From: Candidatus Hydrogenedentota bacterium | GTDB lineage: Bacteria > Hydrogenedentota > Hydrogenedentia > Hydrogenedentales > JAGMZX01 | Assembly: GCA_029556545.1 (NCBI GenBank) | Contig: JAKQEQ010000106.1 | Coordinates: forward strand, 1 to 57,380 | Reading direction: 5' to 3' | DNA length: 57,380 nucleotides | Part shown: positions 1 to 57,380 of the stretch, piece after piece | Layout of the letters: each line of letters begins with the position of its first letter | Numbering within the stretch: position 1 is the stretch's first letter | Notes under the pieces: model-generated | Told to the model about the DNA's origin: nothing | Databases searched by the model: none | Seen by the model: only the letters and a program-made list of their open reading frames with translations | Made by a program: the position numbers and the translations under genes

Positions 1-12
1 GGCTGTCTTCTC

Positions 13-29
13 CGGCCCTTTCAGGGCCG
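13..29. repeat. Short GC hairpin in the left-edge spacer
   Basis: A six-base-pair palindrome (CGGCCC and GGGCCG around TTTCA) lies in the gene-poor first 305 bases. It belongs to the same style of short GGCC/TTCAG hairpins that cluster at 17.5-17.8 kb. I see no convincing gene or sigma-70 promoter elsewhere in bases 1-305. Confidence 0.4.
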
Positions 30-305
30 TGCCCTTCGCCAAATCGCGCAAACCGCGCGGTTCCCGCAGTGGACATAATGTGCGGATTTTGATGCGATTG
101 CCCTGGTGCCCGGGGATCGTGGAGTCGCGTTGGATGCGACCGGCGCGACGGCCGATCAGCGGTGTATGAGGCGGGAGTTACGATGGCGGTCGGCGGCGCG
201 GGGCGCGACGGCCGTTGTCGTTGGACGCTTTGCGCCGCTCGGGCGCGCGTGCCATACTACGGGCTCGCCGGGAGGGGCCCGGTAACGGAAGGAGGCGTTT
301 CTGTC

Positions 306-1064
306 ATGCGACTTGAAGGCAAGGTGGCGATTATCACGGGCGCGGGCATGGGCATGGGCCGCGAGGCGAGCGTGGTCTTCGCGTCGGAAGGCGCGAAGGT
401 GGTGGTCTTCGACCTGAACGGGGAGGCGGCCGCGGAGACGGCGGCGCAGGTCGAGAGCGCGGGCGGCGAGGCGCTGGTCGTGGTGGGCGACGTGAGCAAG
501 GAGGCGGACGTGCAGCGCGCGGTGGCGGAGGGCGTGGCCCGGTTCGGCAAGCTGGACGTCTTGTACGCGAACGCCGGGGTGCTCTGGAAGGACCGGGACA
601 AGTCGGTGATCGAGACGACGGAAGCGAACTGGGACATCGTGCAGGCGATCAATCTCAAGGGACCGTTCTTCCTGACGAAGCACGGCATCCCGGAGTTGCG
701 GAAGGCGGGCGGCGGCTCGATCATTCTCGTGGGATCGATCTCGGCGCTTGCGGGATTCGAACTGGCGCAGGACTCGTACACGTGCGCGAAGGCCTCGCTC
801 ATCGGCCTCGCGAAATCGCTCGCCGTCCAGTTCGGGCCGGACAATATCCGGTGCAACATCATCCATCCGGGCATGGTGGATACGCCGCTTCAGGCGCCGT
901 ATCTGACGGAGGAGAAGAAGCGGAACATCGGCGCGTCGCTGCCGATGCGGCGGCTGGGGCATCCGCGCGACATCGCGAATGCGGCGCTGTTCCTCGCGTC
1001 GGAGGAGTCGGCGTGGATGACGGGCGCGGAGATGATTGTGGACGGCGGGTTCATCGCGACGTAG
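306..1064 (+). CDS. SDR family NAD(P)-dependent oxidoreductase
   Basis: This 252-residue protein has the classical short-chain dehydrogenase layout. The Rossmann glycine motif TGAGMGMG is at residues 11-18. Asp36 at the end of beta-2 favours NAD over NADP. NAG is at 89-91, Ser144/Ser146 precede the catalytic Tyr158-x3-Lys162, and the usual C-terminal IVDGGF segment follows. The start at 306 is chosen because AAGGAGG lies about nine bases upstream and homology begins with MRLEGKVAIITG; an open upstream extension from 162 is not family-like. The substrate cannot be read from sequence. The next gene follows after 60 bases on the same strand. Confidence 0.9.
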   Translation: MRLEGKVAIITGAGMGMGREASVVFASEGAKVVVFDLNGEAAAETAAQVESAGGEALVVVGDVSKEADVQRAVAEGVARFGKLDVLYANAGVLWKDRDKSVIETTEANWDIVQAINLKGPFFLTKHGIPELRKAGGGSIILVGSISALAGFELAQDSYTCAKASLIGLAKSLAVQFGPDNIRCNIIHPGMVDTPLQAPYLTEEKKRNIGASLPMRRLGHPRDIANAALFLASEESAWMTGAEMIVDGGFIAT

Positions 1065-1124
1065 CGCGGTGTCGCAGCATGGGCGAGCAAGAGCGGCGCA
1101 AGGCGCGTAGGGGAGCATTGTCGC

Positions 1125-2201
1125 ATGTCGGAGACTCGTGAAGAACAAGCGTGGCTGCGAACGGTCTCGCTGATTGTCCTGGCCGCCGCCGCCGTGACCA
1201 TCGGGCTGTACTACACCCAGCCCGTCATGGTCCCGTTTGTGCTGGCGTTGTTTCTCGTCGTCATGGTCGCGCCGGTCCTCGACGGCCTCATCGTTCGGGC
1301 GCGCGCGCCGCGGCCGGTTGCCGTTCTGGCGACGCTGCTGCTGGTGGTGGCGGCCATCGCGATGTTCTGCCTGATCATGATCGTGGCGGCGCAGCGGATC
1401 GTGAGCACGGCGGGCCAATACACCGAGAGCTTCGCGGCCCTTGCCGGGCGCGCGCTCGAGGCGGCGGAACATTGGGGCGTGCGCGTGGACAAGCAGGCGT
1501 TGCTCGACGAATTGCGCGCGAACATGCCCGGGATGCTCGGCGCGAGCCTGGGCACGGCGATGAGCATCGTGTCGAACGTATTCCTGGTGCTGATCTTCAC
1601 GGCGTTTCTGCTCATGGGCCGCGCGCCGCGCGCGGTCCGCACTGGCGCATACGCCGAAATCGACCGGCACGTGCGCCGCTACATCGCCATCAAAGTAGCC
1701 CTCTCCGCGCTGACGGGCATCCTGGTTGCGGGGACATTGTACCTGCTCGGTCTGGAACTCGCGGGCATCTTCGGGCTCTTGGCGTTCTTCCTCAACTTCA
1801 TCCCGAGCGTCGGGTCCATCGTTGCCACGCTTCTGCCCGTGCCGCTGGCAATTGCCCAATATGAGAATCCGTGGATGGTCTTGCCCGTCGTGGCGGTTCC
1901 GGGGGCCATTCAGATTGCCATCGGCAACGGGATCGAGCCCAAGATGATGGGCGAGGGCCTGAACCTGCACCCCGTCACCGTCTTGCTCGCCCTCGCGTTC
2001 TGGGGATTGCTCTGGGGCGTTGTCGGCATGGTGCTGGCCGCGCCGCTGACCGCCGTCGTCCGCATCGTGCTTCTGCATTTCGAGACGGTTCGCCCCATTG
2101 CCGAACTCATGGCCGGCAAGCTCCCGGAGTTTGCGTCGCGGGAGGCATCCGCGCCGACCCTGGTCCGCGGGCAAGCGGGCGCTAAGGACGAAAAGGACTG
2201 A
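1125..2201 (+). CDS. AI-2E family transporter (PF01594-type permease)
   Basis: This 358-residue inner-membrane protein has hydrophobic helices near residues 12-32, 35-55 and 65-85, a soluble middle segment, and further helices through about residue 320. The layout and the late motif with GxxNFIPSVGSI match the AI-2E/PerM permease family. Members export autoinducer-2 or act as sodium/proton-linked transporters, so the cargo is not predictable. GGGGAG precedes the ATG by nine bases. The charged C-terminal tail is cytoplasmic by inference. Nothing in the neighbourhood suggests quorum sensing. Confidence 0.85.
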   Translation: MSETREEQAWLRTVSLIVLAAAAVTIGLYYTQPVMVPFVLALFLVVMVAPVLDGLIVRARAPRPVAVLATLLLVVAAIAMFCLIMIVAAQRIVSTAGQYTESFAALAGRALEAAEHWGVRVDKQALLDELRANMPGMLGASLGTAMSIVSNVFLVLIFTAFLLMGRAPRAVRTGAYAEIDRHVRRYIAIKVALSALTGILVAGTLYLLGLELAGIFGLLAFFLNFIPSVGSIVATLLPVPLAIAQYENPWMVLPVVAVPGAIQIAIGNGIEPKMMGEGLNLHPVTVLLALAFWGLLWGVVGMVLAAPLTAVVRIVLLHFETVRPIAELMAGKLPEFASREASAPTLVRGQAGAKDEKD

Positions 2202-2371
2202 AAGGACATAAACGACGGACGTTTGCCCGCGCGCGCGTCGCACACCACGACTTTCGCCTCTTCCCTCTTCTCTAGTCCCTTGTCCCTGATCCCTGGTTCC
2301 TGTCCTCTTGATCTTCGCAACGGCGCATGTCTACGATGACTGCGGGGCAGGCGTACGAGAAGGGGACAGGC
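2202..2371. other. Pyrimidine-rich spacer
   Basis: Between the permease and the next gene is a C/T-rich stretch with imperfect TCCCT-type iterations around 2255-2310. No hairpin or clear promoter is visible. It looks like low-complexity spacer. Confidence 0.3.
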
Positions 2372-3148
2372 ATGCCGGAGAACTGTGCGCTCGATGCGCT
2401 CGCACTGCCGGACGACTCGCCGGTGCATGAACTGCTGCGACTGTGTGCGGACGCGGAACCGGTGCGGTTTCACGACGAGGAATTCGTCGTCGCGCCCGGG
2501 GAGCCGGGGCTGGACGTGTATCTCCTCGTGCGCGGAAGTTGCCTCGTCGAGGACGACGACGCCACGCGCGAGCGCCGGCCCGGCCATGAACTCGCCATCA
2601 TTCACGGCGCGCCGGACAGCCCGGTCTTCGTCGGCGAGATGGCGTACCTTGGCGGCGGTTACCGCACGGCCGCCGTACGCAGCGCCCTGAACACGCTCGC
2701 GATTCGGCTCAAGCCCGCGCACGTCGACCTCATCATCGAGCGTCTGCCTTTCTTCACCGGCATCCTGTGCCGTCAATTCGCGCGGCGGCTCGCCGAGGCC
2801 AACGCGGCGCTCAAGCGCCAGCACGCGGACTCAGCCATGCGGACGCGAACGCATATCGCGCTACCGGGCGACGTTGTTTGTACCGCTGGCGAACCCGCGA
2901 TGGAATTGTTCCAACTCATGGACGGCACGGTAGTCGAGTCGCGCGCGGACGGCGTGGACGAACGTAAGGGCGGCGGCGACGCGCCGGTCTTCCTCGAAAT
3001 GCGGGCGTACCTCCGCGGCGGGCGTTACGAAAGCACGGTGCAGGCAAAGACCCGCGCCCTGATCATGGCCATTGACGCGGCGTCTCGCCTTGCCGTGGTG
3101 CGCAACTTCCCCGAAGCGGCCTTGGCCGCGCTCGAACCTTCCGCGTGA
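2372..3148 (+). CDS. Protein with two cyclic-nucleotide-binding-like modules
   Basis: This 258-residue cytoplasmic protein appears to contain two tandem jelly-roll modules of the Crp/cNMP-binding type, at about residues 25-115 and 150-250. Both show the pattern of a short beta-strand, a glycine-rich turn and a VGEMAYL- or FLEMRAYL-like segment. No helix-turn-helix follows, so it is not a Crp-type regulator. The exact phosphate-binding arginine signature is poorly preserved. ATG 2372 has GAGAAGGGG just upstream. An alternative ATG at 2327 lacks a comparable site. A sensory or scaffolding role is an inference. Confidence 0.6.
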   Translation: MPENCALDALALPDDSPVHELLRLCADAEPVRFHDEEFVVAPGEPGLDVYLLVRGSCLVEDDDATRERRPGHELAIIHGAPDSPVFVGEMAYLGGGYRTAAVRSALNTLAIRLKPAHVDLIIERLPFFTGILCRQFARRLAEANAALKRQHADSAMRTRTHIALPGDVVCTAGEPAMELFQLMDGTVVESRADGVDERKGGGDAPVFLEMRAYLRGGRYESTVQAKTRALIMAIDAASRLAVVRNFPEAALAALEPSA

Positions 3149-3151
3149 CCG

Positions 3152-3814
3152 TCACGGGCCGGCACATCGGGCGAGAATGTGCGCGGCCACCTCGTCGAGA
3201 GAGCCGTAGACCGCTTCCGGGGCGAGGGCTTCAAGTTCGTCGCGTGAGGCGGGGCCGGTCGTGACGCAGAGACACCGCGCGCCCGCCGCCCGCGCCGCCA
3301 GCACGTCGAAGGGCGTATCGCCGACGACATAGACGTCGTCAGGTGGCACGCCCAGCGCCGCCGCCGCGCGGATCACGGCCTCGGGGTGCGGTTTCGCGTG
3401 GGTGACGTCGTCCGGGCCGATGCGGGCGGTGAAATGTTCGAGCACGCCGTGATGTTCGAGGATCATCTCCGCGTAGAGACGCCGCTTCGACGTGGCGAAC
3501 CCGAGCCGCAGACCCGCGCCGCGGAAGGCGTCGAGAATCTCCCGTGCGCCCGGCAAGAGAAACGTGCCGTCGCGGGCGACCTTCGCGTAGTGATCGCGAT
3601 AGACACGGGCGCAAAGTGCGGCGTCGCAGTCCGGCCAGAATTGCCGGAACTGGTCTTCGAGGAGGTGGCCGATGGCGCGGATAATGCCCTCGCGATCCGG
3701 ACGGGGCCGCCCGAGCGTGTCGAAGGTATGAAAGAAAGATTCGACGATGGCCCGCGTCGAGTCGATCAACGTGCCGTCGAGATCGAAGACCACCGCGCGC
3801 GGGCGCGCTACCAT
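3152..3814 (-). CDS. HAD-superfamily phosphatase (phosphoglycolate phosphatase-like)
   Basis: This 220-residue haloacid-dehalogenase hydrolase carries all four motifs. Motif I is VFDLDGTL near residues 8-15, with the nucleophile Asp10 and the acid/base Asp12. Motif II is around FATSKRR, the motif III lysine is in HAKPHPE, and motif IV is VGDTPFD. A helical cap domain lies between motifs I and II, as in Gph/PpaX proteins. The start at 3814 overlaps the DUF2804 stop by seven bases, so translation is probably coupled. An upstream in-frame extension to 3907 lies inside DUF2804 and is not family-like. The stop is two bases from that of the convergent gene ending at 3148. Confidence 0.88.
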   Translation of the reverse strand: MVARPRAVVFDLDGTLIDSTRAIVESFFHTFDTLGRPRPDREGIIRAIGHLLEDQFRQFWPDCDAALCARVYRDHYAKVARDGTFLLPGAREILDAFRGAGLRLGFATSKRRLYAEMILEHHGVLEHFTARIGPDDVTHAKPHPEAVIRAAAALGVPPDDVYVVGDTPFDVLAARAAGARCLCVTTGPASRDELEALAPEAVYGSLDEVAAHILARCAGP

Positions 3815-4818
3815 CGCATGATCACTTCTTCGGCCCAGCCGCGCATTGCGTTGACGGCAATCTCCCGCCCGTCCACGCGCAGCACACCGTTGTAGTGGCC
3901 GAAACACTGGGAGGTGCGCGCGGCGAGGAGGCCCAGTTGCGCCCGTGCCGCGCGCTGGTGGAACGGGGTGAAGGTCAGATCGATGGCGTCGGACGCCGTG
4001 GTGCGCATGCGCCAGGGCCGCATGAAATCGCGCGGGTCATAGGTAAACCGGACGTCTTCCAGCAGCATGTGGAGGCGTCCGTTCAGGCAAATGCCGTTTT
4101 CCTTGGTTTCCGCGTGGTCTGTCCAGCGCGCGCCCATGTTCACGCCCACGACGTCGCTCCCGCTCGTCCCCGAGAAGGCGGCCCAATTCCATTGTGTGCG
4201 ATAAGGCCAGATGCCGCGCCCGAAATCCAGGACCGCCCATGTGTCGCCGGGCGGGAACAGATAGGTCGTGCCGCCCCAAACGACGTGGCCCGTCGCGGGC
4301 ATCGCGTTCTGCTTCGAAGTGAATTGAAAAGTTCGGTCGTCCCACGGGATGACCACGTTCAGCGTATCTTGTGTGGCGGGCCGTTGCACGTCGATCCGCG
4401 CCGTCATCGGTCTGCCCGCGACGTTGTCCGCATCAAACGCGATGTGGCGTCCAGCCTCCCTATCGAGGATTGCCAAGCGGAAGCCCTTGCCTTCCCATAG
4501 GAGATCCCCCTGAACCGTATCCGGCATGGAAAACCGGCGCGGAAACAGGCGCAGCGACGTCTTCTCGATGGGTCTGCCCGCGGCGTACTCCAGGAGATAG
4601 ACCGCGCCGAAAGCGGCGTAATCCACGTTCGCGATGGTCGGCGAAAACAGGAAATCCGGTCCCATCACGCACCAGTATTCCCAGCGCTTCTTGCGGAGCC
4701 ATCGACCCCGCAAATTACACTGATGCAACGGACGCCGCGACCAGCCGACCGTCTCCGGGTTCAGCGATCCGTCCGGATTGCACAAGTTTACTGTAGATGT
4801 GATTTCACGCGCCGCCAT
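3808..4818 (-). CDS. DUF2804 domain-containing protein
   Basis: This 336-residue protein matches DUF2804 across its length. It has an N-terminal segment with VNLCNPDGSLNPETVGWSR, a Trp/Tyr-rich beta-strand body, a conserved WNWAAFSG patch near residue 210, and a C-terminal KENGICLNGR-type strand region. The family resembles lipocalin-like or AttH-type beta barrels and has no assigned reaction. No signal peptide or membrane helix is present. It is co-oriented and overlapping with the downstream HAD phosphatase, so they form a two-gene unit. Confidence 0.85.
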   Translation of the reverse strand: MAAREITSTVNLCNPDGSLNPETVGWSRRPLHQCNLRGRWLRKKRWEYWCVMGPDFLFSPTIANVDYAAFGAVYLLEYAAGRPIEKTSLRLFPRRFSMPDTVQGDLLWEGKGFRLAILDREAGRHIAFDADNVAGRPMTARIDVQRPATQDTLNVVIPWDDRTFQFTSKQNAMPATGHVVWGGTTYLFPPGDTWAVLDFGRGIWPYRTQWNWAAFSGTSGSDVVGVNMGARWTDHAETKENGICLNGRLHMLLEDVRFTYDPRDFMRPWRMRTTASDAIDLTFTPFHQRAARAQLGLLAARTSQCFGHYNGVLRVDGREIAVNAMRGWAEEVIMRW

Positions 4819-4863
4819 CGCGACCTCCTCGCGTCACGCGGGACTCGGGGACAGGCACGTCTC

Positions 4864-4880
4864 CCCCGCGAAGCGCGGGG
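4864..4880. repeat. GC-rich palindrome
   Basis: An inverted repeat of the form CCCCCGCG-AA-GCGCGGGG lies upstream of the DUF2804 gene. No T-run follows on either strand, so it is not an obvious terminator. Confidence 0.4.
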
Positions 4881-4901
4881 TCGCTTGTGCCAGTCCCCAT
4901 C

Positions 4902-5005
4902 CGTAATCGTGCTCGTAATCGTGCTCGTAATCGTGCTCGTAATCGTGCTCGTAATCGTGCTCGTAATCGTGCTCGTAATCGTACTCGTAATCGTACTCGT
5001 AATCG
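4902..5005. repeat. 12-bp tandem repeat, CGTAATCGTGCT, about 8.7 copies
   Basis: Six exact copies of CGTAATCGTGCT are followed by two copies of CGTAATCGTACT and a partial copy. They end in the flank CGCCCCGCGTCGAAA. The core is a TCGTNN hexamer. Related arrays with similar flanks occur at 12.63, 17.49, 17.83 and 32.85 kb. Direct tandem copies without spacers exclude CRISPR. Confidence 0.9.
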
Positions 5006-5067
5006 CCCCGCGTCGAAACCGGTCGGGCTTTGCAACCGCCAATCGCACGGGATCACTGCCACACATC

Positions 5068-5979
5068 TCAGCGTTCTTCGGGCGCCGGCATCGGCGCCGC
5101 GTCCGCATCGAGGTCGGGCGCCGCCTCGGCCTCATCCAGGAGGTCGTGACGAAACTCTTCAAGATACACAAGGCGTCGAAATCTCGGTTTCTGGCGGATG
5201 GGATCGAAGTCGGGGTCCGTGCGCGCCTCGACGCGGAGGCTGCCTGCGCGCTTGATGGCCTCTTCGAGGTTCTCGATCGCCGCATCGACCGCGCCCTGAA
5301 GACTGTACAAGCAGGCGAGGTTGTAATAGGGCTTCGGGTGGGCCGGGTCGAGGTTGCGGGCGATCAGGTAGAACCGCTCGGCCTCGTCGAGGCGGTCCAT
5401 GGCGACCAGGAGATTGGCGTAGTTCGTGTTCGTCGCCACGTTGTACGGATCGAGTTCGAGCGCCTTCATGGCCGCTTCCTCCGCCTCGTCGAGTCGTCCT
5501 TCGAGACGCAGGATGATGGCGAGACTGTCGTAAGGGCGGCTCCAGTCGGGATCGAGTTCGGCGGCCTTGCGCAGCGCGGCGATGGCCCCCTGCGTACGCC
5601 CGAGCATGTAGCCGCCCAGCAGGTTGCCAAGTCCCACGTAGGGCCAGCTCCAATCCGGCCGCGCGGCGATGGCGCGCTTGAACAGCGCTTCCGCGCCGCT
5701 GGCGTTGTGCTCGCGCATGTACTGGAGCGCGAGCACGTAGTAGCCTTCCGCGGTGCGGACCTCGCCGCGCTCGACCAGCACGGCCGCCGCGCGAACAGCC
5801 GCACGGGTCCGCGGCTCCCAGACCGAGGGATCGGATTCGAGCAGGCGCAGCGCCTCCTCGATTGACTCGGGCGAAGACTTCGCGGGCGCGATCGCCTGCC
5901 GCGCGCCAAGCACAATCGCCGCCGCGGCCATGACCACCGCCGCAATCGTCCATATGAACCGATGATGCCGCAAATTCAC
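5068..5979 (-). CDS. Membrane-anchored TPR protein
   Basis: This 303-residue protein starts with one hydrophobic helix (about residues 9-28) that could be a signal anchor, so the body probably faces the periplasm. From about residue 75 onward it consists of tetratricopeptide repeats with the typical W/L-G-Y-A-P spacing. The repeats include an ALFKRAIAARPDWSWPY unit, LRKAAELDPDWSRPY, AMKALELDPYNVATN and FYLIARNLDPAHPKPYYNLA. The C-terminus is acidic. TPR arrays mediate protein contacts, and no partner is evident. The stop is about 60 bases from the 12-bp repeat array. Confidence 0.8.
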   Translation of the reverse strand: MNLRHHRFIWTIAAVVMAAAAIVLGARQAIAPAKSSPESIEEALRLLESDPSVWEPRTRAAVRAAAVLVERGEVRTAEGYYVLALQYMREHNASGAEALFKRAIAARPDWSWPYVGLGNLLGGYMLGRTQGAIAALRKAAELDPDWSRPYDSLAIILRLEGRLDEAEEAAMKALELDPYNVATNTNYANLLVAMDRLDEAERFYLIARNLDPAHPKPYYNLACLYSLQGAVDAAIENLEEAIKRAGSLRVEARTDPDFDPIRQKPRFRRLVYLEEFRHDLLDEAEAAPDLDADAAPMPAPEER

Positions 5980-6066
5980 GCCCCGTGACCTGCTCGAAGA
6001 CGAATCCCGCGCGCTTCACTTGGGAGACGTGGCCGTTGAGCGAGCCGCGCTCAGTTCCCGCAGGGC

Positions 6067-6237
6067 CTACGCGTGACGATGCTTGATGCGAGCCTGCTGC
6101 TGAAGCCGCAAGTCTTCGGTCCGCCTGCGCCAGTATTGCCGCTGCTCTTGGGCTGTCACACTGTCCGGTTTCCTCTGAAGTTCGGCCTGTCCTTCGTGCA
6201 TTATCTCGACGCAATCAAAGGCTTTCTTCGTCTTCAT
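6067..6237 (-). CDS. Small protein, paralogue of its upstream neighbour, probable antitoxin-type
   Basis: This 56-residue charged protein begins MKTKKAFDCVEIMHEGQ and ends with a basic helix containing QYWRRRTEDLR. It is clearly related to the product of 6240-6425: both share K-FDCVE-M-G near the start and a YWR(K/R)RT helix. It starts two bases after that gene's stop, so the two are translationally linked. From memory, small proteins with this N-terminal FDCVEMK motif sit next to PIN-domain toxin genes in many bacteria. Their role as antitoxins is an inference. An upstream in-frame extension to 6294 would lie inside the previous gene and is rejected. Confidence 0.65.
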   Translation of the reverse strand: MKTKKAFDCVEIMHEGQAELQRKPDSVTAQEQRQYWRRRTEDLRLQQQARIKHRHA

Positions 6238-6239
6238 CG

Positions 6240-6425
6240 CTAACGTCCGGCGGTCCTGGACGCGGACTTGGTGGCAGTTCCCGCCGCGAGCCACCGACGG
6301 GCCTCTCTGGTCCGCTTGCGCCAGTACTCGACCTCCTCCGCAACCGTCATGCCTTTCGTGGCCTCATATACCTTCCGCGCTCCCTTACGCTTCATCTCGA
6401 CGCAGTCAAACTTATTCGTCCTCAT
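6240..6425 (-). CDS. Small FDCVEMK-motif protein, probable antitoxin-type partner of a PIN gene
   Basis: This 61-residue protein starts MRTNKFDCVEMKRKGARKV and carries a predicted helix with EEVEYWRKRTREARRW. Its ATG at 6425 lies inside the last codons of the PIN remnant (stop 6412-6414), a 14-base overlap typical of coupled operons. The tandem duplicate at 6067-6237 follows directly. I infer an antitoxin or accessory role only from position and from recalled gene neighbourhoods. No DNA-binding fold is obvious. Confidence 0.65.
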   Translation of the reverse strand: MRTNKFDCVEMKRKGARKVYEATKGMTVAEEVEYWRKRTREARRWLAAGTATKSASRTAGR

Positions 6426-6609
6426 AATCAATCACCTCTTGCGGGGTATGGATCGCAATCTCCTTGTAACCCTGTCCTTTGTTAACTCCATTGTACAATG
6501 GAATCTTGCGTGCGTGCACGATGTGCCGGAAATTCCAACTGACAATGGCGCGGCGCCCGCTGACCGTAGCCATCGCAACGTGCTCGGCGTCGGGCCGCGC
6601 GACCGCTCC
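6412..6609 (-). pseudogene. 5'-truncated PIN-domain (VapC-like) toxin remnant
   Basis: Read on the minus strand, the last 65 codons encode GAVARPDAEHVAMATV followed by RRAIVSWNFRHIVH, LYNGVNKGQGY and TPQEVIDYEDE. This matches the C-terminal third of a PIN-domain family whose hallmark is a D-x-x-HVALAT helix followed by VSWNF(K/R)HIV. Homology stops abruptly near 6609. Upstream, the frame meets an amber codon without any start or the N-terminal YxDTS motif. The toxin is therefore beheaded while its downstream small genes persist. The identification rests on motif recall. Confidence 0.7.
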
Positions 6610-6843
6610 AATAAGCGCTACTACAAAATCGAACTCGTAGACAGAATCCCCACGGTGCGTCGGTATCTCCGCAACGAAGGCCTTTCCCCCGAAATGGCGC
6701 GCGCGAAACTAATCCAGGTAATGCATGGCAACACTCCGCCTACTTCCCGCCGGGAAGTCATTAACCTCCTGGACAAACCCATGGAGGAAGTGCGCGCGAC
6801 CATTGCCTTGCTCGACCGCGTCCGCAAATCAGACGATGCTTGA
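6610..6843 (+). pseudogene. Unidentified gene fragment, 3' part only
   Basis: On the plus strand an open frame with coding-like codon use reads KRYYKIELVDRIPTVRRYLR and continues to a stop at 6841-6843. Its product is charged and helical, but I do not recognise it. The frame is open further upstream only because it runs antisense through the PIN remnant. A real start is therefore missing, and the fragment appears to be joined head-to-head with the PIN fragment near 6609. It could alternatively be non-coding. Confidence 0.3.
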
Positions 6844-6937
6844 CACGCTGAGGTCAACGTCGCGCCTCACCAGACGCTGACAGCCGCGTCCGCGCGGCTG
6901 TCAGCGGTATGGTGGCGGGAATTGGTCGCAGTAATTC

Positions 6938-7939
6938 TCATTGTTTTTCGAAAGCCTTGACCAGCACGCCTCCATCGCCGTCCGCGTCTGTGAATGTTTC
7001 GAGCATGATATGGTACTTGGCAGCGTCCAGCGCTTCTTTCCCGAAGTGTAGCGCGAGTGCCGCCGCAGCGGTGGCTTGATCCACTTCTCCTGTGTCCCAA
7101 AGTGCCTTGATCTTAACGGAGCTAGCGGATCGCGCCTGAGGAACAAGCGTTCCGATCACTTGGTCTACATACCAAGCGTCATCCGCTGGAGCTCCTCCTC
7201 TCTTCATGACAAGCAGAAAGGCCGGCAACGTCTTGTCAACGACTCCGCGCGAGACCGCTTCGGTGAGGACATCATGTATGCCCGCATCTTTCAGGTAGTA
7301 CGACTTGGGTTCGCTCGAAGTGCCACTGGATCCCGTGAGTCCCATGAGCACCATGCCAATCTTAGTAGTCCCAAGATTGTATTGGTCCTTGAACGCAAAG
7401 AACTTGTCGGACAAGCGAACAATTTCGATTGCCCAGTCTTGCTGAGAATCGTCCGCGTAGTCGGTGTGGTACTCTATACGGAGTGCCTGCGGTGATGATT
7501 CCCAGCGCACCCGGGTGCACGGGCGATGGCAGCGTGTCATGCCCACAACTTCGTAAGTCCGCCATCCGATACTCTCCTGAATGAGCGCGAGAAGAAAGAC
7601 CTCAAGCATGTCATCCTGTAATGATTGGATAACGCTGTCCGCGATCTCGCGTTCTTTCAGCAAGTCGCGGAATTTCCGTTCATATTCGTCCCACGAGCCC
7701 TTCTCTTTCTTGTAGGCGTCGAGAATGTCCTGGGTCGGCGCCAATTCCGGCATATGCACGTAGCCGATACCGGCAATTACCCGGAGAAAATACTGCAATT
7801 CGCGCGACTTGGCGAAACCCGCTATCTGAGACGTGTTGTTCAGGCGCACGTCCACGATCCGGCGGACGCCCGCCTCCTCCAGCCGCGTGAAGAAATCCTC
7901 GGCGGAGCGCTTCGTAAACCCTATGGAAAACAGTTTCAT
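6938..7939 (-). CDS. DUF488 protein with an unknown C-terminal domain
   Basis: The first 95 residues of this 333-residue protein are a clear DUF488 N-terminal half: SIGFTKRSAEDFF, DVRLNNTSQIAGFAK and YVHMPELAPTQDILDAYKK. The usual DUF488 ending with a C-x-E-x4-CHR motif is not found after the YERKFRDLL segment. Instead, about 230 residues follow that I cannot assign, with EYHTDYADDSQQDWAIEIVR near residue 165 and an acidic end. The gene starts with a 4-bp overlap with the stop of the upstream DUF488 gene. DUF488 proteins are of unknown function. Confidence 0.75.
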   Translation of the reverse strand: MKLFSIGFTKRSAEDFFTRLEEAGVRRIVDVRLNNTSQIAGFAKSRELQYFLRVIAGIGYVHMPELAPTQDILDAYKKEKGSWDEYERKFRDLLKEREIADSVIQSLQDDMLEVFLLALIQESIGWRTYEVVGMTRCHRPCTRVRWESSPQALRIEYHTDYADDSQQDWAIEIVRLSDKFFAFKDQYNLGTTKIGMVLMGLTGSSGTSSEPKSYYLKDAGIHDVLTEAVSRGVVDKTLPAFLLVMKRGGAPADDAWYVDQVIGTLVPQARSASSVKIKALWDTGEVDQATAAAALALHFGKEALDAAKYHIMLETFTDADGDGGVLVKAFEKQ

Positions 7940-8538
7940 ATCTCCACCAACGATTTCCGGAACCCGATCTTCTCCGCTTGCCGATAGTAGGCCTCTTCGA
8001 TCAGACCGGTCTCGGAAGAGAGGCTGCCGAAAAGCTCGGGTTCGAGGCCGTGCAGCTTGATGAGCCGCTGTTCGGCTTCTTCGTGGGACTCAGTGCTCCC
8101 GTCGGGCAGGATGTGTATGATGCGCATATCCGGGCGCGTCTTACTGATCTCTCTGCACACCAATATCGCCCTGTGACACGAAAGCGGGTCGGCCTCCGCG
8201 CACATGAGCGCCAATTTGTAATGTTCGGCGCCCGCGATTACACGCTGAAGCCCCGCCTGGAAGAGAGGCAATCGGGCGATGAGTTTGTACTTGGCCTGGC
8301 TGTCCACGTAACAACTCTCTTCAGACCTTCTCGCACCGAGTTCGCGACCGAGGAACTCATATTCGATGTCCGCGTTTCGGAGTAATTGCTCGATCGCGTT
8401 CTTATTGAATTGAGGGGTATACTAGCTGTAGGGACTCGATCTCACGTCCGCGATCGCGCCAACATAACTTGATGTGAGCAATTCAAGGAAATGGTCCGGC
8501 GAGTGGTTTGAATGTCCTATCGTGAATATCTCTTGCAT
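7936..8538 (-). pseudogene. DUF488 family gene interrupted by an in-frame TAG codon
   Basis: The full frame from ATG 8538 to the stop at 7936-7938 spans 201 codons and reads as one DUF488 protein. It has [11 protein letters not shown] at the start, AIADVRSSPYS at residues 28-38, then YTPQFNKNAIEQLLR, GRELGARR, ESCYVD and the C-terminal LMCAEADPLSCHRAIL motif. Codon 39 is TAG (8422-8424) exactly where an arginine usually stands in the PYSR-x-PQFN motif. Everything before and after is in frame, so one substitution, such as AGG to TAG, explains it. A restart at 8307 would lack the N-terminal fold. It overlaps the next DUF488 gene by four bases. Confidence 0.8.
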
Positions 8539-8703
8539 GTTACCGCTTCAAGCCCACCTTGCTCATTTCCGTTCCGCCCGCGTCCCGGGGTATGCTGCGT
8601 GCGAAACCCGCATAGCAGTGTATTTCGTCGCGGCAAAGAATACAAGTTGCCGGGATGGAAATTGCCCACTGCACCGAGGGACCGCAAGAATGGGGTACAA
8701 AGT

Positions 8704-9630
8704 ATGGAACGCGTGAAGCGCTATCGCGGATGCCTGTTGGGTCTGGCGGTGGGAGACGCCGTCGGAACCACGCTCGAATTCGCGCCGCCCGGAACCTTCA
8801 CGCCGATTCAGGATATGGTCGGCGGCGGGCCGTATCGACTCGAACCGGGTCAGTGGACCGATGACACGTCCATGGCGCTGTGTCTGGCGGAGAGCCTTGT
8901 CGAGCGGCGCGCGTTCGACCCGGCGGACCAGATGCGGCGTTACGTCCGGTGGTATCGGGACGGCCACCTGAGCAGTACGGGGCGCTGCTTCGACATCGGC
9001 GTGACCACCCGCGCCGCGCTTCGCCGCTTCGAGGAAACCGGCGAACCGTTCAGCGGGCCCACCGACGTCCGGTCGTCGGGCAACGGGTCGCTCATGCGCC
9101 TCGCTCCCGTGCCGTTGTTCTTCGCCCGCGAGCCGGAAGCGGCCATCGAGAAAGCCGGCGAAAGCTCGCGGACCACCCATGGGTCCGTGATTGCCGTGGA
9201 CGCCTGCCGCTATTTCGCCGGGCTGATCGTCGGCGCGGTGAACGGCGTCGACAAAGCGACGTTGCTGACCGACCATTACTGCCCGGTCGCGGGGTATTGG
9301 CGGAATCATCCGCTGTGCCCGGAGATCGACGCGGTCGCCGGCGGGTCCTTCGCGCGCAAACAGCCGCCCGAGATCCGCGGGAGCGGCTACGTCGCGCAGA
9401 CCATCGAGGCGGCCCTGTGGGCCTTCCACAACAGCGACAACTTCCGCGCGGGCTGCCTGCTCGCGGTGAACCTTGGCGACGACGCCGACACCACAGGCGC
9501 CATCTACGGCCAGATCGCCGGCGCGTTCTACGGCGAAACCGGCATTCCGGAGTCGTGGCGGTCGCGAGTCCATGCGCGCGACTTGATCGTCGACTACGCG
9601 GACCGCTTGCATGCGCTGGCCTGGGCATGA
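8704..9630 (+). CDS. ADP-ribosylglycohydrolase family protein
   Basis: This 308-residue protein belongs to the DraG/ARH family, which removes ADP-ribose from proteins or small molecules using two magnesium ions. Hallmarks are [13 protein letters not shown] at the start, the metal-binding WTDDTSMAL near residues 51-59, [11 protein letters not shown] around residue 123, and the C-terminal [19 protein letters not shown]. The start at 8704 is chosen from homology ([15 protein letters not shown]). In-frame upstream sequence overlaps the divergent DUF488 start and is not family-like. It is transcribed away from the DUF488 genes with a 165-base spacer. Confidence 0.9.
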
Positions 9631-9675
9631 TGTCGCCCCGGTATTCCCGTCGGAAAACTCGATAATCCCGGAATC

Positions 9676-9705
9676 TTGTTCGGGGCGGTGCAAACGGACT
9701 ATAAT
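9676..9705 (+). promoter_or_regulatory. Sigma-70-like promoter upstream of glmS
   Basis: TTGTTC and a consensus TATAAT (9700-9705) are separated by 18 bases. Transcription would start near 9712, giving a GC-rich leader of about 265 bases before glmS. Confidence 0.6.
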
Positions 9706-9711
9706 ACGGCT

Positions 9712-9978
9712 GCTGGAGCGAGGGCGCGGAGTCTCGTCTAACGACGCAACCGAGGCGTGCCGTGCGCCCGGGCATAAGGGGTCGGCATTCCTCTCCCCAG
9801 AGGCGCGACGCCGAGAGGCGTGTATCTGGCGGTCTTGCGGGTCGCGCGCGGCCCCCAGGGGGCGGTCATCTGCCCTCCTGCGCGGTTGGGGAAACGTCCG
9901 GTTTTATAAGGGCGATTTGTACATCGGCCCGGTCCCGATCGACCGGCGCGGATTAACGGAAAAAGGAGTAGACGGATT
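9712..9978 (+). other. Long GC-rich glmS leader
   Basis: The region contains several local GC hairpins around 9795-9870, no open frame with a credible start, and a good Shine-Dalgarno AAAGGAG before the glmS ATG. I looked for the glmS ribozyme core and did not find its conserved segments. Regulation by leader structure is possible but not shown. Confidence 0.4.
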
Positions 9979-11814
<1,836 letters not shown>

Positions 11815-11833
11815 GCGCGCCGCCCGTCTCTTT

Positions 11834-12523
11834 CTACGCGCGGCCCTTGTCGTTGATGAGTCGCTCGACGCATTCGAGGTAGTCGGCGGTGGAGACGACG
11901 TAATCGAACCCGGCTTCGTCGATGCCTTTGCGGCGCGTGGATTCGCGGGCGTTCGAGGTGGCGTCGTGGATGCAAAGGGTGCGCCAGCCGAGGCGTTTCG
12001 CGGACGCGGCGGTCTTGCCGAGGCAGGCTTCGGTGTGGCCGCCGATCATGACGAGGTTCTCGACTTCGAGGTTCCGCAGCACGAACGCGATGTTCGACGA
12101 CGCGAAGGCGTCCTGGGCGGTCTTGGGGATGACGTATTCGCCGGGCTGGATGTCGAGCGCCTTGGCGGGCTGTGAATCGGGGCGGCTGATGTGGCCGGAC
12201 CACGCCCGCGCATCCTCGCCGAAGTCCCGCTTGAACATCTTGTAGATGTCGGGGTCGAGGTCCATGGCGTCCTCGAACAGGTAGCCCCAGTGCACGAAAA
12301 TCATCTTGAGGCCGAGCCGCCGCGATGCTCCGGTGACCTTGACGGCGTTGGGGAACGCCACGTCCCACGCGAAGGCGTTGGCGGCGTTGACGTCGTCGGC
12401 GGAGAAGCCCATGTCTTTCCAGACCCCCGGCAGTTCCTCGTAGCTGAGCGCGGGTCCGCGCGCGCCTTCCTGGATGTCCACGCATACGAAGGCGCACTTC
12501 TCGAAGTATGACGGTTCAATCAT
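11834..12523 (-). CDS. Isochorismatase-like cysteine hydrolase
   Basis: This 229-residue protein has the cysteine-hydrolase fold. The catalytic Asp is in FVCVDIQEG near residue 15, and the nucleophile is the Cys of GGHTEACLGKTA near residue 175. The family includes isochorismatases, nicotinamidases and other amidases. Substrate residues do not allow a choice. The start at 12523 has GAGAGGAG upstream on the minus strand and overlaps the comEC stop by eight bases, so translation may be coupled to comEC. The gene converges on glmS. Confidence 0.85.
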   Translation of the reverse strand: MIEPSYFEKCAFVCVDIQEGARGPALSYEELPGVWKDMGFSADDVNAANAFAWDVAFPNAVKVTGASRRLGLKMIFVHWGYLFEDAMDLDPDIYKMFKRDFGEDARAWSGHISRPDSQPAKALDIQPGEYVIPKTAQDAFASSNIAFVLRNLEVENLVMIGGHTEACLGKTAASAKRLGWRTLCIHDATSNARESTRRKGIDEAGFDYVVSTADYLECVERLINDKGRA

Positions 12524-15008
12524 TATCGTGCTCCTCTCTCGCGGGCGTGACGTATGCATCATAGCGCGCCGGTCTACGAGCGCGCCATCGTGTTCGAGGG
12601 GTGGTTGACTGGGAGTGGGGGCGGGAACGCGTACGAGTACGAGGACGAGGAGGGGGCGGGCCTGGCGCGTAGCCGCGCAGGACGCGCGCGCCGTCGATGT
12701 GCGGGCCGGAGGGTGTCTGTCGCACGCGCAGGCCGCCGTGTCGGTCGGTGCGCCAGACTTGCGCGCCCGCCGCAAGGTACCGTTCGATCACCGCGTTGTC
12801 CGCGCCCGGTCCGCGCGCGGTATCGCGCGTCGAAACGAGTACGATGCTCGGCGCGGCGGCGGCGATGAATTGCGGCGTGCTCGAGGTCTTCGAGCCGTGG
12901 TGCGGTGCCTTCATGATGTCGGCGCGACAATCCGCCGCCGCGAGCAGTTGCTCGCCCGGCGCCTCGATGTCGCCCGTGAACAGCGCCGTGACGCCGGGCC
13001 ACGCGAAACGAAGGACGAGCGAGTTGTCGTTCACCTTGTCGTCCACGGGCCGGCCCGGCGGCGGATGCAGCACCTCGACGACCGTCTCGCGGAATTCGAG
13101 TCGGTCACCGCGTTGTAGGCGCCGGACGGGCACATTCCGCCGTTCGCAGAGCGCGATCAGTTCCATTTCGAGCGCGCGGCCCGTCGGGTCCGGGCCGAGC
13201 AGCACTTCGCCGACGGGCAGCCGCTCGATGACGTGGAACAGCCCGCCGATGTGGTCGCGATCGGGGTGCGTCACAACAACGTAGTCGACGCGACGCGCGT
13301 GGTGCGCAAGCAGGAACGGCACGACAACGCGCTTGCCCATGTCGATGTATTCCGATCGGTCGCCGCCGTCAATCAGGAACGTGGTGTTCTCGGGCGTGCG
13401 CACGAATAGGGCGTCGGACCTGCCGACGTCGAGAACGTCAATGCTCGCGGGCGGCGACCAAGGGGCCCAAGCGAGGGGCACGCCGAGAAACAACGCGGCG
13501 GTCGCAAAACGCTTGCGCTTGCGCCCAACGGTGGTCGCCGCCGGAATCCATGAGAGCAGCAGCGCGCCCCAGTACAGCGCCACGGCGAATGCGGTCGGAC
13601 TGGTGACGAGGCGGTGGGCGTATGGCGTGCTTGCGACGAGGTGTGCGACGCCCCGGATCATCGCGACCACGGGCAGCAGCGCGTGGCCGAACAACACCGC
13701 CGCGGACGGCATGAGAAACGCGGCCAGCGTGGTCATCGCGCACAGCCACAGCGCGATGCTCAGCAGCGGGACAACCAGCAAGTTTGCCGGAGGCGCGGCG
13801 ATCGGTAGCACGTGGAAGGATCGCATGGCGATGGGCAGCGGGAGCAGTTGAACGGCGAGCGTGGGTGCGGCCGCGTTGCGCAGCGGCCAGGGTCCGCGGT
13901 TTATCCATTCGAGGATGCGGGGAGAAAAGAGCAGGAGGGACGCAACGCTTGCGAAGGATAACTGAAAGCCGGGGTCTAACAGATCGTTGGGATTCACGAG
14001 CAGCAGCACGATGCCGGCGAGGCTCAACGCGGTCGGCGCGTCGGGTTCGCGGTCGAAGAACTCCGCGGCGAGATAGAGCGAGATCATGAATGCGGCGCGC
14101 AGCGTCGAAGGCCGCGCGCCGGCCAGCGCCGCGAACAATACCACAAGGCCCAGTGTGAGGACCGCGCGCGGCCGTCTGCGCCGGAGCAGCGCGCCGACCA
14201 CGAAATACACGCTGATGTACACGATGCCCATGTGCACCCCGGAGACGGCGAGAATGTGCGCCGTCCCCGACGCGACATAGGCGTCGCGTTCCGCCTCGGC
14301 GAGGCGGCTTCGTTCGCCCAGCCACACAGCCAAGACGAAGGGTAGAACCTCCTCGGGCACGGCGCGCGCGAGGCGCGCCCCTTCTCCCTGGCGCAGCCGC
14401 GCGACCCAATATCGCACCGACCACCGGGGCGCGCTCAACCGGACCACGCCGTCGCCCGCGACGCGCAAATCGGTGTGGACGCCGCGCGCCCGATAGTAGT
14501 CCTCCATATCGCGAATCCCGTGGTTCACCGGGGCCAGAACGCGCCCCAGCGCGCCCTGCACGCGCACGCGCTCGCCGGGGTACAGCGGGCCGTCCGGCGC
14601 GGTCCAGCGGACGAGCACGCCGCCGCGCAGGTCCGTGGCGTCGCCGCCCGCGACGACGCGGTCCGCATCGAGCACGAAGGTGGTATAGTCCGCGCCGGGC
14701 AGGATGATGCCCGCCGCGCGGACGCGCCCCTCGATCGTGTATCGTGTCATGGGAGATGCCGCCGCGTGGCGGCTCAGCGAATCGCCGGGCGGCCCCGCGT
14801 GCCGCGCCTGATACAGGACCACACCGACGCCGAACGCCGCCAGGACGAGGGCCGCGTGAAGCACGTAAGGCAGACGCTTCCGCAACGCAAACAGCGCGAG
14901 CAGGCACACGACGATCGAAGGCAGCAGCAGCGAAAAAGCCAGTCCCTCAGTGGCCCCAAAGACCCCGGCCGCAAGCCCGACCGCCGCCCAGACCCAGGGC
15001 CGATTCAC
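12516..15008 (-). CDS. comEC: ComEC/Rec2 family DNA uptake channel
   Basis: This 830-residue inner-membrane protein has an N-terminal pair of helices, the periplasmic DUF4131 region (about residues 30-190), and the multi-helix Competence domain with AHILAVSGVHMGIVY and ARPSTLRAAFM. A C-terminal metallo-beta-lactamase domain carries THPDRDHIGG and APHHGSKTSS. ComEC passes single-stranded DNA through the membrane during transformation, and type IV pili, encoded further along in this window, normally support uptake. The last 55 or so residues are Arg/Pro/Ser-rich and read through a copy of the TCGTNN spacer repeat, so they are probably an acquired tail. Confidence 0.93.
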   Translation of the reverse strand: MNRPWVWAAVGLAAGVFGATEGLAFSLLLPSIVVCLLALFALRKRLPYVLHAALVLAAFGVGVVLYQARHAGPPGDSLSRHAAASPMTRYTIEGRVRAAGIILPGADYTTFVLDADRVVAGGDATDLRGGVLVRWTAPDGPLYPGERVRVQGALGRVLAPVNHGIRDMEDYYRARGVHTDLRVAGDGVVRLSAPRWSVRYWVARLRQGEGARLARAVPEEVLPFVLAVWLGERSRLAEAERDAYVASGTAHILAVSGVHMGIVYISVYFVVGALLRRRRPRAVLTLGLVVLFAALAGARPSTLRAAFMISLYLAAEFFDREPDAPTALSLAGIVLLLVNPNDLLDPGFQLSFASVASLLLFSPRILEWINRGPWPLRNAAAPTLAVQLLPLPIAMRSFHVLPIAAPPANLLVVPLLSIALWLCAMTTLAAFLMPSAAVLFGHALLPVVAMIRGVAHLVASTPYAHRLVTSPTAFAVALYWGALLLSWIPAATTVGRKRKRFATAALFLGVPLAWAPWSPPASIDVLDVGRSDALFVRTPENTTFLIDGGDRSEYIDMGKRVVVPFLLAHHARRVDYVVVTHPDRDHIGGLFHVIERLPVGEVLLGPDPTGRALEMELIALCERRNVPVRRLQRGDRLEFRETVVEVLHPPPGRPVDDKVNDNSLVLRFAWPGVTALFTGDIEAPGEQLLAAADCRADIMKAPHHGSKTSSTPQFIAAAAPSIVLVSTRDTARGPGADNAVIERYLAAGAQVWRTDRHGGLRVRQTPSGPHIDGARVLRGYAPGPPPPRPRTRTRSRPHSQSTTPRTRWRARRPARYDAYVTPAREEHDND
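12628..12653. repeat. TCGTNN-family repeat inside the 3' end of comEC
   Basis: On the minus strand this reads CTCGTCCTCGTACTCGTACG, a degenerate copy of the hexamer array found at 4902-5005. It lies inside the comEC reading frame and encodes the Arg-Thr rich tail. Confidence 0.55.
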
Positions 15009-15047
15009 AGGTAGGTTGTCCCGCGCATGGTCACGCCCTCATCGGCG

Positions 15048-15224
15048 TTAGAAGGGCAGGATCGACCCGCCGCCGCCGCCGGGATTGAATCCCAGAAGCG
15101 ACAGCAGCAGCGTCACGGCGGTATTGATGATGACATAGGCCCAGGCGAGGGCGTTGTCCGTGGGGATATCCACGATCAGGCCTTGCGCCAGTTGGTAAAG
15201 GTCCTGCAAAGCATTCCAGATCAT
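15048..15224 (-). CDS. 58-residue predicted membrane micropeptide
   Basis: Between comEC and the helicase is a short minus-strand frame starting at ATG 15224, preceded by GGGAGAAG at a normal distance. It encodes 58 residues: MIWNALQDLYQLAQGL, an IPTDNALAW turn, one hydrophobic helix (about residues 27-46), then a GFNPGGGGGSILPF tail. Start context, an even hydrophobic span and position between same-strand genes support a real gene. I do not recognise the family. It may be co-transcribed with comEC, whose start is 40 bases downstream. Confidence 0.55.
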   Translation of the reverse strand: MIWNALQDLYQLAQGLIVDIPTDNALAWAYVIINTAVTLLLSLLGFNPGGGGGSILPF

Positions 15225-15324
15225 AGCCGCTTCTCCCGCGACGCGATAACATTGTCATAGACGATTCACCGCCATGAGCGAAATCACACGCCGACACTCA
15301 AAGTACGCGATTCGTGGCGCGTAT

Positions 15325-17412
15325 TCAAGCCTTCGGTTTCCGTGATTCTTTGCGGGCCGCGCCACCGCCTGGCGCGGGGCGCTTCGAGGCGGGCTTTGGC
15401 GGGGCGACGCGGGCCTCGACCATGTCGCGCGCCGCGCGTACGTGCTTGCGGACCAATCCCTCGGGGATGTCGGCCAGGAAACGACTCGATTTGCAGAGGC
15501 GATCCCTGCCGTTGCGCACGCGGGACAGCGCCTCGAATAGGGTGACATGCCGCCGGGCGCGGGTCAGCGCAACGTAGAACAGGCGGCGCTCTTCATCCAG
15601 TGCGTCGTCATTCAGACTCTTCTCGTGCGGCAACAGGCCCTCCTCGAGACCCGCAATGAACACGAACGGGAATTCGAGGCCCTTCGCGCTGTGGATAGTC
15701 ATCAGGGTTACGCCTTGGCGGCGACGGTCTTCCCGGCCCATTCGGTCCGCGTCCGAGGTCAACGAACTCTCATCGAGGAATCCGGCGAGGGTGGGCCGAT
15801 CGGCGCGCGATTCGTAGTCGCCGATGGCTCGCAACACGTATTCGACGTTCATGCGGCGGCTTTCCGCCTGGTCGCGGTTCCGGCAACTCCGGTCGATTTC
15901 CTTGCAATAGCCGATGGCGTCCACCAGTTCCTCCGCGCGCTCGCGCAGGCCGCCCGGTCCCTCGCGGAATCGCGCGCGGAAATGCTGCAAGATGCCCAGG
16001 AACCGGCGCAGTCCTTCCTTGGCCTGCTGCGGCGCGAGCTCGCGCTTGAGCATCTCCGCGATGCCTTTGCCGAACGAAAGCCGCTCCCTGCGGCAAAGTT
16101 CGTGCAGCGCGTGGAGCGTCGTGTCGCCGATGCCGCGGCGCGGCATGTTCACGATGCGCAGGAACGCCGCCTCGTCGCGCGGGTTCGCGATGACCTTGAG
16201 ATAGGACACGATGTCCTTCACTTCCGCCCGATCGAAGAACTCCTGGCCGCCGATCACGACGTAGGGAACGCCGGCCTGGCGCAAGGCCAGCTCGAAGGGC
16301 CGCGACTGCACGTTCGAGCGATAGAGGATCGCAAACGAGGCGTAGGGCGCGTTCGTGCGCGATCGAATGTGTTCGAGCCACGCGACCGCCTGCCGCGCCT
16401 CGTCTTCATCGTCACCCGTGACGATCCAGTCGATCGGACGGCCTTTGCCCAGATTCGACCAGAGCCGCTTCTCGCGGCGCTTCGCGTTCCGGCGGATGAC
16501 CGCGTTCGCCGCTTCGAGAATGGTCTCGGTCGAGCGGTAGTTCTGGTCGAGTGTGACAACGGTCGCGTCCGGGAACGCGCGCTCGAACTCGATCAGGTTC
16601 CGCGTGTCCGCGCCGCGCCAGCCGTAGATGGACTGGTCATCGTCGCCGACCACGCATAGATTGCGATGCTTGGCCGCGAGCAGCCGCAGCAGTTCGTACT
16701 GCACGCGGTTCGTGTCCTGGTATTCGTCAACGAGGATATAGCGAAACCGCTGCTGACACGCGGCGAGAATACGGGGATGCTCGCGCCAGAGCCGGAGCGT
16801 GCACAGGAGCAGATCGTCGAAGTCGAGGCTGTTCGCCGCGCGCAATGCGGACTGGTACCGCTCGAAGACGTCCGGCAGATGCCGCCCGTATTTCGCGTCG
16901 GTTTCTGCGCCTTTCCGCTTGGCCTTGGGCCTGCCCCGTTCCGGTGTCTCGCCGGCGTTCTTCTGGAGACTGATCGCCGCCTGGAACAACGCGGGGCTGA
17001 ACGCCTCGCCTCGCTCGACGTCCTCGAGCACGCGCCGGAGCAGGATACGCCCGTCGCTCTCCGTGGCAATGGTGAAGGTGCGGCGGTAGCCCAGGTGATC
17101 CGCGTGCTCGCGCAGCACGCGGACACAAAAAGCGTGAAACGTCGAGATGGCGATCCGGGCGGCCCGATCCCGTCCTACGACCTTCGCGACGCGGTCACGC
17201 ATCTCCTCCGCGGCCTTGTTCGTGAACGTGACCGCGAGGATTTCGTCCGGTCCGGCGACTCCGGTGTCGAGCAGGTGCGCAATCCGCTGCGTGATGACGC
17301 GGGTCTTGCCGCTGCCCGCGCCCGCGAGCACGAGCACGGGGCCCTCCGTGCGCAGCACGGCCTTGCGCTGGCGCGCGTTCAGCCCTTCAAGATACACGGG
17401 GTCCTTCTTCAC
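15325..17412 (-). CDS. UvrD/Rep family superfamily I DNA helicase
   Basis: This 695-residue 3'-5' helicase begins with the Q-motif LNARQRKAVL. It continues with Walker A GAGSGKTRV (residues 31-39), TFTNKAAEEM, motif Ia/Ib AISTFHAFCVRVL, Walker B VDEYQDTN, motif III DDDQSIYGWRGA, motif IV QNYRST, motif V VTLMTIHSAKGLEF and motif VI ALTRARRH. Size and motif order fit Rep/PcrA-like enzymes acting in repair or replication restart. The C-terminus is a basic Pro/Lys tail that may bind DNA. Rep, PcrA and UvrD cannot be separated from sequence alone. Confidence 0.95.
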   Translation of the reverse strand: MKKDPVYLEGLNARQRKAVLRTEGPVLVLAGAGSGKTRVITQRIAHLLDTGVAGPDEILAVTFTNKAAEEMRDRVAKVVGRDRAARIAISTFHAFCVRVLREHADHLGYRRTFTIATESDGRILLRRVLEDVERGEAFSPALFQAAISLQKNAGETPERGRPKAKRKGAETDAKYGRHLPDVFERYQSALRAANSLDFDDLLLCTLRLWREHPRILAACQQRFRYILVDEYQDTNRVQYELLRLLAAKHRNLCVVGDDDQSIYGWRGADTRNLIEFERAFPDATVVTLDQNYRSTETILEAANAVIRRNAKRREKRLWSNLGKGRPIDWIVTGDDEDEARQAVAWLEHIRSRTNAPYASFAILYRSNVQSRPFELALRQAGVPYVVIGGQEFFDRAEVKDIVSYLKVIANPRDEAAFLRIVNMPRRGIGDTTLHALHELCRRERLSFGKGIAEMLKRELAPQQAKEGLRRFLGILQHFRARFREGPGGLRERAEELVDAIGYCKEIDRSCRNRDQAESRRMNVEYVLRAIGDYESRADRPTLAGFLDESSLTSDADRMGREDRRRQGVTLMTIHSAKGLEFPFVFIAGLEEGLLPHEKSLNDDALDEERRLFYVALTRARRHVTLFEALSRVRNGRDRLCKSSRFLADIPEGLVRKHVRAARDMVEARVAPPKPASKRPAPGGGAARKESRKPKA

Positions 17413-17900
17413 GGGGGAGTCATCCGATGCGTTCAGTTCGTCACACGAAGGCCGGGATTGTACCAGGGAACGCGCCCCGCGTCGAATGCGCGATCAGTTC
17501 GTACTCGTGCTACTCCGAAAATCGACTTGATATCTCGCCAGGTGCGTACCCGCGAGTATTCACGTTCGGCCCCTTCGGGGCCGGGAAAAGGGGATGGGCG
17601 TCCCGTATCCGTAGGCTTTCGCCTACGGCTACTCACGTTTGGCCCCTTCGGGGCCAGGGCACGCACGACATCCCGCCAGCCCACTTTGTCAGCCCGCTTC
17701 AGCGGGCTCTTCTTTGCCCCCGGCTTCAGCCGGGGGGTAAGAGGTCTTGCCCAGCAAAGGGCGCTTCAGCGCCGCTTGTGCCCTGCTTTAGCATCCATTC
17801 TCATGCTCTGCGGGAGAAACCACCGGTTTCATGACAACTCGTAATCGTAATCGCCCCGCCTCTTCCCATACGCTCGAAATGCGCCCGCGCGAGGACGTCC
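17413..17900. repeat. Spacer packed with short hairpins and TCGTNN repeats
   Basis: This 488-base spacer has no credible gene. TCGTNN-type runs are at 17491-17512 and 17837-17859, the latter ending in the shared flank CGCCCCGCC. In between are palindromes: GGCCCC-TTC-GGGGCC twice (about 17569 and 17641), CCGTAGGC-TTTC-GCCTACGG (17607-17626), AGCCCGC-TTCA-GCGGGCT (17691-17708), CCCCGGC-TTCA-GCCGGGG (17719-17736) and a GCGC-TTCA-GCGC unit near 17761. The constant TTC/TTCA loop suggests one repeat class. Confidence 0.75.
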
Positions 17901-18797
17901 TCACGACGCGGACCGCCGAGTCGCGAGAACGAGTTCCAGGCCGTCGTCCACGCCGAGCATGGGCGTATCGAGGACGCGCCGCGCCTTCGAGTTCAACAGC
18001 GACACATCGCGCGGGCGCGGCGCGCGGCCCGGGAGGTCGGTCGGATCATTGGGCACGACCAGTTCCTCGGGGTAGCCCAGCCGCGCGGCGATGCGCCGGA
18101 CGAGATCGCATCGGTTCAGGATGTCGTTGCCCGAGAGATGGATGAATCCGGTGAATGCGTTCCCGGCCAGTTCGAGCAACGCGCGGCCCAGCGTCACGAC
18201 GTCGACGGGCGAGCGAATCTCGACCGGCGGCACGCCGACCGCTTCACCCCGCTCCCATTTCGCCAGCATGCGCGAGAGAAACGAGTTGCCCGCGCCGACG
18301 AGCGGCAGCCCCATGACAATCGAGACCCGCGCCACCACCCACGGCGTATCCAGCGCGCTCGCGATTTCCTCGCCCGCCACCTTGGTGCGGCCATAGAAAT
18401 TCGCGGAAACCGGCGTATCTTCCTCCGAATACGGCCCGTGCTCGCCGTCGAAGGCGTTGTCCGTCGAGAGATAGACGAAGCGCGCGCCCCGTTCCGCCGC
18501 AAGCGCGGCCATACGCCGGGTCCATTCCACGTTCACGCGCCGGGCCTCGTTCTGATGCGCTTCGCAGAAGTCGATATCCGCGATGGCCGCCGCGTGCAGG
18601 ATCACGTCGGGCCCGATCGCGCGCACCGCGGATTCGAGCGACGCGAAGTCCAGCGGATCGAGCGAATGCCAATGCACGTTTGCCCGCGCGACGAGGGCGG
18701 GGCCGCGACTGACGGCGTGCACTTCCCACTCGGGCCCGGCCTGGGCAAGCACGCTCCCGCCCACGAATCCCCCCGCGCCCGTCATTAGCAATCGCAT
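17901..18797 (-). CDS. RmlD-like NAD-dependent sugar-nucleotide reductase/epimerase
   Basis: This 298-residue extended SDR starts with MRLLMTGAGGFVGGSV, a Rossmann TGxxGxxG motif. It has DVILHAAAIADIDFCE near residue 65, a catalytic-type STDNAFDGEHGPY region and the Tyr-x3-Lys motif YGRTK. This pattern matches dTDP-4-dehydrorhamnose reductases (RmlD) and the MAT2B group. No rmlABC neighbours are present, so rhamnose synthesis is not supported by context. GGAGAAAACAG precedes the chosen start; an upstream in-frame extension adds 15 non-conserved residues and is rejected. Confidence 0.8.
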   Translation of the reverse strand: MRLLMTGAGGFVGGSVLAQAGPEWEVHAVSRGPALVARANVHWHSLDPLDFASLESAVRAIGPDVILHAAAIADIDFCEAHQNEARRVNVEWTRRMAALAAERGARFVYLSTDNAFDGEHGPYSEEDTPVSANFYGRTKVAGEEIASALDTPWVVARVSIVMGLPLVGAGNSFLSRMLAKWERGEAVGVPPVEIRSPVDVVTLGRALLELAGNAFTGFIHLSGNDILNRCDLVRRIAARLGYPEELVVPNDPTDLPGRAPRPRDVSLLNSKARRVLDTPMLGVDDGLELVLATRRSAS

Positions 18798-18823
18798 ATG
18801 CTGTTTTCTCCGTTTGGCTTGAG

Positions 18824-18906
18824 GACAGCCTGAAGGCTGCACTACGAACAGGTTCGTAGTACACGCTTGAGCGTGTCTTCCCGTTCGTAGTACACGCTTC
18901 AGCGTG
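18824..18906. repeat. Paired TTCGTAGTACACGCTT repeats and palindromes
   Basis: Two near-identical 24-base units, each starting GTTCGTAGTACACGCTT and ending AGCGTG, occur in tandem and are preceded by CAGCCTGAAGGCTG and ACTACGAAC (the inverted start of the unit). The ACACGCTTCAGCGTG part is a small hairpin with the same TTCA loop as the 17.6 kb array. Confidence 0.75.
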
Positions 18907-19071
18907 CGTCATTCAAGCCAGCCCTTGATTCAAGAACATAGGCAGTATGCCCATGCCCGCCCCCCCCGGCGAAACTTGCATCCCACGGCGTTTCCAAGGC
19001 TACTATGGGCTGCCTACATGACGTGGACGCAATGCCCCGGGGCGGTCCCGGCGGCGCGGGAGGGTACAACT

Positions 19072-20943
<1,872 letters not shown>

Positions 20944-21073
20944 TGTGCGAACGGCGGACGGAATGATAGGACAAAGTGCTTTCGACACCCCAACAGGGTT
21001 CGCGACGCCGCGAAGAAGCAGTTGAAGCGGTAAGGTCGGACGATGCGTCATAGGCAAATTCAAAGGAGCAAGA

Positions 21074-21259
21074 GTGCCGCGCAAGGCACGAGAACTGATT
21101 CGGGACTTGGGAAAAGCGGGTTTTGTTAATCGAGGAGGCAAAGGAAGCCATGGAAACTTTGTCTACCCGAGAGTTCGGAAGCCTGTTTCAATTTAAGGGA
21201 ACGAGGGCGATGACGCCTTGCATTATCAAGAGAAGGCGGTTAAATTAGCAATAAAGTGA
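21074..21259 (+). pseudogene. HicA-type toxin gene killed by an in-frame TAA
   Basis: From GTG 21074, with AAAGGAG upstream, the frame reads VPRKARELIRDLGKAGFVNR and then GGKGSHGNFVYPRVRKPVSI, followed by TAA at 21194-21196. Without any shift it then continues GNEGDDALHYQEKAVKLAIK to TGA. This matches HicA proteins of the PRKxRELIRDL type, where a Ser normally follows VSI/VTI, so TCA to TAA explains the break. The catalytic His region (GSHGNF) is upstream of the stop. A truncated HicB-like frame follows after nine bases. Confidence 0.75.
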
Positions 21260-21268
21260 GGCCCGGCC

Positions 21269-21367
21269 ATGAGCAAGGGCGACAAATACGTCAAAATCGT
21301 GGAGTGGTCTGACGAAGACCAGTGCTTCATCGGCAGTTGCCCGGAGCTGTTTTACTGCACTAAATGA
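21269..21367 (+). pseudogene. Truncated HicB-type antitoxin fragment
   Basis: The 32-codon frame reads MSKGDKYVKIVEWSDEDQCF and then IGSCPELFYCTK. This is the N-terminal strand region of the long HicB class (EWSxEDQCFxGxCPxLF). The remaining 80-100 residues, including the C-terminal DNA-binding part, are missing. Its stop TGA overlaps the ATG of the next hicA by four bases, so a deletion has fused the dead pair to the intact one. Confidence 0.7.
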
Positions 21368-21558
21368 AAGTCCACGAACTCATAGCCCTGATCGAAGCGG
21401 ACGGCTGGTTTCAGGTTCGAACGAAAGGCAGCCATCATCAGTTTCACCACCGGACGAAAAAGGGAACAGTCACAGTGTCTGGAAAGCCAAGTGTCGATGT
21501 GCCGCCGGGGACACTGAACAGTGCGCTAAAGCAAGCGGGTCTAAAGAAGCAGGAGTGA
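21364..21558 (+). CDS. hicA: HicA-type mRNA interferase toxin
   Basis: This 64-residue protein is an intact HicA/YcfA: MKVHELIALIEADGWF, then the catalytic-His motif TKGSHHQFHH near residues 20-29, and VTVSGKPSVDVPPGTLNSALKQAGL. HicA has a double-stranded RNA-binding-like fold and cleaves mRNA, and HicB neutralises it. It overlaps the preceding HicB fragment by four bases and is seven bases from hicB. The pair ends at a degenerate attC-like sequence, suggesting it arrived as a cassette. Confidence 0.88.
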   Translation: MKVHELIALIEADGWFQVRTKGSHHQFHHRTKKGTVTVSGKPSVDVPPGTLNSALKQAGLKKQE

Positions 21559-21565
21559 ATTTCCG

Positions 21566-21781
21566 ATGCGATACTTAGTAATTGTTGAGAAAGGCCCTAC
21601 CTCCTATGGAGCCCATGTTCCTGATCTCCCTGGTTGTGTCGCCGCCGGGGAAACGAGAGAGGAAGTCCTGGCGCTGATCCGCGAAGCCATTGAGCTTCAT
21701 CTGGAAGACCTTAAGCAGGAGGGTCAGCCGATTCCGGCTCCTGCATCAACCAGTGAAATTGTGGAAGTTGAAGCCGCGTAA
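21566..21781 (+). CDS. hicB: HicB-type antitoxin (short form)
   Basis: This 71-residue protein has the HicB core: MRYLVIVEKGPTSYGAHVPDLPGCVAAGET, then EEVLALIREAIELHLEDLKQ and a Pro-rich end. The partial RNase H-like fold is complete, but there is no C-terminal ribbon-helix-helix or HTH, as in the shorter HicB class. GAATTTCCGATG has only a weak ribosome site, so translation may be coupled to hicA. The stop codon lies in the attC-like sequence that follows. Confidence 0.88.
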   Translation: MRYLVIVEKGPTSYGAHVPDLPGCVAAGETREEVLALIREAIELHLEDLKQEGQPIPAPASTSEIVEVEAA

Positions 21782-21837
21782 CAACTCGCTCCAGCCGACG
21801 CCAAAAGGCGGCGCGGCTGAGCGGCAAGAAGTTGGAA
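21776..21837 (+). other. Degenerate attC-like site after hicB
   Basis: Starting at the hicB stop, GCGTAAC is followed by a hairpin-forming GCTCCAGCCGACGCC / GGCGGCGCGGCTGAGC pair and ends at GTTGGAA. Compared with the attC core consensus (RYYYAAC and GTTRRRY), each end has one mismatch. Weaker than the site at 23367-23440 but similarly placed. Confidence 0.4.
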
Positions 21838-21887
21838 CGCAAGAGTCTATCTATGCAATAAAGGTACGGAACGGCCCCTGGAGAACC

Positions 21888-21950
21888 GCTAAGTCGGGCA
21901 GCCACGACATCCGGACGATCCAGGAACTTTTGGGCCGTTAGGACGTGAAG
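21888..21950 (+). pseudogene. Remnant of a tyrosine recombinase (integron/Xer-type box II)
   Basis: One frame reads SHDIRTIQELLGR, then TAG (21939-21941), then DVK. This fits the box II segment G(Y/H)DIRTVQELLGHKDVKTT of integron integrases and XerC/D-like recombinases, with Lys to amber and His to Arg changes. No other part of an integrase is visible nearby, so only about 20 codons survive. It ends 20 bases before the first 218-bp repeat. Confidence 0.55.
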
Positions 21951-21970
21951 ATCGCCAGGACTGATCCCGA

Positions 21971-22188
21971 CATTCGTGTTCGGTTAAGGCCACTGTCGGC
22001 GTCTTTCTGGATTCCCGCTTCCCGCTTCCGCGGGAACAGGTTTCGCGGGAATGACGGAAAAGAGGGTCAAGTACGCCCCCGGCGTCATTCCCGCGAAAGC
22101 GGGAATCCAGGCCAAGTCGTGCAAGCGAGCAAGACGTATGCGTTATGTGCTTGAAGAGGTTGTACGCAGCGGCTTAACCGATCACGAA
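21971..22188. repeat. 218-bp direct repeat, copy 1, with nested palindrome
   Basis: The sequence from CATTCGTGTTCGGTTAAGGC to about CTTAACCGATCACGA is repeated at 23689-23906 with constant offset (1718) and no net indel. Its core (22007-22110) is a nested palindrome: CTGGATTCCCGC pairs with GCGGGAATCCAG, and TCGCGGGAATGACG pairs with CGTCATTCCCGCGA. Such ATTCCCGC/GCGGGAAT elements are known as dispersed repeats in other bacteria. Confidence 0.9.
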
Positions 22189-22441
22189 TGCTGATCCCGA
22201 TGTCTTCAACAGGAGCAGGAAGGGTGTTAAGAGCCCCGCGGACGACTTGTAGAGGAGATAGGACGGTATCTTATACAGAAACCATATACCCCCTGCGCCA
22301 ATCGCAAAACATGGCCTGGTGCTGTGTATCTACGCGGTTCACGCAGAGTTTGGCGGAGGGGTCTTATGTCGCGATGTCGTGGCCCAAAGGTGCTATGAAA
22401 AAACCATATAGCATTGCTAGATGCACAAAGGAGATGAATAG
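22189..22441. other. Leader spacer before the restriction gene
   Basis: The 250 bases are less GC-rich than the chromosome. No frame is convincing. AAAGGAG sits ten bases before the downstream ATG. CATATACC- and CATATAGC-type boxes near 22284 and 22405 could be promoter parts, but spacing to a -35 is unclear. Confidence 0.3.
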
Positions 22442-23371
22442 ATGGCAGTTCCAGATTACCAAAGTTTGATGCTGCCGCTTCTTCAGTTTGCGGAGAGAAA
22501 AGAGAGCGAAACCTCAACCAGTGAAGCCGTGGAAACACTGGCAAAGGAATTCAGCCTTACCGAAGATGATTTAGCGGAGATGCTCCCAAGCGGAATACAA
22601 TCAACCTTCGTTAACCGCGTTGGGTGGGCTTCGACCTACATGAAAAAGGCCGGGTTACTTGAAGCAACACGAAGGGGATTCTATCAGATCACCGACCGAG
22701 GGAAGGAGCTCCTTAAGAGACAGCCCAAGACAATAGATGTAAGACTTCTAAAGCAGTATCCGGAATTTCTTGAATTTCAGCAACTCAAGGGAACAAGAAG
22801 TGGCGGTAAGGTCGTCGAATCAAAAGGAATTTCAGAAGTATCAACTGCGACTCCATCAGAAGCACTAGAGTCGGCGTATGAGAACTTACGTGATGAGTTG
22901 GCTGATGAATTGCTCGGCAAACTAAAGAAGACTACACCATCCTTCTTTGAGCGGGTCGTGGTTGAGCTTCTGGTCAAGATGGGTTACGGGGGCTCTCGTG
23001 TTGATGCAGGAAAAGCCATCGGCAGGAGCGGTGACGGCGGTATTGATGGGATCATAAAAGAGGATAAACTCGGGCTTGATGTTGTCTATATACAGGCGAA
23101 ACGCTGGGACAATAACCCGGTTGGGCGGCCTGATGTTATGCAATTTGCAGGGGCTCTTCAGGCTCAGAGAGCAAACAAGGGCATCTTTATTACTACTTCC
23201 AGATTCACTGATGATGCTCGTAGTTACGTTTCCCAGATTGGCAGTAAGATCGTTTTAATTGACGGCGAACAACTGACCAGCTTGATGATTGAACATGATG
23301 TTGGCGTATCCACGGTTTCATTGTATCCGGTGAAAAAGGTTGATAGCGATTATTTTGAAGAGAGCATCTAA
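22442..23371 (+). CDS. Mrr-type restriction endonuclease
   Basis: This 309-residue protein has an N-terminal winged-helix Mrr_N-like domain (residues 1-90, YQSLMLPLLQFAERKE to KELLKRQP). Its C-terminal Mrr catalytic domain has GDGGIDGIIKED followed by DVVYIQAKRW, the PD-(D/E)xK variant with Gln-x-Lys. Mrr proteins cut methylated or otherwise modified DNA, often foreign. Codon use is AT-richer than neighbouring chromosomal genes, indicating transfer. No methyltransferase accompanies it, as expected for a type IV enzyme. Its TAA stop lies inside an attC site and it is flanked by two 218-bp repeats. Confidence 0.9.
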   Translation: MAVPDYQSLMLPLLQFAERKESETSTSEAVETLAKEFSLTEDDLAEMLPSGIQSTFVNRVGWASTYMKKAGLLEATRRGFYQITDRGKELLKRQPKTIDVRLLKQYPEFLEFQQLKGTRSGGKVVESKGISEVSTATPSEALESAYENLRDELADELLGKLKKTTPSFFERVVVELLVKMGYGGSRVDAGKAIGRSGDGGIDGIIKEDKLGLDVVYIQAKRWDNNPVGRPDVMQFAGALQAQRANKGIFITTSRFTDDARSYVSQIGSKIVLIDGEQLTSLMIEHDVGVSTVSLYPVKKVDSDYFEESI

Positions 23372-23440
23372 CAGCCGCATCAACTCGGACGGGCAATTCC
23401 GCTGCGCTCTATTGCCAGCCGGTTATGCGGAGCGTTAGGC
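23367..23440 (+). other. Integron attC site
   Basis: The 74-base element starts at the stop codon of the Mrr gene with ATCTAAC (a perfect RYYYAAC, counting the A at 23366) and ends with GTTAGGC (a perfect GTTRRRY). Between them, CCGCATcAACTCGG pairs with CCGGTTATGCGG with bulges, and GGGCAAT pairs with ATTGCC. These are the core sites, arm symmetry and extra-helical bases expected of attC. A new gene starts 34 bases after it, as in cassette arrays. Confidence 0.75.
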
Positions 23441-23473
23441 CAGTTGAAGAAGCAGACCAGGAGGCAAGGAAAT

Positions 23474-23688
23474 ATGGAAAGAGTGCAAGTGCGACAAGTC
23501 ATCGCCAAGGATGGAGAAGTCCTGATCACGGGCTTACCCTACAAGAAGGGACAGGCCGTCGAGATCATTGTTTCCCCCCAAGGCATGACGCTTGCACCGC
23601 GCGCTTGTCTGACTGTGGGCCGCCTCCGCCGATCGGGGTTGATTGGCATGTGGCAAGACCGTCGCGACATTGACTATAGTTCGGTCTA
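23474..23688 (+). pseudogene. Antitoxin-like gene truncated by the second 218-bp repeat
   Basis: From ATG 23474, with AGGAGG upstream, the product begins MERVQVRQVIAKDGEVLITG and continues LPYKKGQAVEIIVSP and RRSGLIGMWQDRRDIDYSS. This resembles small VapB/AbrB-like or RHH-less antitoxins that end in a GLxGxWxDRxDI-SxxFARxLR motif. The expected C-terminal arginine-rich helix is replaced by sequence of the repeat beginning at 23689. The frame stays open into the repeat but the protein is no longer family-like. No toxin partner follows. Confidence 0.55.
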
Positions 23689-23906
23689 CATTCGTGTTCG
23701 GTTAAGGCCACCGGCGGTGTCTTTCTGGATTCCCGCTTCCCGCTTCCGCGGGAACAGGTTTCGCGGGAATGACGGAAAAGAGGGCCAAAGTCGCCCCCGG
23801 CGTCATTCCCGCGAAAGCGGGAATCCAGGGCAATTCGTGCAGACGAGGAAGAAGTGTGCGTTATGCGCTTGGAGACGTTATGCGCAGCGGCTTAACCGAC
23901 CACGAG
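23689..23906. repeat. 218-bp direct repeat, copy 2
   Basis: Nearly identical to 21971-22188, same orientation, with the nested palindrome at 23725-23828. It begins inside the antitoxin-like frame, so insertion or recombination at this element cut that gene. Confidence 0.9.
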
Positions 23907-24053
23907 TGGCTCGGTCTATGCACGTCAAGTGCGAGGATGTCGCCATCTTGCAGTGTTTGGAATTGAAGGCGCTTGTTAACACGATCCTGAACCTCCGCGG
24001 CAAACCGCCGATTCCTTGAACTCACGCACTGAAAAGCATAGGAGTCTGATTTC
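23907..24053. other. Short remnant between repeat and dehydrogenase
   Basis: A 33-codon plus-strand frame from ATG 23919 (MHVKCEDVAILQCLELKALV...) ends at 24019. It has no ribosome site and no recognised family. It may be the tail of another broken cassette gene. Confidence 0.25.
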
Positions 24054-25526
<1,473 letters not shown>

Positions 25527-25539
25527 GGCATCGCGCGTC

Positions 25540-25899
25540 CTACGGGTAGATCGTGACGCCTTCCCGCCCGATCTTGTCTTTGAACGGACCATCGGGGAGC
25601 TTTTCCGGGCGCACCACGTCGATGTGATAGATGATCGGCGCCTCCTCGATGGCGCCGCACAAGTCGGACCAGGCGCGCGGGCTCATCTCGGGCGCGGTCA
25701 CGGCGAGGTCGATGTCCGAGGCGCGGCGCGCGTGGCCCAGCGCGCGGGAACCGAAAACGCGGGCTTCGCGGACTTCGGGGAACCGGGCGAATATATCCCG
25801 CAGCACGGGAAGGTCCTTGTCACGCAATTGCACAACGGCCACGGCCCTGTTTTCGCCGTGGTATGGGCGCTCTTGACTTCTTTCATCAGGAACTGGCAT
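25540..25899 (-). CDS. MNT-type nucleotidyltransferase domain protein
   Basis: This protein of up to 119 residues has the pol-beta-like signature VFGSRALGHARRASDIDLAV, with GS and the DxD metal site. Such small nucleotidyltransferases usually pair with HEPN proteins in toxin-antitoxin modules. No HEPN partner is visible on either side. The N-terminal 20 residues are not conserved-looking; a start at a GTG near 25860 is equally possible. It converges with the dehydrogenase and is divergent from dnaX. Confidence 0.7.
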   Translation of the reverse strand: MPVPDERSQERPYHGENRAVAVVQLRDKDLPVLRDIFARFPEVREARVFGSRALGHARRASDIDLAVTAPEMSPRAWSDLCGAIEEAPIIYHIDVVRPEKLPDGPFKDKIGREGVTIYP

Positions 25900-25928
25900 G
25901 TGTCGTTGCGATTCCGCGCCCGGCCCGG

Positions 25929-25957
25929 TTGTCTTGCCCCGCTTCCGCCACTATAAT
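25929..25957 (+). promoter_or_regulatory. Sigma-70-like promoter for dnaX
   Basis: TTGTCT and TATAAT (25952-25957) are 17 bases apart. The predicted start is about 44 bases before the dnaX ATG, which has AAGAGGA upstream. Confidence 0.6.
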
Positions 25958-26007
25958 ACGCCGCTTGGGACCGGGAATCCCATTGGCGCACGAAGCAAGA
26001 GGATCGG

Positions 26008-27717
26008 ATGGCGGAAGGGAACTATCAAGTACTGGCGCGCAAGTGGCGACCGCAGCGCTTCGAGGACGTAATCGGCCAGGAGCACGTCACGCGCACGCTC
26101 CGCAACGCCATCGAGGCGGGGCGCGTGCATCACGCCTTTCTGTTCATCGGTTCGCGGGGCATCGGCAAGACGACCACCGCCCGCATCCTCGCCAAGGCCC
26201 TCAATTGCCGCGCCTCGGACGCGCCGACGCCGGACCCCTGCGGCGCGTGCGAGAACTGCGTCTCGATCGGGGACGGCAACAACATCGACGTCATCGAGAT
26301 TGACGGCGCCTCGAACAACGGGGTCGACGACGTTCGGGAAATCCGCGAGAACATCCGCATGGTGCCGACGAGCGGCCGCTACAAAATCTACATTATCGAC
26401 GAAGTGCATCAGCTTTCGATGCCGGCATTCAATGCGCTGCTGAAGACCCTCGAGGAGCCGCCGCCGCATGGCGTCTTCATCCTCGCCACCACCGAGGCGC
26501 ACAAGATACCCGCGACCATTGTCTCCCGTTGCCAACGATTCGACTTCCGGCGGGTCGCCCTCGACCGCATCGTCGAACTGTTGCGCGGCATCGCCAAGCA
26601 GGAGGGCAAGAAGGCTACGGACGAGGCGTTGTACGCCATCGCGCGCGCGGCGGAAGGCGGCGTGCGCGACGCGGAGAGCATATTCGATCAGTTGATTTCG
26701 TATTGCGAGGACGAAATCGGCTTCAACGACGTCTACGACGTTCTCGGCCTGGTCGACCGCCGCGTGCTCCATGAGCTGTGCCAGGCCATCCTCGACCAGG
26801 ACATTCCCACGCAACTCCGCATCGTCGAGGATATCGTCGCGGGCGGCAAAGACCTTTCCCAGTTCGTGCAGGAGATGCTTCAGCATTTCCGCAACCTGCT
26901 CGTGTGTAAGACGGACCAGGCGGCGGCCCTGCTCGCCCTTCCCGAAGACGAGATCAAGGCGTTGTCCGCGCAGGCGCAGCGGTTCTTGCTGACCAGGCTT
27001 CTCCAACTCGTCGAGCAGTTCGCGCAGTTGACCAGCGGCTTTGACTCACAGCTCGCGCAACGCATCGCCCTCGAGGCGCTGCTCATCCGCATCTCGAAGG
27101 TGGGCGTCGAAATCTCGGTCGACACCGTGCTCGAGAAGCTGCTGCTTCTGGGCGCCGGCGCCGCGCCGCCGAGGGACGGTCCAAACCCTCCTGAAGCCGG
27201 GGCGCCTTCGCCGCCGCGCCGCCCCGCCCCGGTGCAACCACGCGGCGCACCGTCGCAGCCCGAGCGCCCCCCGGCGCTGACTCCCGAGAACGTCCGCCAA
27301 CTGTGGCCCGTGATCCAGGAGCGGGCACGCGAAAACAGCCTTAGTCTCGGCGTATGGCTCGGCCACGCCGCGGCGTCCGTGGACGGGGATACGCTCGTGC
27401 TGCGCTACGCCGCCGACCAGACGCACGCGCGGGACACCATCGAACAGGCCGAGCAACGAAGCGCGCTTGAAGCGGTCCTTGCGAGCGTTACGCGCAACGT
27501 GCGCACGTTTCGCACCGAATTGCGGGCGGGCGCCGCCGCGCCGCGCGAAACCGCCGTCGAATACGACCCGAGCCAGCCTTTCTACCCTTCGGTCAACCCG
27601 GAAGAGGCGCGCAAGGCCATGACCGATCCCCGCATCGCCAGGATACTCGACGTGTTCAAGGGTCGCATCGCGGACATCCGCCACGACGTCAGCCTGAGCC
27701 ACCGCGACAGCGAATAG
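26008..27717 (+). CDS. dnaX: DNA polymerase III subunit gamma/tau
   Basis: This 569-residue clamp-loader ATPase begins YQVLARKWRPQRFEDVIGQEHV. It has Walker A GSRGIGKTT near residue 48 and a zinc cluster with CRASDAPTPDPCGACENC. Walker B and sensor regions follow with IYIIDEVHQLS and LATTEAHKIPATIVSRCQRF. The N-terminal 360 residues are the AAA+ and collar domains. A Pro/Ala-rich linker (about 388-430) leads to a C-terminal tau-like domain that would bind the polymerase. I see no obvious A/T slippery site for a gamma frameshift. recR/ybaB do not follow; the FMN riboswitch does. Confidence 0.97.
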   Translation: MAEGNYQVLARKWRPQRFEDVIGQEHVTRTLRNAIEAGRVHHAFLFIGSRGIGKTTTARILAKALNCRASDAPTPDPCGACENCVSIGDGNNIDVIEIDGASNNGVDDVREIRENIRMVPTSGRYKIYIIDEVHQLSMPAFNALLKTLEEPPPHGVFILATTEAHKIPATIVSRCQRFDFRRVALDRIVELLRGIAKQEGKKATDEALYAIARAAEGGVRDAESIFDQLISYCEDEIGFNDVYDVLGLVDRRVLHELCQAILDQDIPTQLRIVEDIVAGGKDLSQFVQEMLQHFRNLLVCKTDQAAALLALPEDEIKALSAQAQRFLLTRLLQLVEQFAQLTSGFDSQLAQRIALEALLIRISKVGVEISVDTVLEKLLLLGAGAAPPRDGPNPPEAGAPSPPRRPAPVQPRGAPSQPERPPALTPENVRQLWPVIQERARENSLSLGVWLGHAAASVDGDTLVLRYAADQTHARDTIEQAEQRSALEAVLASVTRNVRTFRTELRAGAAAPRETAVEYDPSQPFYPSVNPEEARKAMTDPRIARILDVFKGRIADIRHDVSLSHRDSE

Positions 27718-27732
27718 CGGCAATTCGCCGAT

Positions 27733-27761
27733 TTGACACACCGCACCGCAGGGTTTATGAT
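27733..27761 (+). promoter_or_regulatory. Strong sigma-70 promoter of the riboflavin operon
   Basis: A consensus TTGACA (27733-27738) and TATGAT (27756-27761) are separated by 17 bases. Transcription would begin near 27768, about 16 bases before the FMN aptamer. Confidence 0.8.
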
Positions 27762-27783
27762 TAGGGGAGAAAACAACATACCC

Positions 27784-27895
27784 GACCTTCGGGGCAGGGT
27801 GAAATTCCCGACCGGCGGTGACAGCCCGCGAGCGCTTCGGCGCAGGACCCGGTGAAATTCCGGGGCCGACGGTACAGTCCGGATGGGAGAAGGTA
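27784..27895 (+). promoter_or_regulatory. FMN riboswitch aptamer (RFN element)
   Basis: The sequence contains the conserved RFN blocks in order: CTTCGGGGCAGGGTGAAATT, CCGACCGGCGGTGACAGCCC, a variable hairpin, CAGGACCCGGTGAAATTCCG, GCCGACGGTACAGTC and GGATGGGAGAAGG. The terminal P1 helix pairs CCTTC (27786-27790) with GAAGG (27889-27893). It binds FMN and controls riboflavin genes in cis. The ribD reading frame begins 107 bases downstream. Confidence 0.97.
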
Positions 27896-27964
27896 TCGGG
27901 ACAGCCTGTCGGCTGTGCGCGGCGCGGAGCGTGTCGCGGCAGCGGGCAGGGGGTGCCGTGATCT

Positions 27965-28002
27965 TGCCCCGAAGGCCGTGGACCTTTGGGGTTCTTGTTT
28001 GT
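27965..28002 (+). terminator. FMN riboswitch expression platform: terminator with antiterminator overlap
   Basis: CCCCGAAGG (27967-27975) and CCTTTGGGG (27983-27991) form a nine-pair stem with one G-U, followed directly by TTCTTGTTTGT. Bases 27965-27975 are also the perfect complement of 27786-27796 in the aptamer P1 strand. The two pairings exclude each other, which is the expected logic of FMN-induced termination. Confidence 0.7.
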
Positions 28003-29085
28003 ATGGACGCTGATATCGGCCACATGCGGTGCGCCCTCGAACTGGCGGCACGGGCGCGCGGGCGCACCAGCCCGAATCCGATGGTAGGCTGCGTGATCGT
28101 CCGCGACGACCGGGTGATCGGGGAGGGCTTCCACGCCCGAGCGGGCGAGGCGCACGCGGAAGTGAACGCGGTTGCGGCGGCGGGCGGCGATATTCGGGGG
28201 GCCACGGTCTACCTCAATCTCGAACCGTGCACGCACGAGGGCAGAACGCCGCCCTGCGTGGACCTGCTTATCGAAAAGGGGCCCGGGCGCGTCGTTGTGG
28301 CCATGCCCGACCCGAACCCCGTGGTGAACGGCCGCGGCATTGACCTGCTGCGCGATGCAGGCATCCGGGTGGACGTGGGCTTGCTCGAAGAGGAGGCCCG
28401 GCGGCTGAATGAGGCGTTCGTCAAGTACATCATGACGGGGCGCCCCTTCGTCATCGCGAAGTGCGGCATGAGCCTGGACGGCAAGATCGCGACGCGCACC
28501 GGCCACTCGAAATGGGTCACGGGCGAGGAATCGCGGCGCATGGTGCACCAGTTGCGCAACGAGGTCGACGCGATACTCGTGGGGAGCCGCACCGTCATGC
28601 TCGACGATCCGAGCCTGACCACCCGCTTGAACGGTCCCGACACCCGCGACCCGATCCGGGTCATCCTGGACGCGCAGGAGTACCTCGACGGCGGTCGCCG
28701 CGTCTTCCACGTGGCGAGCGAAGCAGCGACCTGGGTGGTGGTTCCCGAAGGCAGCAAGTGTCTGCCCTCGGCCGACGTGCTGCATGTGCGCACGGGTAAG
28801 GCGGGGGTGGACATGACGGCGTTGATGGACGCCCTCGGGCAACGGGGAATCACCTCGTTGCTCATCGAGGGCGGCGGGACGACCCATGCCTCCGCCTTCG
28901 AGGCGGGCGTGGTCGATAAGGTGTGGTTTTTCATCGCGCCGAAGATCGTCGGCGGCCGCGATGCGATTACGCCGGTCGAGGGCGCGGGCGCCGCGACGAT
29001 GGAGGAGGCCATCCGCCTCTGTGAAATGACCGTGAGGACCGTAGGAGAAGACTTGCTGGTCGAAGCCTATGTGAAGAAGGACTGA
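28003..29085 (+). CDS. ribD: Bifunctional riboflavin biosynthesis deaminase/reductase
   Basis: This 360-residue enzyme deaminates and then reduces the GTP cyclohydrolase II product. The N-terminal deaminase has the zinc ligands HAEVNAV and PCTHEGRTPPC (about residues 49-85). The C-terminal reductase (about 150-360) has KCGMSLDGKIAT, SRTVMLDDPSLT and the LLIEGGGTTHAS loop. ATG 28003 is where homology begins and lies immediately after the terminator T-run of the riboswitch; no strong Shine-Dalgarno is visible. First gene of the rib operon. Confidence 0.95.
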   Translation: MDADIGHMRCALELAARARGRTSPNPMVGCVIVRDDRVIGEGFHARAGEAHAEVNAVAAAGGDIRGATVYLNLEPCTHEGRTPPCVDLLIEKGPGRVVVAMPDPNPVVNGRGIDLLRDAGIRVDVGLLEEEARRLNEAFVKYIMTGRPFVIAKCGMSLDGKIATRTGHSKWVTGEESRRMVHQLRNEVDAILVGSRTVMLDDPSLTTRLNGPDTRDPIRVILDAQEYLDGGRRVFHVASEAATWVVVPEGSKCLPSADVLHVRTGKAGVDMTALMDALGQRGITSLLIEGGGTTHASAFEAGVVDKVWFFIAPKIVGGRDAITPVEGAGAATMEEAIRLCEMTVRTVGEDLLVEAYVKKD

Positions 29086-29089
29086 CGGC

Positions 29090-29713
29090 ATGTTTACCGG
29101 GATCATCGAGGAAGTGGGCGCGGTCTCGCGCTGCTCGGGGTCCGAGTTGGCCATCCTGGCCACCGTGGTGCTCGACGGCCTCGAACTGGGCGACAGCGTC
29201 GCGGTCGATGGCGCGTGCCTCACCGTCGCCGCGCTTCATGAAGACAGCTTTGTGGCGCAGGTCTCGCCCGAGACCCTCGCGCGCACGACCCTCGGGCGGC
29301 TCCGGCCCGGGCACGCGGTCAACCTCGAGCGCGCCCTCGCGCTGGGCGACCGCATGGGCGGCCACATGGTCCTGGGTCACGTGGACGGCGTGGGCCGGAT
29401 CGAGGGCGTCAGGGACCAGGGCAAATTCCAACTATGGCGGTTCCGCGCGCCCGACGAAGTCGCGAAGTACCTGGTTCCGAAGGGATCGATTAGCATAGAC
29501 GGGATCAGCTTGACGGTGATCGAACCGCGTGGCGCCGAGTTCAGCGTGGCGATTATCCCGACCACGCTGCGGAAGACGACCTTGTCCGCGAAACGGCCGG
29601 GCGACCCGGTGAATATGGAAGCCGACATTATCGGGAAGCACGTTTACCACTACGTGAAGGAGGGGCGGGGCGGGCTGACCCAGGAGAAGCTGGCCCGGAT
29701 GGGGTTTGCATAG
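29090..29713 (+). CDS. ribE: Riboflavin synthase, alpha subunit
   Basis: This 207-residue protein has the two tandem lumazine-binding barrels of riboflavin synthase: MFTGIIEEVG with SVAVDGACLTV and FVAQVSPETLARTTLG in the first half, then GHMVLGHVDGVG and ISIDGISLTV in the second. It dismutates two molecules of 6,7-dimethyl-8-ribityllumazine to riboflavin. GAAGGA overlaps the end of ribD and the start is four bases after the ribD stop. Confidence 0.95.
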   Translation: MFTGIIEEVGAVSRCSGSELAILATVVLDGLELGDSVAVDGACLTVAALHEDSFVAQVSPETLARTTLGRLRPGHAVNLERALALGDRMGGHMVLGHVDGVGRIEGVRDQGKFQLWRFRAPDEVAKYLVPKGSISIDGISLTVIEPRGAEFSVAIIPTTLRKTTLSAKRPGDPVNMEADIIGKHVYHYVKEGRGGLTQEKLARMGFA

Positions 29714-29755
29714 GTTTAGCGAGTTTTTCAACCTTATTGGGAACAATACGAAGCG

Positions 29756-30946
29756 ATGTTGACGCCAATCCCCGAGATTCTGGAGGAACTGCGGCAAGGC
29801 CGCATGATTATCCTCGTGGACGATGAAGACCGCGAGAACGAGGGCGACCTCGTCATCGCCGCGGAAATGGTGACGCCCGAGGCCATCAACTTCATGGCGA
29901 AGCACGGGCGGGGCCTGATCTGCATGCCCATGACGCCGGAACGTATCCGCGAGTTGGATTTGCCGCCCATGACCCCGGAGAACGCCTCGCGTTTCAGCAC
30001 GGCGTTCCACGTGTCCTTCGAGGCGGCCTCGGGCGTGACGACCGGCATCAGCGCCTTTGACCGCGCGCACTCGATACGGGTAGCGGCGGACCCGAACGCG
30101 ACGGCGCGCGACCTGGTGCGACCGGGGCACGTGTTCCCGCTGTGTGCGCGCGAGGGCGGCGTGCTCGTGCGCGCGGGCCAGACGGAGGGCTCGATAGACC
30201 TCTTGCGCCTCGCGGGGCTGCGCCCGGCTGCGGTGATCTGCGAGATCATGAACGACGACGGTACGATGGCGCGGATGCCGCACCTTGAACAATTCGCCGA
30301 CAAACACGGGCTGAAGATTTGCTCGATCGAGGAACTCATCGGGTATCGTCGCCGCAACGAAAAACTGGTTCACCGCGTCGTCGAGGTGCCGCTGCAGACG
30401 CGCCATGGCGAGTTCCGGCTCATCGTCTATGAAACCGAGGTGGACGATTACCAGCATATCGCGCTGGTGAAAGGCGCGGTGGACGACGGCGACGAGGTGC
30501 TGGTGCGGGTCCACTCCGAGTGTTTCACGGGCGACGTGCTCGGGTCGCTGCGCTGCGACTGCGGCAGCCAGTTGGAGAACGCGCTGCGCCTGATCAACGA
30601 GGAAGGCAAGGGCGTGCTGGTCTACATGCGGCAGGAGGGGCGCGGCATCGGGCTGATCAACAAATTGAAGGCATACGCCCTGCAGGACCAGGGGATGGAC
30701 ACCGTCGAGGCCAACATCCACCTGGGCTTCGAGGCGGACCCGCGGGAGTACGGCATCGGCGCGCAGATTCTGAACGATCTCGGCGTGCGCAAGATGCGGT
30801 TGATGACGAACAATCCGGTCAAGCGCGCGGGTATCGAGGGCTACGGGCTCGAAGTCACGGGCCGCGTACCCTTGACCATGCCCAGCAATGAGTACAATCG
30901 CAGATACCTCGAAACCAAACGGGAGAAACTGGGACACATGTTGTGA
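29756..30946 (+). CDS. ribBA: Bifunctional DHBP synthase / GTP cyclohydrolase II
   Basis: The N-terminal half of this 396-residue protein (1-203) is RibB, with DDEDRENEGDLVIAAE and RPGHVFPLCAREGGVL. The C-terminal half (204-396) is RibA, with VRVHSECFTGDVLGSLRCDC carrying the zinc cysteines, MRQEGRGIGLINKLKAY and the ending YLETKREKLGHML. It supplies both precursors of lumazine. All recognised catalytic residues of both halves seem to be present. Spacing to ribE is 42 bases. Confidence 0.97.
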   Translation: MLTPIPEILEELRQGRMIILVDDEDRENEGDLVIAAEMVTPEAINFMAKHGRGLICMPMTPERIRELDLPPMTPENASRFSTAFHVSFEAASGVTTGISAFDRAHSIRVAADPNATARDLVRPGHVFPLCAREGGVLVRAGQTEGSIDLLRLAGLRPAAVICEIMNDDGTMARMPHLEQFADKHGLKICSIEELIGYRRRNEKLVHRVVEVPLQTRHGEFRLIVYETEVDDYQHIALVKGAVDDGDEVLVRVHSECFTGDVLGSLRCDCGSQLENALRLINEEGKGVLVYMRQEGRGIGLINKLKAYALQDQGMDTVEANIHLGFEADPREYGIGAQILNDLGVRKMRLMTNNPVKRAGIEGYGLEVTGRVPLTMPSNEYNRRYLETKREKLGHML

Positions 30947-31069
30947 ATGGATCTGTCCCCGGCGTGCTGGACCTCCTTTGCGCCTTCGTGTGAGGCAAGA
31001 ACGAGTCCCGCGAGGAAGCCGAGGACGCAATGGGTCGACGGACGTTAAACCGAGAAGGAGCTGTACGTT

Positions 31070-31534
31070 ATGCCGACGGTCATTGAAGGCAACCTGACGG
31101 GTGCGGGCATGAAGTTCGGGATTGCCTGCTCGCGGTTCAACGAGTTTATCACCGGCAAGCTGCTCGAGGGCGCGCTGGACGCGCTGCGCCGCCACGGGGT
31201 CGATGACGCCGGCGTCACGGTGGCCTGGACGCCGGGGTCGTTCGAACTGCCGGTCGTGGTGAAGCGCATGGCGGAGTCGGGCAAGTTCGATGCGGTCATC
31301 GCGCTCGGGTGCGTGATCCGCGGCGCGACGCCCCATTTTGAGTACGTCGCCGCGGAGGCCGCGAAGGGCATCGGGCTCGCCGCGTTGCAGACCAGCGTGC
31401 CCATTCTCTTTGGCGTGCTCACGACGGACAACATCGAACAGGCCATCGAGCGCGCCGGCACGAAGGCGGGCAACAAGGGCGCGGACGCGGCTCTCGCGGC
31501 CATCGAGATGGTCAACTTGATGGGGCAACTCTAG
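31070..31534 (+). CDS. ribH: 6,7-dimethyl-8-ribityllumazine synthase
   Basis: This 154-residue lumazine synthase has [24 protein letters not shown], the substrate motif [24 protein letters not shown] and [12 protein letters not shown]. Subunits assemble into pentamers or icosahedral shells. The spacer from ribBA (123 bases) contains an AAGGAG ribosome site before ATG 31070 and no obvious terminator. The TAG stop shares its G with the GTG start of nusB. Confidence 0.96.
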
Positions 31535-31980
31535 TGCCGGACCCGCGGGTGCGTAGACGGGCGCGGGAACGGGCGTTGCAGTTCCTGTTCGGCCTGGGGT
31601 TCACCGGTTGTGTCTGGGAGGACGCGCTCCCCGGCTTTTGGGAGATGAACCCGGCACGGCCCGCGGTCCGCCGGTACGCGGAGCGGCTGATCCGGGGCGT
31701 ATGCAACCATCTGCCGCAATTGGACGCCGAGATCGCCGTCGCGCTCGACAATTGGGTCATGGACCGGGTCGGGCACGTCGAGCGCGCTGTGCTGCGCATC
31801 GCCCTGTACGAAATGCTGCACGTGCCCGACGTACCCCCGAGCGTCGCCATTAACGAAGCCATCGAAGTGGTGAAACAATACGGCAACGACGATGCGCCCC
31901 GGTTCGTAAACGGTGTACTGGACCGACTGCGAAAAGCCCTCCAGACGGCTTCACATCCCGCTCCCGGAACCGACTCGTGA
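31534..31980 (+). CDS. nusB: Transcription antitermination factor NusB
   Basis: This 148-residue all-helical protein starts with PRVRRRARERALQFLFGL and contains NWVMDRVGHVERAVLRIALYEML, SVAINEAIEVVKQYG and the FVNGVLDRLRK signature of NusB. NusB binds boxA RNA with S10 to stop premature termination in rRNA operons. Linkage with ribH is common in bacteria. GTG start overlaps the ribH stop by one base, and its TGA overlaps the next start. Confidence 0.94.
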   Translation: MPDPRVRRRARERALQFLFGLGFTGCVWEDALPGFWEMNPARPAVRRYAERLIRGVCNHLPQLDAEIAVALDNWVMDRVGHVERAVLRIALYEMLHVPDVPPSVAINEAIEVVKQYGNDDAPRFVNGVLDRLRKALQTASHPAPGTDS

Positions 31981-32807
31981 AATCTGTCGACCTCCACCTG
32001 CATACCCATTGCTCGGACGGGGCGGATGCGCCGGAGGAGGTCGTGCGGCGCGCGGCGGCGCTGGGCATCGCCGCCATCGCGATCACGGACCACGACACCG
32101 TGGCGGGGCTGGAGGAAGCCCGCGCGGCGGCGACGGCGGCGGGCATCGAGTTTCTGTCGGGGGTTGAGATCAGCACGCGATTCGACCGGGTCGAAGTCCA
32201 CGTTCTCGGTCTGGGCATCGCCGCGGACAGCGCCGTGCTGCTCGACGGCCTGCGGCAACAGGAGGCGGCGCGGCGAGATCGGGCGGAGCGCATTCTCGAC
32301 CTGTTGCGGGCGCATGGGATTGCGCTGGACGATGCGATGATGCGGGATCAGGCGCGGCAAGGTTCGCTGGGTCGCATGCACGTGGCGGTCGCGTTGCGCG
32401 CGGCGGGCGTGACGCGGACGGTGCAGGAGGGTTTCGACCGTTTTCTGAACACGGGCCGGCCAGCCTATGTGCCGAAAACGATGGTCGCGGCGGAAGAGGC
32501 GATTAGCTGGATTCACGAGGCCGGCGGGCTGGCTTTTCTGGCGCACCCGGGGCTGGGCCAGGCCGTTCGACGGCGGTTGGACGCGCTGCTGGCGCTGCCG
32601 TTCGACGGACTCGAGGCCTACCATTGCAGCCATAGCCCCGGTGAAACAGACGGATACGCGGAGTTGGCGGAAACCCGTGGGCTGCTGATTACCGGCGGCA
32701 GCGATTGTCATGGGCACATCAAGGGTCAAGATCCGGAAATGGGCAAGGTGCGCATGCCCTATGCGCACTTCGCGCGGATCAAGGAGGCGCTGGCCGCGCG
32801 CGCGTGA
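31977..32807 (+). CDS. PHP-domain phosphoesterase (YciV / RNase AM-like)
   Basis: This 276-residue metal-dependent enzyme has the four PHP motifs: DLHLHTHCSDG, AITDHDTV, the EISTRF strand, and FLAHPG with the terminal GGSDCHGHI. The best-known relatives hydrolyse 3',5'-nucleoside bisphosphates and trim RNA 5' ends. GTG start overlaps nusB by four bases, so it closes the rib-nusB operon. It is followed by the TCGTNN repeat and the convergent coiled-coil gene. Confidence 0.88.
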   Translation: MKSVDLHLHTHCSDGADAPEEVVRRAAALGIAAIAITDHDTVAGLEEARAAATAAGIEFLSGVEISTRFDRVEVHVLGLGIAADSAVLLDGLRQQEAARRDRAERILDLLRAHGIALDDAMMRDQARQGSLGRMHVAVALRAAGVTRTVQEGFDRFLNTGRPAYVPKTMVAAEEAISWIHEAGGLAFLAHPGLGQAVRRRLDALLALPFDGLEAYHCSHSPGETDGYAELAETRGLLITGGSDCHGHIKGQDPEMGKVRMPYAHFARIKEALAARA

Positions 32808-32851
32808 TTTTCCCCCGAATCAGCCGAATCCAAACCTTTTCATCCCCCGTT

Positions 32852-32903
32852 TCGCACTCGCACTCGTGCTCGTACTCGTATTCGTACTCGTAATCGTACT
32901 CGT
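32852..32903. repeat. TCGTNN-family hexamer array
   Basis: Eight or so degenerate hexamers (TCGCAC, TCGTGC, TCGTAC, TCGTAT, TCGTAA) end in the flank CGTCCCGCCTCGAAA, very close to that of the 4902-5005 array (CGCCCCGCGTCGAAA). The array lies between convergent genes. Confidence 0.85.
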
Positions 32904-33004
32904 CCCGCCTCGAAAACAGCCACGTGCTACCACCACGAATCACACCAATTACACGAATTGACCGTTGAATTGCCGTCCTGTGATCCGCGTCACCGCCGAT
33001 CGGC

Positions 33005-36000
33005 TTAGACATTCCGCCGCGGGGTCACCTCGCAGCTTTCGAGATAGCGGCCAAGTTCGTCCATCGTCTCGTGCGTGACGCCGGTGCGATCGATGTGCAG
33101 CCGCATGAGCGTCGGCTTGAGCGCCCGCAACCGCGTAATGCAGCGGTTGGTAATCCTCGCCCCGTCGATGTAGAGGGACCGCACTTCCTTGCAGTTGTCG
33201 AATTCGGCGAAGCCGATATCCGACATGGCAATATCGACCAGCTTGATCTGCTGAAGGAGGCGCATCTCGCGCAGGTTGCTCAATCCTTGGTCCGTGATCT
33301 TCGTATAGGACAATTCGAGGCCGCGCAGGTGGCGCAAGCCGCGCACGTACCCGAGCGCCGCGTCTGTTATGTATTCGCCCACGAGGACCAGCGTGTGGAG
33401 GTCGTTGTGGCGAAGCCGCAGCAGGGGCGAAAGATCGCGCGCGCCCTCGTAATCGATGACGAGTTTGACCTGCATGCGCGCGGGAATGACCCGTTTGCCC
33501 TGGGCCTCGCCGAATTCGTCCCACGTGGCGTCGAGGTCTGACCGCCACGCCCGGACATAGAGGCGACCTAGCGAGTAATCCGCCGGGAATTGGAACACCC
33601 GTTCATCCGGGGGGGCGTCCGCTTCACGTCGCAGCACCTCGAAGGGCAATTCGGCCTTCAAGGCGCAGTTGGGCGGCAGCGCGGCGGCCACCGTCTGTTT
33701 CTCAGCGGCGCTCAGCCCACCCTCGACCGTCAATTCACGCAAGCCTCTGAGCCGCCTCAACTGCCGCAGGTTGTCTTCGGTCATCGGCAACTTGGGCAGC
33801 CACAAGGCCTCGATGAGTTCCGGCGGCTCGACGGCCTCGAGAGGCGCCAGGTTGCTCGCGGCAGCGTCCACGCGCATCCCGAGCACCGTGCCCTCGAGCA
33901 CGTCCACGCTCCCGCGCGCCTCGTGGATCGCTTCCCAGGGGCTCGCGGCGTCGGGCGCGCGCTTGAACAAGTACCCGAACGAGGCGTCCTCGGGAAACAG
34001 GAAGGACAATACGTTGGGCTGTTCCTCGACGACATCGCGCCTCCCTGGTCCGAAGAAGAGAAGAAGCGCCGTGGCCACGACGACGACACCGAGCACGGCG
34101 AGAAGCGGCGCGACCAGCGAGCGGCGGTTGCGCTCGCGCGCGCGCGTCAGGAGGAATTCCGACCGCGCAAGGGCCTTGTCCCTGCCCTCGAGTGATTCCC
34201 GGAGCTGCTCGACCTCCGCGCGGGCCTCTTCCAGTTCGCTCAGCTTCGCGTCCTGCGTCTGGCGCAGGCTCGCCAGTTCGGTCTCGATGTCCGAGTGCGA
34301 GGAGGTAGCCTTGTGACGCCGCGATTGCAGCGTATCGAGTTCCTGACGCAATTGTTCGATGGTGGCCGCGCTTTCCGCGTTTTGTTGCGTGGCCCGTTCC
34401 GCGTCTTCTTGTCGGGCGCGGAGTTGCTGTTCGAGTGCCTGAACCTGTTCCTGAGCGTGGGTCAATTCGGACGACTTGGTCGCTTCGTTCGCGCGCAACT
34501 GTTCGAGTTCTTCCGCGAGTCGTTGTTCGGAGGCGGCCTTTTCGCCGGCCTCCGCGTGCAGCGCGACGAGTTCCTCCTGCAATTTCGCCATCTGCGCCTG
34601 GTGCTCTGAACTCGATGCGGAGGCGGTCTCGACGGCCTCCTGCCGCGCGGACAAGCTTTCCCGGAGGGCTTCGAGTTCGCGCCGCGCTTCCTCGAGGGCG
34701 CTGCTCTTGTCCGCTTCGCTGCGCCGCAGGTTTTCGAGTTCTTCGGACAGTTTCGCCTCAGAAGACGATGCCCGCTCCGCCTGGGATTGAACGGCTTCGA
34801 ATTCGCGCCGCATCTTTTCAAGTTCGGCTTCGTGTTCGCTGCTCTTTTGCGCGGCCTGCGTCATGGCCCGCTCGCGTTCGTCCAGACGCGTCTGCAGCGC
34901 CTCGAGTTCCGAGCGCGCCTGTTCGAGGGCGCCGGACTTCGCGGTCTCGTTGGTGCGCAGTTCCTCGAGGTCCTCCATCAGGCGCTGTTCGGACTCGGAC
35001 GCCTCGCGCGTGCGCGAATGGAGGTCCACCAATTCACTCTGCAACTGCGCGACGGCTTCCTCGCTCAGGTGCTTTTCGGTGCTCGCCCGTTCGAGTTCCT
35101 TTTCGCGGCGCTGTAATTCATGCTTCAATTGGTCGAGCGCGCCGCGCGCGGCCTCGAGGTCCTGCGTCTTGTGGGTTTCGTTCGCGCGCAGCGCCGCCAG
35201 TTCCTCCGCCAAGGCGCGTTCGGACGAAGACGCCGCTTCCGCTTGGTTCTGAATCGATGCGAGTTCCTGGCGCAGCGCCACCAGCGCCTGCTCGTGCTCG
35301 GCGCTCTTTGCCTGCGCCTCCCGCACGGCCGTCTCGCGCTCGGCGAGCGAATTCCGCAGCGCTTCCATTTCGCCGCGGGCATGTTCGAGCGCCTCGGACT
35401 TCTCCCGCTCGTTGGACCGCAGTTGCTCGACTTCGGCGTGGAGCGCCTGCTCCGAGGAGGTCGCCTCGTCCGCGCGCCGCCGCAACGTATCGAGTTCATG
35501 CTGCATGTCCTGCAGGACGGCCTCCCGTTCCACAGCCTTCTGTTCCGCTTCGGCAATGGCCTGCTCGCGGTCCGACAAGCGTTCCTGGAGGTAGTCCAAC
35601 TCGGAACGGGCGTCCTTGAGCGCCTCCGTCTTGAAATCTTCCTTTTCCTTGAGGTCGTTCAGTTCCTGTTCGAGCGCCTGGCGGGACTGCGCCGCCTGGC
35701 CCGCGCGCTCGTGGAGGGCGACCAACTCCCCTTCGAGTTCGCGCATGCGCGCCTCGCGCTCGGCGCTTTCGCTTGCCGCCCGCGCGATGGCTTCCTCGCG
35801 CTGTTCGAGCGTGCGCTGAAGGGCGGCCATCTGCGATTTGGCGTCGTCGAGGGCGTGTTCTTTTTCCGCCTGTTTCGCGCGCAAGGCCTCGAGTTCCGCC
35901 GCCAGGCGCCCCTCGGAACTCGTTGCGTCTTCCGCGCGCGACTTGAGCGTATCCAGTTCCTCCTGAAGCCGGTCCACGGTGGCGCGGAGTTGCGCCTTGT

Positions 36001-36355
36001 CGCGGGCCTCTGTGAGGCGGGCCTGAATGCCGTCCTTCAAACGGGCCACCTCCGTGCGCTGACTCTGAATGGTCTTGGTGAGACTTGACCGCTCCGCCGG
36101 CGCGAGAAAATCGCCCAGTGCTCCCGCCTCCTCTTCCATGTGGGCGAGACGCTGCAACGCGGCGTCGGCGTCGGCCATGGCCTCGTTGAATCGGCCCAGG
36201 GCGGCCAGGGTCTGCGCGCGCAGGAGCAGCATATGGGCGCTGCCCGCCACGGCAAGACCGAGTTCCTCGAGCACGGCGAGCGCTTCGGTGAATTGTTGAT
36301 CGCGATAGTGCTGCGCGGCACGCTGATAACGTTCTTCGATGGTTTGCGGCTGCAT
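33005..36355 (-). CDS. Large coiled-coil membrane protein with seven 77-residue repeats and an LRR-like C-terminus
   Basis: The first 80 residues of this 1116-residue protein resemble TPR helices (YQRAAQHYRDQQFTEALAVLEEL). A long Glu/Arg/Ala coiled coil follows. Residues 158-696 are exactly seven units of 77 residues, each opening LR-x-(N/S)E-x-x-K, so each unit is eleven heptads. An eighth partial unit leads to one transmembrane helix (about 747-768). The remaining 345 residues contain leucine-rich-repeat-like strands (LHTLVLVGEYITDAALGYV, LRGLELSYTKITDQGLSNL). Topology is probably a cytoplasmic rod and an external or periplasmic LRR domain. Function unknown; a structural or polarity role is a guess. 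Confidence 0.75.
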   Translation of the reverse strand: MQPQTIEERYQRAAQHYRDQQFTEALAVLEELGLAVAGSAHMLLLRAQTLAALGRFNEAMADADAALQRLAHMEEEAGALGDFLAPAERSSLTKTIQSQRTEVARLKDGIQARLTEARDKAQLRATVDRLQEELDTLKSRAEDATSSEGRLAAELEALRAKQAEKEHALDDAKSQMAALQRTLEQREEAIARAASESAEREARMRELEGELVALHERAGQAAQSRQALEQELNDLKEKEDFKTEALKDARSELDYLQERLSDREQAIAEAEQKAVEREAVLQDMQHELDTLRRRADEATSSEQALHAEVEQLRSNEREKSEALEHARGEMEALRNSLAERETAVREAQAKSAEHEQALVALRQELASIQNQAEAASSSERALAEELAALRANETHKTQDLEAARGALDQLKHELQRREKELERASTEKHLSEEAVAQLQSELVDLHSRTREASESEQRLMEDLEELRTNETAKSGALEQARSELEALQTRLDERERAMTQAAQKSSEHEAELEKMRREFEAVQSQAERASSSEAKLSEELENLRRSEADKSSALEEARRELEALRESLSARQEAVETASASSSEHQAQMAKLQEELVALHAEAGEKAASEQRLAEELEQLRANEATKSSELTHAQEQVQALEQQLRARQEDAERATQQNAESAATIEQLRQELDTLQSRRHKATSSHSDIETELASLRQTQDAKLSELEEARAEVEQLRESLEGRDKALARSEFLLTRARERNRRSLVAPLLAVLGVVVVATALLLFFGPGRRDVVEEQPNVLSFLFPEDASFGYLFKRAPDAASPWEAIHEARGSVDVLEGTVLGMRVDAAASNLAPLEAVEPPELIEALWLPKLPMTEDNLRQLRRLRGLRELTVEGGLSAAEKQTVAAALPPNCALKAELPFEVLRREADAPPDERVFQFPADYSLGRLYVRAWRSDLDATWDEFGEAQGKRVIPARMQVKLVIDYEGARDLSPLLRLRHNDLHTLVLVGEYITDAALGYVRGLRHLRGLELSYTKITDQGLSNLREMRLLQQIKLVDIAMSDIGFAEFDNCKEVRSLYIDGARITNRCITRLRALKPTLMRLHIDRTGVTHETMDELGRYLESCEVTPRRNV
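34268..35884 (-). repeat. Seven tandem 231-bp coding units (77 aa each)
   Basis: Units begin at residues 158, 235, 312, 389, 466, 543 and 620 of the coiled-coil protein, with openings LRAKQAEK, LKEKEDFK, LRSNEREK, LRANETHK, LRTNETAK, LRRSEADK and LRANEATK. No unit differs in length. DNA identity is diluted, so the repeats are old or under selection for length. Confidence 0.85.
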
Positions 36356-36449
36356 GGTTCCCGCTCTGTTGTGGACCCGACCTTACCCTTGTTGCATCTC
36401 GGTTCCTGCCTTCATCTTGAGACGATCAACCGCCTCCTTGGGCGACGCT

Positions 36450-36478
36450 ATTATATCCTACCTCGATTTTGGCATAAT
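36450..36478. promoter_or_regulatory. Possible divergent promoter region
   Basis: The spacer between the coiled-coil gene and the next gene holds TATAAT on the minus strand (36450-36455) and CATAATAT on the plus strand (36473-36480). The -35 boxes are weak on both strands. Confidence 0.3.
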
Positions 36479-36531
36479 ATGCACGTGTTTTTTTAACTCC
36501 CGGACAAGCGGGAAGAGAAAGGGGTCGTCTG

Positions 36532-37515
36532 ATGGCGGACGCCGGCGAACGGATCGTGATTACATGCGCCTGCGGCCAGAAAATGAAGGTTCCGGCGGAA
36601 GCCGCTGGCAAGAAGTTCAAGTGCGTGAAGTGCGGCGCCGTGGTGACACCGCCGGGGGGGGGCGCTGCCGCGCCTGCCACTGCGCCCGCCGCCGAGCCGC
36701 GACCGGCGAGTCGCGAACGCGTGGGGCAGCTACTGATTAAGGAAGGCCTGATAACCCCCCAGCAGCTTTCCGAAGCCCTTGACGTGCAGCAACGCAGCGG
36801 CGGCAAGATCATCGAGATTCTGATACGGCTCGAGCACCTGGACAAGCAGGCGCTGCACGGGTTTCTGTCGAAGCAGCCGGGCGTCGCCGCCATCAATCTT
36901 TCGCGGTATACCCTCGAAGGCGACCTGGTGAACCTCATTCCCAAGGAACTCGCCCTCCGCGAGATGGTGCTGCCCATTGACCGTCTCGGCAAGCTGTTGA
37001 CCGTCGCCATGGCCTGCCCCCTGGATGCGGACACCATCGCGGAGTTGCAGCGGATCACCGGCCTCAAGGTCAAGGCCATGCTCTGCAAGTTCGATGACAT
37101 CCAGGAAGCCGTCGCGAAACTGTACCGCGAGCGAGACGCGAGCGCGTCGCACGCCTTCGATCACATTCTGGCCAGGGCACATGGGCCGGTGACGCCCGCC
37201 GCGCCGCCCGCCGTTGCGCCGGCGGCATCTGCTCCCACGCCGTCCCCTCCGACCGCGCCTCCGCGGTCGGCGCCCGCGCGCCCCTTGACGCCGGAGCTGG
37301 TCGAGAAATTCATCGCGATGGCGGAGGATGCCTCCGTTTCGACCAAGGATTTTGCGCGGGCGGCCACGGAGGAGTCGGCGCTTGCAGAAGTCTTGCTGCA
37401 CGCGGCAAACAGCGGTCTATATGGCGCGGCCGGGAAGGTTCGGAGTCCGGGAATGGCGATCGCCGTGTTAGGCCGGGACGGGATTGCCGACCTGCTGCGT
37501 ATGGCATTTCAGTAA
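36532..37515 (+). CDS. Zinc-ribbon / GspE N-domain (MshEN) / HDOD-like hybrid protein
   Basis: This 327-residue protein has three parts. Residues 10-38 form a zinc ribbon (CACGQKMKVPAE-KFKCVKCGA). Residues 60-205 match the N-terminal domain of type II secretion/pilus ATPases (VGQLLIKEGLITPQQLSEALDVQQ, HGFLSKQPGVAAINLSRY, LIPKELALREMVLPI), which in MshE binds cyclic-di-GMP. After a Pro/Ala linker, residues 252-327 resemble the start of an HDOD domain (NSGLYGAAGKVRSPGMAIAVLG). There is no ATPase domain. The link to the nearby pilus operon is suggestive only. The HDOD part is shorter than usual. Confidence 0.7.
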   Translation: MADAGERIVITCACGQKMKVPAEAAGKKFKCVKCGAVVTPPGGGAAAPATAPAAEPRPASRERVGQLLIKEGLITPQQLSEALDVQQRSGGKIIEILIRLEHLDKQALHGFLSKQPGVAAINLSRYTLEGDLVNLIPKELALREMVLPIDRLGKLLTVAMACPLDADTIAELQRITGLKVKAMLCKFDDIQEAVAKLYRERDASASHAFDHILARAHGPVTPAAPPAVAPAASAPTPSPPTAPPRSAPARPLTPELVEKFIAMAEDASVSTKDFARAATEESALAEVLLHAANSGLYGAAGKVRSPGMAIAVLGRDGIADLLRMAFQ

Positions 37516-37589
37516 CACGAAACCCTGCCCATGGGCTCGAATCAGGGGAATGCGCCCGATGCACGACAAGGGAAACCACCTCTTGAACC

Positions 37590-38372
37590 TCAGGACTGTT
37601 CCTCTTCGCATAGGATGGGGGGGCAACCGTCGCAGCCGTGGCTCACATAGGGAACGCTGCCGGGCACGGTACGCGGCAGGGTGGGGTCCTTTACGAGGTT
37701 CTTGAATGGCTGTTCCTTGACGTGGGCGAGACGGAACTTGTCGTCGTTGTCGACATACTTGCAGGTGTACATGACGCCCTGCTGGTTCACGAAGAGCATC
37801 CGATTTGGGAGGTCGCAGCACGGTTGGGGGTTGGCCCGACCGTCGCCGCGCGGGTCGGCAACTCCGACCTTCACCCCCGCTCCCGCCATGCCGCTCACGC
37901 GTTCGACATCTTCCCGCAACACGTATAGCCGCGCCTTGGACAGGTCCAATCGCTTGAATTCCTCGATATCCTGAGGGGTGATCGTCTTTCCGTCGGTGTG
38001 TATGCCCACGGTGATGCCGTAGGTCTCCTGGGCCCAGTGACATACCGGCCAGATGCCGGGATTCTCGGAAAGCGGCGAGTCCAAACTGAACACAATGAAG
38101 TTCAGCCCGAGGGACGCGGCCTCGTCAACAACGTTCAGCCACCCATCGACGGAGAGGCCGCCCTCGTCCGCGACTTTGAAACTCGCCCAAAGGTACAGCA
38201 AGTCCTGCTGCGTCTCGCCCTCGCGAAGGACCTGACAGCCGCACTTGCGCACACCGTCGTTCAATCGGCGCGGCAATTCGAATAGACGCTTGCTCTCCTT
38301 TTTCGAGAGCCTCGGGCTTTTCTCCCGCCGCGACGGCTTCTGCTGGCGACTTCTTCCACTAACGGCCGACAT
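37590..38372 (-). CDS. Radical-SAM-like protein without the cluster motif, SPASM-like cysteines at the C-terminus
   Basis: The middle of this 260-residue protein reads like a radical SAM barrel (GGLSVDGWLNVVDEAASLG, FIVFSLDSPLS, YGITVGIHTDGKTITPQDI). However, the canonical CxxxCxxC that binds the 4Fe-4S cluster is not present; only KCGC occurs near the start. The C-terminal 80 residues hold cysteines in CCDLPNRM, YTCKYV and SHGCDGCPPILC, as in SPASM/twitch auxiliary-cluster domains. The N-terminal 40 residues are basic and unrelated. It could be a degenerate paralogue or a partner of a peptide-modifying system, but no precursor peptide is evident nearby. Confidence 0.5.
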   Translation of the reverse strand: MSAVSGRSRQQKPSRREKSPRLSKKESKRLFELPRRLNDGVRKCGCQVLREGETQQDLLYLWASFKVADEGGLSVDGWLNVVDEAASLGLNFIVFSLDSPLSENPGIWPVCHWAQETYGITVGIHTDGKTITPQDIEEFKRLDLSKARLYVLREDVERVSGMAGAGVKVGVADPRGDGRANPQPCCDLPNRMLFVNQQGVMYTCKYVDNDDKFRLAHVKEQPFKNLVKDPTLPRTVPGSVPYVSHGCDGCPPILCEEEQS

Positions 38373-38583
38373 AATGTTCCCCCGATACCACGCATACGGC
38401 CATCATTCTAAACCAAGCGCCTGTCAATATCAATTTGTCGCACATGAACGATGTCCTGACGCTTTGCCTCGTTGTTCATGGAGGGTGATCCTCGTCTGAG
38501 ATAACAAACGGTGCAGGCGATTCATTTCACGGCGCAGCTCGCGCGCGGAGTCGCGTCGTGAATACGCGCGGTGAACATTTCGA

Positions 38584-38613
38584 TTGACACTACGGGGCGT
38601 CCGGTGCTACGAT
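38584..38613 (+). promoter_or_regulatory. Sigma-70 promoter of the 6S-like RNA
   Basis: TTGACA (38584-38589) and TACGAT (38608-38613) with an 18-base spacer. The predicted start is near 38620, just before the first arm of the terminal stem. Confidence 0.65.
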
Positions 38614-38619
38614 GAGTGG

Positions 38620-38801
38620 TGGAGAGTTGAATGCGTTTTTCCCTGCGGTGTACGAGTGGCGCAGAAGCTTTTCACCTTAGAAGAAAGTCGGGAGTCCGAT
38701 ATTTGAATAGCCTACGGCATGCCCCCTCAGTGGGGATCTCGGATGGCTGTCGTGAGGACACCCACCTGGTCAATGCAGGTTCATAAAGCTTCTCGTTCAA
38801 C
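38620..38801 (+). ncRNA. ssrS: Candidate 6S RNA
   Basis: The 180-base transcript could fold as a long rod. GTTGAA (38626) pairs with TTCAAC (ends 38801), CCTGC (38642) with GCAGG (38775), GTGG (38656) with CCAC (38762), and TCCGA (38695) with TCGGA (38739). Several segments echo Escherichia coli 6S RNA: CTGCGGTGTACG against CTGAGATGTTCG, GAGTCCGATATTTGAATA against GAGCCGATATTTCATA, and GGACACCCACCTGG against CGACACATTCACCTTG. A promoter precedes it and a strong terminator follows. 6S binds the RNA polymerase sigma-70 holoenzyme in stationary phase. Confidence 0.55.
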
Positions 38802-38820
38802 GGCACAGGCGGGGCAATTC

Positions 38821-38854
38821 TCCGAGCGGGGCTTCGTCGCCCCGCTCGCCGTTT
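38821..38854 (+). terminator. Intrinsic terminator
   Basis: CGAGCGGGGC and GCCCCGCTCG form a perfect ten-pair stem around a short loop, followed after CCG by a T-run. It closes the 6S-like transcription unit. Confidence 0.85.
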
Positions 38855-38870
38855 TTGCCGCAAAATAATC

Positions 38871-38900
38871 TGTTGACAAAAAAAAGAAATGCGTTTATTA
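38871..38900 (+). promoter_or_regulatory. Promoter P1 of the pilM leader
   Basis: Consensus TTGACA (38871-38876) and TATTAT (38895-38900) with 18 bases between. Transcription from about 38907 would give a 360-base leader before pilM. Confidence 0.7.
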
Positions 38901-38906
38901 TAGGAA

Positions 38907-39265
38907 CAGAACGGGAGGTTCGAACGCACGGAGGCGAAGACAAGTAAATATCAACCCGCCTGACGGGACTCAGGTCGGAGCTGGTTGTGCGGGCGGGTGC
39001 ATTGTCAGGGTGACTTAGCCCAAGGGAGTCAATGTGGTCTGCGACCTTACGGCCGGCAGGAAGGAAAGTGGAAGGTCCCCGGGAGCCTGTGGGCGCGGGG
39101 TAATAAAGTGTTGACAAAAAGTCAGATTTTTGATAGCCTCATTAAAAACAGGGTGGAGAATGCCTTGAGCCTGGTTCTCGGCGGGCTGTTTGGCCCGAGG
39201 TAGCCGGCGAATACGCTGGCGGGAGGACGGCAGTCGCAATCTCCCCTTAACGGAGCGGTACGTAC
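38907..39265 (+). other. Long structured leader upstream of pilM
   Basis: There is no convincing gene here. ACCCGCC (about 38957) can pair with GGCGGGT (about 38991), enclosing a smaller TGACGGGACTCAGG region. A GACT/AGTC stem-loop and a GC-rich segment follow near 39015-39105. A second TTGACA (39111-39116) with a weak TAGCCT -10 (39134) provides a closer start. I do not recognise a known riboswitch; the GEMM cyclic-di-GMP core was looked for and not found. Confidence 0.4.
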
Positions 39266-40465
39266 GTGTTGTTCACGAAGCCGAAGAAGGCCATCGGGAT
39301 TGATGTGGGGAATCATTCCGTGAAGGCAGTGATGATGTCGCGCGCGGGCGCCCGGCTGTGCGTGGATGAGGCGAGTTACGTGCTGGTGGACCGGAGCGTT
39401 GCCACGAATGATGCGACGTTGGCACAGGCGAACGCGGTGCGCGAGGCGGTGGCCAACATGCCTACCGGCGCCGCGCTGCTCGTCGGGGCGTTGCCCGGCC
39501 AGACGGTTGTCATCCGGTATCCCCGGCTCCCTGATACGCCGAAAGACCAATTGCCGGCGGTGATCCAGCGGGAAGCCGGGCAGAATATTCCCTATGATCT
39601 TTCGGAAGTCTACCTGAGTTCGACGGTGCTTTCGGAGATTCAGGAAGGCGACACCAAGCAACTCAAGGTGCTGCTGGTGGCGGCCAAACACGAAGTGGTG
39701 AATTCGCGCGTCCAGATTGCGCAAGCCGCGGAGATTCAATTTGGCGTGTTATCGGTGGACTCCTTGGCCCTGGCGGACGGGGCATCGTGCTGTAACATGC
39801 TGCGGATGGGCGAGACGGTGGCCTTGGTGAACGTGGGGCACACGTCGGCCAGCATCCATTTCGTGAAGGACGGCGTATCGAATTTCATTCGCGATGTCAG
39901 TTGGGGCGCGCGCGAATTGATTCAGGCCATCGCCAAGGACCGGCGGTGCACGCCCGAAGAGGCGGAGAAAGCGCTGCAAGCGGCCGGGCGAGGGAAAGCA
40001 GCCCCGGTGCCGCAGGTGGAATCCCCGCCGAGGCCGCCGTCCGGCGGCGGATCGCTGTTGGACCCGCTGGACGAAGAACTGGGCGGGTTGGGCGAACCGT
40101 TGGGCGAAGCCCCGCGGGATTTGGCGCCGATGGCGCCGGAAGTGCGGACCCGCGACCTGCGCGACGTCCTGGGCGCGTCCTTGGGCCGGATGGTGTCCGA
40201 GATCCGGCGTTCCTTTGACTATTATGAGCACCAGTTGTATGAGCAACCGGTGTCACGTCTAATCTTGAGTGGCGGCGTGGCTCACGTGCCGATTCTGGGC
40301 GAGACGTTGATGGATGAATTGGACGTTGACAGCGTGGAGGTGGCGGACCCGACAGTTTCCGGCCCGGTCTTGGGCGATGACCGCGCGGTGGCGCCGTTAC
40401 GGGAACGGCCCGCCCAGTTTCTGGTCGCGCTGGGTCTGGCGGCGCGAGGGATAGCCGACCTATGA
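39266..40465 (+). CDS. pilM: Type IV pilus assembly protein PilM
   Basis: This 399-residue actin-like protein recruits the inner-membrane pilus platform. The phosphate-binding loop is AIGIDVGNHSVKAV at residues 9-22. The middle has SVDSLALAD and the second nucleotide region VALVNVGHTSASIHFV, followed near the C-terminus by LILSGGVAHVPIL. An unusual Pro/Gly-rich insertion occupies about residues 245-295. GTG start with CGGAG ten bases upstream. Its TGA overlaps the pilN ATG by four bases. First gene of pilMNOPQ. Confidence 0.93.
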   Translation: MLFTKPKKAIGIDVGNHSVKAVMMSRAGARLCVDEASYVLVDRSVATNDATLAQANAVREAVANMPTGAALLVGALPGQTVVIRYPRLPDTPKDQLPAVIQREAGQNIPYDLSEVYLSSTVLSEIQEGDTKQLKVLLVAAKHEVVNSRVQIAQAAEIQFGVLSVDSLALADGASCCNMLRMGETVALVNVGHTSASIHFVKDGVSNFIRDVSWGARELIQAIAKDRRCTPEEAEKALQAAGRGKAAPVPQVESPPRPPSGGGSLLDPLDEELGGLGEPLGEAPRDLAPMAPEVRTRDLRDVLGASLGRMVSEIRRSFDYYEHQLYEQPVSRLILSGGVAHVPILGETLMDELDVDSVEVADPTVSGPVLGDDRAVAPLRERPAQFLVALGLAARGIADL

Positions 40466-41139
40466 TTATCAAGATCAACCTGTTGCCCGAGGGGTTGCGC
40501 CCCATCAAGCGGACGCCGCTGCCGCACCTGGCCAGCTTGTTGGTGCTGGCGCTGGCGCTGGCGGCCATGGGGTATGTCTTCATGGAGGTGCGCGGGCGCG
40601 TCGCGGGAGAAGAGCAGCGACTGGCCGCCATCGAGCGAGAGTTGAAGGAACTCGAGCCCATTCGGGAGGACTACAAGCGCCTCAAGGCGGAAGAACAGAC
40701 TTTGCGCGCGAAGGTCGAAGTCATCGATGAGATTCTCAGGGATCGGATCGTTTGGTCCGAGCAGTTGGACCGCCTCGTGACGCTCACTCCGGAAAACGTC
40801 TGGTACGACCGCGTGTGGGTGGCCATGGAGGCGGACCAGCGCGAGGTGGTGGTGGTGGATGAGAAGACGAAAGAGCCGGTAATCGACCCGAGGACGAATC
40901 GGCCCAAGGTCGAGATTATCAAGACGAACGAGCAGCGCCTGTTCGTCTCCGGGTACGTGAAGGCGGATGAGAACATGCGCTTCAACGTCAACCCGCTGCT
41001 CAATAATACGCGCGCCGACACAGCGTTCGCCGCGGTGTTTCCGCAGCGGAATCCGCGTTTCGAGGACACGGTATTCGCGGAGCGGCCCGTTCGCCGCTTC
41101 ACGTTGGTGTTCGGAATCAATGCGGGAGGCGGCGCCTGA
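40462..41139 (+). CDS. pilN: Type IV pilus assembly protein PilN
   Basis: This 225-residue bitopic membrane protein has a short cytoplasmic N-terminus MIIKINLLPEG(L), the conserved INLLPE motif that docks into the PilM groove. One transmembrane helix (about 22-42), a coiled coil and a periplasmic ferredoxin-like domain follow. An insertion with VVVDEKTKEPVIDPRTNRP near residue 135 is longer than in most PilN. Overlaps pilM and pilO by four and one bases. Confidence 0.88.
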   Translation: MIIKINLLPEGLRPIKRTPLPHLASLLVLALALAAMGYVFMEVRGRVAGEEQRLAAIERELKELEPIREDYKRLKAEEQTLRAKVEVIDEILRDRIVWSEQLDRLVTLTPENVWYDRVWVAMEADQREVVVVDEKTKEPVIDPRTNRPKVEIIKTNEQRLFVSGYVKADENMRFNVNPLLNNTRADTAFAAVFPQRNPRFEDTVFAERPVRRFTLVFGINAGGGA

Positions 41140-41717
41140 TGCTTGATTTCTTCAAAGGAACCGTGACGCGGCGCGATTGGGCGTTCGTGGCCGCCGTCTT
41201 CGTCATTATCGTGGTGCTCGCTGTACTCTTCGTCTTCCTCGTCTACAACAGGCAGCAGGAGGAACTGGCCCGGATCGGGGGTGAGATAGGGCGCAAATCG
41301 TCCGAATTGGCCGAAGCGCGGCGGAACGCGGAGAATATCGAGGCGCTGCGGGCCCTCGAGCGTTACACCGACGCATTGAGCGAGCAATTGCGTTTGCGTC
41401 TGCCGGATGAACGCGAGTTCTTGAGCTTTCTCCAGACGCTCGAGAGCATCAGCGCCGATCACGATCTGACCATCAGCTTCAAACCGGGCAACCCGAAAAA
41501 AGACGCATTCAAGGAGACGTCTCCGTACACCGTCACGGCGCGGGGCGCTTTCCACAAGATTCTTCGTTTCGTGAATGACCTCGAGTGCTATGATCGCTAT
41601 GTGCGTGTGGACGATATTGATATCAAGTATGTGGCAGCCGGCGTCAGCGAAGCGAAATTTGTGGTAAGCACCTTCCGCTTCCTCGAACCGGCAGTCGAAA
41701 TGGCGGCGCAAAAGTGA
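41139..41717 (+). CDS. pilO: Type IV pilus assembly protein PilO
   Basis: This 192-residue bitopic protein has TRRDWAFVAAVFVIIVVLAVLFVFLVY as a transmembrane helix from about residue 6, a coiled coil with QQEELARIGGEIGRKSSEL, and a periplasmic ferredoxin-like domain (LRLRLPDEREFLSFLQTLES). It heterodimerises with PilN. Its TGA overlaps the next GTG start by four bases. Confidence 0.85.
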   Translation: MLDFFKGTVTRRDWAFVAAVFVIIVVLAVLFVFLVYNRQQEELARIGGEIGRKSSELAEARRNAENIEALRALERYTDALSEQLRLRLPDEREFLSFLQTLESISADHDLTISFKPGNPKKDAFKETSPYTVTARGAFHKILRFVNDLECYDRYVRVDDIDIKYVAAGVSEAKFVVSTFRFLEPAVEMAAQK

Positions 41718-42271
41718 ACGAGAAAAACCGCAAACAGATAATCCTCCTGGGCGCGGCTGGCGCCGCGCTGGTGGGCGTACTCGTTTACCAGTTCGTGATC
41801 GCCGGCGGCGCCGCCCCGACGCCTGCCGCGTCGCAGACCGCCCCGACGGCCGCCCCCGCGGCGCGGCCGCGCACCCCGGCGGCCCCTGGCGCGCCGCGCG
41901 AAGCCGCCAAGGCGGAGGAGGATCCGCTCAGCCCGGCGGCGCTTGACAGTATACTGGCGCGCATCCAGCGGGTGACCTTCCGTTACCCGGAGAATCCCGT
42001 GCGGGATCCGATGGAGCCGCTGATCAGGGAAGGAACCCGCCTCCAGACCCAGGGCCTGATGCCCATTGCGGGCGCGTCGGTGATTTCGCTCCAATCCAAG
42101 AGAGTCACGGGCATCATCGGGAATGATCAATATCGTTACGCCGTGGTGGATGATGAGGTGGTCTTCCCCGGCTATCGTTATCCAGACGGGGTCTGGGTCG
42201 AGGCGATTGAGCGAGACAAGGTGATATTCGGTTTTGAAGATAAGCGGATAGAAGTTCTGCTGAAGGAGTAG
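41714..42271 (+). CDS. pilP: PilP-like pilot/bridge protein
   Basis: This 185-residue protein has a hydrophobic N-terminal segment (residues 8-27), then a Pro/Ala-rich linker (30-75) and a C-terminal beta domain with SVISLQSKRVTGIIGNDQYRYAVV and VWVEAIERDKVIFGF. It occupies the pilP position between pilO and pilQ and would link the PilN/PilO ring to the secretin. A lipobox cysteine typical of many PilP proteins is absent, so anchoring is probably by the N-terminal helix. Confidence 0.7.
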   Translation: MNEKNRKQIILLGAAGAALVGVLVYQFVIAGGAAPTPAASQTAPTAAPAARPRTPAAPGAPREAAKAEEDPLSPAALDSILARIQRVTFRYPENPVRDPMEPLIREGTRLQTQGLMPIAGASVISLQSKRVTGIIGNDQYRYAVVDDEVVFPGYRYPDGVWVEAIERDKVIFGFEDKRIEVLLKE

Positions 42272-42277
42272 CGCGCC

Positions 42278-45010
42278 ATGTCCTTCCGATGCAACCTGTT
42301 GTGGGCGTGCGCCCTCGTCTTACTTGCGTCTCCCGTGAGCGCGGTGGACGACGACGCCCGGCTGGAATCGCGCAAGGCGGAGGTAGTCCGCGCCGCGCTC
42401 GCGCATAATCCCGCAGCCGGCGACGTGGCGCGGTTGCTTGCCGCCGCCGCGGACGCCGAAGCACTTACCGATATTACCTTGACATCGGGGCGGGATTCCG
42501 AAATGGTGCGATTAACCGTTTCCGGCGATCCCGCGTGCGACGCCTTCGCCCTCGACGGGGGCCGACGGATTGTCCTGGACCTGCTCAACGTGGTGAATCT
42601 GCATTCCGGCAAGATATTGCGTCCGGCGGCGCCCTCGCTCATCGAATCCGTGCGCACCAGTCTGTATACGATCGAGCCGCAAATCACCTCGCGGGTCGTT
42701 ATCGACCTGACCAGACCGACCGGTCTCCGCATCGAGCAGGCGGATGAGTGCCTACGGGTGTACGGCGGGTCGGCGTCCCCTTCCGGCGAAGCGCCTCCGC
42801 TGCTGGCCGAGGTCGCGTTTGCGGGCGGCAAAGATAAGCAAGCTGATCCTGACTCCGATCTGGCGCCGTTGGGAGCGGACCTGCGCGCCCTCCGGGAACA
42901 TCACGAGGCGACACCCGAGCACCCGGAAACGATGGTCGAGAACGCCACGCCTCCAACGGCGCAAGAACCGGCGCCTTCGGAAGTTATGGCGCCGCAGCCG
43001 CCAACCGAGGCGACGGTCCCCAATAGTCTGGCCTTCGAGTTGGCCGCCCTGCGCCGGATTCGGGCGGGCGCGTCCGCGCCCTCGTTGGCGGAAGACATGC
43101 GACTGGTCGCCGCGGCGCGCCCCAATATTCGTTTGGGCGATATCCTCCTGTCGGCGGCTGTCGGCGAAGAGATGGCCGAGACGGCCCAGGATGCCGAGGC
43201 CCCGGCGGAGGAACCCGCGCAAGATGTGGAAGACGCCGCGCCGGAAGACGCGGCGCCGGAAGAAGCGCCCGAAGAGCCGGAGGAAGCGGCTGATGTGATC
43301 GAGGAACCGCCGCCGGCGCGGCCTGAGGTTGTCGAGCCGGACTTGGCGGAGGCGAACGTGGCGCTTACGGAGCGTTTGCGCGCCCTCGAGGAACTCGCCG
43401 ACGCCGGGGCGCCGCCGGACGCGCTCGCGCCGCCGGCCCCGGTGCGTCCCGCCCGTCCGACGTATCAAGGGAATCCGCTGGATATGCCCGTGAACCTGGA
43501 CTTTCGCGACATGGATATGGCGAATGTCGTCGCCATACTCGCTTCGATGGCGGACATCAACGTGATCGCGGGAACGGACTTGTCGGGTACGGTTACGTTG
43601 AGCTTGAAGGACGTGCCGCTGCGGCAGGCAATACAGACGGTATTGCGGATAAACGGCTTGGGCATGGTGCATGAGGAAGGGATTTATCGGATCGTGCCTT
43701 ACGCGGAGGCGGCGGCGGCAAAACGGACGACGATGCTGGTGACCCTCGAGAAGGCAAACGTGAAGGAAGTCCAGAAGGTGCTGGACGACGTGCTCGTCGG
43801 CTCGGTGGATCAGAAGCTCGTGAGTCTGTCCTCCAACGACAAGACGAACGTGCTGGTCATCTCGGGGCCGGAGGCGCGTGTCAGCGAACTGGCCGTCCTG
43901 GCCCACCGGCTTGATATCGCGGAACCGGTTCTGCCGACGGTGACCGAGGCCATTAAGCTGAACTATTCCGAGCCGGACCAGTTGCAGGAACTTGTGAAGA
44001 CCATGCTTACCAAGGAGGTTGGGCAGGTCTCGAGCGACAATCGCGCGCGCTTCCTCGTGGTCACGGACGTGCCCGCCGTCGTCGAGCAGGTCCGCGTGCT
44101 GGTACAGCAGTTGGACCTCCCGGTGCGGCAGGTCGCGCTTAACTCGATGGTAGTGGACGCGGTGTTGAATGACGACGCGTCGACCGGCGTCGACTGGCTG
44201 ATGAGCGCCGTGCGGCGGCAGAGCCGCCGTGACGCGGCGTTCGGGACCGACCGCTTCGTGAGCAATCTTCAGGAGTTGGCGTGGAATTCGAGCATGCGGT
44301 TCTCGGACAGCCCGGCGGGCGCGTTGACCTTCGGGATTCTGTCGGGCGACATCGACTTGCGCGGCTTGATACAGGCGGAGGTGCGCAATCAGAACGGGAC
44401 GCTGCTGTCGAACCCGACGGTCGTAACGGTGGAGAACAAACCGGCGCGCATCATCATCGCGCAAGAGATACCGTACATCGAACTGGTGCAAACGAACGCC
44501 GGCGGCTCGCAGACTAACACGGAGTTCAAGGAGATCGGCACCACCCTCGAGGTAACCCCGCGCGTGACGCATGACGATCATGTGCTGGTGGACATCGCCG
44601 GCAAGGAGAGCGGCACGATCGGTGAATTCCAGGGGATTCCCATCGAGGACAAGCGCGAGGTCGAGACGACGCTGCGGGTGAAGAACGGGCAGACGGTCTT
44701 CATCGGCGGCCTGCGCAAGAACGACAAGGACACCACGGTGCGGAAGCTGCCGGTCCTTGGCGATATCCCCGGCCTTAACGTGTTGTTCCGGTCGAATGTG
44801 CGTACGGAGCGCGTGAACGAACTGCTCATTTTCCTGACGTGCAACGTGCTGCCGGACGACGTGCCGACGCTCACCGCGCATGAGCAGCAGAAGTATGACA
44901 CAGGCGCCGGGATGGAGATGGTGCCGAACGCGCAGAAGGCGTTGGTGCACGACACGTTCCATCCGGGAGAAATGCGCGATCCTATCTGGAGAGTGCGCCG
45001 CAGCGACTGA
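42278..45010 (+). CDS. pilQ: Type IV pilus secretin PilQ
   Basis: This 910-residue outer-membrane channel begins with a signal peptide (about 1-22). An AMIN domain for peptidoglycan binding (about 60-160) is followed by a very long acidic Pro/Glu/Ala linker (about 170-390), then the STN/N0 domain with MPVNLDFRDMDMANVVAILA and secretin N-domains. The secretin barrel has GTLLSNPTVVTVENKPARI, VTPRVTHDDHVLVDI and the end motif RTERVNELLIFLTCNVLP. Linker length is notable. Begins six bases after pilP. Confidence 0.94.
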   Translation: MSFRCNLLWACALVLLASPVSAVDDDARLESRKAEVVRAALAHNPAAGDVARLLAAAADAEALTDITLTSGRDSEMVRLTVSGDPACDAFALDGGRRIVLDLLNVVNLHSGKILRPAAPSLIESVRTSLYTIEPQITSRVVIDLTRPTGLRIEQADECLRVYGGSASPSGEAPPLLAEVAFAGGKDKQADPDSDLAPLGADLRALREHHEATPEHPETMVENATPPTAQEPAPSEVMAPQPPTEATVPNSLAFELAALRRIRAGASAPSLAEDMRLVAAARPNIRLGDILLSAAVGEEMAETAQDAEAPAEEPAQDVEDAAPEDAAPEEAPEEPEEAADVIEEPPPARPEVVEPDLAEANVALTERLRALEELADAGAPPDALAPPAPVRPARPTYQGNPLDMPVNLDFRDMDMANVVAILASMADINVIAGTDLSGTVTLSLKDVPLRQAIQTVLRINGLGMVHEEGIYRIVPYAEAAAAKRTTMLVTLEKANVKEVQKVLDDVLVGSVDQKLVSLSSNDKTNVLVISGPEARVSELAVLAHRLDIAEPVLPTVTEAIKLNYSEPDQLQELVKTMLTKEVGQVSSDNRARFLVVTDVPAVVEQVRVLVQQLDLPVRQVALNSMVVDAVLNDDASTGVDWLMSAVRRQSRRDAAFGTDRFVSNLQELAWNSSMRFSDSPAGALTFGILSGDIDLRGLIQAEVRNQNGTLLSNPTVVTVENKPARIIIAQEIPYIELVQTNAGGSQTNTEFKEIGTTLEVTPRVTHDDHVLVDIAGKESGTIGEFQGIPIEDKREVETTLRVKNGQTVFIGGLRKNDKDTTVRKLPVLGDIPGLNVLFRSNVRTERVNELLIFLTCNVLPDDVPTLTAHEQQKYDTGAGMEMVPNAQKALVHDTFHPGEMRDPIWRVRRSD

Positions 45011-45027
45011 TCGGGAGCGCTTGTCCG

Positions 45028-45105
45028 CCGCAGGCGGAGGGGCGCCTCTGTTATGGCCGGTCTCCTGACCGTGCCATTCCGACGACCGTAGGTCTCCCCC
45101 TCGCG
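45028..45105. repeat. Palindrome-rich spacer after pilQ
   Basis: Short inverted pairs (CCGCCG-CAGGCGG, GGTC-TCCT-GACC, GACC-GTA-GGTC) sit between pilQ and the convergent CDSGH-type gene. The layout suggests a dispersed repeat, but only one copy is in the window and no T-run marks a terminator. Confidence 0.3.
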
Positions 45106-45114
45106 CCGGCCGTT

Positions 45115-45351
45115 TTAGAGCGTCTTGTGCGTGCCGTCGCAAAAGGGCCCGGTCTTGGTGTGCTTGCACGTACACATGGCGCACCGCTTCGTTTCTTCGA
45201 TCACGAGTTGGACCGGGTGGAAATCCGTGCCGGCGTGGGAGCCGTCGCACCAGGGCTGATCGCCTGAACGGCCGCAGGCGCACCACCAGTATTCACCGGG
45301 GGCGAGGTCCATGACGATGGGGCGGCGTCCGGCAATCTCGGGCTTGGACAT
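45115..45351 (-). CDS. Double CDGSH iron-sulfur domain protein
   Basis: This 78-residue protein carries two cluster motifs: CACGRSGDQPWCDGSH (residues 24-39) and CTCKHTKTGPFCDGTH (60-75), each with the three Cys and one His that hold a 2Fe-2S cluster. It resembles bacterial mitoNEET-like proteins used in redox or cluster transfer. The start at 45351 follows homology. An upstream frame continues but overlaps the divergent ABC-F promoter region. Confidence 0.9.
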   Translation of the reverse strand: MSKPEIAGRRPIVMDLAPGEYWWCACGRSGDQPWCDGSHAGTDFHPVQLVIEETKRCAMCTCKHTKTGPFCDGTHKTL

Positions 45352-45487
45352 GGCGCTTCTCCTTCCTTCGCACACCTCTGGTTTGCGGGCGCGCGGCCTT
45401 GCGCCGCCGCGCCGCGTCCGGTATCTTACTGCCGTTCCGCCGCGCCCGGCAACCGCGTCTACTCCAACTTCGCACATTGGGAGCATC

Positions 45488-47419
45488 ATGGCAACCGCGC
45501 CGCCAAAACCCGCCGTCTTGAGCGTACAACAGGTCGTAAAGGGCTTTGGCGGGCAGCCCGTCCTCGAAGGGGTTTCGTTGACGCTGCACGAGGGGGACCG
45601 GGTCGGCCTCATCGGGCGCAACGGGTGCGGCAAATCGACGCTGCTGCGCCTGATGGCGGGGCTGGACGCGCCGGACGCGGGGATCGTGACGCGCATGCAG
45701 GGATTGCGGGTATCGGTGCTTGCGCAGACGTGCGATCTGTCCCCCGAGGCGCGCGTGGGCGACGTGATCGACGGCGCGCGCGCCGCGTTGCAGGCCATGC
45801 TCGACGAGTATCACGGGCTGCTGGACGAACTTGCGCGCACGCCCGCCGACGCCGAACGCTATCACGACCTCGCGGCCCGGAGCGGGCATCTGCATCACGC
45901 GCTCGAGGCGGCGGACGCGTGGCATGCGGACGTCGGGTTGAAGCGCGTGGCGCAGGAACTGCGGCTGCCCGCGCCCGAGCGGGCGCTGCGCGACTTGTCC
46001 GGCGGCGAGTTGCGGCGGGTGGACCTCGCCGTGAAATTGCTGGCGCGGCCGGACGTGCTGCTGCTTGACGAACCCACGAACCACATCGACACGGAAAGCG
46101 TCGCGTGGATCGAGCGGTTTCTCGCCGCCTACGCCGGAACCTGCGTACTGGTGACGCATGACCGCTACTTCCTCGACCGCATCGTCACGCGCATCGTGGA
46201 AATCGAGTTCGGGCGGCTGTACTCGTTCCCGGGCGCGTATAGCGACTTCCTGGACTATAAGGCGTGCGTCGAAGACGTGCGCGCGCGGACTGACGCCAAT
46301 CGCCGCGCGCTCATGCGCAATGAACTGGCGTGGCTGCGGCGCGGCGCGCGCGCGCGCACCACGAAGCAGAAGGCGCGCATTCAACGATTCGAGGCGCTCG
46401 AAGAACAGGGTCCCCCGCCGAGGAATCGCGAGTTCGCGTTCGAGATTCCCGCGCCCACGCGCCTGAGCAAGAGTATCCTGACCGCGCGGCACGTGGCCCA
46501 CGGCTATGGCGACGCCGTCTTATTTCGGGATTTCAACCTCATCATGCAGCACGGCATGCGCGTGGGCGTCATCGGCGAGAACGGCTGCGGCAAGACGACG
46601 CTGCTGCGCGTCCTGATGGGAACCGAAGCGCCGCACAAGGGGCAGGTCATCGTCGGCGACACCACGCAGTACCTTTACGTGGACCAGAACCACGCGGAAG
46701 TGAACCCCGCCCAGACGGTGCTCCAGTTTGTCTCCGACGGCCAGCGCTACTGGGACATCGCGCCCCGCCGCATCTACGTGCCGGCGTACCTCGAACGGTT
46801 CCTCTTCGACAAGTCGAGCGTGGACACGCCGATGGGGAACTTGTCCGGCGGGGAGCGCAATCGCCTCGATATCGCCCGGCGCCTGTTGCGCGGCGGCAAT
46901 TTCCTGGTGTTCGACGAGCCTACGAACGACCTCGATCTATACACGCTGCGCGTGCTCGAAGAGGCCGTCCTGGATTTTGACGGCTGCGCGATCATTGTCA
47001 GTCACGACCGCTACTTTCTGAATCGCGTATGCACCCATTTGCTCGTCTTCGAGACGGGCGGGCACATCGTCCACATCACCGGCAATTACGACGACTACCT
47101 CCTTTATTGCGAGCGAAAGCGCGCCGAAGCCGCGTCCGAGCAGGGCGATACGAAGAAAAGCGCGCAGGCGCGCGATGACGCGCCCGGACCGCGATCGCCG
47201 CGGCTGACCTACCTCGAAAAAAAGGAACTCGACGGTATCGAGGACGCCATTGCCGCCGCCGAGGCGGAAAGGCGGCGGCTCGAGGAGACGCTGGGCGACC
47301 CCGCCTTCTATCGGCGTAACCCCGGCGACATCCGGGAAACGCTCGGCGCGCTCGAAGCAGCCAAGGCGCATATCGACGCGCTGTATGCGCGCTGGGAGGA
47401 ACTCGACGCACGGGCGTGA
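45488..47419 (+). CDS. ABC-F family ATPase (Uup/EttA-like)
   Basis: This 643-residue soluble protein has two nucleotide-binding domains and no membrane part. NBD1 has GRNGCGKST, LSGGELRRVDLA and LLLDEPTNH. The linker follows with basic RRGARARTTKQKARIQ. NBD2 has GENGCGKTT, LSGGERNRLDIARRLL and FLVFDEPTNDLDLYT. The C-terminal 90 residues form a charged coiled coil as in Uup, which binds DNA or ribosomes. ABC-F proteins act on translation. ATG 45488 follows GGGAG and matches the family start. Confidence 0.93.
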   Translation: MATAPPKPAVLSVQQVVKGFGGQPVLEGVSLTLHEGDRVGLIGRNGCGKSTLLRLMAGLDAPDAGIVTRMQGLRVSVLAQTCDLSPEARVGDVIDGARAALQAMLDEYHGLLDELARTPADAERYHDLAARSGHLHHALEAADAWHADVGLKRVAQELRLPAPERALRDLSGGELRRVDLAVKLLARPDVLLLDEPTNHIDTESVAWIERFLAAYAGTCVLVTHDRYFLDRIVTRIVEIEFGRLYSFPGAYSDFLDYKACVEDVRARTDANRRALMRNELAWLRRGARARTTKQKARIQRFEALEEQGPPPRNREFAFEIPAPTRLSKSILTARHVAHGYGDAVLFRDFNLIMQHGMRVGVIGENGCGKTTLLRVLMGTEAPHKGQVIVGDTTQYLYVDQNHAEVNPAQTVLQFVSDGQRYWDIAPRRIYVPAYLERFLFDKSSVDTPMGNLSGGERNRLDIARRLLRGGNFLVFDEPTNDLDLYTLRVLEEAVLDFDGCAIIVSHDRYFLNRVCTHLLVFETGGHIVHITGNYDDYLLYCERKRAEAASEQGDTKKSAQARDDAPGPRSPRLTYLEKKELDGIEDAIAAAEAERRRLEETLGDPAFYRRNPGDIRETLGALEAAKAHIDALYARWEELDARA

Positions 47420-47454
47420 TCGGCCTCGCCGATCTCGTTACCCGCGTGCGCACA

Positions 47455-48921
47455 TCAGAACCGGAAAAGGATCAACGTGGCGGCCTCGTAACCCGCCGCG
47501 CACGCGAGTAACAGCCCGGACCACAGCGCGGCCCCCAGCATCGCGCCTACGCCGCGGGCCATCTGCGCCAGGAACGCGCCGCCGGACATTCCTCGGAAAA
47601 AGCAGACGAAATAAACGCATACGGCGAAACACGCCAGGATATACGCCTCGAATTCAAGAACCATCGTGACGCAGTGGTACGAGTAACCGCCCAAGGTGTC
47701 GGTCCAGAGCGGCGTCATGACGAAGCCGACAAGCGCCAGGCTGGCCGCGGTCTTGATCACCCCGATGCCGGGGACGATAACGGAGGCCAGCAACGTGAAG
47801 AGCAGGGTCGCGGTGACATAGTTGTGGTGGAAGGTCGCAAGCGCCGCCTGCCAGATGTTGGCCGCCGCATACGCCTGCCCGATGTACGCGAGTTCGCCCT
47901 CCATGAATATCCCGGCGACGAGGCCGGTGAGGGTCATGCTCCAAAGCGGCCGCGCGAGCCCAAAGAGCATCGCGCCGAAGAAGAGGGCGTACAGGCCCAT
48001 GTGCAGTGCGACCCAGAGGCGCGGTCGCGACGCGATTTCCTCGAAGATCGGGGTCCCGCACCGCACGCCGCGTTGGTGCAGTGCGCGCCACACGCGCGTC
48101 AGCAACAGCGCGCCGCCGCACGCGACACACGCGAGCCCCGCGATCCCCATCAGGCTGAGCATGGGCTCAATGAGTCCCACGCCCCCCAAGACGGTCGCCT
48201 TCGTCTCGTCGGTTTCTCCGGCCTCCTCGGACGCATCGTCCGCTTCCACGGGCGCGCGCCCGCCGTCGGGATGCATCCAGCCGCGCGTCGCGCCCGTCTC
48301 GGCGGTGAACAGCGGGCGAAACGCCTCGTGATCCGGCAACAGGTACGTGAACAGGAACGGCGCGGCGTAGCCGTCCATCCGCCCGACGACGCGAAAGGTC
48401 GTTCCGTCCAGCGTGAAGGCGTCGCGCCGCGCCAACGTCCCCGCGAGCACTTCCGGCGATCCCGCCTCGGGGAAGCGCCCGGAAGAGAGCAACCCGCGCT
48501 CCATGTCCCGGGGAATCGGGGCGAAGACCACGTATTCCGCGCGCGCTTCGTTTTCCCGCAGCCTTTCGAGGGCATCCCGTAACACGGGGTCCTGGGCGAC
48601 CGTCCCGAAACGCTGCTCGATCCGGTCCGCGATCGACACGGCGGCATCGTGCGGTGCGCGACGTGTCATTATCGATAGGGCGTCCTCGATCTCCAGTTCG
48701 CCTTCGGGGATCAGGATGCCGTTGGCCCACGGTTGCCGCGCGCTGCGCTGGCGTTCGATGGCGTCCCCGGCGAGAAGAACGGCGATCCCCATGCCCAACA
48801 ACGCCAGCGCGGTTCTCCATCGCGGCGGTTCCCGCATCCCGCCCCTTTCATTCCTCGCCGTTTCCAGGCACTCCGCCGCGGGCGGCGTTTCGCTCCCAGG
48901 CTGATTAACGGGTTCGCTCAT
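47455..48921 (-). CDS. Polytopic membrane protein with a large extracytoplasmic domain, unknown
   Basis: This 488-residue protein has an N-terminal helix (about 36-53) and a soluble region of about 200 residues (LEIEDALSIMTRRAP to RAPVEADDASEEAG). Six or so transmembrane helices from residue 258 onward follow. The C-terminal half (NIWQAALATFHHNYVTATLLFTLLASVIVPGIGVIKTAA) vaguely resembles SpoIIM-like membrane proteins, but I cannot assign it. Its ATG overlaps the ceramidase-like stop by four bases, so the two are co-translated and may share a lipid-related or envelope function. Confidence 0.6.
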   Translation of the reverse strand: MSEPVNQPGSETPPAAECLETARNERGGMREPPRWRTALALLGMGIAVLLAGDAIERQRSARQPWANGILIPEGELEIEDALSIMTRRAPHDAAVSIADRIEQRFGTVAQDPVLRDALERLRENEARAEYVVFAPIPRDMERGLLSSGRFPEAGSPEVLAGTLARRDAFTLDGTTFRVVGRMDGYAAPFLFTYLLPDHEAFRPLFTAETGATRGWMHPDGGRAPVEADDASEEAGETDETKATVLGGVGLIEPMLSLMGIAGLACVACGGALLLTRVWRALHQRGVRCGTPIFEEIASRPRLWVALHMGLYALFFGAMLFGLARPLWSMTLTGLVAGIFMEGELAYIGQAYAAANIWQAALATFHHNYVTATLLFTLLASVIVPGIGVIKTAASLALVGFVMTPLWTDTLGGYSYHCVTMVLEFEAYILACFAVCVYFVCFFRGMSGGAFLAQMARGVGAMLGAALWSGLLLACAAGYEAATLILFRF

Positions 48922-50378
48922 GCGGCATCGCGGAGTGTCGCCGCGGCGGCGGGCCGGATCGCCTCAACGGTGCGTTCGAGCAGCGCGGTGAAATAAGCCT
49001 CGGCGTCGGGGCCGCACCACGACATGAAGCCGGTTTCGTAACCGAGCGGCTCGACGTTGTAGTACTTGTCCGGGGAAAGGTAGCCGCAGTAAGCGGCGCA
49101 GAAGCTCGAGGTCCAGAGGTCGATGCCTTCTCGCTCCGCCCACCGCTTCCATTCGGCGCTGGTCTCGCCGCTGAGGTCGAAGGGCGCGCCGAAAAACACG
49201 AGGTCGCCGACGCGGACGCCCTGAATCCAGCCCTCCATCGGGTTGCCCAGCAGCTTGGCCACGAACGGCGATAATCGCCATTTCGTGCCGCCGGGGCGCA
49301 TCTGGAGGGGCGGCATCCCGAGGGGGACGCCAATCGAGGCAACATCAGCGGTGTAGAGATAGTCTTGAGAACCGATTCGTGCCAAATCGCCGACGATCAG
49401 TTGCGCCAAGCCCTCGCCCATGGCGTTGACCCGCTCGTGCGGGGTGCGTCCCTCGGGAGCGCGCGGGCCCATGCTGCCGAGCGCGCCGCCAAGATACACG
49501 ACCTCCGCGCCCGTGTCACGCGCGAGGGCGCGCATCAGCGCGCCGGGGTATTCCGCCGTGAATTCGAGCATGTCGTCGCCGTGGATGGTCGGGTGGGCCG
49601 AAAAACTGACGAGAAAGCACCGTGTGCCGTCGTCGCGCTCGATGGAGAGATAGCTGAGTTCGGAATCGACGCCGGCGTCCCGGGCGCGATTGCGGATGAA
49701 CTGGGACGCGTCGACGCCCCGGTGGGCCAGGCGCGCGGGTTGTATGGTGTTGTAGGCCTCGATGATCGCCTCGGCGAATTGCCTCGCGATCATAGCGACC
49801 AACTCGGGGTCGTGCTTGCCGCCGGTGATGCGCGCGGCGATGCCGGGGGCGAATCCGCCGGGGCCGCAGTGGGTATGGCTCGCGCCGAAGAGGATATGCC
49901 GTTCGGTGAGGGGCGTCGCGGCGGCGACCTGCTCGCGGACCATCGCCGCTATATTCGGGGGGATGATCAGCATATCCGCGCCGACAATGACCGCAGTGTC
50001 GCGTCCGTCGCCGAGGGCGAGGGCCTTCACATGGAGGGGATCATGCACACCGGTCGCGTTCTTGTCGCCTTCGTATTTATCGAACAGGAGATTGGACGGG
50101 GTGACGTTGAAGCGCGCGCCGTAGCCGCCCATGGGCGTGCCCGGCTTCGGCGTAATGTCGCGACTGGCCCAGCCCGCGAGAAGCGGGCCGGGGGCGTCGC
50201 TGAATTCGTTTGCCGCCGCGGCGGTCGCGATGTCGCGCAGCGCACGGCGATAGTAGTCGGCGCTTTCGAAGTTCGAGGAGGCGTAGGTCGGCCACGGGCC
50301 GATGAACGTGACAAACGCCGCGACAAGCAGCACGATAAGCAGCAACAGCCCGAGCAGAATCCTTTTCACGATGCGCAT
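48918..50378 (-). CDS. Neutral/alkaline ceramidase-like hydrolase, membrane anchored
   Basis: This 486-residue protein has an N-terminal signal anchor (about residues 7-27). Its core resembles the N-terminal zinc domain of neutral ceramidases: AGWASRDITPKPGTPMGGYG, DMLIIPPNIAAMV, GASHTHCGPGG with the zinc histidines, and SFSAHPTIHGDDM. The C-terminal immunoglobulin-like domain of full-length ceramidases is absent. Ceramide is therefore not a safe substrate prediction; many bacterial members are uncharacterised. Middle gene of a three-gene minus-strand unit. Confidence 0.8.
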   Translation of the reverse strand: MRIVKRILLGLLLLIVLLVAAFVTFIGPWPTYASSNFESADYYRRALRDIATAAAANEFSDAPGPLLAGWASRDITPKPGTPMGGYGARFNVTPSNLLFDKYEGDKNATGVHDPLHVKALALGDGRDTAVIVGADMLIIPPNIAAMVREQVAAATPLTERHILFGASHTHCGPGGFAPGIAARITGGKHDPELVAMIARQFAEAIIEAYNTIQPARLAHRGVDASQFIRNRARDAGVDSELSYLSIERDDGTRCFLVSFSAHPTIHGDDMLEFTAEYPGALMRALARDTGAEVVYLGGALGSMGPRAPEGRTPHERVNAMGEGLAQLIVGDLARIGSQDYLYTADVASIGVPLGMPPLQMRPGGTKWRLSPFVAKLLGNPMEGWIQGVRVGDLVFFGAPFDLSGETSAEWKRWAEREGIDLWTSSFCAAYCGYLSPDKYYNVEPLGYETGFMSWCGPDAEAYFTALLERTVEAIRPAAAATLRDAA

Positions 50379-50429
50379 GGGATGCGTTCTCCGGTGGGGC
50401 GTCGGACGCCGTGTTACTCCACGAAACGG

Positions 50430-51461
50430 CTACCAGTCGATGGAAGCTTTGATCACATTATCGGCGTTGGCGGCGACGAGTTCAAACGCTTCGCCGGTGT
50501 TCGCGGGCGAAAAGGAGTGCGTGATCAACGAAAGCACGTCCACCTTGCCCGAGGCGGCCAGGGCGATGGCCGTCGGATAGTTGTGCCGGAAACGGCGGCA
50601 CCAGCGCAGCGTGAGTTCCTTGCGCCGCGCGTCGCTGACGGCGAGGGCGTCCGTCTCGTTGCCCGAAATGCCCGTGAGCACGCAACGCCCGGCGGGCCGG
50701 GCGATGCGGCATACTTGGGCGAGGGGCTCGCCCCGGTTCGAGCAGTCGATGGCGATATCCACGCCGCGCCCGCCGGTGAGTTCCCGTATGCGGGCGACCG
50801 TGTCCTTGCGGGCGGCGTCGATGGCGACGTCCACGCCGTAACGCGCCGCCGCGGCGACGCGATAGGCGAGCAGGTCCGCGCCGTAGAGCACGTGAACGCC
50901 GCTGTGCTTCAGGACCTGCGCCGTCAGCAGCCCGATACTTCCCAGACCGATGATCGCGGCGGTTTCGCCGGGTCTTACCTGGGCGAGTTCGACCGTGTGG
51001 ATCGCCACGGCGAGCGGTTCGAGCATGGCCGCGACCGCCGCGCCAAGGCCGTCCGGCACGGGGTGGCAGTTCCTCGCCGGCACGGCGATGTAGTCGCGCA
51101 GCGCCCCGTCGCAACCCGGCCCGCCCGGAAAGCGTATCTCGGGACAAACGTTGTAATGGCCCGTGCGGCACCACTCGCAGCGCCCGCAGGAAACGCCCGG
51201 CTCGACGGCGACCCGCCTGCCCACGAGCGCCGGGTCCGTCTCGGCGCCCACGGCCTCGACCACGCCCGCGTATTCGTGGCCGAGAATGGTCGGTTCGGTT
51301 AATATCTGGTTGCCGATACGCCCTTCGAGATAGTAGTGCACGTCCGACCCGCATACGCCCACCGATTCGACCCGCACCAGCGCCTCGTGAGGCTTCGGGA
51401 CGGGTTTCTCCATCTCGACCACGCGGAACTGCCGCGGCGCGACCCATTGAACGGCTTGCAT
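50430..51461 (-). CDS. Zinc-dependent alcohol/polyol dehydrogenase (MDR family)
   Basis: This 343-residue medium-chain dehydrogenase has a catalytic zinc site in GVCGSDVHYYLEGRIG and GHEYAGVVEAVG, a structural zinc cluster CGRCEWCRTGHYNVC, and a Rossmann NAD-binding motif GLGSIGLL. The tyrosine-containing HYY after GSDVH and the overall pattern resemble sorbitol/xylitol dehydrogenases and threonine dehydrogenase-like proteins. The polyol substrate is not certain. It is first in the unit with the ceramidase-like and membrane genes (51-base gap). Confidence 0.9.
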   Translation of the reverse strand: MQAVQWVAPRQFRVVEMEKPVPKPHEALVRVESVGVCGSDVHYYLEGRIGNQILTEPTILGHEYAGVVEAVGAETDPALVGRRVAVEPGVSCGRCEWCRTGHYNVCPEIRFPGGPGCDGALRDYIAVPARNCHPVPDGLGAAVAAMLEPLAVAIHTVELAQVRPGETAAIIGLGSIGLLTAQVLKHSGVHVLYGADLLAYRVAAAARYGVDVAIDAARKDTVARIRELTGGRGVDIAIDCSNRGEPLAQVCRIARPAGRCVLTGISGNETDALAVSDARRKELTLRWCRRFRHNYPTAIALAASGKVDVLSLITHSFSPANTGEAFELVAANADNVIKASIDW

Positions 51462-51594
51462 GCTTTATCTCCGATGCGCCTCAATGCCCGCCGGGATCAT
51501 AGGCGCGCCCTGCTTGGCGGCGCAAGCGAACGCGGTAAATCCGTCTCGCGAACATGCTTCGAGTATTGCATTCCCGCGTGGCTGCGGCGCCGTT

Positions 51595-51623
51595 TTCAGT
51601 TCCGTGGCGGTACACGTTATAAT
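51595..51623 (+). promoter_or_regulatory. Possible promoter of the ytxJ-type gene
   Basis: A consensus TATAAT (51618-51623) has a weak TTCAGT -35 at 17 bases. The gene starts 30 bases downstream with TGAGGAAC before the ATG. Confidence 0.45.
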
Positions 51624-51654
51624 TGCGCCGTCTCTATTGGATGAGGAACGTGGC

Positions 51655-52071
51655 ATGGCACGGCTGCACGATTGGCTTTCAGGCGTGTTACGAGGTATGG
51701 GCACGACAACCCTGGAGTCTCTCGGAGTGAAGGAAATCACCACCATCGACGAGTTGGACGCGGCGCTCGACGCGGCGCGTTCGGGCGTGATCGCGTGGTT
51801 CAAACACAGCACGCGTTGTCCGATTTCGGCGGCGGCGTACCGCGAGGTCGCGGGGTATCTCGCAGAGGCCGGCGGCGACGCGCCGCCCTTCCACTTGGTC
51901 AAGGTTATCGAATCGCGCCCGGTCTCGAACGAGCTTGCGACGCGCCTCGGGATTACGCACCAGTCGCCCCAACTCATCCTGCTTCGAGACGGCCAACCCT
52001 GCTGGAATGCGTCGCACGGCGGGATCACCGCGGGCGCGATCTCGAAGGCGCTGGATTCTGTAACTCATTGA
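51655..52071 (+). CDS. ytxJ: YtxJ-type bacillithiol-system thioredoxin-fold protein
   Basis: This 138-residue monothiol thioredoxin-like protein carries the family motif FKHSTRCPISAAAY, with the single active cysteine of the TCPIS type, and the cis-Pro region HQSPQLILLRDGQ. YtxJ proteins (DUF2847) are proposed to remove bacillithiol from proteins. The start at 51655 is chosen from RBS and homology; an upstream open frame to 51460 is not conserved. No bacillithiol synthesis genes are in the window. Confidence 0.85.
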   Translation: MARLHDWLSGVLRGMGTTTLESLGVKEITTIDELDAALDAARSGVIAWFKHSTRCPISAAAYREVAGYLAEAGGDAPPFHLVKVIESRPVSNELATRLGITHQSPQLILLRDGQPCWNASHGGITAGAISKALDSVTH

Positions 52072-52104
52072 TTTTACTGTGGTTACGCACACCCCGCAAA
52101 ACAC

Positions 52105-52132
52105 TTGATTTTTCAAGAAAATATGGTATAAT
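52105..52132 (+). promoter_or_regulatory. Extended -10 promoter for a candidate small RNA
   Basis: TTGATT (52105-52110), 16 bases, and TGGTATAAT with a consensus TATAAT (52127-52132) and an extended TGn. Predicted start near 52139. Confidence 0.7.
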
Positions 52133-52138
52133 GTGTCC

Positions 52139-52258
52139 GAGCACAGGCTTTGGCCCCCGACAGTTGAGGTAGACACACACTCATAGACGATCATTCTCCA
52201 ACCCCTCGTTCATACTGCCTTTCATCTCTCTGTGCCTCCTGTCGGGGGCATCTTTTTT
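52139..52258 (+). ncRNA. Candidate small RNA with two crossing stems
   Basis: Between the promoter and a T-run is a 120-base non-coding transcript. Stem B pairs GCCCCCGACAG (52153-52163) with CTGTCGGGGGC (52239-52249), eleven perfect pairs, followed by an ATC and seven Ts. Stem A pairs GCACAG (52141-52146) with CTGTGC (52230-52235). In order the arms are A, B, A', B', so both stems together would be a pseudoknot, or they compete. The 66 bases between are C/T/A-rich and mostly unpaired. No similar known RNA comes to mind. Confidence 0.6.
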
Positions 52259-52259
52259 T
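52239..52259 (+). terminator. Terminator arm and T-run of the candidate small RNA
   Basis: The second arm of stem B runs directly into ATCTTTTTTT. Because the first arm lies 76 bases upstream, this is an unusually long-range intrinsic terminator. Confidence 0.55.
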
Positions 52260-52520
52260 GGACTCTTCGGGGTTGAGACCGGCGTGGATACGGAATCATG
52301 CGCCTGCTGGCGCCGCCGCTTTTTGACATCGTCGCTGGTCGTATGATAGTGTTCTTGCATGACTGTAGCCCGGAAATACGGTGGATAACGGCACAGTCAG
52401 ACGCTGAATCTTTCAGGCGGGCGCGGACCAGCGAAGGACGGCAGATTTGCCGTTACACTTTGGCGGATTCCAGAGGGCGCGGGTGCGTAAGCGCTTGAAA
52501 GAAAAGCTCTTAACTATCGT
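52260..52520. other. Spacer before tRNA-Pro
   Basis: I see no credible gene. A short plus-strand frame (52298-52498) lacks a ribosome site and family features. No clear promoter for the tRNA was identified. Confidence 0.3.
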
Positions 52521-52599
<79 letters not shown>

Positions 52600-52612
52600 T
52601 CCATTTCCCGCC

Positions 52613-53015
52613 TCAGAATCCATAGAAACACGCGATTTCCTTCGCAAGTTCGCCGATTTGTTGTAATAGGTATGTGGATAATGGTCGTGCTGTGTCGCTA
52701 TGCCGGTCTTGCAGAGAATTGCGGAGAATTGCGGGATTTCGCATCGAAAAGCCGTCATCGAGGGGAAGAAACAGGGGAAGATTTCGACCGCCGTTCTTGA
52801 CCGCCTCGACAGCCCTGGTCGTCGTCATCGATGGCAGGCTCTGGACCGCGCCGGCCACGTCGCGGAGGTCCAGATGCGTGTAGATGTTCGCCGTGATGGT
52901 CGGCGTGCCCTGTGTCGCTGGGCCACAAGACGATATGAGGCGTGTCGCCGTCAAGAACCGCGTGCGAGCATCGCACCGCCCGCGGTTCCCCGAATCTCAG
53001 ACCGGTAGAGGCCAT
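52613..53015 (-). pseudogene. Decayed tyrosine-recombinase integrase
   Basis: On the minus strand, one frame (from 53015) reads MASTGLRFGEPRAVR, with the box I arginine region TGLRxGE, and DGDTPHIVL. A different frame then gives TPTITANIYTHLDLRDVAGAVQSLP, the box II end with the catalytic tyrosine, and runs to 52613. The H-x-x-R part between them is missing and the frames differ, so the gene has an internal deletion/frameshift. The N-terminal half is absent. It ends 13 bases from tRNA-Pro, the usual layout of an element integrated in a tRNA gene. Confidence 0.75.
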
Positions 53016-53233
53016 GGTGTGTATGCCCGCGGCCGCGTTTCGCCCAAAGCGGCAAGCCGTGCACGAGTATTCTCGGACAGCCTGCGCCCCACTCGGCGGA
53101 CCAGAACGAAGACCACCTGATCAACCTGACGGAACGTCTGCGCGTCATCCATTTTTGCAACTCCGGCGGCTACCATTATTGCCCGGGCGAAGGCACGGAA
53201 GACGGCTTCTGCCCGGGCCCGTCGCCGGATTAA
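53009..53233 (+). pseudogene. Unidentified Cys/Gly-rich gene tail
   Basis: An open plus-strand frame without a start codon reads from about 53024 KPCTSILGQPAPHSADQNED, HLINLTERLRVIHFCNSGG and YHYCPGEGTEDGFCPGPSPD to TAA at 53231-53233. The pattern looks like the natural end of a protein with metal-binding or disulfide cysteines, but I do not recognise it. It is debris between the integrase remnant and the IS. Confidence 0.35.
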
Positions 53234-53303
53234 GCGCGGTGGGTGCAACGGGAAATTCGACCAAGGGTCTTGGAGGAATCTATGAGGAAAAAGCATTCTA
53301 CGC

Positions 53304-53332
53304 CAGGAGTTCCCCCAGAAATTTCGGGTAGA
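53304..53332 (+). repeat. Left terminal inverted repeat of the IS
   Basis: Begins CAGGAGTTCCCCCAGAAATT and ends GGTAGA. Compared with the reverse complement of 54773-54799, only three substitutions and a two-base gap are needed. Confidence 0.8.
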
Positions 53333-53430
53333 GTGGGGTAAGTTATTGGGGGTCAGTAGGTTGGCGGTCTTTGGAGGTGTCTGGCGTAATTTTTGGGGGA
53401 TGTGTTGAAGGTGAACGGGGGATTGAACGG

Positions 53431-53493
53431 GACTCCTTGATGGGTCAAGATGGGGGTCAGAAGAAAACCTAACCTCAACCACATCAAGGAGTC
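53431..53493 (+). promoter_or_regulatory. Hairpin sequestering the transposase ribosome site
   Basis: GACTCCTTGATG (53431-53442) and CATCAAGGAGTC (53482-53493) are a perfect 12-base inverted repeat. The second arm contains AAGGAG, the Shine-Dalgarno of the transposase ATG at 53501. A transcript reading in from outside would hide the ribosome site, a known way for IS elements to avoid activation. Confidence 0.7.
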
Positions 53494-53500
53494 ACCGGCA

Positions 53501-54762
53501 ATGTATGGTAGCAAGACGGCGCGGCGATTGCGAGCACGGATAGGACGATTTTCGGGGGATGTTTCAGCGGGATTGGGCGTGGTGGCGCAACGATTCGTGG
53601 CGGAGATGATTTACGGGATTCAAGCGTCGGGCTCGGTGCTGTTGACGGAGGTGGCGCGCACGTTGCAGGAATCCATCGCTGTGCGCAAGACGCATATGCG
53701 GTTGTCGCGCAATCTCCAGCGGCCGGAGCTCGAAGGGGTGGTTCAGGACAATGTATTGCGCCTGGCGGCGCCGCAGGTGGGCCGGGACACGCTGTTGGTT
53801 ATCGACCCGAGCGACGTGGCGAAGAAGTATGCGAAAAAGATGGAGTATCTGGCCACGGTGCGCGACGGCAGCGCGCACGAATTGTCCGCGGGGTATTGGA
53901 CCCTGCACGTGATGGGGGCAGAGCTGGGCACGGAGCGCGTGGTGCCGTTGTATCAGCGGTTGTATTCGTCAAATGCGCCGGGCTTCGTGAGCGAGAACGA
54001 CGAGGTTCTTCGGGCCGTGGACGCGGTGCGCGCGCATGTAGGGGACCGCGGGCTTTGGGTGATGGACCGGGGCGGCGACCGCATCCATCTGTTCGAGCCC
54101 TTGCTGGACCGCAAGGCCCGCTTTCTGTTTCGCCTCGTAGGCAACCGCGACGTGGTGGTGCGCGGCGAGACGCTGCTCGCCAGTGAAGCCGTGGCGAGGG
54201 TACGGCGTCGTTTCACGCAAACGATCGTCAAGATCGTGGACGGTCGCGAAGAGACGTACACGCTGCGCTTCGGCGCGCAGGCCGTGCGATTGCCGGGGCG
54301 CGAGGGGCCCCTGTATTTAGTGGTGATCGACGGCTTTGGCCCGGAACCGCTTATGCTGCTGACGACGGAGGACCCGGGACGCAGCTTCAAGCGCCTGTGG
54401 CGGCTGGTGCGCGCTTACTTGCGGCGCTGGGCTATTGAAGAGACCATCCGCTATGTCAAGCCTGCTATGACCTCGAGAACGTGCGTGTGCTCAAGTATCA
54501 GGGATTGCGCAACCTGCTGCCCCTGTTGCTTGCCGTCATGTTCTTCTCCGCCTGTATATTGGACCATGATTGTCGCCTGCGTGTCATGGCCCAATACGTC
54601 GAGCAGGCCGCCAAACGCCTCTTCGGCATACCGGACTTCAAGTATTACGCCTTGGCCGATGGCCTGCGCGCCCTGTTTGCCAGGCACCCGGGCGCTCCCG
54701 TGTCCCGCATCCGAGCCGTGAACAATGCTCAACTTACCCTCTTTGCTGAAGGCGTCACGTAA
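53501..54762 (+). pseudogene. IS4-family transposase with a one-base frameshift
   Basis: The first frame encodes MYGSKTARRLRARIGRFSG. The first catalytic Asp is in LLVIDPSDVAKKY, the second in GLWVMDRGGDRIHLFEPLL, and the third acidic residue in AYLRRWAIEETIRYVK. Near 54461-54465 the frame is lost. The downstream frame gives YDLENVRVLKYQGLRNLLPL and ends at 54760-54762, so a single base is missing after AAG-CC. No A6G-type slippery heptamer is present, so this looks like a mutation. Without it the protein would have about 420 residues. Confidence 0.85.
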
Positions 54763-54772
54763 CGCCATCCAA

Positions 54773-54799
54773 TCTACGAAAATTTTGGGGGAAGTCCTG
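54773..54799 (-). repeat. Right terminal inverted repeat of the IS
   Basis: Reads CAGGACTTCCCCCAAAATTT on the minus strand and ends in GTAGA, matching the left end. Confidence 0.8.
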
Positions 54800-54986
54800 C
54801 CCAAGAACCCCTTGACAACCCGCATCAACACCTACATAATGAATCCAGCGGGTGCTTCACTCTTGGACCGCCACCCGCGCATGTAAACGCCGGTCGAGAA
54901 TTGCACGGGGTACGGGCGGGGGGAGAGGGCGGTTGGTTTCGTTCAGCGGAATACACACGATCAAAGAACATAGGGAGTTCCATGCC

Positions 54987-56849
54987 ATGACAAGTCGAAG
55001 CCTCTTCTGGAATTGGATGCCCGCGGCCGCGGTTGTGCTGGCGGCGGTACTCACGGCAGCGGCGTGGGCCGAGCCGCCCGAGACCATCAACCTGCACGGC
55101 GCGCTCACCGGGCCGGACGGCGAACCTCTGGCGGGTCCGCGGGCCTATGTGGTGCGTTTCTATGATGCCGCGTTGGGAGGGATCATGTTCGGGCCGGACC
55201 TACTCGGCTTCGTCGAGGTCTCGGATGCGGGCCTGTTCAACTTGGCCGTGGACCTGCCTGCCGACGCGCTCGCGGCCGCGGAAGTCTGGTATGAACTGGG
55301 CATCGACACGGATGTTCCTCCGGACACCAACGCCTTGGATGACCTGTTCCCGGAGCGGGTCCGCGTGCACAGCGTGCCCTTCGCACTGCAGGCCGCGGCG
55401 GTCACCTCGGTGGATGCCTCCTCGATCGGCAACGGCAGCGTGGCCAACTGGGAATTCGAGTCGCTGGACGGGGCGCTCGGCCCCCTGCAGCCGCAGCTCG
55501 ACGCGAAGGTGGACGACGCGGACCTCGACGCGCACACCGGAGACACCTCGAATCCTCACGCGGTGACAGCGGCGCAGGTCGGGCTCGGCGACGTGGACAA
55601 CACCGCGGACCTGAGCAAGCCCGTGAGCGCCGCCATGCAGACCGCGCTCGATGCCAAGGCGGATGACGCGGACCTCGCCGCGCACGAGAGCGGCACGTCC
55701 AACCCCCACGCCGTGACAAAGGCGCAGGTGGGCTTGGGCAGCGTGGACGACACAGCGGATTTGGACAAGCCCGTGAGCACGGCGGCGCAGGCCGCGTTGG
55801 ACGAGAAACTGCCGCGGGCTTCCGAGGCCTATATCGTCGTCGAGACGGCAGCGGATGCGCAGGAGAACGGCACGAAGTTGCGGGAGACCTACGCAGAGGC
55901 CAAGGCGCTCACGCCGTTCGAGAGCGCGTTGAGCGCCACCAACCGCGCCGTGGTCCTGGTGCCGCCGGGAAACTACGACCTCGGCGCGAGCCCGCTCACG
56001 ATGGACACGGACTTCGTGGACCTCGCGGGCCTCTCCACCGCCCGTGACGATCAATATGTCTACCGTGCGGACAATGTCCTGGTCCAAACCGCGAGCAACG
56101 TCCGCATAGAGAACCTCGTGTTGCACTATACCGGGTCCAGCACAGCCATTCACGCCTACTACCCCAACGCCACCTGGAACGATGGTACAGATCATACCGG
56201 TTCACCGCCGCAGACCCGCATCCGCAATTGTGAGTTCCGCGCCACGAACCGCCCGATGCGGACGGAGGTGGAATACGCGGGTTTCTATGAGGACTGCACC
56301 GGCGGCGGCTACGCTTTCGGCGGCTTCTACAGCACGGCGAGCGGGACCTTCACCAACTGCACCGGCGGCCACTACGCCTTCGGCGGCTTCGCCGGCACGG
56401 CGAGCGGCACGTTCACCAACTGCACCGGCGGTATTCAAGCCTTCGGCGGCGGCGTCGGCGTGGCGAGCGGCACGTTCACCAACTGCACCGGCGGCGACGG
56501 ATCCTTCGCCAGCTACTACGGCGTGGCGAGCGGGACCTTCACCAACTGCACCGGCGGCTCCTATGCCTTCGGCGGCGACTACGGCACCGCGAGCGGGCTG
56601 TTCTCCGGTTGCCGGATGACGGGCTCTTCCTGGGGCGGCACCTTCGGCGGCCGGATGGAGGACTGCCGCTGGGGAACCGGCTTCACCTGCACCGCGGAGG
56701 CGCGCATCTACCGCTCGACAATTCTGGGCAATGTCAACCTGAACAGCACGGCTGCGGGCATCGCCCACTCCGCCGTGAAAGGAACCATCCAGAACGCGGG
56801 CTCTGCCTCCTTCAACACAGCAAACCTGGAAGATACGGACGTAAACTGA
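54987..56849 (+). CDS. Secreted beta-helix-like protein with tail-fibre and 21-residue repeats
   Basis: This 620-residue protein starts at ATG 54987, with AGGGAG upstream, and has a signal peptide ending near AAAWA-EPPE (residue 28). Residues 30-145 are a beta-rich domain. Two copies of a phage-tail-fibre-like motif, (D/G)TSNPHAVT-AQVGLG-VD-TADL-KPVS, follow at about 185-275. The next part resembles a pectate-lyase-type right-handed helix (VVLVPPGNYDLG, VRIENLVLHY). Residues about 435-540 are five 21-residue units with GTFTNCTGG-x-YAFGG-Y-G-AS. It is probably a surface or extracellular adhesin-like protein; no function is proven. Confidence 0.75.
   Translation: MTSRSLFWNWMPAAAVVLAAVLTAAAWAEPPETINLHGALTGPDGEPLAGPRAYVVRFYDAALGGIMFGPDLLGFVEVSDAGLFNLAVDLPADALAAAEVWYELGIDTDVPPDTNALDDLFPERVRVHSVPFALQAAAVTSVDASSIGNGSVANWEFESLDGALGPLQPQLDAKVDDADLDAHTGDTSNPHAVTAAQVGLGDVDNTADLSKPVSAAMQTALDAKADDADLAAHESGTSNPHAVTKAQVGLGSVDDTADLDKPVSTAAQAALDEKLPRASEAYIVVETAADAQENGTKLRETYAEAKALTPFESALSATNRAVVLVPPGNYDLGASPLTMDTDFVDLAGLSTARDDQYVYRADNVLVQTASNVRIENLVLHYTGSSTAIHAYYPNATWNDGTDHTGSPPQTRIRNCEFRATNRPMRTEVEYAGFYEDCTGGGYAFGGFYSTASGTFTNCTGGHYAFGGFAGTASGTFTNCTGGIQAFGGGVGVASGTFTNCTGGDGSFASYYGVASGTFTNCTGGSYAFGGDYGTASGLFSGCRMTGSSWGGTFGGRMEDCRWGTGFTCTAEARIYRSTILGNVNLNSTAAGIAHSAVKGTIQNAGSASFNTANLEDTDVN
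56303..56617 (+). repeat. Five tandem 63-bp coding repeats
   Basis: The 21-codon unit, built around ACCTTCACCAACTGCACCGG, is repeated with near-identical DNA in the centre and variable GGxYAFGG codons. High DNA identity suggests recent expansion. Confidence 0.85.
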
Positions 56850-56936
56850 CATGCGCGCCAAAACGCACCCATGCGGCCGAGACATGCAATATCCCAGCGG
56901 CGCATTGCGGGCTGACCTTGAAGGGAAGACAAGACG

Positions 56937-57380
56937 ATGCGAGTGAATACCTGTTTCCTTGTTGCGGCGGCGCTGTGGGCAGCTTTGGCCCTTTGCCCGG
57001 CGCACGCCGCCAATATCAACGCGGACGGCGCTTCGCTGTTGCTGCCCGCGCCGGACATCTGGTCCGGCAGTCATCAGACGAACACGGACGGCGCTGCCCT
57101 GAACCTCGCGGGCCTGTACTACGCAGGCGGCGACTTCCTGAACGCGGACAACGCATGGCTCAGCCTGTCGCCGTTCACGGTCCTGGGTGCGGGAGGTGAA
57201 GGCGAGGGCGAGGGCGAGGGTGAGGGCGAGGGTGAGGGCGAGGGTGAGGGAGAAGGTGAGGGTGAGGGAGAAGGTGAGGGTGAGGGAGAAGGCGAGGGCG
57301 AAGGCGAAGGCGAAGGTGAGGGTGAAGGCGAGGGTGAAGGCGAGGGTGAAGGTGAAGGTGAAGGTGAAGGTGAAGGTGAA
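56937..57380 (+). CDS. Secreted protein with Gly-Glu tail, cut by the window end
   Basis: The frame from ATG 56937, with AGGGAAG upstream, is open to the last base (148 codons). It begins with a signal peptide MRVNTCFLVAAALWAALALC-PAHA. A short domain with ANINADGASLLLPAPDIWSG and LNLAGLYYAGGDFLN follows, and then, from about residue 87, only alternating Gly and Glu. In related bacteria such Gly-Glu runs link an exported domain to a C-terminal sorting or Cys-rich region, which here would lie beyond the edge. It follows the beta-helix protein by 88 bases. Confidence 0.75.
   Translation, partial: MRVNTCFLVAAALWAALALCPAHAANINADGASLLLPAPDIWSGSHQTNTDGAALNLAGLYYAGGDFLNADNAWLSLSPFTVLGAGGEGEGEGEGEGEGEGEGEGEGEGEGEGEGEGEGEGEGEGEGEGEGEGEGEGEGEGEGEGEGE
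57195..57380 (+). repeat. GGNGAG hexamer repeat encoding poly(Gly-Glu)
   Basis: About 31 copies of GG(C/T/A)GA(A/G) continue to the window edge. Third-base variation falls into blocks (GGTGAGGGAGAA units), which suggests slippage or unequal crossing-over. Confidence 0.95.

Follow-up and report, generated by a model that had tools for sequence, protein, structure and literature searches.

Decayed integrons and co-oriented integrases are both already known, and the locus described here adds a further case. Where attC sites are clustered but have no integron integrase, IntegronFinder 2.0 uses the term CALIN (PMC9024848). Decay of intI is common: in one study, nearly one third of the intI genes were pseudogenes (PMC2426708), and it also occurs in Xanthomonas (PMC12444791). 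A co-oriented intI gene, i.e. one transcribed toward attI, is known in Treponema (PMC3607928), and an attI site immediately downstream of intI is known in archaea (PMC9668308). For Hydrogenedentota, we found no report of integrons in the searchable literature.

We analysed a 57,380 nucleotide stretch of DNA, hereafter the window, from the genome of an uncultured Candidatus Hydrogenedentota bacterium (contig JAKQEQ010000106.1). The window holds two attC sites, 21776-21837 and 23366-23440, the second of which closes a gene for an Mrr-type restriction endonuclease. We suggest, with a probability of about 0.9, that the 23366 site is the attC ending an Mrr gene cassette, and that this cassette occupies the first position beside the attI-like region of a small, decayed integron, in which intI was co-oriented with the cassettes and which has, immediately 5' of it, a hicAB cassette ending in an attC of its own. 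The reading as a decayed integron is based on the structure and model score of the attC, a relic of intI, homology of the attI-like region, the boundary of the cassette and an empty site in a congener.

Like a CALIN, for which at least two close attC sites with no intact intI nearby are needed, the window has two attC sites as identified by our own covariance model, on one strand at a distance of about 1.6 kb, both of them following a gene, in a genome with no intact intI. Unlike a CALIN, it still has a recognisable intI 3' relic and an attI-like region, and we therefore regard it as a decayed integron and not as attC sites of unknown origin. As in the integrons of Treponema and archaea, the 3' end of intI adjoins attI and the cassettes are on the intI strand; the difference is that intI is here reduced to about its last 40 codons, which are interrupted. 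With the intI pseudogenes of chromosomal integrons (PMC2426708; Xanthomonas, PMC12444791) the locus has in common that the integrase no longer functions and the cassettes remain, but it belongs to another phylum and its decay took the form of 5' truncation and insertion of a repeat element.

Genomic setting

The locus is on an island that carries two copies of a short repeat element:

20944-24053: island of about 3.1 kb between an acetolactate-synthase-like gene and an aldehyde dehydrogenase gene
21971-22190: first 220-bp element, with inverted ends, which interrupts the intI relic and is flanked by a target duplication, CTGATCCCGA (21961-21970, 22191-22200)
23689-23908: second copy of the 220-bp element (90% identity between the two); target duplication GTTCGGTCTA / GCTCGGTCTA at 23679-23688 and 23909-23918

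In a congener (G001), the two flanking genes (87% and 84% DNA identity) are approximately 96 bp apart and the island is absent. The G+C content is 52% for the island and 47% for the Mrr gene, against 66-67% for the flanking genes.

About six elements of 200-220 bp were found in the genome, namely the pair in the window and those on contigs C81, C57, C134 and C100 of the same assembly (G000), with 10-bp target duplications. Their ends read CATTCGTGTTCGGTTAAG / CTTAACCGATCACGAATG, and the copies are 74-90% identical to the first one. They are probably non-autonomous transposons. The core of the 220-bp elements is a short repeat that is present at many more places in the genome.

The two copies in the window are in the same orientation and frame the Mrr cassette, and given their similarity they could be taken for a composite unit that moves Mrr together with its attC, like an integron mobilisation unit. 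This would need matching outer target duplications, and none were seen. Instead, a separate 10-bp target duplication flanks each copy, and the sequences that they interrupt differ, being the intI relic in one case and a small ORF in the other. In addition, other full copies occur singly in the genome, and the boundaries of the empty site are outside both repeats. Because of the separate target duplications we reject the repeats as the mobilising unit and consider this explanation highly improbable.

The attC sites

The decayed integron that we propose contains two attC sites, the first of them behind a toxin-antitoxin pair:

21364-21781, + strand: hicA-hicB toxin-antitoxin pair carried by the upstream cassette (Pfam HicA_toxin 1.4e-20, HicB_lk_antitox 1.5e-14)
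21776-21837, + strand: second attC site, overlapping the hicB stop codon
23366-23440, + strand: attC site at the end of the Mrr gene, member of a conserved attC family found in 43 GTDB contigs

Both sites overlap the stop codon of the preceding gene. The cores of the 23366 site, R'' ATCTAAC (23366-23372) and R' GTTAGGC (23434-23440), pair with each other and are the perfect RYYYAAC and GTTRRRY cores named in the preliminary description. The L arms, GCATCAACTCGGAC and GCCGGTTATGC, pair as well and leave three bases unpaired on one arm; in canonical attC sites bases are likewise left unpaired on one L arm. The bottom strand folds into a single long hairpin with the three extra bases bulged (fold z -2.24). 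The bulged arm symmetry noticed earlier is recovered both by a scanner and by folding. The TAA stop codon of the ORF at 22442-23371 falls within R'', and the nearest downstream ATG is at 23474, 34 bases past the site, exactly as first described. In the second attC, 21776-21837, both bulged bases of the L'' arm are present, and its bottom-strand fold is more unusual (z -3.71).

The scanner looks for attC cores plus bulged arms, and hits were counted at a score of at least 14. As a control, five attC sites were recovered in a class 1-type cassette array (L071) with estX, aadA2, cmlA1, aadA1 and qacL. The window had only two sites at this threshold: 23366-23440 scored 17 and 21776-21837 scored 15. 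When the window sequence was shuffled, 1.15 Mb of it gave 6 such hits, none of them above 15, and the 23366 site is thus above chance.

We also built a covariance model of our own, as distinct from that of IntegronFinder, using 19 seed attC sites from resistance cassettes and environmental sites. None of the seeds came from the genome studied here or from the conserved family of the 23366 site. An earlier alignment of trimmed attC sites (A2), without loop insertions, was left out of model building. With filters off, the best match in the window was 21776-21837 (32.6 bits, E 8e-7). It was followed by 23366-23440 (25.4 bits, E 1e-4), a score for which the model is not fully independent, as part of its central loop is also present in two of the seeds (L057 and L044). 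The third-best score in the window, 12.7 bits, marks the noise ceiling. Another perfect-core pair, obtained in a strict core scan of the window, was dropped as it had no support from the model. When the model was run on the whole genome, 150 of 6168 candidates were scored and the 23366 site was missed, and the genome's attC count is thus a lower bound.

Inverted repeats are common after stop codons, and the fold of the 23366 site is by itself moderately unusual, as might be the case for a chance palindrome or a transcription terminator ending an ordinary chromosomal gene. Against this are both cores, the bulged arms and the model score, as well as homologous sites that are found in many phyla behind unrelated genes and next to neighbouring attC sites, and that recur in attC arrays with IntI. 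We give this explanation practically no weight. The segment 23366-23440 is a genuine integron recombination site joined to the end of a restriction gene, and the call of a canonical attC is upheld by the covariance model and by the conserved family elsewhere. The preliminary description would have given up this call if no model score above background and no integrase were found; the score is well above background, and it is the other half that applies, since an intact integrase was not found in the genome.

A search of Rfam gave no relevant match at the 23366 site. Elsewhere in the window, 27781-27898 is an ordinary FMN riboswitch (RF00050, 112.9 bits).

Directly 5' of the intact hicAB pair, at 21074-21367, there are degenerate hicA-like and hicB-like remnants, the former matching Pfam HicA with a score below the cut-off. 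A further attC site (40.4 bits) is found in the same genome in L077 (G000:C175, 2734-4089), where it overlaps the stop codon of a 433-aa FRG-domain gene. Contig C175 also has phage-morphogenesis-like genes on the strand opposite the FRG gene, and a phage tail protein is matched weakly on this contig.

Remains of the integrase gene and the attI-like region

Between the second attC and the Mrr gene we found:

21903-21970, + strand: first part of the intI relic, degenerate, reading HDIRTIQELLGR, an internal stop codon and then DVK
22201-22252, + strand: last part of the intI relic, degenerate, ending in VFNRSRKGVKSPADDL and a stop codon; the reading frame ends in the same way in L011 and L023
22253-22416, + strand: attI-like region with crossover core ATTG/CTAG and two copies of AAACCATATA (22279-22288 and 22401-22410)

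The relic corresponds to approximately the last 40 codons of intI, is truncated at the 5' side and is broken by a stop codon and by the first 220-bp element. In tblastn searches with the intact IntI of another genome of the phylum (G044), the first part alone gave an E value of 0.002 and the last part alone 0.25; with the flanks of the inserted element joined the E value was 2e-7, and the significance of this short relic depends on that joining. Of the functional intI gene of a complete integron, a degenerate 3' end alone remains.

The relic and the attI-like region are homologous to those of L011 and L023, with 74% DNA identity over the intI end and the attI-like region in L011, which is from another Hydrogenedentota genome. 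The attI core aligns in six other loci, among them the ATTG/TTAG-like cores of L011, L023, L035, L021 and L018. From this homology and the crossover core at the start of the cassette, the attI site is predicted to adjoin the first cassette. Within this region we saw no obvious sigma-70-type promoter.

The intI 3' end and the region downstream of it also survive before a gene in L011, L017, L021, L023, L035 and L089, which come from several phyla and in which intI is truncated or internally deleted. We looked for a left breakpoint common to the truncated copies and found none.

One could also imagine that isolated cassettes were placed at secondary, attG-like chromosomal sites by a foreign integrase, and that there was never a platform at this place. 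Insertion at attG sites has been described in work cited in PMC12444791, the genome has no intact IntI, and its third attC stands alone behind the FRG-domain gene on contig C175. However, the Mrr cassette is immediately preceded by an intI 3' end and an attI-like region, with a crossover core at the start of the cassette, and the order seen in the window recurs in L017, L011, L021 and L023. We find such an origin improbable and retain the decayed integron.

The Mrr cassette

The first cassette of this integron and the ORF behind it are as follows:

22417-23434 (approximate), + strand: Mrr gene cassette in linear form, beginning just past the G of the attI core and ending with the G of R'
22442-23371, + strand: gene for an Mrr-type restriction endonuclease, 309 aa (Pfam Mrr_cat 4.8e-37, Mrr_N 9e-32)
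23474-23688, + strand: first part of a small ORF from the ORF list, 3' of the attC and interrupted by the second 220-bp element; probable next cassette

The start of the cassette is expected to be the reverse complement of R'', GTTAGATGC. The window has GCTAGATGC at 22416-22424, with one change, and this stands at 22416, where the attI alignment predicts the start. With the start core at the predicted position, we place the Mrr cassette at approximately 22417-23434. The same test was exact in L017, L021, L023, L018 and L045; for L011 this was not so.

A close parallel is L017, from a Desulfuromonadales MAG (JARGFI010000076.1), which has the intI 3' end, an Mrr gene and an attC in this order on one strand. 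Its Mrr is 54% identical to that of the window over 308 aa, and the attC behind it is of the same type. L017 differs from the window in that it lacks the inserted 220-bp element and that the core at the cassette boundary is perfect (GTTAGCAT / ATGCTAAC). An Mrr with 77% identity is encoded in G056, where the match covers the ORF alone and there is no attC, indicating that the Mrr gene exists outside cassettes too. Three Mrr relatives with 51-55% identity were found on viral contigs, also without attC.

The Mrr_N and Mrr_cat domains bear out the earlier assignment to type IV restriction genes, and judging from these domains the protein presumably cuts modified foreign DNA. That the gene is an integron cassette is supported by its 5' boundary and the attI-like region, and by L017, where a homologous Mrr cassette follows an intI 3' end, and the host, first judged to be non-proteobacterial, belongs to Hydrogenedentota. 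Further features, not included in the preliminary description, are the intI relic with the attI-like region behind it, the second attC, and both of the 220-bp elements. The ORF at 23474-23688 had no match in Pfam or NCBIfam; in our own reading, it is antitoxin-like.

Distribution of the attC type

A BLAST search found sites 77-92% identical to the 23366 site in four other genomes of the same order, three of which (L036, L046 and L050) are named Candidatus Hydrogenedentota or Hydrogenedentes. A scan of GTDB genomes with a degenerate pattern gave 43 contigs, each with one attC of the 23366 type, whose names assign them to about 11 phyla: Desulfobacterota, Planctomycetota, KSB1, Bacteroidota/Ignavibacteria, Spirochaetota, Omnitrophota, Hydrogenedentota, Dependentiae, Pseudomonadota, Bacillota and Asgard archaea. 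It should be noted that these contigs are mostly from MAGs and could have been misbinned; those of Desulfogranum japonicum DSM 18378 and Desulfacinum hydrothermale DSM 13146 come from cultured strains. At the 20 positions left unconstrained by the pattern the commonest base averages 93%, and conservation fades at both cores. The ORFs 5' of these sites are mostly unrelated; we found three related pairs, one of which is the Mrr of the window and that of L017. Many of the 43 contigs have further attC sites on the same strand. This distribution looks like that of a shared cassette pool, and a previous report describes near-identical attC sites shared by distantly related archaeal and bacterial genomes (PMC9668308).

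Among the 11 loci with this attC type and an intI gene of known orientation, intI is broken in 6 of 7 co-oriented and 0 of 4 divergent cases (one-sided p 0.015), in a sample that is small and in which detection is biased toward the 3' end of intI. It is conceivable, but in our view doubtful, that in co-oriented integrons the last 40 or so intI codons and attI are kept as a working unit (a landing site and perhaps a cassette promoter) after the rest is lost, and that this unit passes from phylum to phylum along with a single common attC type, using integrases in trans.

Loss of the integrase and implications

The assembly of the genome is 96% complete, and 0 of its proteins scored above the IntI family cut-off. 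The two best proteins in this search read as XerC/XerD-like. An intact IntI was found in 1 of 68 genomes of the phylum (G044), and here intI likewise points toward its attC sites. Fragments of the intI 3' end are present in G045, G018 and G061, and G021 has an open frame of 141 codons.

A cassette gene usually lacks a promoter of its own. Following established integron biology, IntI would have bound the folded bottom strand of the attC and recombined it at G/TT with attI or another attC, by which the Mrr cassette would be inserted or excised. Decay has cut intI down to about its 40 last codons, which hold a stop codon and a 220-bp element. As no intact IntI was found in the genome, the array is unable to move unaided; with the platform dead in cis it would now be static. 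The attC sites look intact enough that an integrase in trans could mobilise the array, and the use of CALIN attC sites by an integrase in trans has been argued for (PMC9668308).

Integron remains that include an intI relic and attI are now placed in Hydrogenedentota. The locus is a worked example of integron decay, in which a single platform with two cassettes was hit by two elements independently, and for which a congener shows the empty site. Our observations suggest that the cassette pools of many phyla are linked by one attC type, which occurs with integrases in either orientation, and that restriction and toxin-antitoxin genes can thereby circulate between phyla.

Follow-up and report, generated by a model that had tools for sequence, protein, structure and literature searches.

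Several described proteins combine a long stretch of chain with a membrane anchor. According to the portion of the source drawn on here, FimV/HubP proteins comprise a periplasmic domain, a membrane helix, a long acidic cytoplasmic region and a TPR tip; in P. aeruginosa FimV has a link with type IV pili, and the acidic region of HubP contains repeats that differ greatly in length and number from one genus to another (PMC12918733). PodJ of Caulobacter is presented, in an excerpted account, as a cytoplasmic coiled-coil-rich N-terminus followed by a membrane helix and a periplasmic C-terminus that plays a part in pili (PMC10127582). Golgins are described as membrane-anchored parallel homodimers of 50–600 nm in the available part of a further source, which also gives a variation in coiled-coil length 3.6 times lower than elsewhere, takes conservation of length in the absence of sequence conservation to indicate a spacer and includes Omp-alpha of Thermotoga, a long periplasmic coil forming a 50-nm rod (PMC5082667).

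The window (the whole 57,380-nucleotide stretch of DNA analysed, from a Candidatus Hydrogenedentota bacterium) carries on its reverse strand a gene (33005..36355, − strand) for a protein of 1116 residues, composed of a TPR head, a coiled coil of eight 77-residue units, a membrane helix and two modules that each combine a beta-cap with an LRR region. In layout the protein would come closest to an inverted FimV/HubP or PodJ, and by the features tested it is a member of neither. As in FimV/HubP, an acidic stretch that the flanking charges would place in the cytoplasm lies between the membrane and the TPR, but the chain is reversed, with the TPR at the N-terminus, the middle is a proline-free coiled coil whereas theirs is unstructured, and LRRs take the place of LysM. 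The unit length is also fixed here, in contrast to the variable length and number of the HubP repeats in the part of the account used (PMC12918733). Neither Pfam (E ≤ 0.001) nor NCBIfam gave a LysM match to the window protein, no FimV model is present among the NCBIfam hits at E ≤ 0.1, and a C-terminal FimV-type TPR is absent, the TPR here being N-terminal. The resemblance to PodJ, namely a putative N-inside coil followed by a membrane helix and a periplasmic C-terminus, is one of order only, with no sequence relation shown; the excerpted account places a disordered region between coil and membrane in PodJ, where the eight-unit proteins have 10–14 residues, and describes no exact repeat units, which the window protein does possess (PMC10127582). 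Golgins (giantin and others) share the long parallel coil with a membrane anchor and a length that is kept while the sequence drifts, but they are eukaryotic, have many coil breaks and are described, in the available part of the source, with neither a 77-residue unit nor a periplasmic LRR tail (PMC5082667). In the same genomes SMC, too, forms a long coil whose length stays constant; its NCBIfam model SMC_prok_B gives 99.3 bits to the window coil against a cut-off of 567.35, and there is no ATPase head here. Among the papers listed by literature searches none was relevant to the architecture or to the 77-residue unit, and the protein is previously undescribed.

Residue identity within the window protein (residues 106–760) is 0.34–0.39 at lags of 77, 154, 231 and 308. 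In 1000 heptad-phase-preserving shuffles the highest value was 0.215 for a lag of 77, and no lag between 20 and 240 gave more than 0.228. Lag identity and a profile scan, in which the unit starts follow one another at seven consecutive spacings of 77, divide residues 121–736 into eight contiguous units of exactly 77 residues, or eleven heptads. All lie on the − strand: unit 1, residues 121–197 (35765..35995); unit 2, 198–274 (35534..35764); unit 3, 275–351 (35303..35533); unit 4, 352–428 (35072..35302); unit 5, 429–505 (34841..35071); unit 6, 506–582 (34610..34840); unit 7, 583–659 (34379..34609); and unit 8, 660–736 (34148..34378). The original prediction, made by inspection of the sequence, had proposed exact 77-residue units, as found here, but had counted seven of them where the profile scan gives eight.

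Large hydrophobic residues account for 62% and 45% of two heptad phases of the window coil and for at most 9% of the others. Over 270 units the core runs in the order a6, d9, a13, d16 and onwards, with its hydrophobic stretches split by conserved charged layers at Glu27, Glu41, Lys44 and Arg65 (unit positions are numbered from 0). Lys44 and Arg65 are found in the core of all eight window units and at the core positions of 81 and 78%, respectively, of the 270 units. The coil is acidic (23.4% Asp+Glu, with a net charge of −55 over 616 residues) and has no match among PDB sequences at E ≤ 0.001. A relation to ATG16 (PF08614; 45.9 bits against a cut-off of 33.7) was rejected as a match of coiled-coil composition, being confined to coil residues 651–735 with no stretch passing on its own, and library matches to SMC, Rad50 and PgrA were discarded on the same ground of composition.

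All of the 40 genomes searched, namely the window's own and those of 39 relatives, gave matches at E ≤ 0.001, some of which are LRR-only or fragments. Unit spacing was measured in 31 proteins, including that of the window, after leaving out fragments (G001, G023 and a second G008 contig) and LRR-only or weak matches (G004, G005, G024, G029, G034, G036 and G039). The profile was ungapped, 77 residues wide and iterated on these proteins' own units, and hits less than 40 residues apart were excluded. Successive units are spaced by exactly 77 in 234 of 239 cases, the others being 74 (twice), 447 (twice, equal to 77 + 5 × 74) and 56 (once). A held-out set of 15 further loci that had no part in building the profile gave 77 in 105 of 108 cases, with exceptions of 245 (twice) and 74 (once). 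The identical scan of 200 heptad-preserving shuffles of the window coil yielded one hit and no spacing of 77. Irregular unit lengths in homologues had been named beforehand as the observation that would count against a constraint; since 339 of the 347 pooled spacings are exactly 77, a constraint on unit length is supported.

The number of units ranges from seven to 14 among the scanned proteins, with additional 74-residue units in one family (f3), and families f1, f2, f7, f8, f9 and part of f11 retain eight units. Because the unit length is fixed and the unit number is not, the length of the rod changes in quanta. In f3 the 77-residue units are followed by a second array of 74-residue units, in which three residues are missing at the Glu41–Lys44 site; in the relatives G014 and G033 the three missing residues are at the unit end. 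The exceptional spacings of 56 and 245 are multiples of seven, and those of 74 and 447 are three-residue stutters, so that all eight exceptions preserve the phase of the coiled coil. This preservation of helical phase also fits an alternative in which the fixed length is a by-product: a 231-bp segment would have been duplicated in tandem, after which the intolerance of coiled coils to insertions and deletions would have kept the length, leaving a plain coiled-coil linker in which 77 has no meaning of its own.

The history of the array bears on this by-product explanation. Among eight eight-unit proteins, units in the same position are 46% identical between species, compared with 35.3% between species and 35.6% within one protein for units in different positions. 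The units are therefore positional orthologues that have not been homogenized, and the array is thus old; concerted evolution as the cause of the equal units is rejected for the eight-unit proteins, within which units in different positions are no more alike than such units are between species, and units in the same position are more alike. Gap openings per 1000 aligned columns amount to 1.04 in the coil, 9.75 in the head and 18.3 in the tail (28 pairs each for head and coil and 15 for the tail, from which two truncated tails were dropped). The units of the seven-unit proteins of f10 map mostly to units 1–7, in order. Proteins of f11 with 12–14 units retain units 1 and 2 at the start and units 7 and 8 at the end, with the inner units multiplied. 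The sequences indicate that recent whole-unit duplication explains the extra inner units in f11 and f4, where the highest identities between adjacent units are 0.57–0.82, and such duplication in f11 speaks for the by-product explanation. That explanation accounts less readily for a signature that recurs exactly in each unit (Lys44, Arg65, the Glu27/41 core and a Glu33–Arg38 g–e′ pair), or for an array that is old and orthologous unit by unit and yet retains eight units in the families listed above. Eight-unit proteins are spread over several clades in a tree built from head and tail together (316 columns), the deep nodes of which are weakly supported.

A coiled coil rises by 0.1485 nm per residue, which gives eight units a length of ∼91.5 nm if straight, and this is a common length that recurs in several families. 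With the start of the membrane helix taken as the hydropathy maximum, accurate to about two residues, 626–630 residues separate it from unit 1 in 12 of the 31 proteins, including four f6 proteins in which the profile no longer recognizes an eighth unit; this retention of total distance in f6 is a further point against a by-product. A thirteenth protein, from the held-out locus L098, has 625 residues. The other 19 of the 31 have 684–1532, and the held-out loci 621–1208, not counting two fragments that lack a usable membrane helix. Between unit 8 and the membrane helix lie 10–14 residues in proteins with eight units. If the coil is continuous, unit 1 would lie 93–228 nm from the membrane among the 31 proteins, and the shortest unit arrays would measure 80 nm. 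The proposed constraint on rod length consequently stands for the unit and in part for the whole, for which seven to 14 units occur although 12 of 31 proteins fall at 626–630 residues; there is no universal reach, because the unit number varies.

Constancy of length is also seen in SMC, which in 11 of 12 of these genomes gives a single full-length match spanning 3546–3552 nt and in the twelfth is split into two matches. Fixed length alone is therefore no proof of a ruler, since SMC in the same genomes is equally length-constant, and the earlier suggestion of one would need more than length to support it. The comparison with SMC favors a by-product; what is peculiar to the rod is the exact repeated unit, the charged core pattern and the quantal changes. 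Weighing these points, we regard a by-product as possible but somewhat unlikely.

The domains at either end had been described from the sequence as TPR-like and LRR-like, and structure prediction agrees with both descriptions. The head (residues 1–120; 35996..36355, − strand) is modelled by AlphaFold with a mean pLDDT of 93.5 as helices at residues 3–18, 22–35, 40–52 and 56–79 followed by one continuous helix at residues 86–196, such that two predicted TPR-like helix hairpins would continue directly as the helix of the coil. The best 50 PDB matches from Foldseek are all TPR proteins or TPR-based designs, the best at E = 1.6 × 10−3 and none of the 50 at E ≤ 0.001, while Pfam TPR matches are below cut-off; AlphaFold helices and Foldseek matches together suggest TPR helix hairpins. 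Among the homologues listed, unit 1 starts exactly 120 residues from the start codon in 23 of 26. The tail consists of two related modules, each a beta-rich cap and an LRR: module 1, residues 780–925 (33581..34018, − strand), and module 2, residues 926–1116 (33008..33580, − strand), with 31% identity over 89 columns (E = 1 × 10−4). Its AlphaFold model is an LRR fold (pLDDT 92.3), in keeping with the repeats in the sequence, and the top Foldseek matches are LRR proteins. LRR families match most of 32 tails at E ≤ 0.1, with the window tail below the cut-offs.

The single membrane helix of the original prediction is found at approximately residues 748–768 (34052..34114, − strand), with an Arg-rich stretch on its N-terminal side that suggests an N-inside topology. 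Across the 31 proteins the mean number of Lys and Arg per 15 residues is 4.2 before the helix and 1.8 after it, the N-terminal flank being the more basic in 28, equal in three and less basic in none. By the positive-inside rule, basic residues on this side mean a cytoplasmic coil and head and a periplasmic LRR tail, and we infer that the head and coil are most likely inside the cell and the LRR tail outside the inner membrane. The original prediction had instead suggested a possible envelope spacer or ruler, taken here as a periplasmic ruler whose coil bridges the cell envelope or sets its spacing. A single membrane helix beside a long rod would suit such a role, and long periplasmic coils exist, for example Omp-alpha in the part of the source available (PMC5082667). 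Against it, the charge rule puts the coil inside, no N-terminal signal peptide is apparent in the window protein, the head is of TPR type and 80–228 nm exceeds an ordinary periplasm, so that we consider an envelope ruler very improbable.

The pattern of a heptad a/d core with attractive g–e′ pairs is that of a parallel two-stranded coiled coil. In a parallel in-register arrangement, all of the eight proteins analysed have 17–24 attractive and two to six repulsive g–e′ pairs, with z values of 3.4–4.7 relative to shuffles within g and e. The mean charge score over the eight proteins is best at a stagger of 0 (0.204) and second best at 77 (0.182), followed by multiples of 77; antiparallel registers average near zero, the best of many reaching 0.15–0.29 per pair. 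These charge pairs favor, but do not prove, a parallel in-register coil, and they are the source of the putative dimeric state, the AlphaFold models being monomers. The secondary maxima at multiples of 77, together with charged core layers that recur in each unit, could also indicate that the unit is a docking or stagger period, either with one polymer subunit bound per unit in the manner of tropomyosin or with rods packed sideways at an 11.4-nm stagger in a cytoskeletal bundle. Such maxima arise, however, from any sequence of period 77, no polymer partner is seen in the gene neighborhood and the unit number is variable, and a docking period is improbable.

The gene is divergent from a conserved neighbor (36532..37515, + strand) that encodes a Cys-rich N-terminus, an MshEN domain and the start of an HDOD domain. 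The full-length homologue of this neighbor at one locus (L033) passes the cut-off of NF053729, the NCBIfam model 'cyclic di-GMP-binding, MshE-related'. In the window and in 20 of 31 homologue loci an MshEN-HDOD gene is next to the coil gene, and all 21 clustered copies are divergent from the latter. Of the 11 loci lacking an MshEN-HDOD gene, six end less than 1 kb upstream (L037, L041, L044, L049, L056 and L063) and five extend for at least 1.6 kb (L045, L047, L051, L054 and L060). Genes for pilM, an unassigned ORF, pilO, another unassigned ORF and secretin follow at 39266..45010 (+ strand) and adjoin the coil gene in some of the families, with PilM nearby in nine of 35 loci and PilO in eight of 35; riboflavin genes flank the opposite side in 16 of 35. 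A promoter scan of 32780–36560, which covers the intergenic region, found no promoter-like site. Since five loci do not have the MshEN-HDOD gene and pil genes occur in only nine of 35, the functional link to MshEN-HDOD and pil could be inherited synteny.

The surface machinery suggested by this context also bears on a golgin-like role, in which the protein would tether internal membranes or vesicles. A long parallel coil, a membrane helix on the C-terminal side and a docking head at the far end correspond to golgins as described in the available part of the source (PMC5082667). Here, however, an LRR tail of roughly 340 residues extends beyond the membrane helix, nothing seen in this organism points to internal membranes, and the gene context points to machinery of the cell surface. 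We know of no golgin with a large domain beyond its membrane helix, and such a tether is very unlikely, the least probable of the readings considered.

The best explanation of the observations as a whole, which we adopt tentatively and with slightly less than even confidence, is a membrane-anchored cytoplasmic scaffold or spacer linked to a surface machine. We propose that two chains would form an inner-membrane-anchored rod through a parallel in-register coil of eight 77-residue units, with the TPR head as a docking site at the far cytoplasmic end and the periplasmic LRR tail serving to anchor or to sense. This modular rod would keep partners docked on the TPR at a fixed distance from the membrane, or along it, and would probably organize a surface machine of the type IV pilus/secretin type, which the product of the divergent MshEN-HDOD gene may control. 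Its role could be likened to those of FimV/HubP and PodJ in organizing the machinery of the pole, with the chain reversed relative to FimV/HubP. A more specific proposal, the parts of which are put forward jointly and which we regard as doubtful, is a phylum-specific quantized, membrane-anchored cytoplasmic spacer with a reach that would change in evolution solely by single 77-residue units (11.4 nm each), in which each unit would be a functional module marked by buried Glu/Lys/Arg layers and the common setting of eight units, ∼91.5 nm, would hold a TPR-docked c-di-GMP-linked surface machine.

The family is a natural coiled coil in which the length of the unit is maintained throughout a phylum and the number of whole units changes. 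It thereby offers a rare system in which the length of a rod could be altered unit by unit at known helical phase, with which distance-setting by a bacterial coiled coil could be tested, and it points to a putative, undescribed scaffold beside genes of pilus and c-di-GMP type in a phylum that has received little study. The 68 genomes covered for this phylum all carry one order label. The tail profile matches 59 of the 68 at E ≤ 1 × 10−25 and 47 at E ≤ 1 × 10−60, the latter threshold being taken to exclude plain LRR matches, and the head profile matches 48 of the 68 as a positive control. In the phylum of G068, a Planctomycetaceae bacterium, the head profile matches none of 149 genomes and the tail profile nine of 195 at E ≤ 1 × 10−30; these tail matches were rejected as true members, as the 16 places listed start at model position 254 or later and comprise the LRR only. 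As a separate observation, the window's own genome has 27 matches to PF07596.

The divergently transcribed MshEN-HDOD neighbour of the coiled-coil gene (positions 36532–37515, plus strand) encodes a protein of 327 residues, in which the HDOD match covers only 73 of the 196 domain positions, whereas its homologues are approximately 500 residues long and carry an HDOD domain that is full or nearly so. This comparison of sequences indicates that the HDOD half of the protein appears to have been lost in the genome that the window comes from.

The array of 77-residue units varies among families of homologues of the coiled-coil protein. In family f3 it is followed by a second array with 74-residue units, which spans residues 938–1677 of the L056 open reading frame and residues 767–1210 of that at L060, and in these shorter units the Glu41–Lys44 charged core site (counted from 0) is removed by a stutter. 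In family f6 (loci L055, L061, L062 and L063) the profile scan no longer recognises the eighth unit, yet the distance from the first unit to the membrane is still 626–629 residues, matching that of the eight-unit proteins. A motif of the Ser-Val/Ile-Ser-Val/Ile type is common to families f10 and f6 (L044, L047, L048, L050, L051 and L061); it lies immediately on the N-terminal side of the membrane helix and often has a basic cluster after it.

The β-cap and LRR tail module is also present elsewhere in the phylum, in further large proteins that often contain many copies of it, as in a 1934-residue frame (G018:C40) and at L002 (G000:C129). For the long-coil protein SMC, full-length matches in 11 genomes of the phylum (contig C120 of G000 and ten others) span 3546–3552 nt, varying by no more than two codons. 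Elsewhere in the window, positions 48918–50378 (minus strand) encode a neutral/alkaline ceramidase-like protein (PF04734, above the cut-off).
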